The notes beneath the pieces are model-generated. The model had not been told where the DNA came from. It saw only the letters and a list, made by a program, of their open reading frames with translations, and ran no database searches. Shown piece by piece: positions 1-64,000 of a stretch of DNA of 64,000 bases. The stretch is from Rummeliibacillus pycnus (GTDB lineage Bacteria; Bacillota; Bacilli; Bacillales_A; Planococcaceae): assembly GCF_002884495.1 (NCBI RefSeq), contig NZ_KZ614145.1, positions 2,122,423 through 2,186,422 on the forward strand, given 5' to 3'. Position 1 is the first letter of the stretch; the number at the start of each line of letters is the position of its first letter. The position numbers were made by a program, and so were the translations under genes.

Positions 1-303
1 GATTTAGGTGCTTCAAAATTAACAACTTTACGAAGAGTCATTATTCCATTAACAATGAATGGCATAAAAGCTGGCGTTCAAGCAGTATTTATCCCTTCCC
101 TATCACTATTTATGATTACTCGATTAATCGCTGGTAACCGCGTTATTACACTTGGTACCTCCATAGAAGAACAATTCTTAACAACACAGAACTGGGGAAT
201 GGGTTCGACGATTGCTGTTTTCTTAATCATTTTTATGTTTATCATCATGTTAATCACTGGAGAAAAGCGAAAAGGAGCGGCACGTAATGGAAAAGCTAAA
301 TAA
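1..303 (+). CDS. potB: Spermidine/putrescine ABC transporter permease PotB, 3' part
   Basis: Only the last 100 residues are in the window; the frame is open from base 1. They begin inside the cytoplasmic EAA loop (DLGAS...IIP), which docks on the ATPase in ABC importers, and end with two membrane segments and a basic tail. As the upstream partner of PotC it should form half of the polyamine import channel in the membrane. Its stop overlaps the potC start by 17 bases, so the two are translationally coupled. The assignment to PotB rather than another spermidine-type permease rests on the order permease-permease-PotD. Confidence 0.85.
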   Translation, partial: DLGASKLTTLRRVIIPLTMNGIKAGVQAVFIPSLSLFMITRLIAGNRVITLGTSIEEQFLTTQNWGMGSTIAVFLIIFMFIIMLITGEKRKGAARNGKAK

Positions 304-1078
304 AAGATCAAAACTCTATTTAACCTTTGTTTTTGCCGTTCTTTATGCACCGATTCTATTTTTAGTATTTTATTCTTTTAACAGCGGCGATTCCATGACA
401 AATTTCAAATCCTTTACATTAAGTCATTATCGCGATGTATTTGAAGATACCAGATTAATTGTTATTCTAATTAATACGGTCGTTGTTGCCTTGTTGTCTG
501 CCTTAATCTCAACAATCATTGGAACACTTGGTTCTATTGGAATCATTGCAATTCGGAATCGTAAACTACGCAATATGGTCTTATCATTAAATAATATTCT
601 GATTGTTAGTCCTGACGTTATTATCGGTGCTTCTTTCTTAATATTATTTACCATAATCGGGGTTAAATTAGGCTTTACTTCTGTTTTACTATCTCATGCG
701 GCTTTTAGTATTCCAATTGTTGTTTTAATGGTATTACCAAAACTCCAAGAAATGAGTTCATCACTAATTGATGCTGCATTGGACTTAGGTGCTAGCCGCC
801 GTGATGTATTAACTAGAGTCATTTTACCTTTTATAAAACCAGGGATATTTGCTGGTTTCTTTATGGCATTAACTTACTCTTTAGATGACTTTGCTGTAAC
901 ATTCTTTGTTACTGGGAATGGATTTAGTACGCTATCTGTTGAAATTTACTCAATGGCAAGAGCTGGTGTTTCACTAACAGTAAACGCTATTTCCGGATTA
1001 GTATTCTTTGTAACATTAATACTTGTTTTGAGTTATCACTTTATTACAAATCGCCAAAGATTGGGGGCTCATAAATGA
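287..1078 (+). CDS. potC: Spermidine/putrescine ABC transporter permease PotC
   Basis: 263 residues with about six membrane segments (first near residues 11-31) and a clear EAA loop at about residues 162-190 (DAALDLGAS...PF.KPGI), the contact site for the PotA ATPase. It is full length for PotC-type permeases. The ATG follows an AAAAGGAG site that lies inside the end of potB. It should pair with PotB to move spermidine or putrescine delivered by PotD into the cell. The stop codon overlaps the potD start by four bases. Confidence 0.9.
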   Translation: MEKLNKRSKLYLTFVFAVLYAPILFLVFYSFNSGDSMTNFKSFTLSHYRDVFEDTRLIVILINTVVVALLSALISTIIGTLGSIGIIAIRNRKLRNMVLSLNNILIVSPDVIIGASFLILFTIIGVKLGFTSVLLSHAAFSIPIVVLMVLPKLQEMSSSLIDAALDLGASRRDVLTRVILPFIKPGIFAGFFMALTYSLDDFAVTFFVTGNGFSTLSVEIYSMARAGVSLTVNAISGLVFFVTLILVLSYHFITNRQRLGAHK

Positions 1079-2148
1079 AATCATTAGTTCGAGCAACCGT
1101 CGTAATATTACTTGTATGTGCCCTACTTATGTATACTGCACACAGTATTGATACAACATCAGGAAAATCAGGGAAAGATATACTAACTGTCTACAACTGG
1201 GGAGAATATATCGATCCAGCTTTACTTAAGAAATTTGAAAAAGAAACTGGGATTCATGTCATATATGAAACATTTGACTCTAATGAAGCAATGATGACAA
1301 AAATCGAACAAGGTGGTACAAACTATGATATCTCCGTACCTTCAGAATATACGATTGAGCAAATGAAACAACGTCATCTATTAAAGAAAATTGATCATAG
1401 CAAAGTTCCAAATTTAAAGAACATTGACCCGGATTTTTTAAACTTAGATTTTGATAAAAAGAATGAATACTCTATTCCCTATTTCTGGGGAACTGTAGGG
1501 ATTGTTTATAACACCAAATTGTTAAAAGGCTATGATTTTAATAGCTGGAATGATTTATGGGACCCTTCTTTAAAAGGAAAAGTAATATTAGTCGATAGTG
1601 CACGTGAAGTAATGGGTGTCGGCTTAAATAGTATGGGGAAATCACTTAACTCAACAGATAGTAGTGAATTAAATGCAGCTACTAACAAATTGATCAAAAT
1701 GGCACCAAATGTAAAAGCAGTGATTGGCGACGAAGTAACCCAAATGATGATTAATGGGGATGCTGAAGTTGCTTTAACTTGGTCTGGCCAAGCTGCAGAT
1801 ATGATGTATGAAAACAAAGATTTAACATACAGTATTCCTAAAGAAGGATCAAATTTATGGTTTGATAATATGGTTATTCCAAAAACTTCTAAAAACTATG
1901 AAGGTGCTTTAAAATTTATTAACTTCATGTGTGATCCCAAAAATGCTGCTCAAAATGCTGATTATGTTGGTTATTCTACCCCCAATAAAGCAGCACTTAA
2001 ATTACTAGATCCTGAAGTAGTCAATGATGAACGCTACTACCCTTCAAAAGAAATCAGAAATAAACTTCATGTCTATAGAAATTTAGGAAAAGAAAAAATT
2101 GGAGAGTACAATGAGTTATTCTTAAAATTTAAGATGTCTCTTCACTAA
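1075..2148 (+). CDS. potD: Spermidine/putrescine-binding protein PotD
   Basis: 357 residues: an N-terminal hydrophobic segment (about 8-20) followed by a periplasmic-binding-protein type 2 fold starting TVYNWGEYIDPALLKKFE, typical of PotD/PotF. It captures polyamines outside the cell for the PotBC channel. Most Gram-positive PotD proteins are lipoproteins; here the only early cysteine (residue 15, LLVC) sits in a poor lipobox with valine before the cysteine, so the protein may be held by an uncleaved anchor or be secreted. It is the last gene of the operon, since a terminator follows directly. Confidence 0.9.
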   Translation: MKSLVRATVVILLVCALLMYTAHSIDTTSGKSGKDILTVYNWGEYIDPALLKKFEKETGIHVIYETFDSNEAMMTKIEQGGTNYDISVPSEYTIEQMKQRHLLKKIDHSKVPNLKNIDPDFLNLDFDKKNEYSIPYFWGTVGIVYNTKLLKGYDFNSWNDLWDPSLKGKVILVDSAREVMGVGLNSMGKSLNSTDSSELNAATNKLIKMAPNVKAVIGDEVTQMMINGDAEVALTWSGQAADMMYENKDLTYSIPKEGSNLWFDNMVIPKTSKNYEGALKFINFMCDPKNAAQNADYVGYSTPNKAALKLLDPEVVNDERYYPSKEIRNKLHVYRNLGKEKIGEYNELFLKFKMSLH

Positions 2149-2152
2149 ACCT

Positions 2153-2182
2153 AAAGGCTCTTACTAGTAAGGGCCTTTTTTC
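2153..2182 (+). terminator. Terminator after potD
   Basis: Stem GGCTCTTAC/GTAAGGGCC (one G-T pair) with a three-base loop, followed by six T. It ends the pot operon. Confidence 0.75.
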
Positions 2183-2309
2183 TATTAATTGAAAGCTATT
2201 TATAGTTAGATTCGATCAATTCCACAAGCATTTCTAATTAGAATAAATGATACCCTCTTCATTTCCACTACTGATGCTTTCTGTGAGCAGTCCTCAAAAG
2301 TTTATATGA

Positions 2310-2338
2310 TTGAACGTCTCACAAACAATCGATATAAT
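2310..2338 (+). promoter_or_regulatory. Sigma-A promoter of the MFS gene
   Basis: TTGAAC at 2310-2315, a 17-base spacer and a perfect TATAAT at 2333-2338, about 60 bases before the MFS start codon. Good vegetative promoter by sequence. Confidence 0.65.
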
Positions 2339-2397
2339 AAAACACAGTGATAAAAAATACTTAGATATACGAAATAATGAGGAGACACATAGAATAT

Positions 2398-3570
2398 ATG
2401 AAAAAAACTAAATTAGCTCTCATTTTATTAATGTTCAATATGTTTATAACGATGAGTGCAATTGGCTTAATTGTTCCTATTATGCCAAGCTATTTAAAAG
2501 AATTTGGGGCAAAAGGTCAAGTGCTCGGATTTTTAATTGCAACAATTGCTTTTGCTCAATTCATTTTTTCTCCAATAGCTGGAAGCCTATCTGATAAACT
2601 TGGTAGAAAAAAATTAATTATATTTGGATTACTTTTGAATGGGATTTGTCAAATTCTATTTGGTTCATCTACTGAATTGTGGGAACTATTTGTTTTACGA
2701 TTTTTAATCGGGGTTGGATCCGCTTTCATCACTCCACCAATAATGGCTTATGCAGCTGATATTACGACTTTAGAAGAACGTGGAAAAGCAATGGGTATGA
2801 TTGGTGCTGCCATTTCCTTTGGCTTTATGATTGGACCAGGAATAGGTGGTGCATTATCCAATGTTAGTTTGCACTTTCCATTCTTTGTAGCTGGTATTGC
2901 TGCAATAACTGCGGCGATCTTATCATTATTCTTTTTACCTAAAACGGAACCAACTCTTGTAGATAAACCAACTGGAAATAATATTGTAAAAGAAATGATT
3001 CGTTCATTTAAAACATCTTACTTTGTATTATTAGTTGTTGTGTTTGTATTTTCATTTGGAATTGCAAACTTCCAAGCTACTTTATCAATGTTCCTAACTT
3101 ATAAATTTAACTTTACTCCAAATGATATAGCTATTTTAATGACAGTTGGCGGATTTGCTGGGGTAATTGTTCAAGGCGTTTTATTGAACCGGTTATTTAA
3201 ACGTTTTGGTGAAATGAATATTATTTTAGTAAGTCTTATTGTGGCGGCTATTTCAATGCTAGGCATGATATTTGTCAGTGGCTTCTTTGTTATTCTCTTC
3301 GTAACTACTTTATTCCAAACTGCCACAACCTTAATCAGACCAGCAGTAAACACGCTCATTTCAAAGGTAGCCGGTAAAGAACAAGGGTATGCAGCCGGTA
3401 TGAATAACGCTTATATGAGCCTTGGGAATATGATTGGACCAGCTTTAGCAGGCACTTTACTCGATTGGCATCTAAATATCCCATTTATACTCGGCACTGT
3501 TATCTTAATGGCATGTTACTTAATTACATTCATTTGGAACAAAAAAACTTTTGCTACTCATTCATCTTGA
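2398..3570 (+). CDS. MFS efflux transporter (Bmr/NorA/Tet type)
   Basis: About 390 residues with some 12 membrane segments. The MFS motif A lies in the loop after the second segment (GSLSDKLGRKK, about residues 62-72) and a glycine/proline-rich motif C follows in segment five (IGPGIGG), the mark of drug/proton antiporters. This suggests export of a toxic compound, but the substrate cannot be read from sequence. I place the start at 2398 (MKKTKLAL) rather than the in-frame ATG at 2377, because GAGGAG at 2379-2384 then acts as ribosome binding site. Monocistronic: own promoter upstream, strong terminator downstream. Confidence 0.8.
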   Translation: MKKTKLALILLMFNMFITMSAIGLIVPIMPSYLKEFGAKGQVLGFLIATIAFAQFIFSPIAGSLSDKLGRKKLIIFGLLLNGICQILFGSSTELWELFVLRFLIGVGSAFITPPIMAYAADITTLEERGKAMGMIGAAISFGFMIGPGIGGALSNVSLHFPFFVAGIAAITAAILSLFFLPKTEPTLVDKPTGNNIVKEMIRSFKTSYFVLLVVVFVFSFGIANFQATLSMFLTYKFNFTPNDIAILMTVGGFAGVIVQGVLLNRLFKRFGEMNIILVSLIVAAISMLGMIFVSGFFVILFVTTLFQTATTLIRPAVNTLISKVAGKEQGYAAGMNNAYMSLGNMIGPALAGTLLDWHLNIPFILGTVILMACYLITFIWNKKTFATHSS

Positions 3571-3678
3571 TCTAGCAACTGTTAATGACTTAAGCGTAGA
3601 ACTATCAAATAAAATGAGGACCCCCTTTTCTTGCTTAGTGAGGTGCCTAGAAAATTATTTTTTACAATTTAAGAAAGA

Positions 3679-3727
3679 TGGCTGTACAAAAATGAGTTAT
3701 TTATCATTTTTGTACAGCCACTTTTTT
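3679..3727. terminator. Bidirectional terminator between the MFS gene and the ABC operon
   Basis: Perfect 17-bp stem (TGGCTGTACAAAAATGA and its complement) with an eight-base loop; CTTTTTT follows on the plus strand and a T-rich stretch on the minus strand. It can end both convergent transcripts. Confidence 0.85.
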
Positions 3728-3816
3728 GCTCTATAGAGTCTATAGATTGTAAATTATTGCTGACGGACTTTTTGAACCACCTTTGTCATTTAACTACGTG
3801 TTAATTGTCAAACGCC

Positions 3817-4659
3817 TCATTTGTTCTTTTTCATATCGACACGTAACTTTTTTACTGATATAAATAGACAAATTACTGTGATTGCTACATAAAAAATTAG
3901 ATACCCTGCCCAAACCGGAAAATGTATTTTGGTCAATTCAACTAATGAGTCTGACATTTCAGGTGAAATTAATGTCAACATTAAAGCAATCGGATTGATC
4001 ATTGCCCAAAAATGCGAAATGGGTGCTGGGTCCCTTAATCCAGGCGAATTTTCTATCGTACTAATACCAATCATAAAGAAAAATGCAGTGATGCCACTCA
4101 AAAATAACATAGCTCCATAAGTGGTAATCATCGAAATAATGGTTTTGCGAATTAATGTCGAAAACATGACACCAATACTAGCAATAGCCAACATCGTTAC
4201 GATTAAGAATGCAAAAATAATCAGTAATTGTCCTGGGGAGATACCACCAAATAGGAAGACTAAACTATAAAGTGGTAGTCCTGCTATAAGTAATAATAAT
4301 AAAAAAACGATTGACGAACTTATTTTCCCAAAAATGATTTGAAAAGAGCTTTGAGGAGATGTCAATAAAATATTCAAGGTCTGTTTTTCACGTTCTGTAC
4401 TTATTGCCCCTGCTGTTAAAGAAGGCGTAATAAACAAAATCAATGCCAGCTGTACATATGACAGTAGTGCAAAGAGAATCACACTCTGTTGAGGATTAAT
4501 AAAACTGCTCCCAGATAAATTAGTTGACATAAAAATAAAACCAAAAACGAAGACACTTAAAACCAGTAGATAAAACAGAATCCCTGCAAAGCTTTTAAAA
4601 GAACGGAAACGTAGCTTCAATTCCTTTATTAGAACTGGATTATGAAATGATAACCTCAT
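3817..4659 (-). CDS. ABC-2 type transporter permease
   Basis: 280 residues with about six membrane segments and the cytoplasmic stretch STEREKQTLNILLTSP, which is characteristic of ABC-2 exporter permeases of the NatB/GldF kind. It is the last gene of a three-gene minus-strand operon and overlaps the ATPase gene by four bases (ATGA). With the ATPase it should form an exporter or a mechanochemical ABC complex. The substrate is unknown. Confidence 0.8.
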   Translation of the reverse strand: MRLSFHNPVLIKELKLRFRSFKSFAGILFYLLVLSVFVFGFIFMSTNLSGSSFINPQQSVILFALLSYVQLALILFITPSLTAGAISTEREKQTLNILLTSPQSSFQIIFGKISSSIVFLLLLLIAGLPLYSLVFLFGGISPGQLLIIFAFLIVTMLAIASIGVMFSTLIRKTIISMITTYGAMLFLSGITAFFFMIGISTIENSPGLRDPAPISHFWAMINPIALMLTLISPEMSDSLVELTKIHFPVWAGYLIFYVAITVICLFISVKKLRVDMKKNK

Positions 4660-5594
4660 ACCTTTTCAACCTCCTTTGTAATCTCCATAAAAACATCCTC
4701 TAAGTCTTTTTCATCTTCTGCAAATGATAGAATCGGCGCGTCTTGCTGTACGACTACTTGCTTTATTAACCTTATTTGATCCTCTTCAGAACCAGTAAAA
4801 CGGAAGTTTAACTGATTTTTTGTTATTTGGATTGATGATACGAATGGGTTTTCCTCAAAGAATTGTTTTGCTAAGTTCAAGTCATACCCAGCTTGATATC
4901 TTACTGTAATCAATTTTTCTCCCATGAGCTGTGCTTGAATCTCTGCTACAGAACCATGGACCATCAATTTTCCTTGATCAATAACACCTATTTCATCACA
5001 CATTTCCGCAAGCTCAGGGAGAATATGTGATGAAATTAATATGGTTTTTCCCTTTCCCTTAAGCTGTTTTAAAATAGCTCTCATTTCTACTCGCGCTCTT
5101 GGATCAAGACCAGATGCAGGTTCATCTAAAATGAGAACCTTTGGATCATGAATCAAAGTCCTAGCTAAGCATAAACGTTGTTTCATCCCTCTAGATAACA
5201 CATCCACATAGTCATATCTTTTATGTGTTAAATTGACGAGTTCTAATAATTGTGGAATAAGCATAGCTCTTTTTTCAGCAGGAACACCATAACTTGAGCC
5301 AAAAAAATCTAAATACTCTCCTACCTTTAATTGATCATAGACACCAAAAAAGTCCGGCATATATCCAATTAGTTTACGAACTTCTTCAGGATTTTGCGTT
5401 ACACTGATACCATCAATAAATGCTTCCCCTGCTGTTGGTTGCAGTAATGTTGATAATATGGAAAATGTTGTAGATTTCCCTGCGCCATTTGCGCCAACAA
5501 AGCCAAAAACTGTTCCCTCATTAATGGTGAGATCAAGCCCCTGTAATGCATAGAAGGAACCATATTTCTTTGTTAATCCATTAATTTCTATCAT
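4656..5594 (-). CDS. ABC transporter ATP-binding protein
   Basis: 312 residues. Walker A is GANGAGKST (residues 34-42), the ABC signature appears as LSRGMKQRL (about 133-141), Walker B plus catalytic glutamate as VLILDEP (153-159), and the D-loop as SGLDP. About 90 residues follow the ATPase core, as in NatA/GldA-like ATPases of ABC-2 systems. It overlaps both neighbours by four bases, so the three proteins are probably made in fixed ratio. Confidence 0.9.
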   Translation of the reverse strand: MIEINGLTKKYGSFYALQGLDLTINEGTVFGFVGANGAGKSTTFSILSTLLQPTAGEAFIDGISVTQNPEEVRKLIGYMPDFFGVYDQLKVGEYLDFFGSSYGVPAEKRAMLIPQLLELVNLTHKRYDYVDVLSRGMKQRLCLARTLIHDPKVLILDEPASGLDPRARVEMRAILKQLKGKGKTILISSHILPELAEMCDEIGVIDQGKLMVHGSVAEIQAQLMGEKLITVRYQAGYDLNLAKQFFEENPFVSSIQITKNQLNFRFTGSEEDQIRLIKQVVVQQDAPILSFAEDEKDLEDVFMEITKEVEKV

Positions 5595-7954
5595 GGTTTG
5601 ACCTCCCCTTTAAGTTGTAGTGTTGGAGCAGTCATCCTATTATTAGCAGACCTTTTTCTCTCTAACCTAAATTTCACTTGACCATTATTTGAAATATAAT
5701 TTTCAATATTTTTTGTTAATGTGAATCGTCCATCATTGATAGGCTCATAATTAAATGTTTTATTATTTAAAATTTGAAGTGTTACATTTTTAGTATCCGT
5801 ATTAGCCATTTGCAATTCTGTCCATTTAAACTTCTTGTTTTGAAGCGTATCAGGAATTGTCCAGTTGAATTCATATACTCCTTCATCTATTAACCATATC
5901 CCACTATTTTCTTGGGATTGCTCGGCATAACCTGCATTTGAAATAGGATTGATTATAAAGTTCATTGAATTCGCAGGTAAAACAAATTCACCAGAAAATT
6001 TCGTTTTTGGACTAAAGCTTTGAATAACTAAATTAATAGCTGATAAATCTACTTTACTATTTTTTATAGAAATAGGTGTGATAGGTTCATCAACCCAACC
6101 AACAAGTGCAGGCTCTTCTGTATTCTCGATCATACCGTAGCCCGATTCCTTTAACATTTCCTTGCGATTTTCCATAATATCGTCTTTGTTCTTCACTGAA
6201 TTTGAATTATTCGATGAGATTGGCATTGCAGGTATTAATAGTGCACCATTAATTGTTTGTGTGATTTTAAGCTTCTGTTTTGGCTTTATAGTACCTATCT
6301 TTAACCATTGACTACCATACCAAATCGAGGCATCCTTCACTGTGTAAGGTAAATTATTTGTTACACTTCCTTTTATTGCTCGATTCTCCACTTCTAAATC
6401 AATATGAAAACTACCCACACTTGGTATTTGTGTTTGACCAGCTATGGTTGATACAGACCAATATCGATTGTTACGTAAAGTTAATTCTTTTTCATTTTGA
6501 TATTGCTCTATCATGCCTTGTTTATGGATTGAACCTATATTATTAAAATTCCGGACCAATGTTGCAGTACTATTTAGAGGTACCTTAAATCTAAAATCAC
6601 CACTTCGATTGGTTAACAATGAGTTCACATAATATCCTGTCAGGCTATCATCTTGATTAATTTTAAAAACTGCAGATTGTTGAATTTGTGGTTTTGAAAG
6701 ACGATCCTTTGCACCATAAGCAAATACCAAAATCGATACAAAAAGTGAAAGTGAAGGTACCAGCCACCAAGCAAATTCCCTCTTGTCTTTCTTTTTCAAA
6801 ATAAAATATAAAAGTGGTCCAACAATAATAATATAAAGAATAATAACGATAACTAAAAGCATAGTTGACACTTGGAATGTAGGAAATAATTCATTTGAAT
6901 ATGTATTACTACCATCAATACTATTCATTCGATTAGTAACATGATTAATGGTATTAAACGGAATTACTTTTTGTAGTAATTTATCATAATTCTTATCTAT
7001 TGAAAGTGGTTCATCACCTAAAGAAAATGCTGTTTGGATGACCTGCCCATTTCCTAAATTTCGTTTTGCAGCTAAAATATGATGGTCTATTTCTAGTATT
7101 GTTTTTGCTGGTTCAACTTTTTGAGCTTGATAAGCAGAAATTCCGTTTGAAAGTCTTATATCTTTTAGAGACTTTCGTATATCTTTTGAAGTAATATGAA
7201 TCGTTTTATCATTGATAGAAAGCGGCAAATAGTTTTGCAATATTCCAATTTCTCCATCTAGATTATCGGAAGCCCCAATTACAATCGTACCACCTGATTT
7301 AACCCACTCTAAAAGAGATTGCTGCTCTTCTTCCTTTAAAGATGTAATAGAATATTCATCTACCACAACAACGTTAGCCATTGTCCAACCATTAGCAGTT
7401 GTTGGAATCAGATCCTCCTTTAATTGACCAAGATGAATAATTTCCATTTGACTTGAACTTAATGATGAAATTTTGGTTAATGCAGATAGGCGATCAACAC
7501 TATTTGTAAAGGTTAATACAAAGACCCCATCTCTTTCATACATCTGAGGCTTAATCTTATCATCGCCTGTAAAGCTCACTTCATCTTCCTTATTCCAACC
7601 ATCCTTATAAATATGAATCGTTTTATCTGTACCTGAAGAATGATCCGTAAAATAATCAAGCATTAGTTTGATTGTTTTTGTCTCATTCGAACCAATTTCT
7701 AGTGGTACAACTACTCCAATTCCTCCAGAATAGCTTTCCTGATTATCAATAACGATATCTCCTGAAAATGCTTCGCCACTATTTGTAACTGTTAGCAATA
7801 CAGGTAAGCCCAATGTATCTTTGTATTTATTATCAAAACCAGCAGTCACTTTAACATCTAATTTTGTTTTAGCTATGGCGTCAAACGCAAAGGTTGGTAA
7901 TATACTTAATAATAAGATCATGCATGAAAAAATAATCCATAGTCTTTTCTGCAA
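5591..7954 (-). CDS. Large extracytoplasmic membrane protein of an ABC-2 operon
   Basis: 787 residues with a TTG start at 7954, chosen because GAGGAGG lies eight bases upstream; the longer ATG-started frame (to 8023) has no good site. Seen: signal peptide (about 1-32), a beta-rich ectodomain, a stretch resembling a class I glutamine-amidotransferase-like fold (VVVDEY...LLEWVKSGGTIVIG), two membrane segments near the middle (about 385-445), then a second ectodomain. It shares its operon with an ABC-2 ATPase and permease. The arrangement recalls GldG-like partners of ABC-2 systems, but I cannot name the function. Confidence 0.75.
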   Translation of the reverse strand: MQKRLWIIFSCMILLLSILPTFAFDAIAKTKLDVKVTAGFDNKYKDTLGLPVLLTVTNSGEAFSGDIVIDNQESYSGGIGVVVPLEIGSNETKTIKLMLDYFTDHSSGTDKTIHIYKDGWNKEDEVSFTGDDKIKPQMYERDGVFVLTFTNSVDRLSALTKISSLSSSQMEIIHLGQLKEDLIPTTANGWTMANVVVVDEYSITSLKEEEQQSLLEWVKSGGTIVIGASDNLDGEIGILQNYLPLSINDKTIHITSKDIRKSLKDIRLSNGISAYQAQKVEPAKTILEIDHHILAAKRNLGNGQVIQTAFSLGDEPLSIDKNYDKLLQKVIPFNTINHVTNRMNSIDGSNTYSNELFPTFQVSTMLLVIVIILYIIIVGPLLYFILKKKDKREFAWWLVPSLSLFVSILVFAYGAKDRLSKPQIQQSAVFKINQDDSLTGYYVNSLLTNRSGDFRFKVPLNSTATLVRNFNNIGSIHKQGMIEQYQNEKELTLRNNRYWSVSTIAGQTQIPSVGSFHIDLEVENRAIKGSVTNNLPYTVKDASIWYGSQWLKIGTIKPKQKLKITQTINGALLIPAMPISSNNSNSVKNKDDIMENRKEMLKESGYGMIENTEEPALVGWVDEPITPISIKNSKVDLSAINLVIQSFSPKTKFSGEFVLPANSMNFIINPISNAGYAEQSQENSGIWLIDEGVYEFNWTIPDTLQNKKFKWTELQMANTDTKNVTLQILNNKTFNYEPINDGRFTLTKNIENYISNNGQVKFRLERKRSANNRMTAPTLQLKGEVKP

Positions 7955-8047
7955 AAAAATGACCTCCTCTTTTCTCTTTGATACTATTACGGATTTCCAG
8001 TCAATAAGGTTCCTTATTTGCATAAAAATACTAAAATATTACATAAT

Positions 8048-8093
8048 CAATACAAAAAAGAGTTAAAGGTATGCAACTACATACCTTTAACTC
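8048..8093 (-). terminator. Terminator after ykuR
   Basis: Perfect 13-bp hairpin (GAGTTAAAGGTATG with its complement, six-base loop) followed on the minus strand by CTTTTTTG. It ends the dapH-ykuR transcript. Confidence 0.85.
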
Positions 8094-8119
8094 CATTCTG
8101 TTATTCTAAACTGTCTAAA

Positions 8120-9244
8120 CTACACACCATAATGACGTAAAAAATGTTCTACAAAACGAACATTTACATCTATTAAATTTTCATCTGGCTGTATAGATGC
8201 ATGATGCAAACCAAATTCTGTATTAGCTCCACCCCAGAACATAGCTCCTGGAATTTCTTTCAAGAAAAATCCAAAATCTTCTCCTGTCATAGCTGGTGAA
8301 CACTCGTACGGAACCACACCGGGAACATCTTCAGCACTTGCTAGTAATGCCTTTGCGCATTGTTCTTGATTGTACACTTGATAGTATGATGAACCATAGT
8401 CTATTTCAACTTTGCATTCATAAGCTATTTCAGTGGCTTTACACAATGCTTCAATACGTTTTTTGATTAGTGCCATTGATTCTGCCGACATGGTACGAAT
8501 TGTGCCTTCTAAACGTGCATTCTCAGCAATAACATTTTGTACATAGCCGGAAGTCATTTTTCCTATCGTAACTACCCCACTATCTAGAGGATTTAAATTA
8601 CGGCTAATAATTGTTTGCAGTTGCAACATCAAGTTTGCAGCTGCTACTGTCATATCCTTTGTATGATGAGGATAGGCAGCATGTCCTCCTTTACCATGCA
8701 GATCAATAAATAACTCCGATGTGTTTGCAAATAGCATTCCTGGTCTAGTTGCCACTGTTCCAACTGGATATTCTGGTGCAATATGCATTGCAAAAATATA
8801 GTTAGGTAGCAAATCAGGACGATCCTTCTGCATCCATTCAAGCATCGGCTTCGCCCCACCAGGACCTTCCTCTGCAGGTTGGAAATAAATAATGATTGTA
8901 TTTTCTGGTTGCTGTTTTGAGAAGGCCTCTACTAAACCAAGTGCTATTGTCATATGGAAATCATGACCACAAGCATGCATAAACCCTGGATGTTCAGATG
9001 CATATGGTAATCCAGTATTTTCAGTAATAGGCAAAGCATCAATATCCGTACGCCATCCAATTTTCAATTGTGGATTTGTTCCAGTAATAGTTACGATAAT
9101 ACCTGTTTTCCATGTATCAATTTTGAAATAAGGCTTCCATAATTCTTCAATCACATGAAGTAAATACTTATGTGTCTTTTCTTCATGAAATCCAATTTCA
9201 GGAATTCTATGTAAATCCCTTCTGATTTCCAATAAAGACTTCAT
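8120..9244 (-). CDS. ykuR: N-acetyldiaminopimelate deacetylase (M20 family)
   Basis: 374 residues of the M20 amidohydrolase family with metal-site motifs HACGHD (residues 90-95) and PAEEGPGG (123-130). YkuR removes the acetyl group from N-acetyl-LL-diaminopimelate in the acetylase branch of lysine/DAP synthesis, in the cytoplasm. The gene lies 13 bases after dapH, which supplies the acetylated intermediate, just as ykuQ-ykuR in B. subtilis. M20 hydrolases of indole-acetyl-amino acids look alike; the dapH neighbour decides the call. Confidence 0.88.
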   Translation of the reverse strand: MKSLLEIRRDLHRIPEIGFHEEKTHKYLLHVIEELWKPYFKIDTWKTGIIVTITGTNPQLKIGWRTDIDALPITENTGLPYASEHPGFMHACGHDFHMTIALGLVEAFSKQQPENTIIIYFQPAEEGPGGAKPMLEWMQKDRPDLLPNYIFAMHIAPEYPVGTVATRPGMLFANTSELFIDLHGKGGHAAYPHHTKDMTVAAANLMLQLQTIISRNLNPLDSGVVTIGKMTSGYVQNVIAENARLEGTIRTMSAESMALIKKRIEALCKATEIAYECKVEIDYGSSYYQVYNQEQCAKALLASAEDVPGVVPYECSPAMTGEDFGFFLKEIPGAMFWGGANTEFGLHHASIQPDENLIDVNVRFVEHFLRHYGV

Positions 9245-9257
9245 CGGTCAACAACTC

Positions 9258-9971
9258 CTATAATTGACGAAGATCTTGCATTATTTCTGTTTTTGATTTT
9301 GTTTTTTCATCAATTTCTTTTATCACTCTTGCAGGCGCACCTACAACAACAGTGTATGGAGGTACGTCTTTCGTAACAACAGCGCCTGCTGCTACCACAG
9401 CTCCTTCTCCCACTCGGCAACCTTCTAATACAACTGCATTTGCACCAATCATAACATTATCTTCAATTACTACTGGATCAGCACTTGGTGGTTCAATAAC
9501 ACCTGCTAGAACAGCACCTGCACCAATATGGCAATCTTTTCCGACAGTAGCGCGACCACCTAATACAGCGTTCATATCAATCATTGAACGATCGCCAATT
9601 TCTGCACCAATATTAATAACACTGCCCATCATAATCACAACATTGTTACCAATTGTTACTTGATCACGGATGATTGCACCTGGTTCAATACGTGCATTAA
9701 TGCCTTTTAAGTCTAAAGTTGGAACAGCTGAGTTACGACGATCATTTTCAATTACATAATCTTCAATAATATCTTTATGAGCTTCTAATGTTTTTTGTAC
9801 TTCCGCCCATTCACCAAAAACAACTACAGAATTGCCTTCTCCAAAAACTTTGCTACTTTCCCCAAATGCTAATGAAGAGACATTATTACCCTTAACGTAA
9901 ACTTTTACAGGTGTTGCTTTTTTAGCATTTGCTAAATATGAAATAATTTCTTGTGCGTTTAATTTTTGCAT
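9258..9971 (-). CDS. dapH: Tetrahydrodipicolinate N-acetyltransferase
   Basis: 237 residues. The N-terminal 90 residues form the DapH-specific domain; the rest is a left-handed beta-helix of hexapeptide repeats (IGNNVVI, IGDRSMI, VGKDCHI, IGANAVV, VGEGAVV). The enzyme acetylates 2,3,4,5-tetrahydropyridine-2,6-dicarboxylate with acetyl-CoA, committing it to diaminopimelate and lysine. It is full length and starts with a clear AGGAGG site. First gene of the dapH-ykuR pair; ccpC lies upstream in the same direction with a 62-base gap. Confidence 0.93.
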
Positions 9972-10033
9972 TCAACAATTCCTCCTATAAATATAAAAAT
10001 ATGCACTTATTGTACACGAAAAATGAGAATATT

Positions 10034-10930
10034 TCATTTATTTTTTGAATAATCATACAAACACTCTGCATGTTTTTTCACAAGTTCTACAAAAGCTGCA
10101 ACTTGTCTTAATTCAAACGATGATTCATAACCGATTAACCATGTATCACGAGTTAATTCAAATTCTTCTTCGTTATTCGTCAATGGAATCGTATTAACAT
10201 CCTCTTGACCACTTAAAGTGATAGATGGTAAGATTGCGTAACCAATTCCATTTAAAGCCATTTGCTTACAAGTTTCAATTTGGTCCACTGTAATTTGATG
10301 ACGTGGATTAGAAGAAAAATGACGTTGCCACCATTGTTGAATTTCTTGATAATAATTTGAATCACTTTTAAATTGTATAAATGGTCTTTCCGTATTAAAA
10401 ACTTCCTCAACAGAAGTAATTTCTGTATCCACCAAATACAAAGTATCTCTAAAAAGATGCTGTTTTGAACCTTTCCAATCTGTATGTCCACGTACAATTC
10501 CAACATGCGCTTCACCATCGTAAAGCGATTTTACTATTTCCGAACTCCAACCAGTAATCAGTGAAATTTTTGCATCTGGATATTGCGTTACAAAATCTTT
10601 TAACACTTTCGGTAACCATGTATGTCCGACAATGGATGCACATGCAATTTTAAGAGTACCATGCACTTTTGAGTTTAATGATTGAATGTTTTCATATATT
10701 TCTTCTTTTTTCGTCATCATTTCAATCGCAAATTGAATGACAAGCTCTCCTGCTGGAGTAGCTGTTAGTCCTTTTTGGGAACGAATAAAAAGTTGAGCTC
10801 CCCAATCTTTTTCAATGGATTGTAGACGTTGGGATAAAGCAGGCTGAGACAAAAATAATCGTTCTGCTGCTTTACGCATATTTCCTTCTTCAGAAAGCAC
10901 TTTGATGATTTGAGCTTCTGTTGTATTCAT
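10034..10930 (-). CDS. ccpC: LysR-type regulator CcpC of TCA-cycle genes
   Basis: 298 residues. The winged helix-turn-helix (about 17-40, NMRKAAERLFLSQPALSQRL) is followed by a LysR effector domain with ITGWSSE and VDQIETCKQMALNGIGYAILPS, stretches that match B. subtilis CcpC (YkuM) as I know it. CcpC responds to citrate and represses citrate synthase and aconitase genes. The order darB-ccpC-(dapH-ykuR) also matches B. subtilis, minus the flavodoxin genes ykuNOP. Confidence 0.88.
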   Translation of the reverse strand: MNTTEAQIIKVLSEEGNMRKAAERLFLSQPALSQRLQSIEKDWGAQLFIRSQKGLTATPAGELVIQFAIEMMTKKEEIYENIQSLNSKVHGTLKIACASIVGHTWLPKVLKDFVTQYPDAKISLITGWSSEIVKSLYDGEAHVGIVRGHTDWKGSKQHLFRDTLYLVDTEITSVEEVFNTERPFIQFKSDSNYYQEIQQWWQRHFSSNPRHQITVDQIETCKQMALNGIGYAILPSITLSGQEDVNTIPLTNNEEEFELTRDTWLIGYESSFELRQVAAFVELVKKHAECLYDYSKNK

Positions 10931-11061
10931 GCAAAGAACCTCCTTTTTCTAAAACTTCTCCAATCCTTAAATCCTTATTCTCATATAGATGATAGCATTT
11001 TTCAATACTTTCATTCTAGTAAGTCAATCTAACTTATATCCAAGTACCTTAAAGTTTAAAA

Positions 11062-11095
11062 ATCAAAATAAAAAGGCCCAAAGCTGGACCTTCTT
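11062..11095 (-). terminator. Terminator after darB
   Basis: Stem AAGGTCC/GGGCCTT (one G-T pair) with a six-base loop, then TTTTATTTT on the minus strand, directly after the darB stop. Confidence 0.7.
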
Positions 11096-11108
11096 TTAAA
11101 CTCAAAAA

Positions 11109-11552
11109 TTAAGAATTAAATTGATAGATATGTTTTTTTAACTGTTTCAGGATTACACGTCTCGTCATAATACCAACAAATCTCTCCTCATCATCCACTA
11201 CACATAAAAAAGCATGGTTAATGACAAGATCTAATGCTTTTTGAAATTTATCGTTGATATTGAGAGTAGCTACTTTGGTTTCCATAATGTCATTTACTTT
11301 TATATTTTCCAAATTTTCAAATTCAATGTGGTCTAATCCTAATATTGATTCTGTGATCATACGAATACTAAGTAAACCGTGAAGACGATATTCTGCATCT
11401 AGTACTGGAATAGAAGAATAACCAGTTTTTGTAAGAACAAGTAATGCATGCTCTGCATTATTTCCTAATTGTACATGTGCAACTTTTTCTGAAGATATAA
11501 TCAAATCAACTATCGGCATTTCAAGAAAATCTCTGCTAGTCATAGAAATCAT
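11109..11552 (-). CDS. darB: CBS-domain c-di-AMP receptor DarB (CbpB/YkuL)
   Basis: 147 residues, the same length as B. subtilis DarB, made of two CBS motifs (about 10-65 and 80-140) with nothing else attached. Known of the family: apo-DarB binds and stimulates the (p)ppGpp synthetase Rel and pyruvate carboxylase when c-di-AMP, and thus potassium, is low. It lies beside ccpC, as ykuL-ykuM in B. subtilis. A potassium channel gene (ktrD) and a small alarmone synthetase (relQ) are elsewhere in this window. Own terminator downstream. Confidence 0.85.
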   Translation of the reverse strand: MISMTSRDFLEMPIVDLIISSEKVAHVQLGNNAEHALLVLTKTGYSSIPVLDAEYRLHGLLSIRMITESILGLDHIEFENLENIKVNDIMETKVATLNINDKFQKALDLVINHAFLCVVDDEERFVGIMTRRVILKQLKKHIYQFNS

Positions 11553-11701
11553 TAAGTTCTACTCCTTCACTTGTTCAAAATTGAACAATAAACTACATTT
11601 TCATCTTACCATATATTATTCAAAGATTTCCATTAATGCACTTGAAAGCATTTTCATCATTATATTTTTCATCAAAAGCTGCCATGTATAACAAATAGTT
11701 A

Positions 11702-11938
11702 TTATCGATAAAATAAAATGTAGTAAATCATAACAATTCCCATAAAAAGGCCTGCGATGCCATACATCCATATGATCGGATTTAAAATATTGGGGTTATT
11801 TTCAACTGTTTCTGAATAGGATTCATCATGCGTACCTTCTTGAACCTCCTGATTTTTTGCAATTCGCATCGTCCAAATTAATGAGACTATACAAATCAAT
11901 AATCCGACAAATATTAAAGGCCAAGTCCAAATTCCCAT
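11702..11938 (-). CDS. Small two-segment membrane protein of unknown function
   Basis: 78 residues: membrane segment at about 6-24, a polar acidic middle (about 28-52), and a second segment at about 56-76. The start has a GGAGAGAGGG site. I do not recognise the family. It stands alone between darB and the EAL gene, with no terminator seen directly after it, so read-through toward darB is possible. Confidence 0.6.
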   Translation of the reverse strand: MGIWTWPLIFVGLLICIVSLIWTMRIAKNQEVQEGTHDESYSETVENNPNILNPIIWMYGIAGLFMGIVMIYYILFYR

Positions 11939-12021
11939 AGAAAACCCTCTCTCCTTTTTCTATAGTATGACTCTGTTGGATTTCGTTTATTCAGGGGTCT
12001 TTTCTCAACTAAATTATTTAC

Positions 12022-12059
12022 ATAAAAAAACGTGCCCGATTTTCTAAAACGGACACGTT
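12022..12059 (-). terminator. Terminator downstream of the GGDEF/EAL gene
   Basis: Ten-bp stem AACGTGTCCG/CGGGCACGTT (one G-T pair) with TTTTTTT on the minus strand. It lies 112 bases beyond the stop codon, with nothing recognised in between. Confidence 0.75.
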
Positions 12060-12170
12060 AGAACCTTCATATTTTCTAATCCTTAAAAGATTGATAAAAC
12101 GAAACAAAACTTGATTCAAACATTTCTTCACTTTCGTTCCAAAGCATAACTATTTTGTGATTAACAATAA

Positions 12171-14189
12171 CTAAACTAAATACGAATCCTTATCCATAAA
12201 TGGAATTGTTTTCATTAGTTCGCGTAAAGGTAAAGGTTTACTGAATAAAAATCCCTGTGCTTTTTTACATTGATTATCTTTTAAAAAGCCAACATGTTCT
12301 TTTTTTTCGACACCTTCAGCGATTACATCTAGTCCAAGACTATGAGCTAAGTGAATGATTGTTTTAGCAATCGCACGATCTTTCTCATCTGTATCCATAT
12401 CTCGAATAAATGATTGATCAATTTTAATTATATCTATAGGATATCTTTTAATATAGCTTAATGAAGAATAGCCTGTACCAAAATCATCGATTGATATGAT
12501 TAATCCCATGCTTTTTAGCTGTTTTAAAATAATCATTGTATCTTCCGCATCAGTCATGGAGCTTTCAGTAATTTCAAGTTCTAAACATTCAGGACTTACA
12601 TCGTATTTTTTTAAATATTGTAGAATTTTAGAAGCCAGTTTATCTTCTCTGAATTGTTTTGGAGATATATTAACGGCAATTCTGACATTTGTAATATTTT
12701 CCTTTTCCCATTCTCTTAATTGTTGACATGCTTGTTCTAATACCCAATCCCCAATTTCAATAATCAAACCAGATTCTTCAGCGATTGGAATAAATTTATC
12801 TGGCGATACAAAACCAAACTTAGGATTTTGCCATCTTAATAATGCTTCAAAACTTGTAATCTTTTCTGTTTCCAAATCAATCTGAGGCTGATAATAGACC
12901 ATTAGCTCATCTTTTTCTATTGCTCTACGTAAATGCGCTTCCATTAAGGCCGTATTACGAAACTGATCCTCCATTTCACTTTGATAAAAACGATATCCTG
13001 AGCGTCCTCTCTCTTTTAAATAAAACAAAGCCTGATTTGATTTTCGAAGCAATTCTTCGACATGATCACCATCATTTGGATAGCAAGAAATACCGATTGA
13101 TGCTGAAATTGAAAATTCAAAATCCCCAATGTTTAGTGGTTCTTTTAATATGTGTATAATTTTCATAGCTACCGTTTGAATCAATTCCTTAGTAGTGTTT
13201 TGTACAACAAAAATAAAATTCTCACCATTAAGTTTATAAAGGTAACTACTGTCATTAATAAAATATGAAATACGATTTGCTGCTTCGTTTAATAATATAT
13301 CTCCAACTGCTGCCCCATAGTTTTCGTTAACCTTTTTAAAACGTTCTAACTCAATTGAAAGTACAGCCACTTTTTGCTTTTTCCGCTTGGCATCTTGGAT
13401 TACTTCTGGAAAGTGCTCATTAAGAGCCTTATTATTCCATGCTCCAGTTAATTGATCATGATACGATAAATAAGTTACGCTCATATTCTTATCACTATAA
13501 GGTGTTATATCCCGAAATATAAGTAATATTTTTATAACTTTTTGATATTCTACTATTGGTATACTCTTAGCAAAGATCACCACTGTTTTCCCTTCGATGG
13601 TTTTAATACCACAATCGGCTAATTCAAGAGGTTTTTTGTATTCAACAGTATCTTCAATTAGTTTTTGAATTTTATCTTTAGAGAATATTGATACAAATTC
13701 ATATAATGACTTTCCGGAAATATAGGAATCCTTGTAACCGAATTTTGCCTTCGCAGCTTGATTACTATCAAGAATAATACCTTTTTGATCAATCGTAATA
13801 ATAGAATCTAAATTTTGTTCTAACAAATTACTAAATAATGAATCATGATGTTGCTTATGTATTGAGCATAAGTAGTAAGTTTCTTCAACTTCACGTCCTA
13901 CTAATATGCTAATTTTACGATTGTTATCAATATTTAGCTCCATTTCATCATGAGGCTGTAATAACATAGGTCTTAATATCAACCAAATGTTACTTGGTAA
14001 ATATCTTTCTGCCAATGAATTATTTTCATGAAAATGCCCAAACTCTCTTTGGCAATCATCACTTGCAAAAATTATATTAAATCGTTCTTCTATTCTTTGT
14101 ATCATAAAAGTAATAGCAGAAGACTCAAATTTGCTATAATAACTAGCAATCCTTTTCAAAGACATAAGGTCTAAAGTTGGTTTTTTCAT
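12171..14189 (-). CDS. PAS-GGDEF-EAL protein; EAL intact, GGDEF degenerate
   Basis: 672 residues with no membrane segment: an N-terminal sensory region including a PAS domain (about 115-235), a GGDEF domain (about 245-405) and an EAL domain (about 415-660). The GGDEF loop reads NGENF, so cyclase activity is unlikely; such domains often bind GTP and regulate the EAL part. The EAL domain keeps EAL, NISPKQF, E in ITESS, DDFGTGYSS, KID, EGVE and AQGF, so c-di-GMP phosphodiesterase activity is expected. Start preceded by TTGGAGG. Monocistronic. Confidence 0.88.
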   Translation of the reverse strand: MKKPTLDLMSLKRIASYYSKFESSAITFMIQRIEERFNIIFASDDCQREFGHFHENNSLAERYLPSNIWLILRPMLLQPHDEMELNIDNNRKISILVGREVEETYYLCSIHKQHHDSLFSNLLEQNLDSIITIDQKGIILDSNQAAKAKFGYKDSYISGKSLYEFVSIFSKDKIQKLIEDTVEYKKPLELADCGIKTIEGKTVVIFAKSIPIVEYQKVIKILLIFRDITPYSDKNMSVTYLSYHDQLTGAWNNKALNEHFPEVIQDAKRKKQKVAVLSIELERFKKVNENYGAAVGDILLNEAANRISYFINDSSYLYKLNGENFIFVVQNTTKELIQTVAMKIIHILKEPLNIGDFEFSISASIGISCYPNDGDHVEELLRKSNQALFYLKERGRSGYRFYQSEMEDQFRNTALMEAHLRRAIEKDELMVYYQPQIDLETEKITSFEALLRWQNPKFGFVSPDKFIPIAEESGLIIEIGDWVLEQACQQLREWEKENITNVRIAVNISPKQFREDKLASKILQYLKKYDVSPECLELEITESSMTDAEDTMIILKQLKSMGLIISIDDFGTGYSSLSYIKRYPIDIIKIDQSFIRDMDTDEKDRAIAKTIIHLAHSLGLDVIAEGVEKKEHVGFLKDNQCKKAQGFLFSKPLPLRELMKTIPFMDKDSYLV

Positions 14190-14397
14190 GTATTGCCTCC
14201 AATGAAAAACATATACTATATGACTATCATAATAGATTTTCTTTAAAATTTATATAAAAAATATGAATTAATCGAATAAAAAACAAATTAGAAACTTTCC
14301 GATAATATCTCCATATTATTTTTGCTTCACTAATCTTATCCTAAAGAACGAGTCGTGGTGTTGCCAACCTTTACCTTATTAAATGGAAAAGTCTATT

Positions 14398-16509
14398 TTA
14401 TTCTTCATCTGTTAACATTCTTGAAGATTCTTTCAAAAAAATCTCTTGACTGTTAATAGATTGCTCACAATTTCTTTTTTCTTTGTAATGATAGACACCA
14501 TCTGCGCCTTGAATACGAGCCTTAACATTATCACATAATTGCGTTTTCATAATTTCCATTATCCGTACTTTGATTTCTGTATTGAAAATAGGGAAAAGGA
14601 TTTCAACACGTTTAACCATATTACGTGTCATCATATCCGCTGAAGAAAGATATAATTTGTTTTCTCCATTATGATTGAACCAATAGATCCGGGAATGCTC
14701 TAAAAAACGTCCAACGATACTTGTAACAATAATATTCTCACTAATTCCCGGTACACCTGGTCGTAAACAGCATATACCACGAATAATTAATTCAATTTTC
14801 ACACCTGCAATTGATGCTTCATACATTTTCATGATTAGCTCTTTATCTGTTAAAGAATTCATTTTCGCACGTATATGACCATTGCCGTATTTTTTTTGAC
14901 AGATAATTTCTTCATCTATTAATTTGATAAATTCACTACGAATATCATATGGGGATACAACCAAATGATGAAAATTCGGTTTTTCAGTATATCCACTTAA
15001 ATAATTGAAAAAATTTGTTGCATCAATTCCTATTTTTTTATTTGTTGTAATAATACCCATATCCGTATAAATTTTTGCGGTTGCATCATTATAATTTCCC
15101 GTACCCAAATGGACAAAACGTTCAATACGACCTTGACGTTTTCGAACGACTAAGGTGATTTTAGAATGTGTTTTTAAATTATGCATACCGTATATAACAA
15201 GACATCCTGCTTGTTCAAGCTCTTTTGCCCAATGCACATTATTTTCTTCATCAAATCTTGCTTTTAACTCAACTAAAACAGTTACTTGTTTACCATTTTC
15301 CGCAGCTTGCTTTAATGCTTGTATAACCGGTGAATTACCACTTACTCGATAAAGCGTCTGCTTAATTGCAAGAACAGTTGGATCTTCTGCGGCTTCTGTT
15401 ACAAAATCAACAATTGGTGCAAAGGATTCATATGGGTGGTGAAAGAACAAATCTTGTGTTAATGCTTTTTCAAATAAGTCCTCATCTGACTCTAAGTCGA
15501 GTGGTGCTTGAGGAATAAAGCTTTCGTATTCAAGATATTCCCTACCTTCAGCAATTACCTTACAAAATGAAAATAAAAACGTTAAATCTAATGGACAATC
15601 CAAACTATAAACATCGGCTTCCCAATCTTCTAACACCTTGAGAAGATATTGCAATACGTCTTCATCCATCTCACCTGAACGAACTTCTATTCGACTAACT
15701 GCACCCCATTTACGCTTTTTCAACTCTTTTTCAATCTCAACTAGAAGATCACGTGCACCTTCTTCATGTATAGTCAAATCTGCATTACGTGTTAAACGGA
15801 AGGATTGGGCTGATTTCACTTTGTATCCCAAAAACAATTTATCAATGTTCGCACTAATAACATCTTCCAATAATACACCACGTATTTCATTAGCAGCTGA
15901 TGGTATCTGAATAAATCGATCTATAACTGAAGGAACTTGAACAATAGCTATTTTTTCACGAAATTCAGGTTCCGCATTCTCTTGCTCAAGAAGAACAATA
16001 ATATTCATCGTTTTGCTAAGTAATGTTGGAAAAGGTCGGTAAGCATCTACTGCTACAGGGGTTAGTACTGGAAAGATAATTTCTTCAAAGTATTCATTTA
16101 AAAATAAATGTTGTTCATCATTCAGATGATCAATTTTTTGTAAAAAAACCTTTTCCTTAGGCAGTTGTTTCAGTACTAAATCTTTATATACCTCTGTTTG
16201 GCGGGCAACAAGTGCTTGTGTCCTTTCAAAAATACGGGACAATTGTTCCTTGGGGGTTAATCCTGATTTATTTTCCGGCTTATGGAAACCGGCTCTAACT
16301 TGATCTTGAAGACCAGCAACTCTAACCATAAAAAATTCATCTAAATTAGAACTGAAAATCGCTAAGAACTTTAAACGTTCCAATAAAGGATTATTCGTAT
16401 CTTCAGCCTCTTGTAAAACACGTTCATTGAATGCTAACCAACTCAGCTCACGATTATTGTAATACTGTGGTTTAGCAATTTCTTCAAAATCTATTTTTGT
16501 AGCTTCCAT
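14398..16509 (-). CDS. ppk: Polyphosphate kinase PPK1
   Basis: 703 residues covering the four PPK1 domains: N-terminal (WLAFNERVLQEA, about 24-35), head, and two phospholipase-D-like C domains with the active-site histidine stretch THSKITLVVRK and HLGTGNYND. PPK1 reversibly moves the terminal phosphate of ATP onto polyphosphate chains. The gene starts three bases after ppx ends, and GGAAGGG lies before its ATG, so one message should carry both the polymerising and the degrading enzyme. Confidence 0.95.
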   Translation of the reverse strand: MEATKIDFEEIAKPQYYNNRELSWLAFNERVLQEAEDTNNPLLERLKFLAIFSSNLDEFFMVRVAGLQDQVRAGFHKPENKSGLTPKEQLSRIFERTQALVARQTEVYKDLVLKQLPKEKVFLQKIDHLNDEQHLFLNEYFEEIIFPVLTPVAVDAYRPFPTLLSKTMNIIVLLEQENAEPEFREKIAIVQVPSVIDRFIQIPSAANEIRGVLLEDVISANIDKLFLGYKVKSAQSFRLTRNADLTIHEEGARDLLVEIEKELKKRKWGAVSRIEVRSGEMDEDVLQYLLKVLEDWEADVYSLDCPLDLTFLFSFCKVIAEGREYLEYESFIPQAPLDLESDEDLFEKALTQDLFFHHPYESFAPIVDFVTEAAEDPTVLAIKQTLYRVSGNSPVIQALKQAAENGKQVTVLVELKARFDEENNVHWAKELEQAGCLVIYGMHNLKTHSKITLVVRKRQGRIERFVHLGTGNYNDATAKIYTDMGIITTNKKIGIDATNFFNYLSGYTEKPNFHHLVVSPYDIRSEFIKLIDEEIICQKKYGNGHIRAKMNSLTDKELIMKMYEASIAGVKIELIIRGICCLRPGVPGISENIIVTSIVGRFLEHSRIYWFNHNGENKLYLSSADMMTRNMVKRVEILFPIFNTEIKVRIMEIMKTQLCDNVKARIQGADGVYHYKEKRNCEQSINSQEIFLKESSRMLTDEE

Positions 16510-16512
16510 TAT

Positions 16513-18051
16513 TTACCCTTCCTTTTCTATAAAGTGTAAAGTGACATCTCCTGGGAATAACTTTTCTATGTGTTTTTTCTGTCGGTTTACTTTATACTTT
16601 TCTGCTAATGCATTTCCCCTTGTATAAATACGAATAATTGTATGTTGTTCCTTTTGATCAATTTCAATATTCTCTACTATTTTTCGCTTTGACGCATCCA
16701 ATGCATAAACAAATTTTAATAAAGCACCTATCCCCTGTATTTGCTTTAATTCATCCTTTGTAAACCATTCAAGAAATGGTTGGACATATCTTTTGAATTC
16801 ATCTTTATTTTTATAGGATGCTAATAATGCTAACCGTACTCTTTCTTTATGCCCTAAACCATCTATTGATCGATTTGATAATAGATAAAATGTATGTTGA
16901 CTTGCAGCATCTGCTTCAATATATTCCCCTAGATAGAATAGTTTTGCAGCCTGCATCATTATTGTTAGATCATCATCAGAATATAGGAGTGCACCATGCC
17001 TACAAAATTCTCGATACGTTATTTCACAGAGTTTAACAAAATACTGATTATGCGCTTCTGATTTTCCAAACTCCTGCGCTAGAAAATCAATATTAATTTC
17101 AAAGACTCGATATTTATCAAATGCACTTGGGTTCTCATTTAATATTTTTTCAAAAATGAGGCCTTCTCTAAGCCCTTTTCGACTAAATTGGAAGATTGGA
17201 CTTTGCACGACATCCATTAATGCTTGAAAAACTTCTAATACAGGTGCAATAATATCTGCCCTATCACTTGACAATCCATCAAGTTGTTTTAATTCTTCAA
17301 AGCTTAATCCTGCTATTTCTAAACGTATAGAATTAAAATCTTCTTTTGTCATTTTATATTGATGGATTCCCGAAATAGGATATTTTTTCTTTCTTTGATC
17401 CATTTTCGCCATATTACGTGCGCTTCCACCTATACCAATGACAGGCAACATTAAACCTACTAACCAGTTTAAGGATAAAAATTGTTGTTTTGCAAACTGA
17501 TAGATCCTATTTCTTTCTTCGATTGTTAATGTATTACTTTTCATAAATTGTTGCTTAAGTGATACAGATCCAAAAGGGAAACTATATGACTTAATTAACT
17601 GCTTGTTATGGAAATAGGTAATCTCTGTACTACCCCCACCCATATCAATCGTCACCGCAGATGGTGTAGCTATTGAATGTACTACAGCTAAATAACCATA
17701 AAAGGCTTCTTGTTCTTCAGATAATAATTTAATTTCAATGCCAATTTCATCTTTCATTTTCTCTAATATTTCTTGACCATTCGTTGACTGGCGAATGGCT
17801 GCTGTTGCTGTTGCAAGTACATTATTGATACCGTAGTCATGTAACATATCCTGAAAAGAAATCAAAATATTTTTCAATTTTAATATTCCTTGTTCCGATA
17901 ATGTCCCATTAGGTAAAATATAATTACGTAAGCGAGCGACAACTTTAATATTTTCAATTTCTTTCATTCCACGTTTTACATCGTATTTGTATAGTACTAA
18001 TCTAATTGTATTAGATCCAATATCAATGATTGCTGCTTTAAAATTTCTCAC
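16513..18051 (-). CDS. ppx: Exopolyphosphatase (Ppx/GppA family)
   Basis: About 512 residues. The actin-like ATPase fold begins AAIIDIGSNTIRLVLYK (phosphate-1 motif) and continues with TIDMGGGSTEI (phosphate-2 motif); the C-terminal third is an HD-like helical domain as in long Ppx proteins. It removes phosphate from the ends of polyphosphate, and GppA-type members also hydrolyse pppGpp. I prefer the GTG at 18051 because GAGGAAG then has proper spacing; the GTG at 18060 is too close to that site. First gene of ppx-ppk. Confidence 0.9.
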   Translation of the reverse strand: MRNFKAAIIDIGSNTIRLVLYKYDVKRGMKEIENIKVVARLRNYILPNGTLSEQGILKLKNILISFQDMLHDYGINNVLATATAAIRQSTNGQEILEKMKDEIGIEIKLLSEEQEAFYGYLAVVHSIATPSAVTIDMGGGSTEITYFHNKQLIKSYSFPFGSVSLKQQFMKSNTLTIEERNRIYQFAKQQFLSLNWLVGLMLPVIGIGGSARNMAKMDQRKKKYPISGIHQYKMTKEDFNSIRLEIAGLSFEELKQLDGLSSDRADIIAPVLEVFQALMDVVQSPIFQFSRKGLREGLIFEKILNENPSAFDKYRVFEINIDFLAQEFGKSEAHNQYFVKLCEITYREFCRHGALLYSDDDLTIMMQAAKLFYLGEYIEADAASQHTFYLLSNRSIDGLGHKERVRLALLASYKNKDEFKRYVQPFLEWFTKDELKQIQGIGALLKFVYALDASKRKIVENIEIDQKEQHTIIRIYTRGNALAEKYKVNRQKKHIEKLFPGDVTLHFIEKEG

Positions 18052-18096
18052 TAATGTCACTTCCTCATGTTTTCAACACTCTCTATATACAATGAA

Positions 18097-18124
18097 TTGT
18101 AATATTGGTATCATAGTATATTAT
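18097..18124 (+). promoter_or_regulatory. Sigma-A type promoter of ykyB
   Basis: TTGTAA at 18097-18102, 16-base spacer, TATTAT at 18119-18124, about 70 bases before the ykyB start in the ppx/ykyB divergent region. Confidence 0.5.
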
Positions 18125-18196
18125 AGATTGAATGGTCAGAATTTTCCCTCACATCATGTTTATTTTTATGTAGATTCTATGAAAGGTAGGTTTTTT

Positions 18197-18667
18197 ATGA
18201 GTAATCATCCTAAAGATGGAGAAATAGCTACAGCCATTTATACGGTTAATAAGCATGCAAAAACCGCCCTAGATAATCGACCACTATACACATTAAAACG
18301 CCTAGCTCTCGAGAAGATGATCCATTCAGGCCGTGCTAAAAAGTTAGGTCTGCATTTTGTCAAAAATCCACGCTATAGTCAACAACAATCCGCAGTGGTA
18401 ATTCAATGTGCTGATTATTATTTTCATACCTTACCTAAAAAAGAAGATTTTAATCAATTACCTCACTTAGGACATCTTGATGAAACATACCGTAATCCTC
18501 GTAGAAAAATGAGTCTAAATGTAGCAAAGAGTATATTAAATGATTTCTTAGATTTAAAATGTACTAAACAATTACCTAAAAAGAATAAGTTAACGCCAAA
18601 GAAAATTTATGATGAAAAGAAAAAACATGATTACTATAAAAACAGCAGTTATTTTTATGGCCATTGA
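18197..18667 (+). CDS. ykyB: YkyB family protein
   Basis: 156 residues, close to B. subtilis YkyB in length, with IATAIYTVNKHAKTA near the N-terminus, a conserved LHFVKNPRYSQQQS.VVI core and a basic C-terminus. No function is known to me. The start at 18197 follows AAAGGTAGG; the frame is open upstream, but that part overlaps the ppx start and is not coding-like. It converges on cheV as in B. subtilis, where cheV and ykyB are neighbours. Confidence 0.82.
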   Translation: MSNHPKDGEIATAIYTVNKHAKTALDNRPLYTLKRLALEKMIHSGRAKKLGLHFVKNPRYSQQQSAVVIQCADYYFHTLPKKEDFNQLPHLGHLDETYRNPRRKMSLNVAKSILNDFLDLKCTKQLPKKNKLTPKKIYDEKKKHDYYKNSSYFYGH

Positions 18668-18681
18668 TTGAAATTTATTAC

Positions 18682-18725
18682 AAAAAAGGATTTGCCCACA
18701 AGCCTTTTGGGACAAATCCTTTTCG
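18682..18725. terminator. Bidirectional terminator between ykyB and cheV
   Basis: AAAAGGATTTG pairs with CAAATCCTTTT around an inner GGG/CCC helix. A-rich and T-rich flanks fit termination in both directions. Confidence 0.75.
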
Positions 18726-18828
18726 AATAAGCTAGTGGCGTTCTGTAGGAAAAATCTCTTTGCAATCGTAATCTTAAAAAGTAGTTAGAACTGTCCGTAA
18801 AGAAATTATCCAACAGTCTATACAATTT

Positions 18829-19734
18829 TTACAATACGTATTCATCCATTTTCAAGATCAACTCCGCAATTTCCGGCTTACTAATTTGATCTTCTGCGCC
18901 TACTTCCACACCTTTATGACGCAAATCATCTGTTATTAAACTAGAGAAAATAATAATTGGTAATTTTTTTAATACAGGATGTGTTTTAACCTGTTTGGTT
19001 AAATGATGGCCATCCATTTGCGGCATTTCAATATCAGTCACCATTAATTGCACATATTTACTGATATCATCTGTTTTTTCTGCAATCCCTAAAAGATAAT
19101 CTAAAGCATCTTTTCCATTTTCAAAAAATTCTACATTGACATAACCGGCTTCTATCATGGTATCATGTAACAATTTCCGTAATAATGGTGAGTCTTCTGC
19201 TATAATAATTTTCTTTTCTGAACGTTCACGGTTGCCCAATTTTTTTACAGAATCAACATTAATGCCTGACTCAGGATTTATATCTACCATTATTTTTTCA
19301 AAATCTAACAATAATAACATAACATCGTTTCGTTTGATAACACCTATAACTTGAGAATTTCCACCTTGATACATATCAGAAGGTTTTTCAATTTGATCCC
19401 ATGATATGCGATGTATTTGTGTTACATTATCAACATGAAAAACTACACGTTGTCGATTAAACTCAGCAACAATATATTTTTGTTGGTCGCCATATGGAGT
19501 ATTCATTAAACCTAATACTTTTTTCATATCAACCACAGGTAACACTTCTCCACGTAATTGAATAATTCCTTCAACATGTGGATGTGCATGTGGAATAAAT
19601 GTTACAGGAATGGGTTGAATAATTTCTTTTACCTTAATAACATTAATACCAAATTTATTAGAACCTACTTCGAATTCAACTATTTCAAGCTCATTTGTAC
19701 CACTTTCTAATAAAATACCTTTGTTTTCATTCAT
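18829..19734 (-). CDS. cheV: Chemotaxis coupling protein CheV (CheW-REC)
   Basis: 301 residues: a CheW-like domain (about 15-155) joined to a response-regulator receiver domain (about 173-300). The receiver keeps the acidic pair E180/D181, the phospho-acceptor D234 (TDIEMP) and a C-terminal lysine (SKPE). CheV couples chemoreceptors to CheA and helps adaptation through its own phosphorylation. Its presence implies a motile or once-motile organism. The ATG follows AAGGAGAGG. Its promoter could not be assigned. Confidence 0.93.
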   Translation of the reverse strand: MNENKGILLESGTNELEIVEFEVGSNKFGINVIKVKEIIQPIPVTFIPHAHPHVEGIIQLRGEVLPVVDMKKVLGLMNTPYGDQQKYIVAEFNRQRVVFHVDNVTQIHRISWDQIEKPSDMYQGGNSQVIGVIKRNDVMLLLLDFEKIMVDINPESGINVDSVKKLGNRERSEKKIIIAEDSPLLRKLLHDTMIEAGYVNVEFFENGKDALDYLLGIAEKTDDISKYVQLMVTDIEMPQMDGHHLTKQVKTHPVLKKLPIIIFSSLITDDLRHKGVEVGAEDQISKPEIAELILKMDEYVL

Positions 19735-19806
19735 GTGGGTCTTCCTCTCCTTGAACAGTACTTCTTATCGCTTCAATTGTACCATATTCACTAGTATGCT
19801 CCTATA

Positions 19807-21138
19807 TCAATTCGTGACATTCGTACGAACTCTTAGATGTACAATTAAACCTATAATAGTCATTACTATTAAAGTGGAAAGTGCAGTTCTACTTGCAATA
19901 GTCCCGTATTCTTTTAGTAAAAAGGTAACAGTTCCATATATTGCTGGTCCAATGATCGAAGAAACTTTTCCAGAAAAAGCAAATAGCCCAAAAAACTGCC
20001 CTTGTTTCTCTTTTGGAGATAATTCGATGATTAGAGTCCGTGATGTCACCCACATAGAACCAAGCGAAATACCAAACAAACTACCTGCAATCCAAAACAT
20101 CCATGGCTGAATAGCAAATACTGCCAATATTAATGCTAGAATCATCAATATCGATACACAAGTTACTGCCGATTTCGCACCAATTTTCTTTGTAATATAT
20201 CCAAATGCCAGAGAGCCAATAATCGTTGAAATAGTCGAAACTAAATATAATAAGATAAACTCACTAGATGTAAATCCAACAATAGCTGTTGCATAAACAG
20301 CCATCATCGCTATAGTAGTGGCAATTGCATCATTTATAAAAAAATAAGCAATCATAAAGGTAAAAATCGGCTTGTAATGTTTCATATCTTTAAACGTAGT
20401 AATAATCTCTCTATATCCGTCTAAAAATGCTACACTACTACGATCGTACTTAGGTAAGGGTAGATCCTTATTAATAAAAAAAAGTGGTAATGAAAACAGT
20501 AAATATAAGATCGCCGTTGGTATAAAAGCTTTATGAAAATCTGAATTACCAACATACAGATAAACTAACAAACCAAAGAGTGTTCCTAAATATCCAATTG
20601 CTACACCAAATCCTGAAATAAGTGGCATTTCTTCTTTCGTTCCTAGATTCGGCATCATTGCATCATAAAATACTAAACTAGAATTGAAAAAGAATTTAGC
20701 AATGACAAAACAAATAACAACATAAAATAAACTAATAGGAATGCCTGTATAATTTAAAATTCCAAAATCAACTGAACTAAAAACACCCATTAAAAAAGTA
20801 AAGAGAATAGAAATTGAGGCAAACCATACGATAAATTTCTTTTTATAACCTGTACGATCAATCCATACTCCAAATAATGGTGAAAAAATAACTAAGAAGA
20901 AACTCGCTATAGCATTAGCATAAGATATAAAAGTACTTGCAACTTGCTGTTTTACTTCATCTGTACCTAATGTTTCATCCATATAAAATGGAAAGAAAAT
21001 CGTATTGATATTCGATGAAAAAATAGTGTTTGCAAAGTCATAAAAAGCCCAAGATAAAATTGGCAAAGATAAATATATTGCTAATGAACTTCGCGCTTTT
21101 GAATGATTAACCTGTTTCTTTATAGCCTCCACCCCCAA
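19807..21138 (-). CDS. MFS transporter, UMF1/Atg22-like (YxiO type)
   Basis: About 443 residues with 12 predicted membrane segments. The first segment carries SWAFYDFANTIF, the hallmark of the UMF1 family related to the yeast vacuolar exporter Atg22; a loop motif SLGSMWVTSRTLIIELSPKEKQGQFFG follows in the second half. Substrate unknown. The start is uncertain: TTG at 21138 and GTG at 21132 are in frame, and the only strong purine run (GGGGGTGGAGG) covers them rather than preceding them. Confidence 0.78.
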   Translation of the reverse strand: MGVEAIKKQVNHSKARSSLAIYLSLPILSWAFYDFANTIFSSNINTIFFPFYMDETLGTDEVKQQVASTFISYANAIASFFLVIFSPLFGVWIDRTGYKKKFIVWFASISILFTFLMGVFSSVDFGILNYTGIPISLFYVVICFVIAKFFFNSSLVFYDAMMPNLGTKEEMPLISGFGVAIGYLGTLFGLLVYLYVGNSDFHKAFIPTAILYLLFSLPLFFINKDLPLPKYDRSSVAFLDGYREIITTFKDMKHYKPIFTFMIAYFFINDAIATTIAMMAVYATAIVGFTSSEFILLYLVSTISTIIGSLAFGYITKKIGAKSAVTCVSILMILALILAVFAIQPWMFWIAGSLFGISLGSMWVTSRTLIIELSPKEKQGQFFGLFAFSGKVSSIIGPAIYGTVTFLLKEYGTIASRTALSTLIVMTIIGLIVHLRVRTNVTN

Positions 21139-21204
21139 TAGAATATTATTCCATAAGATTCTTATTCTTTCCTTTATTTCAGCAAAAATTTACAAATTTA
21201 TTAC

Positions 21205-21245
21205 AAAAAAATGAGTTGTCTCAAAAATAGACAACTCATTTTTAC
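21205..21245 (-). terminator. Terminator after ykwC
   Basis: Perfect stem AAAAATGAGTTGTCT with its complement and a seven-base loop, T-run on the minus strand. About 130 bases past the ykwC stop. Confidence 0.75.
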
Positions 21246-21373
21246 TATTTTATTTTTATCCCGCATTGTGCAGTACGATCACTATGAGAAATCGTTGGCA
21301 GAACTTGACCATAAATGAACAATTAGTTGAACTAACCATTAGTAGGCGAAGCTCAACTGATGAACATTTTCCT

Positions 21374-22246
21374 TTATTTCGTATAATAATCGATTAATGC
21401 CTGTGTCCCATTTTCAGCATACCCATTAGCAGCCAATTCATCATACATTTGCTTTGCAAGTTTTAGCCCTGGTAATTCTAGATGCATTAATTCTGCTTCT
21501 TCTAGAGCAATTCGCATATCTTTAATAAAATGTTTAATATAAAAACCCGGTTCTTTATCACCGTTTATCATTCGTGGTGCTAAATTGCTTAAAGACCAAG
21601 ACCCTGCGGCGCCTGCTGAAATAGACTCTAAAACTGTGTTGATCTCTAAACCTGCTTTCTTACCATACAAAATAGCTTCACAAACTCCAATCATATTTGT
21701 TGCAATAGCAATTTGGTTACACATTTTTGTATGTTGTCCTGCTCCTGCTTCACCTTGATATACAATATTTTGACCAAAAACTTCGAATAAAGGTAATACT
21801 TTGTGGAATACTTCCTTGTCTCCTCCAACCATAATGGAAAGGGTTCCATTTTGAGCTCCTACATCCCCTCCAGAAACTGGAGCATCTAAAGCTTCCATTT
21901 GTAAAGATTTAGCATGTTTTGCGATTTTTTTCGCCAAAGTAGGCTGTGAGGTTGTCATATCCACAACAATTGTACCATCTTTACTATTCGCAAAAATACC
22001 GTTTTCTTCAAAATACACTTCTTCTACATCCTGTGGGTACCCAACCATCGTGAAAATGATATCTGACTCCTGAGCTACTTTTCCTGCAGCATCATACCAC
22101 TTAGCACCTAATTCAATTAACGGCTCTGCCTTAGCCTTTGTTCGAGAATAGATATGTACTTCATGTCCAACTTTTAATAAATGCTTCACGATACTTGCAC
22201 CCATTACACCTGTACCAATAAATCCAATTGACCATTTGTTTTTCAT
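21374..22246 (-). CDS. ykwC: Beta-hydroxyacid dehydrogenase family protein YkwC
   Basis: 290 residues. N-terminal Rossmann fold with GTGVMG (residues 11-16), then the family motif DAPVSGGDVGAQNGTL, and GAGQHTKMCNQI with the catalytic lysine. The helical C-terminal half fits 3-hydroxyisobutyrate dehydrogenase-like enzymes, which oxidise a beta-hydroxy acid with NAD(P). The substrate is not known. Its place near cheV follows the B. subtilis ykw region. The ATG follows CTAGGAGG. Confidence 0.87.
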   Translation of the reverse strand: MKNKWSIGFIGTGVMGASIVKHLLKVGHEVHIYSRTKAKAEPLIELGAKWYDAAGKVAQESDIIFTMVGYPQDVEEVYFEENGIFANSKDGTIVVDMTTSQPTLAKKIAKHAKSLQMEALDAPVSGGDVGAQNGTLSIMVGGDKEVFHKVLPLFEVFGQNIVYQGEAGAGQHTKMCNQIAIATNMIGVCEAILYGKKAGLEINTVLESISAGAAGSWSLSNLAPRMINGDKEPGFYIKHFIKDMRIALEEAELMHLELPGLKLAKQMYDELAANGYAENGTQALIDYYTK

Positions 22247-22365
22247 GATTGTCCTCCTAGCTAAAATATTAATCCCATTGTATCAGACTTTATGAGAATT
22301 TTTAATATTTCGACTACAATCTTTGAAGAACAATGTATACTCAACTTTTATGCCATTTTTGATCA

Positions 22366-22398
22366 AAATAAAAAGAGCAGATCACAAAGTATCTGCTA
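22366..22398 (-). terminator. Terminator downstream of the Spo0E-like gene
   Basis: Stem AGCAGAT/ATCTGCT with an eight-base loop, then CTTTTTATTTT on the minus strand. It lies 115 bases past the stop of the Spo0E-like gene, with no ORF supported in between. Confidence 0.65.
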
Positions 22399-22512
22399 AG
22401 AAAGGGGGAAATGAGATTGTTGCTGTGTTCTTTATTACTATTCCACCCTTTAAAATATTTAAACCTAATTTTCGAAAAAAATAATATTTTTCCTTAGATT
22501 CGGTAGGACAGC

Positions 22513-22707
22513 TTAATGTTTTATTAAATCAATATTTATAGAATACTCATTCATCTCATTACTATTTTGTAATTGATAGGTATTTAATAGTTGATCTAAC
22601 TTTTTACTTAAGCGGATGGTTTCAACATTTGAAAAACCTTTCTCAATTCCAGAGCGAATCATTTTCTCTCTTGTTTTTTCCAACTTTTTCAAGATGGATT
22701 CTGACAT
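22513..22707 (-). CDS. Spo0E-like aspartyl-phosphate phosphatase
   Basis: 64 residues, two predicted helices joined by a short turn. The second helix carries SKKLDQLLN, a match to the Spo0E motif SQELDxLI, and the first has the usual KTREKMIRSGIEKGFSN. Spo0E-type proteins dephosphorylate Spo0A~P (or related regulators) and delay sporulation. The ATG at 22707 is chosen because AAAGGAGG lies just upstream; an in-frame TTG at 22728 lacks a site. Which response regulator it acts on cannot be told. Confidence 0.8.
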   Translation of the reverse strand: MSESILKKLEKTREKMIRSGIEKGFSNVETIRLSKKLDQLLNTYQLQNSNEMNEYSINIDLIKH

Positions 22708-22798
22708 ACACCATCCTCCTTTCAGCAAAATTCATGTTCATTATTATACTATTATTCCCACATTTTCGGAAATGAAAGTTCCGACATTATTCGACATC

Positions 22799-22987
22799 TT
22801 AACTTCTGGCTTCTTCCAAATAAACATATACAATATTGCCACCTTGTTGTGCAATTCCTTGAAAATGCTTAAAATCTTCTCTTTCAACCAATGCTTCTCT
22901 TAATGCATAAAATTCATTTTTATCGACTTTTATTTCCTTTATCATTCCATTCTTTAACTCTTCTAGTTTATTTTTATAATCGTTCAT
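22799..22987 (-). CDS. Small conserved-looking protein of unknown function
   Basis: 62 residues, no membrane segment. An N-terminal helix (NDYKNKLEELKNG) is followed by KEIKVDKNEFYALREALVEREDFKHFQGIAQQGG and a short beta stretch (NIVYVYLEE). The start has AAGGAAG at good spacing. The composition looks like a real cytosolic protein. I cannot name the family. It shares direction with the Spo0E-like gene 91 bases downstream and diverges from ykvS. Confidence 0.65.
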   Translation of the reverse strand: MNDYKNKLEELKNGMIKEIKVDKNEFYALREALVEREDFKHFQGIAQQGGNIVYVYLEEARS

Positions 22988-23109
22988 AATTATTACTTCC
23001 TTTTCGTATGTTGTAAAAATAAAATTATAATTCTTTACAGATATTGCTTTACGTATGAACCTTTTTAAGGCAAACTGTAAAGTATTAGTAGATGAAGGGA
23101 CTGATTTTC

Positions 23110-23301
23110 ATGAAAATAGCTGAAATTGGAAATGTTATTGAGTTTGGTGATGGTCTTAAAGGTATTGTTGAAAAAATAAACGAAAACTCTGTAATCGTAA
23201 ATCTAACTTACATGGAAAACTTCAATCAATTAGATATGGAAGAAAGAACAGTAGTAAATCATAAACGCTATAAAATTTTAGCAAATGTTGCTGAAAAATA
23301 G
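23110..23301 (+). CDS. ykvS: YkvS family protein (DUF2187)
   Basis: 63 residues beginning KIAEIGNVIEFGDGLKGIVEKINENSVIVNLTYM, a small beta-barrel-like (KOW/SH3-like) protein matching the DUF2187/YkvS family, and ending near VNHKRYKIL. Function unknown. The ATG at 23110 follows GAAGGGA with suitable spacing, whereas the ATG at 23092 has none. A terminator follows at once. Confidence 0.8.
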   Translation: MKIAEIGNVIEFGDGLKGIVEKINENSVIVNLTYMENFNQLDMEERTVVNHKRYKILANVAEK

Positions 23302-23350
23302 CGAAGAAAATTTTTACATATCCGTCTTAATTGTAGTCTCCACGAATCTA

Positions 23351-23388
23351 TTACCGCCTCTCAAATTTTGTTTGGCGGTATTTTTTTA
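23351..23388 (+). terminator. Terminator after ykvS
   Basis: TACCGCC/GGCGGTA stem with a 15-base loop, then seven T. Confidence 0.75.
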
Positions 23389-23457
23389 TATATTTTTTCT
23401 CATTCTAATGATCTCACTACAAAAAAAGATTACCATATGAATAAAAAATCAATATTA

Positions 23458-23483
23458 TTGAGTAACACATGAGTGTTATTCAA
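23458..23483. repeat. Short inverted repeat between ykvS and mhqR
   Basis: TTGAGTAACAC and GTGTTATTCAA (one mismatch) separated by four bases. No T-run on either side, so it is not an obvious terminator; it lies between two terminators of convergent genes. Confidence 0.45.
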
Positions 23484-23549
23484 CACGCTGGTTTGAGTAC
23501 CTTACTATAACTCATTTTATTGTATTTGGCACTTTTTTATACTTAAAAC

Positions 23550-23645
23550 AAAACGAGTGATGAGACAAAGAACTGCAACTCCAATCGTTAGACTTATGCC
23601 TTACAATTGTGGTGCAGTTCAACAATACATCACTCGTTTTTTATT
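23550..23645. terminator. Two-tier hairpin terminator after mhqR
   Basis: Outer arms AAAACGAGTGATG (23550-23562) and their complement (23628-23640); inside, a second pair of arms GAACTGCA (23570-23577) and TGCAGTTC (23613-23620) around a 35-base centre. T-runs on both sides. It directly follows the mhqR stop on the minus strand. Confidence 0.65.
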
Positions 23646-23652
23646 TAAGGTA

Positions 23653-24099
23653 CTAATACGATAAATCTTTAATAGAAAGTCCTAATTTTTTTAGCAATGC
23701 TATAGCTTCTTCCTTTTCTTCTGAAGATAGAACATTTGTTAACTCAACCAATTGTTGTTCATGTCTTGGGAAAAGCTCGTCCATAAATACTTTTCCTTCA
23801 TCAGTAATTTCTGCATACGTAATTCGTCGATCTGATGGACAAGAAACACGTGATAAGTAACCACGCTTCTCAAGTTTATCAATTACATAAGTAATGGAGC
23901 CACTTGCTAATAAAATTTTATTGCCTATCTTTTGAAGAGGTTGACGTCCTTTATGATAAAGCAATTCTAACACTGCAAATTCTGTTGGGTTTAAACCATT
24001 ATCTTGGAAGAACTGATTCGTACACTCATTAATCGCTTTGTTTGCTCTAGAAAGTACAATAAACAATTTTAACGATTGTTTCACTTCTTCTGATGCCAT
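23653..24099 (-). CDS. mhqR: MarR-family regulator, MhqR (YkvE) type
   Basis: 148 residues with a winged helix-turn-helix core: GLNPTEFAVLELLYHKGRQPLQKIG, then LASGSITYVIDKLEKRGYLSR and the wing PSDRRITYAEITDEG. The stretches fit B. subtilis MhqR (YkvE), a repressor of quinone and azo-compound detoxification genes. In B. subtilis it also neighbours a sporulation-type kinase gene (kinD). No target genes are adjacent here. The ATG at 24099 is preferred, since AAAGGA is too close to the ATG at 24108. Confidence 0.75.
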   Translation of the reverse strand: MASEEVKQSLKLFIVLSRANKAINECTNQFFQDNGLNPTEFAVLELLYHKGRQPLQKIGNKILLASGSITYVIDKLEKRGYLSRVSCPSDRRITYAEITDEGKVFMDELFPRHEQQLVELTNVLSSEEKEEAIALLKKLGLSIKDLSY

Positions 24100-24181
24100 A
24101 ATATTCATCCTTTATTTCAATTATCTTGATTTAAAACTATTATAGCGATATGTCAGAAGTTTTGTCAAAACATGCTTTTTC

Positions 24182-25657
24182 TTAAACCGGATAATAAAAA
24201 TTACGTTGCATCTGTTTATCAGTTACATTAATTGTAATATTATCCTCAGCGACGCGATCATTTTGATTTTTCATAACTAGAGGAAACACAAGTTCAAAGG
24301 TAGTTCCTTCCCCTATTTTACTTGTAGCAAAAATTTTCCCACCATGTTCTTCGATTGTTTTCACAACAAACGGAAGACCCAATCCAGTTCCCTCTGGTTT
24401 TGTAGTGTAAAATGGAAGGAAAATATTTTGCAATTGTTGCTCTGACATACCTGTCCCATCGTCTTTAATTGATAGCGTTACGGTATCATAATAATCTACG
24501 TACTGCTGCATTGTAATATTACCTCCAGCAGGCATCACTTCAATTGCATTTTTAATTAAGTTAATTAATACTTGTTTCATTTTATTTTTATTTCCTAAAA
24601 TAAAATCGTCTTCGTAAATATTTTTTTCGTATACAATTTGAATATTCTGGATTAGGGCTTGGGGTTGCATTAACTCAATTGTTTGTTCAACAAGTTCTCC
24701 GAGTGAAAAGACATTCATTTCATATTCACCAGGTTTTGATAAATTTAAGAATTCATTGACTATACTTTCAATTCTCTGTATTTCACTATCAATAACAGAT
24801 AAATAGCGTTTATTTTCATCAGTTGCAGTCATCTTCATTAAATCTGTAAAACCTTTCAAAGAAGTCATAGGATTCTTGATTTCATGTGCAATACTTGCAG
24901 CCATTTCACCAATCATTTGTAGCGTTTGTTGATGTTCAATTTGCTTAATTAGCATCGTCTTTTCTGTTTCATCACGAATTGCAATTAAATGAATATCAGC
25001 TAAATGATCATAGTTACACATTAATTGTACATAACGGATTCCATCTTTAGTTGGGACTTGTATTGTAACTTCTCCACTACCTGTCTCAACTAATTTATGA
25101 AAGAATTTTAGAATTTCACTTCTATTTTTCGGGAATAATGTCAATAATATTTTTGAGTATTGTCCAATCAGACCTTTGCTAGAAATGTTAAGCAACTTTG
25201 CTGCCATTTCGTTAATTTCTAAAATCTTTCCTTCTGCATCTGTTAATACAAGACCATATCCTGGTTGATCGAATATACGTTGATATTTTTTTTCGATATC
25301 ATAGTGTTTTTTAATTTTTGATGGGGCTTCGGAATAATGAAAACATAGTAAAATCCAATCGTATACATCTGAATAATAGCTGGTCACTTTCATATCCTTA
25401 ATCTTGTAATATAAAGTATCAATCGTCATTTTCTCAGCTATATACGAATGACTTTTAATATCAGTCGCCAATCTTGTCCAAGTTTTATAGGATTCATTGT
25501 TAAACCAACTACCAATATTCACATCTTCTTCAATTTGTAGTAGATTTTGAGCTAGTTCATTTGCATACAAAATATGGTATCTATGATCCACAATTACGAT
25601 AGGTTCTTCACATTCTTGAAACGAAAAATCAAAAGCTTGAAAAATTTCCTTATCCAT
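24182..25657 (-). CDS. Soluble PAS-PAS sensor histidine kinase, orphan
   Basis: 491 residues with no membrane segment. Two PAS domains (about 15-105 and 125-235) precede a HisKA domain with the phospho-acceptor H258 (SIAHEIKNPMTSLKGF) and a HATPase domain with N-box (NLIKNAIE), DDGTGM and GTGLGLP. No response regulator gene is adjacent. Its architecture resembles the sporulation kinases that feed the Spo0F-Spo0B-Spo0A relay, so input to Spo0A is a reasonable inference. Its position next to mhqR parallels kinD-mhqR. Confidence 0.85.
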   Translation of the reverse strand: MDKEIFQAFDFSFQECEEPIVIVDHRYHILYANELAQNLLQIEEDVNIGSWFNNESYKTWTRLATDIKSHSYIAEKMTIDTLYYKIKDMKVTSYYSDVYDWILLCFHYSEAPSKIKKHYDIEKKYQRIFDQPGYGLVLTDAEGKILEINEMAAKLLNISSKGLIGQYSKILLTLFPKNRSEILKFFHKLVETGSGEVTIQVPTKDGIRYVQLMCNYDHLADIHLIAIRDETEKTMLIKQIEHQQTLQMIGEMAASIAHEIKNPMTSLKGFTDLMKMTATDENKRYLSVIDSEIQRIESIVNEFLNLSKPGEYEMNVFSLGELVEQTIELMQPQALIQNIQIVYEKNIYEDDFILGNKNKMKQVLINLIKNAIEVMPAGGNITMQQYVDYYDTVTLSIKDDGTGMSEQQLQNIFLPFYTTKPEGTGLGLPFVVKTIEEHGGKIFATSKIGEGTTFELVFPLVMKNQNDRVAEDNITINVTDKQMQRNFYYPV

Positions 25658-25908
25658 TAGATACTCACCAAGCCCTTCTTTTTTATACTAATATGAATCT
25701 TGTTCTAAAACTATGACAATCTTGATTTATTTTAAAAGTTTATATTTATAGTAATATTCAGATTATTCCATAAATTCCAATTATTTAAAATAGGTATTTA
25801 TACTTATATTAATTCCGATATAATTATCCTGTACCTTTTATTCTAATAGGTCTATTTGAAAATTTCAATTAATTTCCACAATATCTTTTTAACTAGAGGA
25901 GTTTTTAC

Positions 25909-27657
25909 ATGAATATCGTTCTTGCTACATTAAACGCTAAGTATATCCATACTAATCTTGCTATTCGATATTTAAAATCTTATGCAAAACCTGAATTTAA
26001 TCCTATCTTAGCTGAATATACTATAAAGGATCCTTCATTTAATATAGTGTCAGACCTATATCAAAAAAAACCAGATATTATCGGTTTCAGTTGTTATATA
26101 TGGAATATTGAAGAAACAATACGTGTTATTCGTATGTTAAAAGAGGTAAGTCCTAAAACGACAATTATTTTAGGTGGTCCAGAGGTATCTTATGATGTCC
26201 ATGATTGGTTACATCGTATTGATGAAGTTGATTTTATAATTATGGGAGAAGGTGAGTTGTCCTACAAACAATTGCTTCGTCACTTAGATGGTCAAATACC
26301 ACTAAATGATGTTCCTGGTATTGGTTATTTAAAAGAGGGTAAGGTGATCATTCATCCTGCAGCACCTAAGATTGATTTACGAGAAATGCCAAGTCCATTT
26401 CGTTTCGAAGAGGACATACCTCATATACCAAAACGAATTGCTTATATCGAAACAAGTCGTGGTTGTCCTTTTAACTGCCAGTTTTGTCTTTCTTCTATTG
26501 AAGTTGGTGTTCGTTACTTTAATCGTGAAAAAATCAAAGACGATATTCGATATTTAATGGATCATGGCGTCCGTACAATAAAATTTGTCGATCGGACATT
26601 TAATATAAGTAGAAGTTATGCAATGGAAATGTTTCAATTTCTAATTGATGAGCATAAGCCTGGTGTCGTATTCCAATTCGAAATCACAGCGGATATTATG
26701 AGACCTGAAGTCATACAATTTTTAAATGATAATGCTCCAAAAGGATTGTTCCGTTTTGAAATTGGTGTTCAATCAACAAATGATTTAACGAATGATTTAG
26801 TCAAACGTCGTCAAAACTTCACTAAACTTTCTCGCACTGTCAACATGGTAAAAGAAGGTGGCAAAATTGATCAACATTTAGATCTGATTGCTGGATTACC
26901 AGAAGAAGATTATATGAGTTTCCGCAAAACTTTTAATGATGTATTTGCGATGAGACCTGAAGAGTTACAATTAGGATTTTTAAAATTACTAAGAGGTACA
27001 GGCCTTCGATTACAAGCAAAGCAATATGGTTATCAATATATCAATATGGCCCCTTATGAAATCTTTGCTAATCATGTATTATCATTTGATGATATCTTAC
27101 ACATCAAACAAACAGAAGATATTTTGGAGAAATATTGGAATGATCATCGTATGAATCACACAATCGAATTTTTAGTAACGGATGTATTTGATACTCCATT
27201 CGACTTTTTCCAAGAATTTGGAACTTACTGGGATGAACAAGGATGGTCACGTATTGGTCATCAATTAGAAGATCTATTTACTCGTTTATTAGTATTTTTA
27301 GAACAACGTGGGAACGTTCCAATGGAAATTGTGACGAACTTGATGCAGATTGATTATTTGAAAGCACAACAGTTCCAACCACGTAAAATTTGGTGGCAAA
27401 ATAGAACCCAAGAAGAAGTTTCGAAAGCAATCTTCAAAGCACTGCGTGAAAATCCTGCAATTGCGGGTGTAGAATTTGCCAATATGAATGTTGCTGAAAA
27501 AGATTTATACAAACATACATTGCTAACACCATTTAGTATTAACTATGAGGCCTATATAAAGGGAGAAATCAAAAAACAACCAGGCTATTTATTCACTTTC
27601 TTCCGCAAAGATGGATCACCTTACTTCGCTTCAATAGATATAACAAAATTAGCATAA
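25909..27657 (+). CDS. B12-binding-domain radical SAM protein (DUF4080 type)
   Basis: 582 residues. An N-terminal B12-binding-like domain (about 1-130, MNIVLATLNAKYIHTNLAIRYL) is followed by a radical SAM core with the 4Fe-4S motif C-PFN-C-QF-C near residue 190 and a C-terminal DUF4080-like extension. Such proteins cleave S-adenosylmethionine to start radical chemistry; the substrate of this widespread Firmicutes group is unknown to me. The ATG follows AGAGGAG. Single gene, own terminator. Confidence 0.85.
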   Translation: MNIVLATLNAKYIHTNLAIRYLKSYAKPEFNPILAEYTIKDPSFNIVSDLYQKKPDIIGFSCYIWNIEETIRVIRMLKEVSPKTTIILGGPEVSYDVHDWLHRIDEVDFIIMGEGELSYKQLLRHLDGQIPLNDVPGIGYLKEGKVIIHPAAPKIDLREMPSPFRFEEDIPHIPKRIAYIETSRGCPFNCQFCLSSIEVGVRYFNREKIKDDIRYLMDHGVRTIKFVDRTFNISRSYAMEMFQFLIDEHKPGVVFQFEITADIMRPEVIQFLNDNAPKGLFRFEIGVQSTNDLTNDLVKRRQNFTKLSRTVNMVKEGGKIDQHLDLIAGLPEEDYMSFRKTFNDVFAMRPEELQLGFLKLLRGTGLRLQAKQYGYQYINMAPYEIFANHVLSFDDILHIKQTEDILEKYWNDHRMNHTIEFLVTDVFDTPFDFFQEFGTYWDEQGWSRIGHQLEDLFTRLLVFLEQRGNVPMEIVTNLMQIDYLKAQQFQPRKIWWQNRTQEEVSKAIFKALRENPAIAGVEFANMNVAEKDLYKHTLLTPFSINYEAYIKGEIKKQPGYLFTFFRKDGSPYFASIDITKLA

Positions 27658-27702
27658 AAAAGGATATCCATTAGCATTAAATTGCTTATGGATATCCTTT
27701 TA
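27656..27702. terminator. Bidirectional terminator between the radical SAM gene and ktrD
   Basis: AAAAGGATATCCAT pairs with ATGGATATCCTTTT across a 16-base loop; T-rich on both strands. It overlaps the radical SAM stop codon. Confidence 0.8.
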
Positions 27703-27739
27703 TAATTTTCACCCTATAATATATAGTCCCTTTATAAGT

Positions 27740-29089
27740 CTATCCAATTATTACACGCTCTTTCGGGTAATGATAATTTGTTTTTTCAGATTTCCCACCT
27801 ATTGAATATAGGAAAGAGATGATTCCTACTCTTCCAATAAACATTAGAACAATCATAACTACTTTGCCAAATGCTGATAATTGTTCTGTTAAACCTAAAG
27901 ACATTCCGACTGTCCCGAAGGCTGATGTAATTTCAAAAATAATTTGCATTAACGTTGCATGTTTTTCTGATAATGTTAATGCCATTGTTGCTACAACCAC
28001 CATGAAAATTGATAAAATAATAACAACGTATGAACGGTATACATCAATCAGATGAATTTCTCGATGAAAAACTTGTATTTCTTGTTTATTTCTTGCAAAG
28101 TTGACCAAAAAAAGAATGGCAACCGCAAAAGTTGTTGTTCTAATACCTCCACCAACTGAATTTGGCGAAGCGCCAATAAACATTAGAACACTTAAAAGAA
28201 TATCTGTTGCTTCATTGAATTTTGTGATATCAACTGTTATAAACCCCGAAGATCTTGCAGAAAGTGAGTGGAACATTGCTGTAAACAATGCTTCATGCCA
28301 ACTCATTCCTTTAAAAGAATGAAAAGATTCTAAAATCAATATACCAAAAGTACCGACAACAAATAGAATTAGGTAGGTTGAAGTTGTAATTTTAGTAAAA
28401 AGAGAAAATTTAAAATGCCTGTCCGTATTTGAAAGAAATCTTTTCACTTCAATTAATACAGGAAATCCAATAGTTCCCAATGCCATCATAATCATATTAA
28501 TTAATTGTACGAAATAATCATGATGAAAAGGTACTAACGAACTTCCTGTAATATCAAAACCCGAATTAGTTGTAGCAGAGATTGCGGCAAATAGTCCATT
28601 ATAAAGAGCTTCTTTAAATGTGCCAAAATACTGTGTAAAATAAAGAGTTAAAATAATTGCTCCAATAAATTCAATTGCCAATAGTATTTTAAGAATTTCT
28701 TTAATCAAATGTACTACACCTGAAAGATTATATTGATTATGGTCTACCATAATTAATTGTCTCTCACGTAAACCAATTTTTTTTCCGAACAAAAGCCATG
28801 TAAATGTGCCTAATGACATAATACCAATCGCACCTAGCTGCATAATTAAAAGCAGCATGACAATTCCAAAGGTAGTATATGTTTCTGAAATATTGACTAC
28901 TGATAATCCCGTAACACTTACTGCACTTACAGCTGTAAACAAACTATCTAAAAAGGATACGTGTACACCATTTTGATGTACACCTGGTAAACTTAAAAGA
29001 ATAAATGATATAGCTATAGCAACAAAGTAATAGGAAACGATTGCTTGGAATGGTGTTGTGCGTTTATTTATATCTTTAACTGTTCCCAT
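27740..29089 (-). CDS. ktrD: Potassium uptake channel subunit KtrD/KtrB (TrkH family)
   Basis: 449 residues in four M1-P-M2 repeats, each with a pore-loop glycine: SVTGLS, TTNSGFD, ARSSGF and FGTVGMS. This is the membrane subunit of a Ktr potassium uptake system, normally gated by a KtrA/KtrC RCK protein. No RCK gene is adjacent, as for B. subtilis ktrD, whose partner ktrC is elsewhere. I saw no c-di-AMP (ydaO-type) riboswitch in the 184-base upstream gap. KtrB is the alternative name; the lone context favours KtrD. Confidence 0.87.
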   Translation of the reverse strand: MGTVKDINKRTTPFQAIVSYYFVAIAISFILLSLPGVHQNGVHVSFLDSLFTAVSAVSVTGLSVVNISETYTTFGIVMLLLIMQLGAIGIMSLGTFTWLLFGKKIGLRERQLIMVDHNQYNLSGVVHLIKEILKILLAIEFIGAIILTLYFTQYFGTFKEALYNGLFAAISATTNSGFDITGSSLVPFHHDYFVQLINMIMMALGTIGFPVLIEVKRFLSNTDRHFKFSLFTKITTSTYLILFVVGTFGILILESFHSFKGMSWHEALFTAMFHSLSARSSGFITVDITKFNEATDILLSVLMFIGASPNSVGGGIRTTTFAVAILFLVNFARNKQEIQVFHREIHLIDVYRSYVVIILSIFMVVVATMALTLSEKHATLMQIIFEITSAFGTVGMSLGLTEQLSAFGKVVMIVLMFIGRVGIISFLYSIGGKSEKTNYHYPKERVIIG

Positions 29090-29273
29090 AATATCGATCC
29101 TTTCACTCTTGAAACCAAGATATAATTAATTGTATGCAAAATTGGGCGAAAAGGAAAGAGACTTTATATTATTGAACAGATTCAGCTTACATATTCCATT
29201 CAATTCAAGAAAAGTGCTTACTCATTTGATCTAAAAATCCAATTGCAATACTCAGCATATAAGAAGAGTTCGT

Positions 29274-30065
29274 TTATTCTTCAACTTCTTTTATATGTTT
29301 AGTTTTTTCTTGTTCTACTTTTTTCTTCTTTCGTACACTTGTGAGATAGCCACTAAGAGCTAATAAGACAAGAACACTCCAGAAAATACTTTTCCATAAG
29401 ACTGAATGTGGGAACTGTTCCGCTAGTATACCCACTTTGGGGTGTGCGAATGTCATCACAGTAAGTTTGATGCCCACCCAACCAACAATTAAAAATGCTG
29501 CTGTTTCAAGTGATGGATATTGTTGCAATAGACGTACAAACCACTGTGCCGCAAATCGCATAATAATTAAGCCAATAATACCACCTAAGAACATAACCAG
29601 AAATTGTCCAGCATTTATTCCACCAATGTGAAAACTTCCCAATTCAGGTAAAGTGACAGCAAGTGCAACTGCTGCAAGCATAGAATCTATTGCAAAAGCT
29701 AAATCAGCTAATTCCACTTTTACAACAGTAGCCCAGAAGCCTGATGCTTTTTTTTCTTTTGGTTGATGTTCTCCCCAATTATGTTTACGCATGTCATAAA
29801 TATGTTTACAACAAATAAACAGAAGATATGCCGCTCCTATTCCTTGTACCCACCACCAGTTAACTAAAAATGTAATTAAGAATAACGCAGCAAAACGTAA
29901 TACAAATGCACCTAACAATCCATAAAATAATGCTTTTTTTTGTTGCATTAATGGCAAATGTTTGACCATAACAGCCATAACAACTGCATTATCTGCAGCC
30001 AATAATCCTTCTAATACAACCAATACTAACAAAACCCATCCATATTCCAATAATATTGTTTCCAT
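29274..30065 (-). CDS. ykoY: TerC-family membrane protein (YkoY/MeeY type)
   Basis: 263 residues with about seven to eight membrane segments and family motifs EGLLAADNAVVMAVMVKHLP and VELADLAFAIDSMLAAVAL, whose acidic residues probably bind metal. TerC proteins such as YkoY (MeeY) and YceF (MeeF) are linked to Mn export and metalation of secreted enzymes. The start at 30065 is set by AAAAAGGAGG; the longer open frame runs back through a manganese riboswitch and is not coding. The C-terminus is lysine-rich. Confidence 0.88.
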   Translation of the reverse strand: METILLEYGWVLLVLVVLEGLLAADNAVVMAVMVKHLPLMQQKKALFYGLLGAFVLRFAALFLITFLVNWWWVQGIGAAYLLFICCKHIYDMRKHNWGEHQPKEKKASGFWATVVKVELADLAFAIDSMLAAVALAVTLPELGSFHIGGINAGQFLVMFLGGIIGLIIMRFAAQWFVRLLQQYPSLETAAFLIVGWVGIKLTVMTFAHPKVGILAEQFPHSVLWKSIFWSVLVLLALSGYLTSVRKKKKVEQEKTKHIKEVEE

Positions 30066-30084
30066 CCAAATTCCTCCTTTTTGA

Positions 30085-30232
30085 CAAAAAATAAAAGACC
30101 CCTGCCTAAAAAGGCAAAGGTCTCGCTTAGCAATTGAATAAAAGTAAAATTTGCTCTCATACCCGATGGCCATGAAGCCATGTAATGACGAGTACAAGGT
30201 AGGTTTCCCTATAGCTACTCCCCTTTGACAAT
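30085..30232 (-). promoter_or_regulatory. yybP-ykoY manganese riboswitch with terminator
   Basis: On the minus strand, AAAGGGGAGTAGC (about 30227-30215) opens the aptamer; CGTCATTACATGGC, GCCATCGGGTATGAG and GCTAAGCGAGACCTTTGCC complete the usual conserved segments. The 3' segment GACCTTTGCC can pair either with the 5' CAAAGGG (aptamer) or with GGCAGGGGTC (30106-30097), which is followed by TTTTATTTTTT. Mn binding should therefore favour read-through into the TerC gene. Family known; structure inferred by eye. Confidence 0.88.
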
Positions 30233-30308
30233 AATGTCAAAAGTTATTTAATTTTTGTATAAACATAGTATAAAGAATAACCACCTAAAAGTAAACGGGA
30301 ATATTTAA

Positions 30309-31394
30309 TTATTTTATTTCTATCTGATATCGCAAATTATTTTTATGTTCTTCGTAATATTGAACCATTACAGGTATTGTCTTTATAAAATCTGCACATT
30401 CAATTCCAGAATCCCTTAATAAGGATGTTGCAATAGTTGTATCAAAGCTTGCATTCCAAGTTAAATAATCAAGTGCCTCGTATTCAACACCAAGTTTTTT
30501 ACGAATAGCATGGATTCCTAATGACGCTTGAGCTACATTTAGCGGTATATGACCTTTTGGTGTTTTTCCGGTTATTTCTTTGACAAATGCACGATACACT
30601 TCTTGAACTGGATGAGGACACGGATCTGTTAAGTGAACAGTAGCACCGTTTGCTTCCTCTTTTTGGCTCAAATACACAGAAGCCTGACAAATATAATCTA
30701 CAGGTACTACATTAATTTTAGAAGTAGAATGACCAATGTAGGGGATTAACGGTAATTTTTTTAAACGCTCAATCATATTTAGTAAAAAATACGGTCCGTC
30801 AAATTTTATCGTTTCGCCCGTTTTAGAATCTCCTCGAACGATACCTGGTCGAATAATTGTTACAGGTATATGATCTTTTAGTGTCTCAACTAATAACTCT
30901 GCCTCAAACTTTGTTTCCTCATAAAAATTTTTGAATCCTTCAGGACGAATAAGTTCTGTCTCTAGTAAATTTCCTATACGAGTTCCCGCTACATATGCGG
31001 TACTAAAATACATATAACGTTTTAGATGAGGTAATTCTTCTACAAAGAGGTTCATCATTTCTGTGCCATGTACATTAACTTTCCAAGCAATAGGTCTTGG
31101 TACTGCTAAATCATAAATAGCAGCCAGATGCCAAACAACTTCAACTTGTTCTTGGAGCATGATCATGGTTTCATCACTTAAATCTAATTGTGGCAAAGTA
31201 ATGTCACCTTCGATTAACACAATTTCCTTATCTGGAAATTGAGACAATATAGATTTTTTCTCTTGCTCTGCCTTATCAAATTGAGTTGCTAATACAATGG
31301 CGTAAATCCTTTTATATTGATTTTTTTCAAATGCTTCAAGAATAATCCTACTAGCTATAAACCCTGGAAATCCGGTAAAAAAGGCTACTGTCAT
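30309..31394 (-). CDS. SDR-family NAD-dependent epimerase/thioester-reductase-like protein
   Basis: 361 residues. The Rossmann fold begins AFFTGFPGFIASRI (TGxxGF) and continues with GDIT, HLAAIYDL and FSTAYVAGTRIG; the catalytic pair is YEETK. The pattern fits the NAD_binding_4 group, which includes fatty acyl-CoA/thioester reductase domains, but here it stands alone without a carrier protein. The substrate is unknown. Single minus-strand gene between the TerC gene and prfC. Confidence 0.75.
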   Translation of the reverse strand: MTVAFFTGFPGFIASRIILEAFEKNQYKRIYAIVLATQFDKAEQEKKSILSQFPDKEIVLIEGDITLPQLDLSDETMIMLQEQVEVVWHLAAIYDLAVPRPIAWKVNVHGTEMMNLFVEELPHLKRYMYFSTAYVAGTRIGNLLETELIRPEGFKNFYEETKFEAELLVETLKDHIPVTIIRPGIVRGDSKTGETIKFDGPYFLLNMIERLKKLPLIPYIGHSTSKINVVPVDYICQASVYLSQKEEANGATVHLTDPCPHPVQEVYRAFVKEITGKTPKGHIPLNVAQASLGIHAIRKKLGVEYEALDYLTWNASFDTTIATSLLRDSGIECADFIKTIPVMVQYYEEHKNNLRYQIEIK

Positions 31395-31679
31395 TGATTT
31401 TCCCTCTTTCTAATTTATAAGAATGTAAAATTAATTACTAATTTAGGATTATATTATCAAGATATCTTCATCCGTTATATTAGATCCGATACATATTTAC
31501 AAAAATTTAACATTCTCTTAACTTACTATAATCATCTAATATAAATAGGAAATAAATAGAAACTATTTATTCTATAATCATAATTATTATTCAGAATTTT
31601 TACAAACATTTTGTTGTATGAATTTATTTCATAGACGATCGACATTCCACTTTCGTTGATCAATATTATTTTTCATAAA
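31395..31679. other. AT-rich gap upstream of the SDR gene
   Basis: About 285 very AT-rich bases between the prfC terminator and the SDR start. No supported ORF or hairpin; it should hold the SDR promoter, which I could not place with confidence. Confidence 0.5.
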
Positions 31680-31708
31680 AGAAAAAACTGTAGACAATTC
31701 TACAGTCT
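31680..31708 (-). terminator. Terminator after prfC
   Basis: ACTGTAGA/TCTACAGT stem with a four-base loop, then TTTTTTCTTTT on the minus strand. Confidence 0.8.
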
Positions 31709-31767
31709 TTGATGATTTATAAAGTTGTGCATTTTGCAAAACTATAATGTAGTTTGCAGCACGTTTC

Positions 31768-33342
31768 TTAGAGCAAGCTATATAATCGAATATCTGGATT
31801 TTTGTCATTAAACCAACGCATTGCAAACTCATTTTCGAATAAGAATACAAGGTTATTAAAACGGTCATGCACCAACGTACTACGTGGACCAGACATTGAC
31901 TCTTTAACATCTTCTTCATTTTCTATCCAGCGTGCCATTTTACTACCGATTGGTTCCATACGAACTTCAACATTGTATTCATTTTTCATACGATTTTCAA
32001 ATACTTCAAATTGAAGTTGACCAACCGCACCAAGAATAATATCTTCAGTGTGTAATGTTTTATAGTATTGAATGGCCCCTTCTTGTACAAGTTGTTCGAT
32101 ACCTTTATGGAAATGTTTTGATTTCATAACGTTTTTAGCAGTTACACGTACAAAAAGTTCTGGCGTGAACTGTGGTAATTTTTCGAATTGGAATGTCTTT
32201 TTACCACCAACAATGGTGTCACCAATTTGATAGTTACCTGTATCATATAAACCGATAATATCTCCAGCAACTGCTTCATCTACTGTTTCACGATCATCTG
32301 CTAAGAATTGGGTAGATTGTGTGACTTTAAAGGATTTATTTGTACGTGTTAAAGTAACATTCATCCCACGTTCAAACTTTCCTGATACGATACGAACGAA
32401 AGCAATTCTATCACGGTGAGCTGGATTCATATTTGCTTGAATTTTGAATACAAAACCAGAGAATTCGTTATCTAAAGGTTCTACCAATGTTTCATCTGCT
32501 GTTAAGCGAGGTTGTGGTGTAGGAGCAAAATTTAAATAGGTTTCTAAAAATGTTTGTACACCAAAGTTTGTTAAGGCAGATCCAAAGAATACTGGTGTTA
32601 ATGCACCTTTTTTAATACGTTCTTCTGAGAATTCGTTTCCAGCTTCATCTAAAAGCATGATATCATCCATTGCTTGTGTATAGTATGACGTTTTTTTCAT
32701 TTCGTGATCAACTGCAAGTTCACCATTCTCATCGAGTGGTAGGAAACGATCTTCTTCATCCGTACGGAATTGTTCAATACGACGATTATAACGGTCATAA
32801 ATACCCAGGAATTCTTTCCCCATACCAATTGGCCAATTCATCGCATATGCTTGGATTCCTAATACCTCTTCTAACTCTTCCATCAATTCAAGTGGTTCTT
32901 TCCCTTGACGGTCTAATTTGTTAATGAAAGTAAAGATTGGAATACCACGCATACTACATACTTTAAATAATTTTAATGTTTGTGCTTCAATCCCCTTGGC
33001 AGCATCGATAATCATAACAGCACTATCTACTGCCATTAATGTACGATAGGTATCTTCAGAGAAATCTTGGTGTCCAGGTGTGTCCAAAATATTGACACGA
33101 CAACCATTATAGTCAAATTGCATAACAGAGGATGTAACGGAAATCCCACGTTGCTTTTCAATTTCCATCCAGTCAGATGTTGCAAATTTACCTGATTTTT
33201 TTGCTTTAACAGTACCTGCATCACGAATGGCACCACCAAAGTATAATAATTTTTCGGTCATTGTCGTTTTACCAGCATCCGGGTGGGAAATGATGGCGAA
33301 AGTACGACGTGTTAATATATCTTGTTCAAGCTTAGAACTCAT
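31768..33342 (-). CDS. prfC: Peptide chain release factor 3
   Basis: 524 residues, normal for RF3. The GTPase domain has the P-loop SHPDAGKTT (about 19-27), a switch [10 protein letters not shown] and NKLD; EF-Tu-like domain II and an RF3 C-terminal domain follow. RF3 is a ribosome-associated GTPase that recycles RF1/RF2 after peptide release. The ATG has an AGGAG site. It stands alone between terminators. Confidence 0.94.
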
Positions 33343-33500
33343 TTCTATTTCTCCTTATATTCATTTTATCTGTTTATAAAAATATCCAAATGAAGACAAT
33401 ATTTTCTACACTGGGTATCACGTTCCTCATCTATTTTAATTACTTTTATCTATATTTTGAACAATAATTTTTTCTTCAAAACTTAACCTTTCAATTATAA

Positions 33501-33533
33501 CAAAAAAAGTGAGGGTATTAATACCCCCACTTA
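33501..33533 (-). terminator. Terminator after the LysM glucosaminidase gene
   Basis: AAGTGGGGGTAT/ATACCCTCACTT stem (one mismatch) with a two-base centre, then TTTTTTTG on the minus strand. Confidence 0.8.
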
Positions 33534-33544
33534 TTTTGAATATC

Positions 33545-35542
33545 TTATTTTTTTACAATTAGTTTTTGACCTACATAGATTAAATCTGATTTTAAGTTAT
33601 TCCATTTCTTTAAACTTGCTACTGAGACACCGTAAACTTTTCCTATAACCGATAACGAATCACCACTTTGAACGGAATATTTCTTAGTTCCTGTTGATTT
33701 AGTTATACTATTTAAAGAAATTACCGTATTTCTCATTTTTTGAATTTTTATTTTTTGATCAACATAAATTTTATCTGATTTTAAACCATTCCATTTTTTT
33801 AAGTCTGCTATCGAAACATTGTACACTTTCGCAATAACAGACAATGAGTCCCCACTTTGAACCTTGTAAGTTATTGTAGAATTGGAGATCCTAGCATCCT
33901 TTATTTTACTTTTGGTTGATGAACTTGTGGTTGTGGTAGTTTTTTTGGTGATTGTAGGCTTACTTACTTTTATTATTTGACCTACATAGATCAAATCTGA
34001 TTTTAAACTATTCCACTTCTTCAAATTCGTTACGGTTGTTTTATACTTTTTGGCAATTTTAGATAATGAATCGCCTTTTACTACTTGGTATGTTTTTATC
34101 GTTGTCGTTTTACTTCCACTGTATGATGTATTGGTGTTTTTTGCCGTTTGCGTTGTTGTAGGCTTACTTATTTTTAATTTTTGGCCTACATAGATCAAAT
34201 CTGATTTTAAGTTATTCCACTTTTTCAAATTCGTTACGGTTGTTTTGTACTTTTGGGCGATTTTAGACAAGGAGTCCCCTTTTACTACTTGATACGTTTT
34301 AGTTGTACTAGTAGTTTCAGTGTTTTTATTTGTGCTATTAGATGTTAACACAATCTCTTTTTTAAATAGTATCTTTTGCCCAACGTATATTAGATCAGAT
34401 GTTAAATGGTTCAATGCCTTTAAATTTGATACAGTAGTATTCAATTTAAAGGCAATTTTAGATAATGTATCTCCAGAAACAACTGTATAAGTAGTTTTAG
34501 GGGAACTATTCGAGCTTGTTGATGATTGATCTGAAACTGACGAATTTTCACTTGATGTACTATTTTCAGCATTAACCGCATCGTATTTTGTTAAATTATA
34601 GGTTTCGATTAAATTATTTAACTTTGTTGCATAAAGAGTATCCGTAGCATATGTACCTGCTAATGCAGCCGTTGCATCTCGATAAGATCTTGTATTAACA
34701 ACCCAAACATTTTTGTAAAAAGTGGAGTTCCAAGAAAGACCATTTTTTATAAGGTTTACATAATCCTGTAATGATTCTTGATAGGATGGATACTTTCTAA
34801 ACTTAGCATTTATTTGTGTGTAATGCCCTTTACCATCGTCTTCTAAAGTAGGCATCAAAACATATTTGCCGTTATATGCCCCCTTCATACCAAACAGATT
34901 ATAATTGGGTGCTGATGCTAAGCCACTTGTCCCATAAGCACTTTCCAGAGTAGCTTGTGCAATCATTACTGATGCATACAATCCATTTTGATAGGCTAGA
35001 TTACGAGCAAACGGGGCTATTCCATTGATAAAAGCACTAACAGAAAAAGTCCCTGCACTAGTAGCAACTTTGGCTAAGACCTTAACATTTTGCTGAGGTA
35101 CAGTAACCTCCTTTTCTTCAACATTTTCCTTATATACGGATGTTGGTTGAAGAGTAGGTTGATTAATAGTTGCTTGTTCTATATCTTCATGTTTTTCGGT
35201 TACACTCGAAGAAGCATTGGATTGAACTGAATTTTCTACTTTTGAATCAATTTTAGTAGTGGGTGTTGTTTTCTTTGCATCCAATGTATTCTCTTTAGTT
35301 TTAGAATCTTGCTTTCCAACTTGTAATTCTGGAGATTCTGTAGTGGGATTAATATTTGATTCTTCCTGTTCAAGATTTGTCATCTCTTTTTTACCAATAT
35401 CTTCCTTTTCAGCCGCTAAGGAAATAGTAGGAATAGCAGTAGTTGTAATTACAGCTGATAAACCTGCGATTAATAGTTTATTGGCTTTAGTTCTCTTTTC
35501 TACATTCAAACCACTAGAATCACTATTTACTAATAGTTTCAT
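33545..35542 (-). CDS. Secreted N-acetylglucosaminidase with five LysM repeats
   Basis: 665 residues. An extended signal peptide (about 1-44, with a 20-residue polar lead before the hydrophobic core) is followed by a Glu/Thr/Lys-rich linker and a FlgJ/lysozyme-2-type glucosaminidase domain (about 165-325) with likely catalytic E200 (ATLESAYG). Five LysM repeats follow (from about residue 352 to the end), each close to [TK]Y.V..GDSLS.IA...LK.WN.LKSD.IYVGQ and joined by Thr/Ser linkers. It should bind and cut peptidoglycan outside the cell. Architecture resembles enterococcal AtlA. Confidence 0.9.
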   Translation of the reverse strand: MKLLVNSDSSGLNVEKRTKANKLLIAGLSAVITTTAIPTISLAAEKEDIGKKEMTNLEQEESNINPTTESPELQVGKQDSKTKENTLDAKKTTPTTKIDSKVENSVQSNASSSVTEKHEDIEQATINQPTLQPTSVYKENVEEKEVTVPQQNVKVLAKVATSAGTFSVSAFINGIAPFARNLAYQNGLYASVMIAQATLESAYGTSGLASAPNYNLFGMKGAYNGKYVLMPTLEDDGKGHYTQINAKFRKYPSYQESLQDYVNLIKNGLSWNSTFYKNVWVVNTRSYRDATAALAGTYATDTLYATKLNNLIETYNLTKYDAVNAENSTSSENSSVSDQSSTSSNSSPKTTYTVVSGDTLSKIAFKLNTTVSNLKALNHLTSDLIYVGQKILFKKEIVLTSNSTNKNTETTSTTKTYQVVKGDSLSKIAQKYKTTVTNLKKWNNLKSDLIYVGQKLKISKPTTTQTAKNTNTSYSGSKTTTIKTYQVVKGDSLSKIAKKYKTTVTNLKKWNSLKSDLIYVGQIIKVSKPTITKKTTTTTSSSTKSKIKDARISNSTITYKVQSGDSLSVIAKVYNVSIADLKKWNGLKSDKIYVDQKIKIQKMRNTVISLNSITKSTGTKKYSVQSGDSLSVIGKVYGVSVASLKKWNNLKSDLIYVGQKLIVKK

Positions 35543-35623
35543 TTTTCTCCCTTCTTTTTTCCTATGATACTAGTATGATACCATTTATCCATAAACTATT
35601 AATCTGTATCCCCCAAAAAACAC

Positions 35624-35669
35624 AAAAAAATACTACAAATGTAAAACAGTCGTAACATTTGTAGTATTT
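35624..35669 (-). terminator. Terminator after murE
   Basis: Perfect 15-bp stem (AAATACTACAAATGT and complement) with a 12-base loop; TTTTTTTG on the minus strand, just past the murE stop. Confidence 0.8.
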
Positions 35670-35677
35670 GAAATGAA

Positions 35678-37159
35678 TTACTTATTAGTCATATCGAACT
35701 TTCTCTTAGCTGCTTCTAATGCAATATCACCATCACTATGCGGGTATTTAGTATTACCTATAATTTGATAATCTTCATGACCTTTACCAGCAAAAATGAT
35801 CATATCACCAGGTTCAGCAATTTCCACTGCATAGCGTACTGCTTCTGCACGATCCCCAATACATTTATAACGGTCATGTTGCATCCCTTTTTCTAAGTCA
35901 TTCATAATACTTTCATACTCTTCATAACGGGGATCATCGGTTGTTAAAATAACATAATCAGCACGCGAAGCTTCTTTCGCCATATCCGGGCGTTTTGATT
36001 TGTCACGATTACCACCTGTTCCAATTAAGAAGATCATTTTGTTTTTCTTATATGGCATGGCAGCCGTAATAGCCTTTTCAATTGCATCAGGTGTATGTGC
36101 ATAATCGACAAAAATATTAATTGGAAGATCTTTCGTCGAAACTTGTTGCATGCGTCCTTTTACAGGACCCATTGCTTCTAATTGTTCGATAATATCTTTT
36201 ATAGGATATCCTTTACAGTAAAGTGCAGCAGTTGCAGCTAACGCATTATAAACATTAAATTCGCCTAGTAAGTGTAATTGTACTGGGAATGTACCATCTG
36301 GTGTTACCATATCAAAATAGGTCATATGGTCATGATACTGACAATTAATTCCTCTAAACATTGCATCTTCATTTTTTAAACCATATGTCCATATTGGGAA
36401 AGGTGTTAGACCTGCATATTTTTCTGACCAAGGATCATCAGCATTTAATACAGCATGTTTATCTTTTTCAAGATCTTGTCCTAGTTGAGAGAACAGCAAA
36501 CCTTTTGCATTCCCATAATTCTCCATCGTTCCATGAAAATCTAAATGATCATGGGTTAGATTCGTAAAGATTGCAACATCAAAATCGACTCCTGCTACTC
36601 TTCCCAGTACAAGACCATGAGAAGACACTTCCATCACCATTCCACGGCAACCTTCCGCTCTTGCACGGAAAATCATTTGTTGGGTTGATAATGCATCACT
36701 TGTTGTGTTCCCAGAAGCGTATAAAATACCATTTAAGTTAAAACCAATGGTACCCTTCATCGCTGAACGAACTCCTAATCCAAGTAAGATATTTTCGATC
36801 ATTGTGGCTACACTTGTTTTTCCATTTGTTCCAGTTACACCAAACATCGTAATATCTTTTGATGGGTAATCAAAAAATTTAGCTGCCAGTAGACCAAGTG
36901 CTCTGTTTGTATCTTTTACAATTACTTGAGCAATATGATCTTCTAAATCTAATTGACGTTCTGTTACAACAATAATTGCACCGTTATCAACAGCCTTTTG
37001 TGCATAGTCATGTCCATCAACTGTATAACCTTTAATGCAGACAAAGATACTTTTAGGTTGGACACTGCGTGAATCAATCGCAATGTCTTTAATATTTTCA
37101 GGTAATGTACCGATAATTTTTTTTATAGGTAAACATTGTAGTAATTGTGTTGCTTGCAT
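35678..37159 (-). CDS. murE: UDP-MurNAc-tripeptide synthetase MurE
   Basis: 493 residues with the Mur ligase P-loop TGTNGKTS (109-116) and three domains. MurE adds the third residue (meso-DAP or L-Lys) to UDP-MurNAc-L-Ala-D-Glu in the cytoplasm. The specificity loop reads DDPR (408-411), close to the DAP-type DNPR and unlike the Lys-type loop of staphylococci. The gene stands outside a division/cell-wall cluster, next to an M42 peptidase gene, so it may be the only murE or a second copy. ATG follows TAGGAGG. Confidence 0.9.
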   Translation of the reverse strand: MQATQLLQCLPIKKIIGTLPENIKDIAIDSRSVQPKSIFVCIKGYTVDGHDYAQKAVDNGAIIVVTERQLDLEDHIAQVIVKDTNRALGLLAAKFFDYPSKDITMFGVTGTNGKTSVATMIENILLGLGVRSAMKGTIGFNLNGILYASGNTTSDALSTQQMIFRARAEGCRGMVMEVSSHGLVLGRVAGVDFDVAIFTNLTHDHLDFHGTMENYGNAKGLLFSQLGQDLEKDKHAVLNADDPWSEKYAGLTPFPIWTYGLKNEDAMFRGINCQYHDHMTYFDMVTPDGTFPVQLHLLGEFNVYNALAATAALYCKGYPIKDIIEQLEAMGPVKGRMQQVSTKDLPINIFVDYAHTPDAIEKAITAAMPYKKNKMIFLIGTGGNRDKSKRPDMAKEASRADYVILTTDDPRYEEYESIMNDLEKGMQHDRYKCIGDRAEAVRYAVEIAEPGDMIIFAGKGHEDYQIIGNTKYPHSDGDIALEAAKRKFDMTNK

Positions 37160-37173
37160 AATAATTGTTCCTC

Positions 37174-38232
37174 CTATTTTTCATCAATCATAGATGATGT
37201 AACATACGCAAGCAGTAATGCAGCTGTATTGCGTAGTGAATCGACATGAGTTCTTTCATAAGCATGAGAAGACTCAATTCCAGCACCAAATAAAGCATGA
37301 CGAACATCATATCCTGCTCGAATAGCTGCTGATGCGTCGGAGCCATAATATGGGTAGATATCTAATCTATAATCTATATCACTAGCTTTTGCGAGTGATA
37401 CTAATTGATGCGTTAATTCATAGTGATACGGACCACTTGAATCTTTTGCACAAATCGAAACCGTATATTCATCTGAAGCCTGTCCATCCCCAATTGCTCC
37501 CATGTCAACAGCGATATATTCCACTACTTCCGTAGGAATACTTGCATTACCACCATAACCAATTTCCTCATTATTTGAGATATAAAAATGTGTAGTATAT
37601 GGCAATTCAATTTTTTCAGTTGTTATCGTTTTTAGCAGTTGAAGCAATAAAGCGGTACTTGCTTTGTCATCAAGATGTCGAGATTTTACAAATCCCGTTT
37701 CTGTTACTTCAAATCGTGGATCAAATGAAACGAAATCACCTACTTCAATACCAATTGCTCGAGTATCATCAGCATTGAAGACTTTTTCATCTACACGCAC
37801 TTCAATATGTTCATCATTACGGGGTAACTCTCCTGCTCCTTTATACACATGTACAGAAGTTTCATGCATTAAAATTGTTCCTCGAACTTTCTTGCCCGAA
37901 GCAGTATGAATGATACAATATTCTCCTTCTACTGCATTCCAGTTAAAACCACCAATCATTGATAATCTTAATCGACCATTAGGTTTAATCTCTTTAACAA
38001 TTGCTCCAAGAGTATCCACATGTGCTGTGAGTAAACGATGTCGTTTATTGTTTTTTCCTGAGATTGTTACGATTAATGCACCTTTGTTGGTTTGTTTAAA
38101 TTGTACACCTATTTCTTCTAATAATCCTGAGATAAATTTCGTAATATCCATTGTATAACCTGAAGGACTCGCTATATTTGCTAATTTCCCTAGTAATTCA
38201 ACTGTTTCTTTTTCATTGAAATGATCTTTCAT
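37174..38232 (-). CDS. M42 family metallo-aminopeptidase
   Basis: 352 residues. The di-zinc site residues of the family are visible: H in LLTAHVDTLG, D in SRHLDDKAS, the glutamate pair in SNNEEIGYGG, D in VAVDMGAIG and a late H in ESSHAYERTH. M42 enzymes are cytosolic, self-assembling aminopeptidases (glutamyl/leucyl type). The ATG at 38232 is set by GGGAGG; the longer frame has no site. It ends 14 bases before murE, so the two may be co-transcribed. Confidence 0.85.
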   Translation of the reverse strand: MKDHFNEKETVELLGKLANIASPSGYTMDITKFISGLLEEIGVQFKQTNKGALIVTISGKNNKRHRLLTAHVDTLGAIVKEIKPNGRLRLSMIGGFNWNAVEGEYCIIHTASGKKVRGTILMHETSVHVYKGAGELPRNDEHIEVRVDEKVFNADDTRAIGIEVGDFVSFDPRFEVTETGFVKSRHLDDKASTALLLQLLKTITTEKIELPYTTHFYISNNEEIGYGGNASIPTEVVEYIAVDMGAIGDGQASDEYTVSICAKDSSGPYHYELTHQLVSLAKASDIDYRLDIYPYYGSDASAAIRAGYDVRHALFGAGIESSHAYERTHVDSLRNTAALLLAYVTSSMIDEK

Positions 38233-38279
38233 CACAAAGCCTCCCACTTATTACTTTTCATAATATCAAAATATGACAT

Positions 38280-38307
38280 TTTACGACAACGCTAAATCAT
38301 GTATGAT
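38280..38307 (+). promoter_or_regulatory. Candidate sigma-A promoter of the membrane histidine kinase
   Basis: TTTACG at 38280-38285, 16-base spacer, TATGAT at 38302-38307, 31 bases before the start codon. Confidence 0.45.
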
Positions 38308-38338
38308 GGTATTAATAACATTCTTTCGAGGTGTCTTT

Positions 38339-39916
38339 ATGCAGCACTCAACTGTTTTACAAAAAAGGAATCAATTCGTATTATTTATCCTAACAGCAAC
38401 AATTTTGATCTATACACTGGTTACCTTACTAGGATTACTTAATAATGAAATGCCTTTACTTATTATAGCTATTTTTTATTGTCTATTTATCTATATCCTA
38501 TCATGGTTAAAAGTAGACGGGCGACTAATATGTATCCTTCTAACCGCTGGTTTAAATGGTGTTGCGCTAGCGATTAACTTACAATCTAATTATACTCACC
38601 ATCTTATATATCTTATTCTACTACTTTTTATTCTAGCTTTATATCAATCATTTTGGTTAAATTTTTCAATGATGTTGGTTACGATGTTGGAGTTTTATTT
38701 ATTATTAAAATACCATTTTGACCAATTTTCACATTATTATAATCGATCCGACATCACTATTTTCTTTCTTGTTATTTGTTTTTTTGCAGTGATTGGTATT
38801 ATCCAAAGTATTTATATGAATTACAGTTGGAGAAAAGTGGAGCAAGAAGCGAATAATAAAGAACAAGCGTTATTATCGAAAGAAGGTTATCTTAAATTAT
38901 TCTTTGAAAATGCCAAGGATAGTATAGCTGTATTCGATTTAAATAATAATGTTATTGCGGTCAATCCTGCATTCGTAAAACTTTATGGTTGGTCTAAAGA
39001 AGAATGTATTGGCAAACCAATTCCTTTGGTACCTCCTGAAAATATGGATCAAGCTAATGACCGAATTCGTAGGCTACTAGAAGGCGAAAGTTTTGACCTT
39101 CTCGAAACAAAAGATATGAAAAAAGATGGCACATTTTTTGATGCAGAAATTACACTTTCTCCAATTATGGACTCACTAGGAAATATTATTGCAACATCTG
39201 TCATTACCCGTGATATTTCATATAAAAAAGAAGCTGAACAAATTCGAATCCAATCAGAGAAATTAAAAATGGCTGGCGAAATTGCAGCTGGAGTTGCACA
39301 TGAAATAAAAAATCCTTTAACTGTGATCTCAGGATTTGTACAAATGATGAAAGATAATTACAATTCACCATATAGTTATTATACAAATTTAATCGATTCT
39401 GAGATTGATCGAATTAATCTTATCATTAGTGAATTTCTAGTATTATCTAAACCAAATTCTATTAACCCAATAGATTTTAAGATTGATCAAGTCATATGTG
39501 ATATTTTGACATTATATAAACCTGAACTAAAAGCTAGAAACATTTCTCTATCAGAAAAATGGAATGCCAAAGATATTATCATTACTGGGGATGCCAATCA
39601 AATTAAACAAGTTTTTATCAATCTTATCAAAAATGCAGTAGAAGCTATTGAAAAAGACGGTAATATTACGCTTACCGTCGGAAAAACTTCTGAACATTTT
39701 TGTTCTATCAAAATTGAAGATACTGGCCTTGGAATGAAAAAGGAAGTAATTGATCATATTTTTGAACCATTCTACACGACTAAATCTGATGGAACAGGAT
39801 TAGGAATGATGATTACTGAGAAAATTATTCAAGAGCACTGTGGCCATATTGAAATTGATAGTACGTATGGCGAAGGCACAGAAATTACAATTTTTCTCCC
39901 ATTATCCGTTAAATAA
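38339..39916 (+). CDS. Membrane PAS sensor histidine kinase, orphan
   Basis: 525 residues. Six membrane segments (about 10-165) are followed by a PAS domain (about 185-300), HisKA with phospho-acceptor H321 (GVAHEIKNPLTVISGF) and HATPase with NLIKNAVEAI, DTGLGM and GTGLGMM. The six-segment sensor resembles KinB of the sporulation phosphorelay, with a PAS added. No response regulator gene is nearby, which fits a Spo0A-relay kinase. The ATG at 38339 follows GAGGTG; the longer frame has no site. Confidence 0.83.
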   Translation: MQHSTVLQKRNQFVLFILTATILIYTLVTLLGLLNNEMPLLIIAIFYCLFIYILSWLKVDGRLICILLTAGLNGVALAINLQSNYTHHLIYLILLLFILALYQSFWLNFSMMLVTMLEFYLLLKYHFDQFSHYYNRSDITIFFLVICFFAVIGIIQSIYMNYSWRKVEQEANNKEQALLSKEGYLKLFFENAKDSIAVFDLNNNVIAVNPAFVKLYGWSKEECIGKPIPLVPPENMDQANDRIRRLLEGESFDLLETKDMKKDGTFFDAEITLSPIMDSLGNIIATSVITRDISYKKEAEQIRIQSEKLKMAGEIAAGVAHEIKNPLTVISGFVQMMKDNYNSPYSYYTNLIDSEIDRINLIISEFLVLSKPNSINPIDFKIDQVICDILTLYKPELKARNISLSEKWNAKDIIITGDANQIKQVFINLIKNAVEAIEKDGNITLTVGKTSEHFCSIKIEDTGLGMKKEVIDHIFEPFYTTKSDGTGLGMMITEKIIQEHCGHIEIDSTYGEGTEITIFLPLSVK

Positions 39917-39993
39917 AGTGAAACTTCCATCGTGTGGTTCATCCTACTGATTAGTAATTGAACGAATCAGCCTTTTATGGGTAGATTTCACAC
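39913..39993 (+). repeat. Dispersed intergenic repeat, copy A
   Basis: Starts at the kinase stop codon with ATAAAGTGAAACTTCC and contains TAATTGAACGAATC and CTTTTA. A related copy lies at 41878-41960 in the same order and spacing. Confidence 0.5.
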
Positions 39994-40043
39994 GCCATTT
40001 CTTTTGAGCTTTCCTTATTCTAGAAGTGGGCCCATTGCATGAT

Positions 40044-40098
40044 AAAAAAAGGATTGTCCATCACTCATCTTCGGATGAGTGATGGGACAATCCTTTTC
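40044..40098. terminator. Strong bidirectional terminator between the kinase and aldehyde dehydrogenase genes
   Basis: A roughly 18-bp stem (GGATTGTCCATCACTCAT with its complement, one bulged G) closed by CTTCGG; A-run before and TTTT after, so it can act on both strands. Confidence 0.85.
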
Positions 40099-40190
40099 AT
40101 TTGCTTCACAAGTTGTGAGCGTCTATTGGTATTACCACATGACAAGATGACTTAGCTTGTCCAATAAAGCTGATCGAGCACCTTATGCTT

Positions 40191-41582
40191 TTATCGTAGA
40201 ATTGTTTTTACTAATTTCACTTTTTGTTTATATGGTGGAAATAGTAAGTTATTAGCTAATTTCGTGGATTTTTTTAATATTGATTTTGGATGAGTAAAAC
40301 ATTCAAAGCTTGCTTTTCCATGGTAATTATGTACTCCTGAAGTACCTACACCTCCGAATGGGAGATGGATGTTTGCAACATGAGTAATGGTATCATTTAT
40401 ACATCCTCCACCAAATGGTAACTCATCTAAGAAAAAATGGATTGCTTTTTCTGTTTCAGAGAAAAAATATGCAGCAAGTGGTTTTGGTTTTTGTCGAATT
40501 TGATGAATGACTTGGCGTAAATCATCATAAACTAGTATTGGCATAATTGGACCGAAAATTTCGTCTTCCATAATGGGACTACTCCAAGTAATATCTTGTA
40601 AAATAGTTGGTTCAATATATAAGTCAGCACGATCTGTTTGACCACCAAATAGTATATGATCTTGCTCTTTGTCTAACAAATCTGTTAAGCGATCAAACTG
40701 TTTGGTATTTATGATTCGGCCAAAATCAGCGCTTTCTTGTGCATTTTTGCCATAGAATTTTTGCAACGTCTTCTTTAAATGTCTGATAAACGACACTTTT
40801 ACAGACTCATGGACAAGCACATAATCAGGTGCTACGCATGTTTGACCAGCATTTGTAAATTTGCCCCAAGCAAGTCGTTTTACAGCTACTTCTATATTTG
40901 CAGTTTGATCAACAATTGCAGGGCTTTTTCCGCCAAGTTCCAATGTATAAGGTGTTAATCGTTCAGCACAGGCTTTTGCCACAATTTTCCCTACAGCTAC
41001 ACTCCCAGTAAAGAAAATATAGTCAAATGAAGCATGAATAAGTGCTGTAGTTTCTTCAACTTCACCTTCTACAACGCGAATATATCTTTCCTCAAATGTT
41101 TCTCGAATAATTTTCTTTAGTATTTCTGCTGTATGAGGTGCTGATTCAGAAGGCTTGACAATTGCAGTATTCCCACCAATAATAGCCCCAATTAATGGCT
41201 CCATCACAAGTTGAAATGGATAATTATAAGGTCCAATTATTAATGTTACACCATAAGGTTCCCTTACAACAAAGCTCTTAGCAGGTTGTAAATGAAGTGG
41301 TGTGGGAACTGCAACTGGATGCATCCAATCCTCTAAATATTTTTGTATATGGCTAATGCTTTCTAAAACCAATCCTACTTCTGTAGAATAGGCTTCAAAC
41401 TCATTCTTATGCAGATCTTCATACAAAGCCTGCATAATTTCCTTTTCATAATGACTGATAGAACCCTTCAGTTTTCTTAACTGTTCTTTTCGAAATTCAA
41501 TCTTCTTGGTAGCGCCTGAAAAAAAATAATTACGCTGCTCAGCTATCATAAACTCTACATCTTGTGCAGTAAAATTCGCCAT
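40191..41582 (-). CDS. Aldehyde dehydrogenase (YwdH/fatty-aldehyde type)
   Basis: 463 residues, the short class 3-like form. Conserved features are the Rossmann stretch FFTGSVAVGK, the catalytic glutamate in LELGGKSPAIVD and the catalytic cysteine in NAGQTCVAPDYVL. A C-terminal basic, hydrophobic tail (LLFPPYKQKVKLVKTIL) is seen in YwdH and fatty-aldehyde dehydrogenases. It oxidises aldehydes to acids with NAD(P). ATG follows AAAGGAGG. Substrate unknown. Confidence 0.87.
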   Translation of the reverse strand: MANFTAQDVEFMIAEQRNYFFSGATKKIEFRKEQLRKLKGSISHYEKEIMQALYEDLHKNEFEAYSTEVGLVLESISHIQKYLEDWMHPVAVPTPLHLQPAKSFVVREPYGVTLIIGPYNYPFQLVMEPLIGAIIGGNTAIVKPSESAPHTAEILKKIIRETFEERYIRVVEGEVEETTALIHASFDYIFFTGSVAVGKIVAKACAERLTPYTLELGGKSPAIVDQTANIEVAVKRLAWGKFTNAGQTCVAPDYVLVHESVKVSFIRHLKKTLQKFYGKNAQESADFGRIINTKQFDRLTDLLDKEQDHILFGGQTDRADLYIEPTILQDITWSSPIMEDEIFGPIMPILVYDDLRQVIHQIRQKPKPLAAYFFSETEKAIHFFLDELPFGGGCINDTITHVANIHLPFGGVGTSGVHNYHGKASFECFTHPKSILKKSTKLANNLLFPPYKQKVKLVKTILR

Positions 41583-41728
41583 AAATATCCTCCTTTAACG
41601 TATAAAAAAGGTGTAGTCACCCATACTATTTTCAGCTACATAGCATGTTGATTTGCCAGCACGTACTGTCTTTTTCAAATTGTACCATTTGTGAATTTTG
41701 AATTCTACTCGCGAAGGGAGAAACGACG

Positions 41729-41881
41729 ATGTTAAAAACAGAAACTTGGTGGGAATCACTATTTTCAGGAGATTTGTCTATTGGTATCTCATTGGAGCGT
41801 CAACATGAATTAGATAATGAAGAATTCTTGTATTTAAAAAATTTAAATGAAGAAAATTTTAAAGAGGGACCCTCAACATAA
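41729..41881 (+). CDS. Small ORF of 50 residues, unknown
   Basis: ATG with GAAGGGAG eight bases upstream and a 50-codon frame, MLKTETWWESLFSG..., acidic, with no membrane segment. I recognise no family. It lies alone between two divergent genes, and its stop codon sits at the start of a dispersed intergenic repeat. The ribosome binding site is good, but there is no independent evidence of coding. Confidence 0.45.
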   Translation: MLKTETWWESLFSGDLSIGISLERQHELDNEEFLYLKNLNEENFKEGPST

Positions 41882-41960
41882 AGTGGAACTTCCTAGTAGG
41901 GTTTTCTTTATCCCCATGGCTGGTTAATTGAACGAATCGTACTTTTACAGGCAGGTATCC
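41878..41960 (+). repeat. Dispersed intergenic repeat, copy B
   Basis: ATAAAGTGGAACTTCC, then TAATTGAACGAATC, CTTTTA and GGCAGGTATCC; related to 39913-39993. Both copies begin exactly at the TAA stop of the upstream ORF. Confidence 0.5.
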
Positions 41961-42061
41961 CCAACGTATTCTCTCTGCTTATTTCTCAATCTTCAGGTTG
42001 GATCTTATACCTGTTAATCAGGACAACAATTGTTTCTACATTTCCATCTTTTTATTTTCGG

Positions 42062-42099
42062 GTATGTATACGGTAAATGCCCGTATACATACTTTTTTA
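42062..42099 (+). promoter_or_regulatory. Perfect palindrome with T-run in the yhgE leader
   Basis: GTATGTATACGG (42062-42073) and its exact complement (42081-42092) with a seven-base loop, followed by TTTTTT. It has the form of an intrinsic terminator but lies only 25 bases before the yhgE start, so it could be an attenuator, or a TetR-type operator, or the end of an upstream transcript. Confidence 0.55.
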
Positions 42100-42123
42100 T
42101 TCATCAAGAAAGGTGGAACATCA

Positions 42124-44292
42124 ATGAGTAACATTTGGAGAATTTATCTAAACGATTTAAAAAGTATCCGAACAAATTGGGTATCAGCTATCATAATATC
42201 TGGTCTTATCATATTGCCATCCCTTTACGCATGGTTGAATATTGCTGCTTCCTGGAATCCCTATGGACATACAAATCAAATTCCAGTTGGAATTGTCAAC
42301 GAAGATACTGGAGCAACCGTACAAGGAAAGACGTTTAATGCAGGTAACGAACTAATTAGCCAATTACAAAATAATCATGACATGGATTGGCAATTTACCA
42401 ATCGTCAAAAAGCAATCGAACAGTTAAATAATGGTGACTATTTTTCTGTCATCATTATCCCTAATAATTTCTCGCATGATTTAGCTTCTGTAGTAAATTA
42501 TAATCCTCATAAAGCCCAACTTGAGTATTATGTAAATGAAAAGATTAATTCAATCGCACCTAAAATTACTAGCAAGGGTGCTAGTGTACTTGTTGAATCA
42601 ATGAGTAGCCAATTTATCGGGACAGTTAATGAAATCATTTTTGATATGTTTAATCGCATTGGTATCGAAATGAAGAGGGATTTACCCGATATTGAAAAAT
42701 TCAGGGATGTTGTTTTTGCACTTGAAAATGATTTGCCAACGATATATAAAAAATTAGAAACTGCTCAGCAGAATATAAATGATGCTAGTCAAATTATTTA
42801 TTTTGCAAAAAAGGAAATTCCTAAAACTAAGTCTTTAACCTCACAAGGACTAACTACTGTCAATGATACACTTAGTTTCATCAATCAAGCCGAGACGCAA
42901 CTAAACACAATTAGTCCTCAAGTCAAAAAAGATATGCAAACCGTACAGGAAATTGCAACAAATGCTAACAAATTTCTAACCCAGTTAAATCAGGAAAATA
43001 TTAGTTTTACAGAAATTAAAGCTGTGAAAAAAAACTTGGATACACAAGTTTCAGATGCAATTGATAAAGTCTCTTCACTCAACCAGCTACTACTTTCACT
43101 TAAACAATACAATCTAGAAAATAATATTGCTACAAATACAAATACTTTAGATCAAGCATTATCTCAAACAGAAGAAACTAGAAATTTATTAAACGACGCA
43201 CAAACAACTGCACGTAAAATAGATGCAAATTTTAGAAATAAAGAACAAGAAATTATCAATACGATGAATCAATTACAACAAATCGCTTCACGTACATCTA
43301 CTGGATTAGATCGTTTTATGCAAGAATATACGACAACTATAGAACCGACAATCTATGAACAAGTCAATCGCGCAAAACAAACATTACTTAGTGCAAAAGG
43401 AGTTCTTACAGACTTACAGGGAACATTACCTAAGGTAGAAAACCTCCTCAATAATACAGATGGATTTATTAGTGATACACAAAAAGGCTTAAGAACTTTT
43501 ATTGGTGAATATCCATATATTTATGACAGAGTACACAGATTAGCTAATAAAATTCGTATTTTCGAAAAAGAGACAAATTTAAATAATATTATTCAATTAT
43601 TAATCAATAATCCGCTTGCTGAAAAATCATTCTTTGAAGAACCCATTAAGATGAATGAACATCGCGTTTTCCCCATAGAGAACTATGGTACTGGTATGAC
43701 ACCATTTTATTCAGTATTAGCTATATGGGTTGGCTGTCTTTTGTTAATTTCACTTTTATCTGTTGATACAAAGCAAGAAGATCATTTTGAGATTCGGGAA
43801 GTATATTTTGGAAAACTGCTTACTTTTTGGACTATAGGGATTATACAAACGATTATTATTGTTTTAGGTGATATTTTTATTTTAAAAGTATCTGCATATG
43901 ATCCGATTTGGTTTATTGTATTTGGTTTATTTATAAGCCTTGTCTTTATGTCAATTGTCTATACACTTGTTTCAGTATTTGGAGATGTAGGAAAGGCCTT
44001 AGCAATTATTTTGCTTGTTCTACAACTTGCTGGGTCAGGTGGAACATACCCAGTAGTTCTTTTACCTAAGTTTTTTCAATTCATAAATCCATTTCTTCCA
44101 TTTACTTATGCTATTTCATTAGCCAGAGAAGCTATTGGGGGTATTATTTGGTCAAAGGTTACACATGATTTAATTTTTTTATTTTTAGTATTGATTGTCG
44201 TCTTATTATTCGGAAGTATTTTCAAAAAACAATTACGCAAATTAACACAAAAAATGTTACGAAAATCAAGAGAATCTGGCCTTTTTCATTAG
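42124..44292 (+). CDS. yhgE: YhgE/Pip-type ABC-2 membrane protein
   Basis: 722 residues. One N-terminal membrane segment (about 20-40, SAIIISGLIILPSLYAWLNIAASWNPYG) begins a large extracytoplasmic region with long coiled-coil stretches (about 180-500), then five membrane segments fill the C-terminal third. This is the YhgE/Pip layout, related to phage infection protein and to ESX/type VII-linked EsaA. A transport role is assumed; the substrate is unknown. The ATG at 42124 follows AAAGGTGG. No TetR gene is adjacent, although yhgE homologues often have one. Confidence 0.85.
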   Translation: MSNIWRIYLNDLKSIRTNWVSAIIISGLIILPSLYAWLNIAASWNPYGHTNQIPVGIVNEDTGATVQGKTFNAGNELISQLQNNHDMDWQFTNRQKAIEQLNNGDYFSVIIIPNNFSHDLASVVNYNPHKAQLEYYVNEKINSIAPKITSKGASVLVESMSSQFIGTVNEIIFDMFNRIGIEMKRDLPDIEKFRDVVFALENDLPTIYKKLETAQQNINDASQIIYFAKKEIPKTKSLTSQGLTTVNDTLSFINQAETQLNTISPQVKKDMQTVQEIATNANKFLTQLNQENISFTEIKAVKKNLDTQVSDAIDKVSSLNQLLLSLKQYNLENNIATNTNTLDQALSQTEETRNLLNDAQTTARKIDANFRNKEQEIINTMNQLQQIASRTSTGLDRFMQEYTTTIEPTIYEQVNRAKQTLLSAKGVLTDLQGTLPKVENLLNNTDGFISDTQKGLRTFIGEYPYIYDRVHRLANKIRIFEKETNLNNIIQLLINNPLAEKSFFEEPIKMNEHRVFPIENYGTGMTPFYSVLAIWVGCLLLISLLSVDTKQEDHFEIREVYFGKLLTFWTIGIIQTIIIVLGDIFILKVSAYDPIWFIVFGLFISLVFMSIVYTLVSVFGDVGKALAIILLVLQLAGSGGTYPVVLLPKFFQFINPFLPFTYAISLAREAIGGIIWSKVTHDLIFLFLVLIVVLLFGSIFKKQLRKLTQKMLRKSRESGLFH

Positions 44293-44363
44293 GTTTTATT
44301 AAAAGAAACCTGATGTAGCGTTAAGATCATGTAATACCTTATTAAATTATCTTAGTAAAAATC

Positions 44364-44391
44364 TTGTCTTTTTCAAAATTTCTAGTATAAT
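44364..44391 (+). promoter_or_regulatory. Promoter of the structured RNA at 44.4 kb
   Basis: TTGTCT at 44364-44369, 16-base spacer, perfect TATAAT at 44386-44391. The first hairpin of the RNA starts eight bases downstream. Confidence 0.6.
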
Positions 44392-44397
44392 ATTATC

Positions 44398-44516
44398 TTA
44401 GGTGCCAAACCTATGTGATCGTTACTTGTAATGATCACAAAAAAGTATTCCTTTACGGCACGGATTGCCGGGAATACTTTTTCTTATGAGCAGGCAGATG
44501 AGCGCCTGCTTTTTTT
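44398..44516 (+). ncRNA. Unassigned structured RNA with tandem terminators
   Basis: About 119 bases with four hairpins in a row: TAGGT/ACCTA (44399-44413), GTGATCGTTA/TAATGATCAC (44415-44438), AAAAGTATTCC/GGAATACTTTT with an inner CGGCA/TGCCG helix (44441-44481), and AGCAGGC/GCCTGCT followed by seven T (44489-44516). A promoter precedes it, and no start codon with a ribosome binding site or gene follows on this strand, so it looks like a free small RNA. I do not recognise it as any riboswitch or sRNA family. Confidence 0.6.
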
Positions 44517-44520
44517 ATTC

Positions 44521-44703
44521 AAAAGGCAGATCCAAAAGGCAGATTTATTAGATTTTGTAGACTCTCTCCTAAACAAGTAACACCCCAAACTTTCTAACAA
44601 AATACTTTTCCTATATAACAACTGTTCATTCGATACATATTACCTTTTATATATTTTAACGTTGATATTATGAATTTTTTCGTGACCAAAAGGCGGCAGA
44701 TTA
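44521..44703 (+). repeat. Repeated GGCAGAT motif downstream of the RNA
   Basis: AAAAGGCAGATC at 44521-44532 and CAAAAGGCAGAT at 44533-44544 are a tandem repeat; AAAAGGCGGCAGAT recurs near 44688-44701, followed by a GCTGCCT arm that can pair with it. The same AGGCAGAT is in the last hairpin of the RNA at 44492. The rest of this gap up to the pit terminator holds nothing I recognise. Confidence 0.5.
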
Positions 44704-44761
44704 TATAAAGCTGCCTCTAGAACAAAGCATAATGATCAGAGCATTTTCTAAAAAAGCCAAA

Positions 44762-44813
44762 CAAAAAACTGCCTACAGCTAAAGGTTATAGCTGTAAGAC
44801 AGTTATTGAAAGT
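44762..44813 (-). terminator. Terminator after pit
   Basis: AACTGTCTTACAGCT/AGCTGTAGGCAGTT stem (small internal mismatch), then TTTTTTG on the minus strand. Confidence 0.75.
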
Positions 44814-44816
44814 TAA

Positions 44817-45815
44817 TTAGAAAATCATATTTAAAAAGAAGTAACAAATTGCAGCTAAAACTGCTGCTGTTGGCATGGTAATAATCCAAGTCAAGACAAT
44901 TTTACGTGCCACGCCCCATTTAACACCTTTTACTCGTTGCGCAGAACCTACCCCCATAATAGCAGAAGAAATAACATGTGTAGTACTTACAGGTAAATGA
45001 ATTAAAGTTGCTCCAAAAATGACAGATGCTGAAGCTAAATCTGCTGCTGCGCCATTTATAGGTCGTAATTTCATAATTTTACCACCAACTGTTTTGATGA
45101 TTTTATAACCACCAATTGAAGTACCTAGCCCCATTGCAGTAGCTGCTGCGATTCGAACCCAACTTTGAATATCATCCCCTGTTTGCCATCCAGCTGCTAT
45201 GAGAGCCATTGTCATAATTCCCATAGCCTTTTGCGCATCATTCGTACCATGAGTAAAGGATTGGATTGCTGCGGTACAAATTTGTAGTAAGCGAATTCCT
45301 TTATTCGTTTTATAGAGATTCGCTTTTCTAAATAGCACTTTAAATAAAGACATCATCAGGAAACCTGCTACAATTGCGATGAATGGTGATAATAATAGAG
45401 CTTCTAGAATTTTAATAAATCCACTATAATTTAATATTCCGAATCCTGCAGCTGCAATAGCTGAACCTGCGATAGCTCCAATGATCGCATGTGAAGAACT
45501 AGATGGAATACCGTAATACCAAGTGATTAAATTCCAGATAATTGCTGCTATTAATCCCGCTAAAATGACAACAGAGCCATTGGATAAAGCAAATGGATCG
45601 ACAATATCTTTTGTAATAGCTTTTGCTACACCGGTAAAAGTAATTGCTCCTATAAAGTTCATCGTTGCTGCTAGAATAACAGCAGCTTTTGGTGGAAGTG
45701 CTCTTGTTGAAACGGAAGTTGCAATAGCATTAGCTGTATCGTGAAAACCATTGATAAAGTCAAAAGTCAAAGCGAAAATTACGACTAAAACGGTCAGTAC
45801 AATTATTGAATCCAT
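44817..45815 (-). CDS. pit: Low-affinity inorganic phosphate transporter (PiT)
   Basis: 332 residues with about ten membrane segments. The duplicated PiT signature is clear: FDFINGFHDTANAIATS near the N-terminus and FTHGTNDAQKAMGIM in the second half, with GTSIGGYKIIKTVG after it. PiT carriers import metal-phosphate complexes using a cation gradient. It follows the DUF47 gene by 17 bases, the ykaA-pit arrangement of B. subtilis, and its own terminator follows. Confidence 0.92.
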   Translation of the reverse strand: MDSIIVLTVLVVIFALTFDFINGFHDTANAIATSVSTRALPPKAAVILAATMNFIGAITFTGVAKAITKDIVDPFALSNGSVVILAGLIAAIIWNLITWYYGIPSSSSHAIIGAIAGSAIAAAGFGILNYSGFIKILEALLLSPFIAIVAGFLMMSLFKVLFRKANLYKTNKGIRLLQICTAAIQSFTHGTNDAQKAMGIMTMALIAAGWQTGDDIQSWVRIAAATAMGLGTSIGGYKIIKTVGGKIMKLRPINGAAADLASASVIFGATLIHLPVSTTHVISSAIMGVGSAQRVKGVKWGVARKIVLTWIITMPTAAVLAAICYFFLNMIF

Positions 45816-45832
45816 TCGTTACCATTCGCTCC

Positions 45833-46453
45833 TTATGCATTACGCATAATAATTGTTTCCATCGTGTTCGCCACGTTTTGACAATCATCAGCTATATCTT
45901 CTAGTTGTTCGTAAATATCTTTCAATTGAATAATACGAATTGGATCTTTTTCGTGTAAGAATAATTGTTTAATAGAAGTTCGCAAAACTTCATCACATTT
46001 ACTCTCATAATCTTTTATTAAAATAGCATTTTCACGCATGCTAGTTAAATTCTTATTTTGTAATTTATCCATTGCCTTAACGATTTCATCTGTACTTTTA
46101 ACAATATAACTGATGAAAGTATTCATTGATTCATCCACATTTGTAAGTGAGAACATATCAAAATGAGCAATACATTCTTCCATACCATCAAGAACATCAT
46201 CCATACTATTTGCTAAAGCAAGGATATCTTCTCTTTCAATAGGGGTCATAAATGATTTGTTTAGCATGACGATTAGTTCATGAATCAGCGTATCTCCTTC
46301 TGTTTCATATTTCTTCATGCGAATACTAATTTCTCGTAGATCCTCTAAATTTTGAATACGAAAATCATTTGCATAGTGCAGTGCTTCTTTAACGTTGACT
46401 GAGATTTTTGCTAATACTTCAAAAAATGGATCTGCTTTTTTTCGACTAAACAT
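45833..46453 (-). CDS. ykaA: DUF47/PhoU-like Pit accessory protein
   Basis: 206 residues, almost all alpha-helical, with acidic repeats such as KKYETEGDTLIHELIVMLNK and KDYESKCDEVLRTSIKQLFL typical of PhoU-like metal-binding helical bundles. DUF47 proteins are regulators or partners of PiT carriers. First gene of the pair with pit; ATG follows CAGGAGG. Confidence 0.88.
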   Translation of the reverse strand: MFSRKKADPFFEVLAKISVNVKEALHYANDFRIQNLEDLREISIRMKKYETEGDTLIHELIVMLNKSFMTPIEREDILALANSMDDVLDGMEECIAHFDMFSLTNVDESMNTFISYIVKSTDEIVKAMDKLQNKNLTSMRENAILIKDYESKCDEVLRTSIKQLFLHEKDPIRIIQLKDIYEQLEDIADDCQNVANTMETIIMRNA

Positions 46454-46931
46454 AAATTCCTCCTGAAAAAGTTAGTGTCAAAACTTGTTGTTTTGAACGC
46501 AAAAATAGCTTAACAATAAATTAATAAATTTTCTCGAAAATTTACACTAATTAACGTAACATTTACAATCTTGTAATATAAGCGTTCACAAAATCGAAAA
46601 AATTCTTTAATTCATTTAGTAAAAATATAATATTTCTAGAATAAAATCAACTAAAAAAGAATATATTAGCGAAAAATAGGTATTGTTATCTCTGAATTTA
46701 AAACAACTTCATACGTTTCACACATATGTCAATATAATTTTTTTAGTTTCAAAATGTAAAAATTAACTGAAATATATAATCTTTAAAGAAATCTACTTTG
46801 CTCAATTGAAGTGACACGTAGATTAAAGTCAAGACCGTTGAAAAAGATGGCTATAGCAGAACATCCAAACTTGAATATAAGACTAAAAAATAGATATATT
46901 AAAGTAATTTTCGTCAATCAAAATTTAGATT
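46454..46931. other. Long AT-rich intergenic region upstream of ykaA-pit
   Basis: About 480 bases with no supported ORF. The part next to ykaA contains spaced TTGTAAAT, CGTTAAT and TGTAAAT on the minus strand, which loosely recall PhoP boxes (TTAACA-like direct repeats), but the match is weak. The rest shows no clear structure. Confidence 0.4.
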
Positions 46932-46962
46932 CAAAAAAAGACACGTAAAATTTTACGTGTCT
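46932..46962 (-). terminator. Terminator after the histidine phosphatase gene
   Basis: Continuous perfect palindrome AGACACGTAAAA with its complement, followed by TTTTTTT on the minus strand. Confidence 0.8.
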
Positions 46963-46966
46963 CTCC

Positions 46967-47539
46967 TTATTTAGGTAAATGTTTAATTTGATTATATTTA
47001 TCTAACCACCATTTTCCATGATGGTTTGTAATTATACTTACTCCACCATTGGATAGCTGAGCACTTTGGGGGAAAATTTCGGCATTTTCTACCATTGTAA
47101 AAAGTGTATGAATAACAGCACCATGTGTCACTAATATTACATTTCCATCAGGATATTGAGTTTTGATTTTTTTCAAACCAATTGATATTCTATTTTTTAA
47201 TTGCTCAATAGTTTCCTGATTCGGATAATCCTTATTCGGATACATTTGTACTCTTTCTTCATATGTCATTCCCTCTGCTACACCAAAAGTCCGTTCAGCG
47301 AACTCTGTTAAAGGTATAAGGGATAATTTCAAAGATTCATTCATAAGTGTTGCTGTAAGCATTGCTCTTTGCAAAGTACTAGAAAATATTGCATCACAAT
47401 TTAGATCTTTAAAATAATTGCTACATACAATCGCTTGTTGCTTTCCTCTATCATTTAAAGTTGTATCTGTACCACCTTGAAGTCTTCCTTCACAGTTCCA
47501 ATCCGTTTCCCCATGACGTACAATATATATTTTTGTCAT
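46967..47539 (-). CDS. Histidine phosphatase family protein
   Basis: About 190 residues beginning TKIYIVRHGETDWN, the catalytic RHG motif, with ERTFGVAEGMTYEE in the middle and the second histidine in ILVTHGAVI. This is the phosphoglycerate-mutase-like fold; members include broad phosphatases and alpha-ribazole phosphatase. With no cobalamin genes nearby, a specific substrate cannot be given. The ATG at 47539 is preferred because GGGG is spaced correctly for it; the one at 47545 is too close. Confidence 0.82.
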   Translation of the reverse strand: MTKIYIVRHGETDWNCEGRLQGGTDTTLNDRGKQQAIVCSNYFKDLNCDAIFSSTLQRAMLTATLMNESLKLSLIPLTEFAERTFGVAEGMTYEERVQMYPNKDYPNQETIEQLKNRISIGLKKIKTQYPDGNVILVTHGAVIHTLFTMVENAEIFPQSAQLSNGGVSIITNHHGKWWLDKYNQIKHLPK

Positions 47540-47736
47540 ACACATACCCCATTTCTTCTATGAGTAACATCGTACCATAAAAACTAAGGTCACTATACGA
47601 AAATTGTTAGCTATTGATTCTAAAAAAACAATAACCAGTTTTTTCAGTGGCTTCCCATAATCAGGGATTTTTATTGAAATAGAGACTGCAAGAATATGTA
47701 TCAATATTATAAAATCATAGTCCCCTAAGCTTTACA

Positions 47737-48516
47737 TTAGCTTGCTTTTGTAAAGCCAGCTTTTTGTGCTTCTTCTTCTGTACAAAACATTTGCTCGGCT
47801 TTTACTGCATCATAATTATTCATACCAGGTAAGTGGTATAATTTTTTTCCTTTACTATTAATATTTCCTTTAATTTTACACATACCATTGTTAGAGCTTG
47901 TACTATTATTTTGCGATTGATTTGTTGTTTTTGTAGATAGACCTTTTGTTGAATCTTTTCCTGGACGCCAATCCTTCACGACTGATTTAACAAAACCACG
48001 ATCTGTCACATATCCTTCATATTTCCAAATGTCTTTTTTCTCATTTTTAGCTTTTTCTTGAATCTTTTTAAACGTGTCCAAATACTTTGTATTAGGTTTG
48101 TAAATATAACCTACACGAACAAGTCCTTCTCGAATTAGTTGTTCTTGTACGCTTTTTCCATCTGCATAAACATATGCTAATAATCGTCCATACTTGTCTT
48201 CTTTATCACCAACATCAAATTCAAGCGCAACATCTTTTGCATTATTTAAAATTTCTCTGTTTCTGGTTTGTGCCTCACGCCCAAAAGGTTGCTCACCTAA
48301 TTTTTTATGGTACATTTCAGGTGCATCTACTAATAAGTAACGTACTTTTTTTATTTCACCTTTGTATTTTACTTTGATCGTATCACCGTCCATTACACTA
48401 AGAACTTTAACAGAAACTCGATTGGCATTTTTGGTAGATTTAGACGATTGTCCAATCGTACAACCTGCTAAAGTTAAAAATACAAAACTACATAATAGTA
48501 TTAGCCATATCTTCAT
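47737..48516 (-). CDS. Thermonuclease-family lipoprotein with a C-terminal Cys module
   Basis: About 259 residues. A signal with lipobox LAGC (cysteine near residue 19) suggests membrane anchoring. The staphylococcal nuclease domain (about 35-165) keeps the active-site pattern: DGDT, VRYLLVDAPE (Arg, Asp, Glu) and DKYGRLLAYVY (Arg). After a Ser/Thr/Asn linker a 50-residue module runs CKIKGNINSKGKKLYHLPGMNNYDAVK...FCTEEEAQKAGF, common at the end of such nucleases. It likely degrades extracellular nucleic acid for nutrition. Confidence 0.85.
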   Translation of the reverse strand: MKIWLILLCSFVFLTLAGCTIGQSSKSTKNANRVSVKVLSVMDGDTIKVKYKGEIKKVRYLLVDAPEMYHKKLGEQPFGREAQTRNREILNNAKDVALEFDVGDKEDKYGRLLAYVYADGKSVQEQLIREGLVRVGYIYKPNTKYLDTFKKIQEKAKNEKKDIWKYEGYVTDRGFVKSVVKDWRPGKDSTKGLSTKTTNQSQNNSTSSNNGMCKIKGNINSKGKKLYHLPGMNNYDAVKAEQMFCTEEEAQKAGFTKAS

Positions 48517-48594
48517 AAATTTCACCACATTCTTTCACTGCTTGTTTCGTTATTGTATGAACAGCGCCAAACCATTGGCGCTGCTGTTATTCTC

Positions 48595-49140
48595 CTAAAT
48601 GTGTTCTCTACCAACGATTGATTCACCTGCTTCTTCTAAATCTCGAATTCTATGAGCTAATCGAGAAGATGCAGATGCAGCAATACTTCCTACTAAATCA
48701 TCTAAAAAAGTATGAACACCATGCCCACTCTTTGAATCAAGTTGTTGAATGATTCCAGTTTTCTTTTTATCTAAATGTCCATAAGTTGTAACAGCAATAC
48801 TTCCATAAGTAAGAACAGACCCAATTGCAAGCGTCTCGTCTACGCCAAATAGACTTTCATCAGATTCAATTAACTGTTGCAATGGTTTGGATAACATCTT
48901 TTTCTCTGCCAGTTCATCTAATTCAATTCCTACAAGAAGGGCATGTTGAACTTCCCTTTTGTTTAATACACGTTCTACTGATACTATGCAATGATTTATC
49001 GTCAACCCATTATTGTATGGATACTGCATTTCATAGACAATTTCCGCAATATCATTGATTGTTACGCCACGACGTTCTAACGCTTCACGTGCTACTTTCG
49101 CCACAATATCTGAAGACACTTTAAGTTTTTCATTGTACAT
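48595..49140 (-). CDS. pgpA: Phosphatidylglycerophosphatase A family protein (YutG type)
   Basis: 181 residues matching the PgpA fold: VAREALERRGVTINDIAEIVYEMQ, then a membrane-associating middle and the acidic motif FLDDLVGSIAAS. PgpA dephosphorylates phosphatidylglycerophosphate to phosphatidylglycerol at the membrane. Like B. subtilis YutG it is more hydrophilic than the E. coli enzyme, so the exact substrate is inferred. Downstream at 48561-48590 an inverted repeat (AACAGCGCCA/TGGCGCTGCTGTT) lacks a T-run. Confidence 0.75.
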   Translation of the reverse strand: MYNEKLKVSSDIVAKVAREALERRGVTINDIAEIVYEMQYPYNNGLTINHCIVSVERVLNKREVQHALLVGIELDELAEKKMLSKPLQQLIESDESLFGVDETLAIGSVLTYGSIAVTTYGHLDKKKTGIIQQLDSKSGHGVHTFLDDLVGSIAASASSRLAHRIRDLEEAGESIVGREHI

Positions 49141-49244
49141 GAATAAACCTCATTTCTACTAAATAATTCAGTCTAACTACTATTATACCTTTACAAACTC
49201 ATATGTTACAATTTCTCTACATACACATTAAAGGAGTGTTCAAT

Positions 49245-49967
49245 GTGGGACAAGGAACAATTACAGATATTGAATTTTACAGCGAGGCCCTGCAAGAAAA
49301 GGTGGAATTATTAATCTATATCCCAGCAAATTATTCACCCTTTTATAAATATTCCGTTTTGATTGCTTCAGATGGTAAAGATTATTTTCAACTCGGTCGT
49401 ATAAGCCGTGTAGCTGACGAGTTTTTAGCCAATGAAGAAATTGAAAATATAATCATTGTTGGCGTTCCTTATAAAAATATTGAGGATCGCAGAAAGAAGT
49501 ACTTACCTAATGGTGATTTACATGATGCTTATTTACGCTTTTTAGCACACGAACTAGTGCCTTATATAGAAGAAAATTATTCAACTTATGGAATTGGCAT
49601 GAGTCGTGCCCTAATTGGTGATTCACAGGCTGCTACCGTATCTTTACTTGCTGCTATCGCCTACCCCAATATCTTCGGTAAGGTGATTCTGCAATCTCCT
49701 TTTGTTGACGATTTGGTACTCGATCAAGTTCGTGAAGTAAAAGATCCACATGCCTTTTCGATTTACCATGTTGTGGGGTCTTTAGAACATGAAGTAGTAA
49801 CAATGGATAAAACGATTAAAGACTTCCTTACACCCAATCGTAAACTTCATCAATTATTGGTTGATAAAGGTTTTACAACTTTTTATGAAGAATTTGAAGG
49901 ACAACACACTTGGAAATACTGGCAAAAAGATTTAAAAAGAGCAGTCAAACAAAATTTTGGTTTATAA
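49245..49967 (+). CDS. yjcH: Putative alpha/beta-hydrolase esterase YjcH
   Basis: 240 residues, the size of B. subtilis YjcH. An esterase D/IroE-like alpha/beta-hydrolase with the nucleophile elbow IGDSQAA (G-x-S-x-A) and a late catalytic histidine in EGQHTWKYW. It hydrolyses an unknown ester, in the cytoplasm since there is no signal peptide. GTG start at 49245, set by AAAGGAG eight bases upstream. It heads the yjcH-yjcG-yjcF set, which matches B. subtilis. Confidence 0.83.
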   Translation: MGQGTITDIEFYSEALQEKVELLIYIPANYSPFYKYSVLIASDGKDYFQLGRISRVADEFLANEEIENIIIVGVPYKNIEDRRKKYLPNGDLHDAYLRFLAHELVPYIEENYSTYGIGMSRALIGDSQAATVSLLAAIAYPNIFGKVILQSPFVDDLVLDQVREVKDPHAFSIYHVVGSLEHEVVTMDKTIKDFLTPNRKLHQLLVDKGFTTFYEEFEGQHTWKYWQKDLKRAVKQNFGL

Positions 49968-50054
49968 AGTAGTTATCGCATTTCATGATCTCAATTTTCT
50001 GCTATACTGAAAATTGAGAACAATTAATAACTAACTCCAAGGAGGTTCTGCACG

Positions 50055-50570
50055 ATGAAATATGGTATTGTTGCTTTCCCATCTAAACAATTACAAGACT
50101 TTGCGAATTCTTATCGAAAAAGGTATGACTCACATTACTCTAAGATTACACCTCATATCACATTAAAAGGTGTGTCTGAAGTAGAAGATTCTCAAATTGA
50201 CAATGTTTCAAACGCGATTAAAGCGATTTGCACTCATTTTGCGCCCATTTCAATTCAAGTTTCAAAAGTAAGTTCTTTTGCACCTGTCAATAATGCAATC
50301 TATTTAAAAGTGGAACCAACAGAACAACTTTTAAATTTACATGAGGCATTCCATTCTGCAGATTTTGGTGGAGAGGCACTATACAAATTCGTCCCTCATA
50401 TTACCATTGCACAGGACATGAATTCTGGAGAACATGACGATATTTATGGGCAACTTCGTATGACAAAAGTCGATTTCAGTGAAACCATCAATCGTATTCA
50501 TTTACTATATCAGCTTGAGGACGGCTCTTGGACTGTTTATGAAACTTACCGATTAACAGGAGAAGCATGA
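50055..50570 (+). CDS. yjcG: Putative 2H phosphoesterase YjcG
   Basis: 171 residues, equal to B. subtilis YjcG, with the two H-x-T/S motifs of 2H phosphoesterases: PHITLKG near the N-terminus and PHITIAQ in the second half. The family acts on cyclic phosphodiesters at RNA ends or nucleotides; the substrate here is unknown. The start has a perfect CAAGGAGG. It is followed after three bases by yjcF. Confidence 0.9.
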   Translation: MKYGIVAFPSKQLQDFANSYRKRYDSHYSKITPHITLKGVSEVEDSQIDNVSNAIKAICTHFAPISIQVSKVSSFAPVNNAIYLKVEPTEQLLNLHEAFHSADFGGEALYKFVPHITIAQDMNSGEHDDIYGQLRMTKVDFSETINRIHLLYQLEDGSWTVYETYRLTGEA

Positions 50571-50573
50571 CTT

Positions 50574-51008
50574 TTGGTTTTTGCGAAGATAGTTGAAACA
50601 GAAAAAGAATTACAAGATGCCTTCTTTGTTCGAAAAGAGGTTTTCGTCAAAGAACAAGGTATTCCTCTACCTTTAGAAATAGATGAGTACGATGAAATCG
50701 CTACACATTTTGTAGCTTACTTTGAGAACCGGCCTATCGCAGCAGGTCGAGTTCGTTTTATCGAAGATCTTACCGCTACTGTTGATCGTGTTTGTGTATT
50801 GCCTCCTTTTCGTAGAAAACAAATTGGTGTCCTAATGATGAAAAGCTTAGAACAATACATTAAAGGATCTAATATTAAAAAAGTTAAAATAAAGGCACAA
50901 ACTCATGCAATCCCATTTTATGAAAAACAGAATTATTACATCACTTCTCCAGAATTTTTAGATGCAGGTATCCCTCATCGAGCAATGGAAAAAGTGTTTG
51001 ATTCTTAA
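50574..51008 (+). CDS. yjcF: GNAT-family N-acetyltransferase YjcF
   Basis: 144 residues with the GNAT core: VRKEVFVKEQGIP at the start, VDRVCVLPPFRRKQIGVLMM (acetyl-CoA-binding loop) in the centre and KAQTHAIPFYEKQNY toward the end. It should transfer an acetyl group to an unknown amine. The start is TTG at 50574: no ATG is in frame, and AGGAG lies 11 bases upstream inside the yjcG end. Last gene of the yjcHGF set. Confidence 0.82.
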   Translation: MVFAKIVETEKELQDAFFVRKEVFVKEQGIPLPLEIDEYDEIATHFVAYFENRPIAAGRVRFIEDLTATVDRVCVLPPFRRKQIGVLMMKSLEQYIKGSNIKKVKIKAQTHAIPFYEKQNYYITSPEFLDAGIPHRAMEKVFDS

Positions 51009-51066
51009 AAAAAAAAGCTACGATGTACTATGAGAAAAAATCATAACACATCGTAGCTTTTTATAT
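51009..51066. terminator. Bidirectional terminator after yjcF and the 97-residue gene
   Basis: AAAAGCTACGATGT and its complement enclose a 20-base AT-rich loop. TTTTT follows on the plus strand and a run of ten T on the minus strand. Confidence 0.85.
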
Positions 51067-51142
51067 GGAAGTAAGTTTTACCAGTTTGTAAATTGTCATA
51101 ATGATTGTGTTAAGATCAAGCTCACCATTAAGTTAGCATTGT

Positions 51143-51436
51143 CTATACAAATAAATTATAGTTTAATCCTATTCCTGTAACACTCTCCACATTGTTTTCA
51201 TATGGAGATATATGATGAGAATTAGAATTTATTTCTAAATGGGAATATAATAATTTCTTTTGCTTCCAATACTTTAAATTTGAGCGTCTCGTACTTTCAT
51301 TTAACGCTCTGCTAAATCTAGATTCCCTTTTTACATGCTGAACACTATTTATATATGAATAATGTTTTTTATTTGAAAGAGAACGATTTAAATATTGTGC
51401 TACTTGGAAATCATTTATTGGTAATATATAGCCCAT
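51143..51436 (-). CDS. 97-residue protein of unknown function in the sporulation cluster
   Basis: 97 residues, MGYILPINDFQVAQYLNRSL..., basic and Ser/Asn/Tyr-rich, with no membrane segment. It looks like small conserved proteins of spore-formers, but I cannot name one. A strong ribosome binding site (AGGGGGTGG) precedes the ATG; its AGGGGG core is buried in a perfect hairpin (51447-51495). It lies 70 bases after spoVIF in the same direction, so a spore role is a guess from position. Confidence 0.6.
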   Translation of the reverse strand: MGYILPINDFQVAQYLNRSLSNKKHYSYINSVQHVKRESRFSRALNESTRRSNLKYWKQKKLLYSHLEINSNSHHISPYENNVESVTGIGLNYNLFV

Positions 51437-51445
51437 TAAAATCCA

Positions 51446-51495
51446 CCCCCTGTAATATACTTTTTATGCAGCGGATTTCTTAGATATTACAGGGG
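51446..51495 (-). promoter_or_regulatory. Hairpin enclosing the ribosome binding site of the 97-residue gene
   Basis: CCCCTGTAATAT (minus strand, 51495-51484) pairs perfectly over 12 bp with ATATTACAGGGG (51458-51447), across a 25-base loop. The 3' arm is the Shine-Dalgarno sequence. There is no T-run, so it is not a terminator for spoVIF. Confidence 0.6.
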
Positions 51496-51506
51496 ATGGT
51501 TCTACT

Positions 51507-51752
51507 TTACATCATATTTTGAATTTTACTAAAATCTAAAGATTTTCCGTTTTTAAGAATAGATGCTACAATCTGTTCTTCTAACTCTTTCGTTACTGGT
51601 TTATTTGCAAGCTTTGCAACCTTACGAACAATTTTACGAACTTGTCGCTCATCTTGAAAATCAGCATTTTGTATAGCATTAGCTAGCGCAAAGACTTCTT
51701 CCATTGGAACTCCTGTTTTCTCTTCGATTCTTCGAAAGAAAGATGGATTCAT
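51507..51752 (-). CDS. spoVIF: Stage VI sporulation protein F
   Basis: 81 residues: FFRRIEEKTGVPMEEVFALANAIQNADFQDERQVRKIVRKVAKLANKPV..KE.E..IV, ending LDFSKIQNMM, a full match to the SpoVIF (YjcC) pattern. SpoVIF is a small protein needed for proper spore coat assembly. ATG follows AAGGGAGG in the 13-base gap after yjcZ, so the two should be one message. Confidence 0.9.
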   Translation of the reverse strand: MNPSFFRRIEEKTGVPMEEVFALANAIQNADFQDERQVRKIVRKVAKLANKPVTKELEEQIVASILKNGKSLDFSKIQNMM

Positions 51753-51765
51753 CTAAACGCCTCCC

Positions 51766-51909
51766 TTAGTAAATAAAGCTAGTGCCAACAATAATTAACA
51801 AAATGAATAAAACAACGATTAAAATGAATGTTGAGCCGTAGCCTCCGCTGTAGCCACCACCGTAGCCACCAGATGGATATCCACAACCGTAACCTCCCCA
51901 TCCTGACAT
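51766..51909 (-). CDS. yjcZ: YjcZ family small sporulation protein
   Basis: 47 residues: a Gly/Tyr-rich head (MSGWGGYGCGYPSGGYGG) followed by one membrane segment (FILIVVLFILLIIVGTSFIY). This is the YjcZ/TIGR01732 pattern of very small spore-former membrane proteins. The function is unknown. ATG follows GGAGGG. It lies between spoVAEb and spoVIF in the same direction. Confidence 0.85.
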   Translation of the reverse strand: MSGWGGYGCGYPSGGYGGGYSGGYGSTFILIVVLFILLIIVGTSFIY

Positions 51910-51975
51910 TGCAATCCCTCCTCTCTTTTCTCCCATATGTTATGCGGAAGTAAAAAGAAGAATCGGGCATTTGTA

Positions 51976-52341
51976 CTATGGTTGCTGTCCTTTTGATCGA
52001 AATATTAATGCACCAATCATTCCAAATAAAATGGCTGCACTAATTCCAGAACTTGTTACTTCAAACATTCCTGTTAAAACACCAATCCAGCCATGTCTTT
52101 CAGCTTCAGCAATTGCACCATGTGTCAAGGAATTACCAAAAGAAGTAATAGGGATGGTTGCTCCTGCTCCCGCAAAATCAATTAGTGGTTCATATAAATT
52201 AAACCCATCTAAAACTGCTCCCGCTACAACCAATATGGCCAAAGTATGTGCAGGTGTTAATTTTCCAACATCCATCAGTAGTTGTCCAATTACGCAAATA
52301 ATGCCGCCTACGATAAAAGCCATTACAAGTGATACAATCAT
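51976..52341 (-). CDS. spoVAE: Stage V sporulation protein AE (SpoVAEb)
   Basis: 121 residues with about four membrane segments, GGIICVIGQLLMD near the start and LIDFAGAGATIPITSFGNSL in the middle, as in SpoVAEb. It is part of the inner-membrane SpoVA channel that loads Ca-dipicolinate into the forespore and releases it on germination. It shares the GAGAT.PITSFGN motif with SpoVAC (GAGSAVPVTGFGN), a sign of their common origin. Confidence 0.92.
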   Translation of the reverse strand: MIVSLVMAFIVGGIICVIGQLLMDVGKLTPAHTLAILVVAGAVLDGFNLYEPLIDFAGAGATIPITSFGNSLTHGAIAEAERHGWIGVLTGMFEVTSSGISAAILFGMIGALIFRSKGQQP

Positions 52342-52351
52342 TAAAAATTCC

Positions 52352-53362
52352 TCATTTCATCGAGATTTCAATTGCATGGGCTGTACAAGGGATGGATTCA
52401 TTTTGTTGTACTGTTAAAGGTGAAAGTAGTGCTCCCGTTGCAACAGCGAGAACGCGTTCAATTTTTTTATCATTCAATTGTTTTAAAATATAACTAAAAA
52501 AAACAGATGCAGAGCAACCAGCTCCACTTGCACCAGCTAAAAATCCATCATCATCACCATAGAATTCAGCGCCAGCATCTCTAATTTGCTGAACTTCTTG
52601 TTTGACCATGCCTTCTTTCATCAACATTTCTTTTAAGATTGAGAGTCCTACTTTTCCAAGATCTCCAGTCATCACTAAGTCATAATCTTTTAAAGTTTGG
52701 CCTCGACCTTTTAAATGACGTGTAATGGTATCACATGCAGCTGGAGCCATTGCTGCCCCCATATGAAATGGATCCGTTTGTTGTAAATCAATCACCTTTC
52801 CAACAGTTGCTGCTTCAATAGCTGGCGTATTAATCTGTCCTTTTGCTATTAATACATACCCAGCAGCTGTTACAGTCCATTGTGCAGTGCCAGGTTTTTG
52901 TCCACCATATTCAACAGGATAACGAAATTGACGTTCGATTGAATTATGCTGGCTAGCTGCTCCCGCAAGCGCATATCTACTGCCTCCCAATTCTGTTAAT
53001 AACGATGCAATGATCGCTCCTGAAACTGAAGTTGCACATGCAGAGAAAAGACCGATATAGGGTATTCCTAAAGTGGCTGCTACAAAATTAGATGGTGTCA
53101 TTTGATTAACTAAATCTCCACTCATAAGAAAATCCACATCTTGTTTATTAATTTTCGCCTTTTGCAAAGCAATTTGGCATGCTTGTTCAGCCATTGTTTG
53201 GTGCCCTTTTTCATTAGTATCTTCATCTGCTCTTTCATTGTCATAGAGCATATCAAAATCTTTTGCAAAAACACTTTGTTTTTCTACTGGTCCAGCAACA
53301 ACTCCAGAAGCAATAATGGCTGGTTTCGATGGAAAATATAATACCCCTTGATCCATTACCAA
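52352..53362 (-). CDS. spoVAD: Stage V sporulation protein AD
   Basis: 336 residues with a thiolase-like fold (GLFSACATSVSGAIIASLL, MTGDLGKVG, GASGAGCSASVFFSYIL). SpoVAD binds dipicolinic acid directly and sits on the outer face of the spore inner membrane. It overlaps spoVAC by seven bases and is ten bases from spoVAEb, so the three are coupled. The frame covers the expected length. Confidence 0.94.
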   Translation of the reverse strand: MVMDQGVLYFPSKPAIIASGVVAGPVEKQSVFAKDFDMLYDNERADEDTNEKGHQTMAEQACQIALQKAKINKQDVDFLMSGDLVNQMTPSNFVAATLGIPYIGLFSACATSVSGAIIASLLTELGGSRYALAGAASQHNSIERQFRYPVEYGGQKPGTAQWTVTAAGYVLIAKGQINTPAIEAATVGKVIDLQQTDPFHMGAAMAPAACDTITRHLKGRGQTLKDYDLVMTGDLGKVGLSILKEMLMKEGMVKQEVQQIRDAGAEFYGDDDGFLAGASGAGCSASVFFSYILKQLNDKKIERVLAVATGALLSPLTVQQNESIPCTAHAIEISMK

Positions 53363-53811
53363 CTCGTCACCCCCATTGTTACTAAAATAAGCTTCACAAG
53401 GGCTACTACAAAAGCAGATACCACGCCAAAAACAATAACGGATCCAGCAAGTTTGAAGATATTCCCTCCAACGCCTAAGACAAATCCTTCTGTCTTGTGC
53501 TCAATTGCAGAAGAGATAACAGCATTGCCAAAACCTGTAACAGGTACTGCAGAGCCTGCACCCGCAAATTGACCAATTTTTTTATATAGTCCAAAACCAG
53601 TTAGGAGCATTGAAAGGAAAATCATTGTCGCAACAGTCGGATTTCCAGCTGTCTTTTCCGTAAAGTTAAAATTTGCGATATAAAAAAAGGTAATAAGCTG
53701 TCCTATAGTGCAAATAATACCACCAACGAGGAAAGCCTTTAGGCAATTTTTTAAGATAGATGGTTTCGGAGATAATGATTGTTGTAAGTCTTCATATTGC
53801 TTTGCATCCAT
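53356..53811 (-). CDS. spoVAC: Stage V sporulation protein AC
   Basis: 151 residues: a short cytoplasmic head (LSPKPSILKNCLKAFLVGG) then about four membrane segments with FAGAGSAVPVTGFGNAV. SpoVAC is a mechanosensitive channel component for Ca-dipicolinate. It overlaps the upstream lipoprotein gene by one base. No spoVAA, spoVAB, spoVAEa or spoVAF is in this operon. Confidence 0.93.
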   Translation of the reverse strand: MDAKQYEDLQQSLSPKPSILKNCLKAFLVGGIICTIGQLITFFYIANFNFTEKTAGNPTVATMIFLSMLLTGFGLYKKIGQFAGAGSAVPVTGFGNAVISSAIEHKTEGFVLGVGGNIFKLAGSVIVFGVVSAFVVALVKLILVTMGVTSW

Positions 53812-54218
53812 TATGTTTCCTCCTTAGAATGATCTTTAAGCTTTGTAATTTCCTTTTTTAATTTTTCATCATCTACATTATTCTTGGTTAATTTTTCTAC
53901 TTCCCAAATTATTTTCAAATCTGTACTAACTAACACCTTTTGATCGGGTAATGCCTTTTCTATTTCTTTTTGCCACTTTTTCTCGTATTTTTTCTTATTC
54001 CACTTAGAAAATGGCTTCACTTCAATACCAATAAGTGCTGCATCTTTTGTAAAAAGAGCAACGACCCTTTTAATATGAGGATCATTTTTTACAATTTTTT
54101 CTACATCTTGCTGTTCAGTCTGAAGTTTGTTGTTATTATTTGTAGTAAAATAGGCATTTTTCCCATTGCTACAACCAACCAACAATAAGATCACGAGCAA
54201 CAAAAGTCCCTTTTTCAT
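53811..54218 (-). CDS. YhcN/YlaJ-type sporulation lipoprotein
   Basis: About 135 residues. A short signal ends in the lipobox LLVGC (cysteine near residue 16). The mature part has the YhcN/YlaJ pattern: VEKIVKNDPHIKRVVALFTKDAALIGIEVKP, followed by a lysine-rich helix. Such lipoproteins sit on the spore inner membrane and often travel with extra spoVA operons. ATG at 54218 with AAAGGG upstream; the GTG at 54227 is too close to that site. Confidence 0.8.
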   Translation of the reverse strand: MKKGLLLLVILLLVGCSNGKNAYFTTNNNNKLQTEQQDVEKIVKNDPHIKRVVALFTKDAALIGIEVKPFSKWNKKKYEKKWQKEIEKALPDQKVLVSTDLKIIWEVEKLTKNNVDDEKLKKEITKLKDHSKEET

Positions 54219-54239
54219 ACTTCTCACCCTTTTTGAGGT

Positions 54240-54270
54240 TAGTATGATGCTTTTTAAATAAAAATATTCA
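54240..54270 (-). promoter_or_regulatory. Sigma-G type promoter of the spoVA operon
   Basis: On the minus strand TGAATA (54270-54265), an 18-base spacer and CATACTA (54246-54240) fit the forespore sigma-G/F consensus (GHATR, 17-18, CATnnTA). It lies just before the lipoprotein-spoVACD-Eb genes, which are sigma-G genes in B. subtilis. Confidence 0.65.
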
Positions 54271-54348
54271 GATTAGTGACAACAGCCCGATTCTATAACG
54301 AAATATCTCATATGGTATAGAGAATTAGAAAGGGAGGTGAAAATCAAG

Positions 54349-54876
54349 ATGGGGTGCGGAAGAGAAAGTTCTAGTTCTAATTCAGGAGTATCTCCAATTC
54401 ATTCTAATAACTGTGTATGTGATGTGGTTCGCGCGATTCTAGATATTCAAACACAAGGTGTTAATGAAGGTTGCGAATGCCCTACAAACTGCTTTTTAGA
54501 ACCACTTGGTGGTTTAGTGAGTCCTACCAGAAGCCATAATGCTGATACACGAGTATTTATGCTACTTACAAAAGATGGTACACCATTTAAAGCTTTCTTC
54601 AAAGAAGGCGGAAGTCCGGATTGCTCATGCTTCTCAGTATTTTTCCGAGTAGAAGATGTTTTTGATGGATGTTGTGCAACTTTACGTGTACTAGAACCAC
54701 TAACTCATGACAATCACGATGTTCAGCTTATTTCTCATGGTTCTGACTTAGACTTAAAAAATCTTTGCAAAGTAAGAAAATTTGCAGCTACAAATAGTTG
54801 TATTACTGTTGATTTAAATTGCTTCTGTGGCGTTCAATGTATAAAAGATGTATTCTTAGGGGTTTGCACAGATTAA
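54349..54876 (+). CDS. cotZ: Spore coat/exosporium protein, CotY/CotZ family
   Basis: 175 residues with 16 cysteines, beginning MGCGRE and including NNCVCDVVRAILDIQ, FRVEDVFDGCCATLRVL and C-terminal paired cysteines. CotZ/CotY/ExsY proteins self-assemble into cross-linked crust or exosporium sheets. The ATG at 54349 follows GGGAGGTG; the in-frame GTG at 54337 lies inside that site. A CATATGGTA at 54309-54317 fits a sigma-K -10, but I see no matching -35. cotO is its convergent neighbour, as a linked pair in B. subtilis. Confidence 0.88.
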   Translation: MGCGRESSSSNSGVSPIHSNNCVCDVVRAILDIQTQGVNEGCECPTNCFLEPLGGLVSPTRSHNADTRVFMLLTKDGTPFKAFFKEGGSPDCSCFSVFFRVEDVFDGCCATLRVLEPLTHDNHDVQLISHGSDLDLKNLCKVRKFAATNSCITVDLNCFCGVQCIKDVFLGVCTD

Positions 54877-54904
54877 TTTTTAAGGTGAAGCAGCGTCGGA
54901 AATA

Positions 54905-54946
54905 AGTGCGATGGTTTGATTTTATCAAGCCATCGCTTTCTATTTT
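54905..54946 (+). terminator. Terminator after cotZ
   Basis: GCGATGGTTTGA/TCAAGCCATCGC stem (one G-T pair) with a five-base loop, then TTTCTATTTT. Confidence 0.7.
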
Positions 54947-55017
54947 ATAAAGATCAATATTGACTTATTCACGATGTTTAGGAAATGCGACAACTCTTGA
55001 GGAAAATCTAGTTAATA

Positions 55018-55059
55018 ATAAAAAACGAGTACAGAAAAATTTCTGTACTCGTTTTTTTC
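55018..55059. terminator. Terminator after cotO (bidirectional)
   Basis: AAAACGAGTACAGAAA pairs perfectly with its complement over a three-base loop; TTTTTTT on the plus strand and TTTTTTATT on the minus strand. Confidence 0.8.
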
Positions 55060-55103
55060 TTGTTGACTCTTAGTTGTAAGAATCAAATGATGATCGATAC
55101 AAT

Positions 55104-55508
55104 TTATAAAAAAGATTTACCTCTCCAAATCAAATCATCCAGATTTGCAATAGGAATTGGGTGAACTACATCATTTGAAGTTCTAATCATGACCTCTTGC
55201 GTATCAATATTAACTTCTTGTACTTCTCCTGTTATCTTCCTTCCGTCATTCACAACAAACACTAGCGGTTGATAGGCTCTCTGCTGAAATGGATTAGATA
55301 AAAAAAGAAGCCTTTCTTTTCGCTTTAACATTTCAGCATCTTCTAAAACAGGAGCTTTTTCTTGTGAAATGAGTAATGATTCATCTTGTTGTTCCAAAAT
55401 GGCTAATTTGGTTTCATCATCATTAAACTTTTCGATATCATCGGATTCATCGATTTCCCTAAAGAAAGCTGGTGGGCTTTTGATAAAAAGGAGTGGGTTT
55501 TTTCCCAC
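55104..55508 (-). CDS. cotO: Spore coat protein CotO
   Basis: 134 residues. The conserved C-terminal part (LLFLSNPFQQRAYQPLVFVVNDGRKITGEV...NLDDLIWRGKSF) matches the CotO family; the N-terminal part is acidic and shorter than in B. subtilis CotO. CotO is a morphogenetic protein controlling outer coat or exosporium encasement. GTG start with AAGGATG upstream. A sigma-K-type promoter lies directly before it, overlapping the end of mgtE. Confidence 0.82.
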   Translation of the reverse strand: MGKNPLLFIKSPPAFFREIDESDDIEKFNDDETKLAILEQQDESLLISQEKAPVLEDAEMLKRKERLLFLSNPFQQRAYQPLVFVVNDGRKITGEVQEVNIDTQEVMIRTSNDVVHPIPIANLDDLIWRGKSFL

Positions 55509-55531
55509 ATTAACACATCCTTTTTTATCTT

Positions 55532-55560
55532 TATACTATGCCTAGAAGACCAAATTGGTT
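55532..55560 (-). promoter_or_regulatory. Sigma-K type promoter of cotO
   Basis: On the minus strand AACC (55560-55557), a 16-base spacer and CATAGTATA (55540-55532) fit the mother-cell sigma-K consensus (mACm, 16-17, CATAnnnTA). The -35 touches the last codon of mgtE. Confidence 0.6.
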
Positions 55561-56936
55561 CACATTAGATGATTAATGAAGGCAGTAGCAATACCAAGAT
55601 AGATTAATATACTTGTAATATCATTTAAGGTTGTGATAAATGGTCCAGATGCTACCGCAGGATCAATATTTAAACGATGCATAAGAATTGGTATAAATGA
55701 GCCAGCTAACGTAGCTACTACAATTGAACAGCAAATAGCAACACCAACTAGGATACCTAATAAGAATGTATGTTGCCAAAAATATACAATACCTAACGCA
55801 ATAGTACCGCATACAAGGCCCATAATGATTCCAGTAATTAATTCCCTAAACAATAATTTTAACTTTTTTGTATTTTCAACATCACCTGTAGCAATTCCTC
55901 GTACTGACACTGCTAAAGCTTGTGTTCCACTATTACCTGATGTACCACCTATTAAAGGGATAAAAGCTGCAAGTAAAGCTACTTTTTCCAAAGTACCCGT
56001 AAATAGATGGATTAAATTTGCTGTTAACATCCCCAAAAATAACAATACAACAAGCCAAGGTAATCTTTTCCTTGCTGCTACAACTGGACTTGTATCAAAT
56101 GTATCCATATCAGAAACCCCTGCTAATTTAGAGTAATCCTCTGAAGCTTCTTCATCGATAACATCGATAATATCATCTACTGTAATAATACCGAGCATTT
56201 CATTTTTTGAATTTATGACTGGTACAGCTAAGAAATTATAATCTTTCATAATTTGTGCAACATCTTCTTGGTCATCAGTGACATTCACACTAACTACCCG
56301 TTCGTTCATAATATCATGGATGAGTGTATCTTCTTCTGCAATAATTAGATCACGTAATGACATTACACCAGTCAAATGATTTGATTCATCCACCACAAAA
56401 AGATAGTAAATTGTTTCTGCATCTGGTGCAGCATTTCGTAAAATAGTCATCGCTGAACGCACTGTTGAGTTTTCGGGAATGCCCACGTATTCTGTGGTCA
56501 TTATTGAACCAGCTGTATATTCCTCGTAATAGAGAAGCTCTCGAATTTCCTGTGCAGATTCATTATCCATTATTTTAAGAAAGTGACTAATTTGATCTTT
56601 GTCTAGTTCATTTAAGATATCAACCGCATCATCCGTATACATTTCAGCTATCATTTGTGCTGCATATGCAGGTGACATTTCCTCAAGAAAGTCTTTATAT
56701 TCATTAGCGTCTAATTCAATAGCTTCGAAAACCTCTGCCATCTCTTTCGGGGACAAATACTGATAAATACTTTGTCGTATGTCAGGCTCCACCTTCTCGT
56801 AAAACTGTGCCTGATCATATGGATGAAGTGCTAAATATTCCTCTCGAAAAATATCCATTTCGCTATTTTGTAGTAACGATCGTAGATGTTCCTCATCAAA
56901 TTGCACTTCATCTTTTTCCATTGTTTCGTCTATCAT
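55560..56936 (-). CDS. mgtE: Magnesium transporter MgtE
   Basis: 458 residues: an acidic helical N-domain (about 10-135), two CBS domains (about 140-265), a connecting helix and five membrane segments (about 285-455) with PLIGGTSGNSGTQALAVSVRG and the selectivity region DPAVASGPFITTLNDI. MgtE is a Mg2+-gated channel; the cytosolic domains close it when internal Mg is high. In B. subtilis mgtE has an M-box riboswitch; none is seen upstream here. ATG follows GAGGAGGGG. Confidence 0.95.
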   Translation of the reverse strand: MIDETMEKDEVQFDEEHLRSLLQNSEMDIFREEYLALHPYDQAQFYEKVEPDIRQSIYQYLSPKEMAEVFEAIELDANEYKDFLEEMSPAYAAQMIAEMYTDDAVDILNELDKDQISHFLKIMDNESAQEIRELLYYEEYTAGSIMTTEYVGIPENSTVRSAMTILRNAAPDAETIYYLFVVDESNHLTGVMSLRDLIIAEEDTLIHDIMNERVVSVNVTDDQEDVAQIMKDYNFLAVPVINSKNEMLGIITVDDIIDVIDEEASEDYSKLAGVSDMDTFDTSPVVAARKRLPWLVVLLFLGMLTANLIHLFTGTLEKVALLAAFIPLIGGTSGNSGTQALAVSVRGIATGDVENTKKLKLLFRELITGIIMGLVCGTIALGIVYFWQHTFLLGILVGVAICCSIVVATLAGSFIPILMHRLNIDPAVASGPFITTLNDITSILIYLGIATAFINHLM

Positions 56937-56979
56937 GCATGTCCCCTCCTCTCGACTGCTATTCTAGCATTAACACCTT

Positions 56980-57012
56980 ATTATAATAGTTTGAATAATA
57001 ATTAAGGGTCAA
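56980..57012 (-). promoter_or_regulatory. Candidate promoter of mgtE
   Basis: On the minus strand TTGACC (57012-57007), an 18-base spacer and TATTAT (56988-56983), about 45 bases before the mgtE start. Confidence 0.45.
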
Positions 57013-57217
57013 TTACTTTTTATAGAACAAATCTTATAGTACCACTTTAACGCATTATCTCTCAAATGCACCTTTCTTTATTTCCAAGGAAATATTTCTT
57101 TTTAAATAAACAAAATAAGATGGCAATACAAAATTTTTATCCTAAAATTTAAGATTTTTTACTTTATCAGGTTGCTTCGAAAGTGGCATAAGGTGACTTA
57201 TTCTCCAGTCACTCTGA
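57013..57217. other. Intergenic region between rluD-like gene and mgtE
   Basis: AT-rich, with no supported ORF. The whole gap (56937-57351) holds only the candidate mgtE promoter and the terminator at 57218-57261; no M-box conserved segments were found. Confidence 0.5.
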
Positions 57218-57261
57218 AACGAAAAACCGCATGAGCCAACAGATGTTGATTCATACGGTTC
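57218..57261. terminator. Terminator after the rluD-like gene
   Basis: AACCGTATGAATCAACA pairs with TGTTGGCTCATGCGGTT (mostly matched, two-base centre), then TTTTTCG on the minus strand and a T-run on the plus strand as well. About 90 bases past the stop codon. Confidence 0.7.
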
Positions 57262-57351
57262 GATTTTTCACTAGACAGTAGATGTGCTTATTAATCGTTA
57301 TTTAAGGTTTAAAATGCAACCCTTAATTTATGTTAGAAAGTAGCAATACTT

Positions 57352-58254
57352 CTATTCCAATACTTTTCTCATGTCATCAGGTAGATTACTTTGCCACACT
57401 CTTTTTTCATGAGTTAATGGATGTTGAAGAACGAGAGACACACAGTGTAAGGCATGTCTATCCATAAGCTCTCTTGTGCCACCATATAAATCATCTCCTA
57501 ATAATGGATGACCAATGGATGCCATATGCACGCGTATTTGATGAGTTCGCCCAGTATGCAATAGTAATCGGACATGGCTAATTTTTTCATCTTGGACTGT
57601 AAATCGTTTTATCACTTCTACATCCGTATGTGCAAATTGACCATCTTGACGTACTTCTCTTTCGATAATACTACCATCTTTTCGACCGATAGGTGCAATG
57701 ATTTGTTGGAAATCATCAGATACATGTCCATGAACAAATGCTTCATAAGTTCTTCTAATAGAATGTCTCTTTTGTGCCTCGCTCATAAGATGATGAATAT
57801 GACGATGTTTTGCAATGCACATTAATCCTGAAGTATTTCGATCTAATCTTGTCACTACATGTACGGTAGAGACAATTTGTTGCGCTTGTAAATGTGCAGC
57901 TACAATATTAGCAATACTACCAGTAGGATGATCATGGGAGGGGATTGTACTTTGATAAGGTGGTTTTTCTATAATTAACAATGCCTCATCCTCATATTGG
58001 ATGTTTAACTCACCTTTTTCAGGTAGTAATCCTGCACTTATTTCTTCAGGAGGAAAAATAACGGTTATTTTATCTCCCTTTATTAGAGAATGCCTGACAT
58101 TTCGTTCCACTTCATTTACAAGTAATGCTCCACCTTGAAATTTTATTGCTGTTAATGCTCGTTTCGAAATACCATATTCCATTAACGCTTCTCGAAGTAA
58201 TTGGCCATCATTTAAGGCTGTAAAGGTTAGGTGATAGCGAAAGTCATTATTCAT
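57352..58254 (-). CDS. yjbO: RluA/RluD-family pseudouridine synthase
   Basis: 300 residues. An N-terminal S4-like part (about 15-75) precedes a pseudouridine synthase domain with the catalytic aspartate in [13 protein letters not shown] and the motifs [11 protein letters not shown] and [11 protein letters not shown]. It turns specific uridines of rRNA or tRNA into pseudouridine; the target site is not deducible. Last gene of the yjbL-relQ-nadK-yjbO set, overlapping nadK by four bases. Confidence 0.9.
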
Positions 58255-59057
58255 TCTTGTAAATCACTATCAATAAACGAATCATGTACACGTTGCCAAA
58301 ATGGGAAAGCTTTAAAACGAGCAAATCGAACTTTTTCTTTCGCAACACGATATTGAATAGATTTTACATTCTTATGCAATAATTGAACATGGTCTACAGT
58401 AACCATAAAATCTTCCGCCATTACGGGTCTTAAGATACAGTTATGATGTGCTGGTAAAACAAGAGAAGATCCAACAGTACGAAAAACACGGTTATTAATC
58501 GAAGCCATTTCTGTTAGCTGTAATGCTTGCAAAGATGGGTGTAGGATTGCCCCACCAAGTGCTTTGTTATATGCTGTACTACCTGATGGTGTAGACACAC
58601 AAAGACCATCTCCACGAAAACGTTCAAATGGACGTCCATTTAATTCTACATCCATTACTAATGTAACTTCTGGAGATTTAACGGTGGATTCGTTCAGTGC
58701 TAAATAAGTATAACAATCATCATTCGTTTGGTAATTGATTGTAACTTCTAAGAGTGGATATTCAATTACCTTAAATTCACCTTTTGCTATAGAAATCACT
58801 AGTTTTTCAATTTCGCTCGGTTTCCAATCTGCATAAAAGCCAAGATGTCCCGTATGAATACCAACAAATGAAACTTCTGATAACATATGTGTGTAACGGT
58901 GGAACGCATGTAAAAGCGTCCCATCTCCTCCAATTGATAATACAATGTCCGGTTTTTCTTCATCTACTTCTAGACCAAAATCAGTTAAATAGTTAATGGC
59001 ACGTTCCATAAGTTCATTTGATTGCGGATCGTTACGTGATTGAACAGCAAATCTCAT
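58251..59057 (-). CDS. nadK: NAD kinase
   Basis: 268 residues with the diagnostic [13 protein letters not shown] near residues 44-56 and [26 protein letters not shown] in the middle. It phosphorylates NAD to NADP with ATP or polyphosphate, in the cytosol. It is coupled to relQ (four-base overlap upstream) and to the pseudouridine synthase gene downstream. This is the housekeeping ppnK position next to relQ, as in B. subtilis yjbM-yjbN. Confidence 0.94.
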
Positions 59058-59734
59058 AGTTTTTCCTGGGCTCCTTTCGGATGATCTTGACGTACTTTTG
59101 GTTTAGATGCTTCCTTATATTCTGTAAAGTATGCCTGTGCTTCACGTATTTCTTCTCGAATCTCAGACATCTCTTCATCTAGTTTAAAAGCTGCTTCTGC
59201 TGCATTTTGAAGACGTTTTTTAATTTCCTCAGGAAAAATTCCTTTATATTTATAATTTAAGGAATGTTCAATTGAAGCCCAGAAGTTCATGGCTAGTGTA
59301 CGAATTTGAATTTCAGCTAATATCGTTTTTTCCCCTTGTATTGTACCTACAGGATATTCAATAATCATGTGATATGAACGATATCCACTTTTCTTGACAT
59401 TTGTGATGTAGTCTTTTTCTTCAATGATATGTAAATCATTTCGTTGACGTAATAGTTCAATAACAGTTGGAATGTCATCTACAAACTGACACATAATACG
59501 GACACCAGCAATGTCTTGTAGCTCATGTGCTAGTGTATCCGATGGTTCAAATACTAATCCTTTTTCTAATGTCTTATCATAAATACTCGCAAGTGGTTTT
59601 ACACGTCCAGTGACAAATTCAATAGGCGAAGTCGTGTTTGATTTTTCAAATTGTGCACGAATACCTTTTAATTTTATCTTTAGTTCGTCTACTGCTTGCT
59701 TATAGGGCTGTAAAAAGCGATCCCATTGTCCCAT
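59054..59734 (-). CDS. relQ: Small alarmone synthetase RelQ (YjbM/SasB)
   Basis: About 226 residues of the RelA/SpoT synthetase fold only: [16 protein letters not shown] (ATP site), [26 protein letters not shown] and [23 protein letters not shown], with no hydrolase or ACT domain. It makes (p)ppGpp or pGpp from GDP/GTP and is usually tetrameric and stimulated by pppGpp. ATG at 59734 follows GGGGGA; the longer frame has no site. A charged tail is slightly longer than in B. subtilis. Confidence 0.93.
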
Positions 59735-59754
59735 GATAAGTCCCCCTAACACAT

Positions 59755-60147
59755 TTAGGCTTCACTCAATAGTTCTGCAAAAGTTTCTTCAACCGCAGTT
59801 GTAAAAACTTCTCCATAATTATAGTTACCTTCAATATTATATATAAGTGATTGCAATTCATCGTTAAATTTGATCAATTCAATCTGTTCAGTATTCCATT
59901 GTAACATAGGATTTACTTTTGATTGTAACGTTTCTACTAATAGTGGCCAAACTGTTTGTGGGAATTTCACATAACTATACCCATCTTCTTCATCCATTAA
60001 ATAAACAAATGCCATATCATCCGAATCAGTAATCATTTGTCCAGTTGGATGACATTTTATATCACTACTATTTTCATTTAAATAAAAATGGATATGTGAA
60101 TCTTGTTTTGTTCCTTTTTCAACAATAAAAGTTTTACGCAAATCCAA
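59755..60147 (-). CDS. yjbL: YjbL-like protein (UPF0738)
   Basis: 130 residues, soluble, acidic, with YLMDEEDGYSYVKFPQTVWPLLVETL in the centre and a C-terminal helix ending VEETFAELL. It holds the position of B. subtilis yjbL, between yjbK and relQ, and has a similar length; function unknown. First gene of the minus-strand operon; ATG follows GAAAGGAAG. Confidence 0.72.
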   Translation of the reverse strand: MDLRKTFIVEKGTKQDSHIHFYLNENSSDIKCHPTGQMITDSDDMAFVYLMDEEDGYSYVKFPQTVWPLLVETLQSKVNPMLQWNTEQIELIKFNDELQSLIYNIEGNYNYGEVFTTAVEETFAELLSEA

Positions 60148-60246
60148 TCTTCCTTTCTGTGAACCTGGTATCTATTTTATCATAGGCTCTCAAATTTCTA
60201 ACCATTTTTCTGGATAATTGTTATGTAATTAATCTATTTATCCATA

Positions 60247-60276
60247 TTGGAACTTGTTATAAAATTCCTTTATAAT
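60247..60276 (+). promoter_or_regulatory. Candidate sigma-A promoter of yjbK
   Basis: TTGGAA at 60247-60252, an 18-base spacer and a perfect TATAAT at 60271-60276, 25 bases before the start codon. Confidence 0.55.
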
Positions 60277-60300
60277 TCATAAATAGAAAGGGTGGTCAAA

Positions 60301-60891
60301 ATGCCCCAACATTTAGAGATTGAATTTAAGAATATGCTAACAAAAGACGAATTTAATCGCCTACTAACATCATTTAAACTAACCGAAGTCAATTTTCATG
60401 AGCAGACAAACCATTACTTTGATACAGCTGATTTTGCATTAAAAAATGTCGGTTCTGGTTTACGTATACGCGAAGTACAAAATCGCTTTGAATGCACATT
60501 AAAAGAGCCTGCTGTGGGAATCGGTCTAACAGAAACAACTGATTTGCTGTCAAAGGATGTCGTTCAATCTATTCTAACCGGTAGTTCAGTCCTTCATGCA
60601 GTTGAAGTGGAAAAACGCCTACATGCTTTAAAAATTGATCCACAAGATTTGCAAATTTTAGGTACACTCTTTACAAAACGCGCCGAAATAGAATATGAAG
60701 GTGGTCTTTTAGTATTTGATCATTCACATTATGCAGACACCAATGATTATGAATTAGAATACGAAGTAACGGATGAAGCAACTGGTAAGGTGATTTTCGA
60801 AAAATTACTTAAACACCATTTAATACCTATTAGACCAGCTGATAAAAAAATCGCTCGTTTTATGAGCGCTGTTAATAAGAAACGAGGGTAA
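60301..60891 (+). CDS. yjbK: CYTH-domain protein YjbK
   Basis: 196 residues. The CYTH signature ExExK appears as LEIEFKN near the start, with alternating charged strands (HYFDTADFALKNVGSGLRIR, FECTLKEP) lining a triphosphate tunnel. CYTH enzymes hydrolyse or act on triphosphates such as inorganic triphosphate or thiamine triphosphate. ATG at 60301 with GGGTGG upstream; the GTG at 60292 lies inside that site. It diverges from the yjbL-relQ operon and is followed by the transglycosylase gene after three bases. Confidence 0.88.
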   Translation: MPQHLEIEFKNMLTKDEFNRLLTSFKLTEVNFHEQTNHYFDTADFALKNVGSGLRIREVQNRFECTLKEPAVGIGLTETTDLLSKDVVQSILTGSSVLHAVEVEKRLHALKIDPQDLQILGTLFTKRAEIEYEGGLLVFDHSHYADTNDYELEYEVTDEATGKVIFEKLLKHHLIPIRPADKKIARFMSAVNKKRG

Positions 60892-60894
60892 TAG

Positions 60895-61809
60895 ATGAAC
60901 ACACAGTCGTTACAATCATTACAATCTTTGGCTCAACTTCAAGCTTTACAAAGCATGAGTTCTGTAGGTACTAGTGATATGAATCCTACAAATTCAACAT
61001 CTGATTTTGCTCAGATGTTGGCACAACTGACTGATTCAACACCTAGTACATCTGATGCAACCCAATTACTTGGACTATCTAATTCTCTTTCAAACTCCAG
61101 TAGTTCTTCCTATTTATCATCTTATAGTCCGATCAATAGCTTATTAGGAAGTGCATCTTCAACAGACTACAATCAATTTCTTGGTAGTATTGGAAACTCA
61201 GCCAGTACAATAGATTTCAACCAAGTATTAAATAATCTAGGAAACACTACTTCAGGGAATTATAGTCAACTTTTAAGTACATTAACCAAAAATCCATCAA
61301 ATAATACAAACAAGTCTTTGTATTACAATGGAACATCACCTGTTTATACACCTGAATCTGTTTTAAATAATTATTATCAAACATTAAACAAAGCAACGAA
61401 CCCACAAGCTGGATCAACTAGCGTTTCATCAAATCGTAATTATGATGCTATTATAAAAAAAGCAGCCCAAACGTACGGCATCCCAGAAAAGATGATTAAA
61501 TCTGTTATTCAACAAGAATCTGGCTTTAATAATCAAGCAACCAGTTCTGTTGGAGCAGGCGGTTTAATGCAATTAATGCCCGGTACAGCAAAATACTTAG
61601 GTGTTTCCAATGTATATGACGCAGAACAAAATATTATGGGAGGAACCAAATATTTAAAACAACTTTATGATCAATTTGATGGCAGTTACTCATTAATGTT
61701 AGCTGCTTATAATGCAGGACCTGGTGCTGTTTCAAAATATGGTGGGATTCCACCTTATAAAGAAACTACAAACTACGTTCATAATATTATGAATACATAC
61801 AAAGCTTAG
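60895..61809 (+). CDS. yjbJ: SLT-type lytic transglycosylase (YjbJ/CwlQ-like)
   Basis: 304 residues. The first 170 are Ser/Asn/Thr/Gln-rich low complexity with near-repeats ([ST]DFAQML, TDYNQFL, IDFNQVL, GNYSQLL). The C-terminal domain (about 180-304) is an SLT transglycosylase with the catalytic glutamate in IQQESGFN, then GLMQLMPGTA and AAYNAGPGAV. It cleaves peptidoglycan to 1,6-anhydro ends. No signal peptide is visible, although the substrate is outside the cell. ATG follows GAGGG. Confidence 0.87.
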   Translation: MNTQSLQSLQSLAQLQALQSMSSVGTSDMNPTNSTSDFAQMLAQLTDSTPSTSDATQLLGLSNSLSNSSSSSYLSSYSPINSLLGSASSTDYNQFLGSIGNSASTIDFNQVLNNLGNTTSGNYSQLLSTLTKNPSNNTNKSLYYNGTSPVYTPESVLNNYYQTLNKATNPQAGSTSVSSNRNYDAIIKKAAQTYGIPEKMIKSVIQQESGFNNQATSSVGAGGLMQLMPGTAKYLGVSNVYDAEQNIMGGTKYLKQLYDQFDGSYSLMLAAYNAGPGAVSKYGGIPPYKETTNYVHNIMNTYKA

Positions 61810-61820
61810 TTTGACAAAAT

Positions 61821-61912
61821 ACCAATAATTTCGCTACTATTCATTCATCCTTTATTTTTCAAATAATCATGATGAATTTCTCTAATCATGCGACAATTAT
61901 TGGTTTTTTTCT
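61821..61912 (+). terminator. Long nested hairpin terminator after yjbJ
   Basis: Outer arms ACCAATAATT (61821-61830) and its complement (61895-61904), with inner arms ATTCATC/GATGAAT; followed by seven T. The loop is unusually long, so efficiency is uncertain. Confidence 0.5.
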
Positions 61913-62014
61913 TCAAAAAATATGAAATTTGAAATAGAGAACGAGTCATTTATTTGAGAAAATAAACGGAGGTTGATAAAATAGAATTACAGCTAAAGCA
62001 AAGGAGAATCATCT

Positions 62015-62413
62015 ATGACGCAAAAACCTATAATTCCCTTCGAGGAAATTGGTAAAGAAAAACTTTATAAAATGATTGATATTTTCTATTCTAAAGTTGC
62101 TAATAATCCGAAGCTAAAGCCTATATTTCCTGATGATTTATCCGAGACAGCTCGCAAACAAAAACAATTTCAGACACAATATTTAGGTGGTCCAAATCTT
62201 TATACAGAAGAACATGGACATCCAATGCTTAAAGCACGACATATGCCATTTAAGATAACGCCAGAACGTGCACAAGCGTGGTTAGAATGTATGTCTGAGG
62301 CAATGGACGAAATAGGTCTTGAAGGTAAATTTCGCGATATCTATTATCAACGTCTTGTCCTTACCGCACATCATATGATCAACGCACCGGATGATGACGA
62401 GGAGGTTTTATAG
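62015..62413 (+). CDS. yjbI: Truncated globin, group II (YjbI type)
   Basis: 132 residues. The trHbO pattern is clear: KLYKMIDIFYSKVANNPKLKPIFP, QTQYLGGPNLYTEEHGHPML and the proximal histidine in KARHMPFKIT, followed by the conserved Trp in AWLECMSEAMDE. Such haemoglobins bind oxygen or NO and may guard against oxidative or nitrosative stress. The stop codon shares a base with the GTG start of spxH, so the two are translated together, as in B. subtilis yjbI-yjbH. Confidence 0.93.
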   Translation: MTQKPIIPFEEIGKEKLYKMIDIFYSKVANNPKLKPIFPDDLSETARKQKQFQTQYLGGPNLYTEEHGHPMLKARHMPFKITPERAQAWLECMSEAMDEIGLEGKFRDIYYQRLVLTAHHMINAPDDDEEVL

Positions 62414-63231
62414 TGAATAACATTCAGTATTTAAGCGAAAAACCTACTGCATCATCCACGATTCCACTAAGTAAACCAATCGAGCTTTATGTTTTCATGG
62501 ATTTACTTGCTCCAGGCAGTTGGGAACTACAATCACTAATACGTCAATTACAGATAAATTATGGTCAGTATTTTTCATTACGTATCGTCTTAAGTACAGA
62601 ACTCAATTCATTAAACACTGCATGTCAACGTATTAATAGTTGTGAATCGCACGAGGAACTTGTTGATGTTTCTCATCCTGTTCTTCCTTCAATTGCTGTA
62701 AAAGCAGCCGAACTACAAGGAAAAAAAGCAGGGTATCGTTTTTTGGTGAAATTACAAGAATACGCTCTAATTAATACAAAAAACGTTTGTCAATGTAGTA
62801 CTTTACAAGAAATTGCACATGAAGCTGGATTAGACATTGAGGAATTTCAATCTGATTTTCTTTCAATGGAAGCTTCACGTGCCTTCCAAAGTGATTTATG
62901 TATTACACGGGAAATGGAAGTAGATGAAGTACCAAGCTTTGTATTCTTCAATGAAAATATAGAAGATGAAGGTTTAAAAGTTTCTGGTTCTTATACCTAT
63001 GAAGTTTATGAAAAGATATTAGAAGAATTACTCGATCAAAAATTAATTTGTCAGCAACCACCTTCAGTAGAGGATTTATTCCATCGTTTTCATACCTTAA
63101 CAACAAAAGAAGTTGCAGCTATTTATCATATTTCTCTTCATACTGCTGAACGTGAATTAAAGAAAAAAATGCTTCAACAAAAAATTGATCGAATAATATG
63201 TGATGAATTATCGCTCTGGCGTTTAAAATAA
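62413..63231 (+). CDS. spxH: Spx adaptor SpxH (YjbH), lacking the CxxC motif
   Basis: 272 residues of the DsbA-like SpxH family: VFMDLLA..., IAVKAAELQGKKAGYRFLVKLQE and EVPSFVFFNENIEDEGLKVSGSYTYEVYEKI. SpxH binds the stress regulator Spx and presents it to ClpXP for degradation. In B. subtilis the first strand ends in CPECW; here the same site reads APGSW, so both redox cysteines are gone. GTG start with GAGGAGG upstream, overlapping the globin stop by one base. Confidence 0.9.
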   Translation: MNNIQYLSEKPTASSTIPLSKPIELYVFMDLLAPGSWELQSLIRQLQINYGQYFSLRIVLSTELNSLNTACQRINSCESHEELVDVSHPVLPSIAVKAAELQGKKAGYRFLVKLQEYALINTKNVCQCSTLQEIAHEAGLDIEEFQSDFLSMEASRAFQSDLCITREMEVDEVPSFVFFNENIEDEGLKVSGSYTYEVYEKILEELLDQKLICQQPPSVEDLFHRFHTLTTKEVAAIYHISLHTAERELKKKMLQQKIDRIICDELSLWRLK

Positions 63232-63245
63232 ATATTTATCTCTTG

Positions 63246-63283
63246 AATTCCAATAATGGCTTGCCTTATTGGAATTTTTTGTA
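63246..63283 (+). terminator. Terminator after spxH
   Basis: AATTCCAATAA/TTATTGGAATT with a roughly ten-base loop, then TTTTTTG. Confidence 0.8.
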
Positions 63284-63320
63284 TTGTGTTGAATTAAAAC
63301 CATTTCGCTATTTTTTGACA

Positions 63321-63428
63321 AAACAAAAGAAGCATCTCTACGAGAGATGCTTCTTTTCACAAAGGGGATGGGAGAAATGTTCACGTTCAAACAAAGGGGT
63401 GTATGTTTGTTTGTGATTTATTTCACAT
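63321..63428 (-). ncRNA. roxS: RoxS/RsaE small regulatory RNA
   Basis: About 108 bases on the minus strand. Two C-rich, single-stranded seed regions, ACACCCCTTTGTTTG and CCCATCCCCTTTGTG, and the phrase TTTCTCCCATCCCC between them match S. aureus RsaE and B. subtilis RoxS as I know them. The 3' end is a perfect 10-bp terminator (GAAGCATCTC and complement, 63329-63353) followed by TTTTGTTTTG. Its place between spxH and pepF agrees with the known locus. RoxS base-pairs with mRNAs of central metabolism and redox enzymes to block their translation. Confidence 0.9.
63411..63428 (-). promoter_or_regulatory. Rex-type operator at the roxS start
   Basis: ATGTGAAATAAATCACAA on the minus strand agrees with the Rex palindrome TTGTGAAATATTTCACAA at 15 of 18 positions and overlaps the predicted transcription start. 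Rex represses roxS in B. subtilis when NAD+/NADH is high. Confidence 0.65.
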
Positions 63429-63432
63429 CTAA

Positions 63433-63461
63433 ACTTTAGCACGAAAAAGCTTCTATAGCAA
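63433..63461 (-). promoter_or_regulatory. roxS promoter
   Basis: TTGCTA (63461-63456), a 17-base spacer and TAAAGT (63438-63433) on the minus strand. The imperfect -10 fits an activated promoter. Confidence 0.65.
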
Positions 63462-63475
63462 CGGTTCAGACTTAT

Positions 63476-63484
63476 ATTCACAAA
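63476..63484 (-). promoter_or_regulatory. ResD-type box upstream of roxS
   Basis: TTTGTGAAT on the minus strand, identical to the ResD consensus, 14 bases upstream of the -35. ResD activates roxS in response to NO in B. subtilis. Confidence 0.6.
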
Positions 63485-63784
63485 GTTGTCATATAGTAAG
63501 CGTTTCCAATGGTTTTGATGTTTTTTTATGTATATTATGTAATGAATTTGCCGATGATAATAACTTATAGGTTTTAATTCCTATATAGACATTTTGGCGT
63601 TATTTGGTGAATACTGTATAAATTTGCCGACAAGAAATGTGCATATGCCAACTTTATCTATGCTCATTTTGCTTTATAATTGGCTTTGCTTAACTTTGTA
63701 CTACTCTTCCCATTAATGATCTTTAGTTTATTATTTGTTTTATTGATGGTTTATTCCCCCCAGTCGTTCTACTTAATTTATAGT
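63485..63784. other. Intergenic region between roxS and pepF
   Basis: About 300 AT-rich bases with no supported ORF. It holds a cre-like stretch (AGTAAGCGTTTCCA, near 63496-63509) and two copies of AATTTGCCGA (about 63545 and 63622). Confidence 0.4.
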
Positions 63785-63820
63785 AAAAAAAGCCACAGAG
63801 ATCACTCTCTGTGGCTTTAA
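63784..63820 (-). terminator. Terminator after pepF
   Basis: Perfect stem AAAGCCACAGAGA with its complement and a four-base loop; TTTTTTTAC on the minus strand. Confidence 0.85.
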
Positions 63821-63828
63821 CATTTAAA

Positions 63829-64000
63829 TTACTCAGCAAGCAATTTTTCTAGCTCATTTAGATTACGTTCAAATACTTTACATGCTTCTTCAATTGGAGA
63901 TGCTGATTCCATATCCACTCCAGCTGCTTTTAGTACATTAATTGGATAATCTGAGCAACCTGCTTTTAAGAATTTATTAATATATCTTTCAACAGCTATA
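63829..64000 (-). CDS. pepF: Oligoendopeptidase F, C-terminal end only
   Basis: The last 56 residues of a minus-strand gene that continues past the window: VERYINKFLKAGCSDYPINVLKAAGVDM...PIEEACKVFERNLNELEKLL. This matches the C-terminus of M3-family oligoendopeptidase F, a cytosolic zinc peptidase. The catalytic HExxH part is outside the window. Position next to spxH follows B. subtilis yjbG (pepF)-yjbH. Confidence 0.85.
   Translation of the reverse strand, partial: IAVERYINKFLKAGCSDYPINVLKAAGVDMESASPIEEACKVFERNLNELEKLLAE

Follow-up and report, generated by a model that had tools for sequence, protein, structure and literature searches.

The 64-kb stretch of Rummeliibacillus pycnus DNA analyzed here (the window) encodes a small RNA with four hairpins, which is a standalone member of a structurally conserved family of Gram-positive bacteria whose members usually lie directly behind tRNA genes. 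The gene, its structure, the family, and the tRNA linkage are established by computation with high confidence. The original prediction had suggested a possible new trans-acting sRNA at this locus. The RNA is conserved and covarying, has a conserved promoter of its own and no Rfam family, and occurs in shifting gene neighborhoods. These features support the suggestion, and we infer from them that the standalone RNA likely acts in trans. The best explanation of the sequence comparisons described below, to which we give nearly an even chance, is that it may act in trans as an antisense RNA against 23S rRNA that is immature or exposed.

A promoter-driven RNA with four hairpins

The RNA is about 118 nt long (about 44399-44516, forward strand) and is preceded by a sigma-A promoter (44364-44391), with the -35 box TTGTCT at 44364-44369, a 16-nt spacer, and the -10 box TATAAT at 44386-44391. 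The gap between promoter and RNA is 7 nt. Promoter matches of this kind occurred six times in the AT-rich region, compared to 8.6 expected from shuffled sequences, and this match taken alone is thus within chance. A similar promoter was found 5-7 nt before the RNA in 29 of the 29 genuine standalone relatives examined, and the promoter claimed earlier is thus confirmed.

Hairpin 1 (44399-44413; UAGGU-GCCAA-ACCUA) forms the 5′ end of the RNA, whose predicted start is at about 44398-44400. According to the fold and the alignments, the stem of hairpin 2 (44414-44439) is variable with compensatory changes. It contains the G-U pair that had been named as suggesting selection for structure. Hairpin 3 (44440-44482) consists of an outer stem, a 4-nt one-sided bulge, a 5-bp inner stem, a CGGAU loop, and a T-tail. 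Hairpin 4 (44488-44511) and its T-run constitute an intrinsic terminator (44488-44516), and its loop contains GAUGAGC, which is invariant in 27 of 27 standalone four-hairpin copies. Four consecutive hairpins, the last two of them T-tailed, are what had been predicted, and the fold agrees; a terminator scan calls only hairpin 4. The minimum free energy is −50.0 kcal/mol, compared to −28.1 ± 3.4 kcal/mol for shuffled sequences (z = −6.5), and none of 200 shuffles was as good. A pseudoknot between GUGCC in hairpin 1 and GGCAC in hairpin 3, seen in the window, was rejected because relatives differ (CGACUCGG, GCCGG).

The upstream gene encodes a YhgE/Pip protein (TIGR03061/TIGR03062) and ends at 44292. 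As predicted, no ORF follows on the same strand and the downstream gene is convergent; it is phosphate-transporter (Pit) like, with a PitA match below the NCBIfam cut-off. No conserved ORF was found inside the RNA: the ATG at 44431 reads beyond the terminator, and in the alignment of relatives the hairpin sequences differ freely among species. A start-stop ATG-TGA behind hairpin 1 was rejected since the ATG is not kept in relatives. No tRNA gene was found in the 64-kb window, and its copy is thus standalone.

Two further features of the window were recorded. Right behind the terminator, at 44521-44544, a short AAAAGGCAGAT repeat occurs twice in direct orientation; it was not seen in relatives. 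At 63326-63426, on the reverse strand, the window contains the RsaE/RoxS sRNA (Rfam RF01820, 92.7 bits). This match overlaps one to rli61 (RF01485, 56.2 bits), and the two Rfam families seem to cover one RNA.

Conservation and covariation in Planococcaceae

The search set comprised 261 genomes of one order (a single family, Planococcaceae judging by the named matches). Using blastn, the window RNA was matched in 84 genomes, mostly in single copy. A four-hairpin covariance model (R2), built from three sequences of the window's genus, matched 121 of the 261 genomes and 16 of the 19 genera. In the R2 alignment, hairpin 1 is invariant, and the other stems are variable and compensated. The sequence GGTGCCAAA is kept in 38 of 38 genuine copies of the R2 set. 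When the alignment was fitted to the model, 93.3% of the cells were paired, 31 of 32 pairs were changed on both sides, and covariation reached 0.598, compared to 0.175 for shuffles and 0.059-0.106 for slid pairs. A MAFFT alignment of tRNA-linked copies, which was not structure-fitted, gave 99.6% paired cells, with 8 of 14 pairs doubly changed. The conservation and covariation check that the original prediction had proposed thus found the RNA conserved in Planococcaceae, with covarying pairs.

R2 matches beyond the family across class Bacilli (L110, L112-L116) were rejected as chance terminator matches, and the low-scoring L097, L101, L208-L210, and L225 were excluded from the evidence as false or doubtful. 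No match resulted when phage and plasmid sequences were searched by similarity to the window RNA, and the matches of a short-pattern search of viral contigs were mostly chance.

Related RNAs lie directly 3′ of tRNA-Val(GAC) and tRNA-Lys(CUU)

The weaker R2 matches start directly behind a tRNA gene, which ARAGORN identified as tRNA-Val(GAC). A model of this three-hairpin tRNA-linked form (R3), with which standalone copies score too, matched 169 of the 261 genomes of the order plus an Exiguobacterium-like family. The position as a tRNA 3′ trailer thus holds for the family and not for the window copy. A tRNA-anchored pattern run over named genomes matched 113 stretches, and genus names were taken from the 80 of these 113 that were listed. 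Among the matches listed, the RNA is located directly 3′ of tRNA-Val(GAC) in the sister genera Sporosarcina, Planococcus, and Paenisporosarcina, in Planomicrobium, Viridibacillus, Chryseomicrobium, Tetzosporium, and Exiguobacterium, and in Bacillaceae, for example Cytobacillus, Sutcliffiella, Halalkalibacter, Domibacillus, and Alkalihalobacillus; by name, these matches comprise about 11 Bacillaceae records and many from Planococcaceae and Exiguobacterium. Matches of the pattern in other phyla look like chance and were rejected, no tRNA being present where this was checked.

In the tRNA-linked copies, no CCA is encoded behind the discriminator base. Bacillus tRNAs without an encoded CCA are expected to be cleaved by RNase Z behind this base, and hairpin 1 would then form the 5′ end of the trailer. 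The promoter start of the standalone form and the expected RNase Z cut would thus yield RNAs that begin with the same hairpin. In the tRNA-linked form, the loop of hairpin 2 is an invariant GGAAC (L211:4715-4802, L258:6342-6383, and other copies; alignments A7 and A8), and the terminator of this form is equivalent to hairpin 3 of the standalone RNA.

A looser tRNA-anchored pattern, applied to 100 Bacilli genomes, also matched in another family, where the hairpin follows tRNA-Lys(CUU). The same search gave one further tRNA-Val(GAC) with the hairpin, the remainder being decayed. The tRNA-Lys-linked RNA is also present in viral contigs, in one Enterococcus phage record, and in Enterococcus plasmid records, and intact tRNA-Lys(CUU) together with the RNA was seen in an E. 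faecalis record. The second hairpin differs in this form, and hairpin 1 is the only part common to all three forms. Rfam gave no match for the tRNA-Lys-linked RNA either. Separately, we noted that Enterococcus-type prophage contigs and phage or plasmid records (L495-L510) carry a tRNA-Lys(CUU) 3′ half joined to an RNA with GGGUGCCAAACCC; L510 contains the whole tRNA. These look like attachment-site copies.

Copies in mobile elements

Six loci (L211, L212, L213, L215, L253, and L262) contain two to three tRNA-linked copies within 1.6-14 kb, the extra copies mostly behind truncated tRNA-Val 3′ ends. In L262 (Sutcliffiella), an integrase-like C-terminus runs antisense across one RNA copy, and in prophage contigs tRNA 3′ halves are joined to the RNA. 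The tRNA-Val(GAC) and tRNA-Lys(CUU) genes look like attachment sites, with a core that includes the RNA. Duplication of such sites could be the origin of the free-standing copy.

The truncated tRNA ends that recur with the RNA a few kilobases away in several genomes, the adjoining integrase-like sequence, and the copies in prophage contigs and in phage or plasmid records would also be expected if the RNA were a tRNA 3′-processing or terminator element that was spread via attachment sites of integrative elements and had no regulatory role of its own. We consider this very unlikely, since standalone copies are located far from tRNA genes and have conserved promoters, a fourth hairpin, and an invariant loop, and since related genera end the same tRNA with a plain terminator.

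Relocation of the RNA to unrelated gene neighborhoods

We searched for tRNA-Val(GAC) in 17 genomes with the standalone form and found it in five (G147, G258, G018, G059, and G237). All five genes lack the trailer RNA, and inspection of the downstream sequence revealed a short terminator-like hairpin in four of them. In G237, the tRNA was called by ARAGORN, and neither R2 nor R3 matched there. A search of the window's own genome with a Sporosarcina tRNA led only to tRNA-Thr and not to tRNA-Val(GAC). Both the standalone and the tRNA-linked form occur in Viridibacillus (G259).

Standalone copies are located at yhgE/pit-like loci (in the window's genus and in g7), at panBCD-dinG (panD-dinG), at fumarase/MFS loci, and at others; outside the window, these gene names are our reading of the encoded proteins. 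The occurrence in several unrelated neighborhoods disfavors cis-regulation. Regulation of pit or yhgE in cis was rejected because the neighbors change among relatives, as was a riboswitch, attenuator, or T-box leader, since the next gene in the window is convergent and the relatives share no constant downstream gene. The RNA has moved: standalone copies have a promoter of their own, and the tRNA-Val(GAC) genes found in such genomes lack the trailer RNA, which argues that its job is independent of the tRNA. Thus, relocation provides good indirect evidence for a function in trans. The direction of the move was presumably from tRNA trailer to free gene.

In another genus (g11; L077 5000-5095 and L092 4959-5058), the four-hairpin RNA is accompanied by a promoter-driven three-hairpin copy with a CGGAACA loop. 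This copy adjoins the same upstream genes as the window locus and is possibly an intermediate between the forms.

Hairpin 1 is complementary to helix 89 of 23S rRNA

In hairpin 1, the 13-nt AGGUGCCAAACCU is the exact reverse complement of AGGUUUGGCACCU in the 23S rRNA of all 12 rrn copies of the genome. We take AGGUUUGGCACCU to be at about 2488-2500 (E. coli numbering, anchored at A2503, G2505, and U2506), in the 3′ strand of helix 89 (H89) leading into the peptidyl-transferase loop. The match was noticed after the fact, as minus-strand 23S matches in a pattern search whose hits were mostly chance. Of 854 hairpin-shaped 13-mers in the window, one matches rRNA in this way, and it is hairpin 1. 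The predicted duplex with 23S rRNA has −24.4 kcal/mol, compared to −19.2 kcal/mol for the best of 2979 control stretches. An exact rRNA complement beyond chance, as is characteristic of an rRNA antisense, was thus found.

The element common to all forms is GGUGCCAAA(CC) of hairpin 1. Every genuine copy retains 10 nt or more of the 23S complement, and GGUGCCAAA is present in 38 of 38. Where the loop of hairpin 1 is longer, the extra bases are located only behind GGUGCCAAA, as expected of a linear pairing element, and the retention of hairpin 1 alone in all three forms is as expected with an invariant target. The GGGUGCCAAACCC variant has a changed outer stem pair, which preserves the hairpin and abolishes rRNA pairing at that position, and this argues that the hairpin itself matters as well. 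Covariation between the RNA and its presumed target is uninformative, since the 23S segment is invariant. The GGAAC loop of the tRNA-linked form, for which we found no convincing rRNA complement, counts against pairing with 23S rRNA.

A second contact may be provided by the loop of hairpin 4. The only Watson-Crick site for GAUGAGC in 16S and 23S rRNA is 19 nt from the hairpin 1 site, and a random 7-mer would have so close a site with a probability of approximately 0.6%. If one G-U pair is allowed, hairpin 4 matches the other strand of H89 almost as well, and the order of the two 23S sites is permuted relative to that of the RNA elements that would pair with them. This second contact is therefore ambiguous.

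The loops GCCAA, CGGAU/GGAAC, and GAUGAG might instead pair with mRNA leaders or sRNAs, as in an ordinary trans-acting sRNA, and the 23S match would then be coincidental. Such an sRNA would be in keeping with a gene that stands alone between its promoter and terminator, with the accessibility of the loops, and with the shifting neighborhoods, and 3′ETS-leuZ is a precedent for a tRNA-trailer RNA that sponges sRNAs (PMC8383071). We regard this explanation as rather unlikely. The core is constant from Planococcaceae to Enterococcus, a range that is probably wider than that of usual mRNA target sets. Apart from the 23S genes and the RNA itself, the genome contains three 10-nt complement sites (GTTTGGCACC), all within long open frames. 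Complementarity to RoxS of the same genome, the sole sRNA compared, is not meaningful (at most 7 nt), and a role as a RoxS sponge was rejected.

CsrA sites are GGA motifs in hairpin loops, and the loops ACGGAU and CGGAACA contain GGA. Hairpin 1 and/or the GGA loops could be recognized by CsrA or by a Khp-type protein, which would be sequestered or guided; KhpB binds some tRNA precursors in E. faecalis (PMC10117718). However, many tRNA-linked copies have no GGA left in hairpin 3 (CGAAU, CGUAU) and there are at most two such loops, for which reason a CsrB/RsmZ-type CsrA sponge was rejected. The Enterococcus form has no GGA loops, and CsrA is missing from both E. faecalis and E. faecium (PMC10117718). 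In addition, a hairpin 1 loop of varying length with a constant GGUGCCAAA is easier to reconcile with base pairing than with binding of a fixed loop by a protein. Recognition by a protein thus appears improbable.

Pairing with 23S rRNA would depend on access to H89, which is buried in mature ribosomes and finished 50S subunits. In late 50S intermediates of B. subtilis, H89 is immature and not yet visible (PMC12560758), and the target would therefore be accessible during assembly. Altogether, we judge it a little short of evens that pairing with 23S rRNA is the function of the RNA.

A possible link between tRNA maturation and 50S assembly

The preferred reading, antisense pairing with 23S rRNA, leads to the following scheme, in which transcription, processing, rRNA pairing, and its consequence are all deduced from sequence. 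The window RNA would be the standalone form of a family that is produced elsewhere from the 3′ trailers of tRNA precursors, those of tRNA-Val(GAC) in Bacillales and of tRNA-Lys(CUU) in Enterococcus. Where the RNA is linked to a tRNA, RNase Z would cut behind the discriminator base and free the RNA with hairpin 1 at its 5′ end; in the standalone form, the promoter would set the transcription start at the same point. Hairpin 1, via GGUGCCAAA, would pair with the complementary 3′ strand of H89, and in the standalone form the GAUGAGC loop of hairpin 4 would pair nearby, so that a segment of the peptidyl-transferase core would be bracketed. The likely substrate would be pre-50S particles or exposed 23S rRNA, H89 being among the last helices to fold, and the RNA could serve as a chaperone, a checkpoint, or a brake in assembly. 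That an RNA freed from tRNA precursors or transcribed from its own promoter pairs with H89 and thereby connects the processing of tRNA with the assembly or activity of the 50S subunit is a tentative proposal, which we hold to be possible and somewhat doubtful.

These findings add an unnamed, structurally conserved RNA family present across several families of Bacilli. They tie tRNA genes to small RNAs, a tRNA trailer also existing as an independent gene, and the tRNA-linked copies reveal cargo of integrative elements at these tRNA genes. If the proposal is true, the peptidyl-transferase region, the catalytic center of the ribosome, would have a natural antisense RNA, and one could test directly whether tRNA maturation is linked to assembly of the large subunit.

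Comparison with known RNA families

In agreement with the lack of a known family claimed at the outset, Rfam 15 gave no family at gathering score for any form tested. The nearest matches, ncr982 (RF02454; 22.1 bits against a gathering score of 50, mainly in the terminator hairpin) and the 23S-methyl motif (RF01065; 17.9 bits against 50, mainly in two generic hairpins), were rejected as sub-threshold. No description of the RNA was found in the literature searched, which included the main texts of two enterococcal sRNA maps.

The closest parallel in genetic context is 3′ETS-leuZ of E. coli, an RNA from the 3′ spacer of a tRNA precursor that sponges RyhB and RybB (Lalaouna et al. 2015, as described in PMC8383071). 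Like it, the family described here is carried as a tRNA 3′ trailer, and release by tRNA maturation is expected. In contrast to 3′ETS-leuZ, it is linked to other tRNAs, differs in sequence and phylum, and has conserved covarying hairpins; it also exists as a standalone promoter-driven gene, and its evident complement is 23S rRNA, with no match to RoxS. The RsaE/RoxS sRNAs (RF01820) resemble the window RNA in being promoter-driven, of similar size, and from Firmicutes, whereas the window RNA is unrelated to them in sequence and structure and lacks the C-rich loop motif. With the archaeal and eukaryotic C/D and H/ACA s(no)RNAs, it shares a short element exactly complementary to rRNA of the large-subunit functional center. 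Unlike these, it is bacterial and ends in an intrinsic terminator, no C/D or H/ACA boxes were seen in it, and we know of no modification enzyme that it guides.
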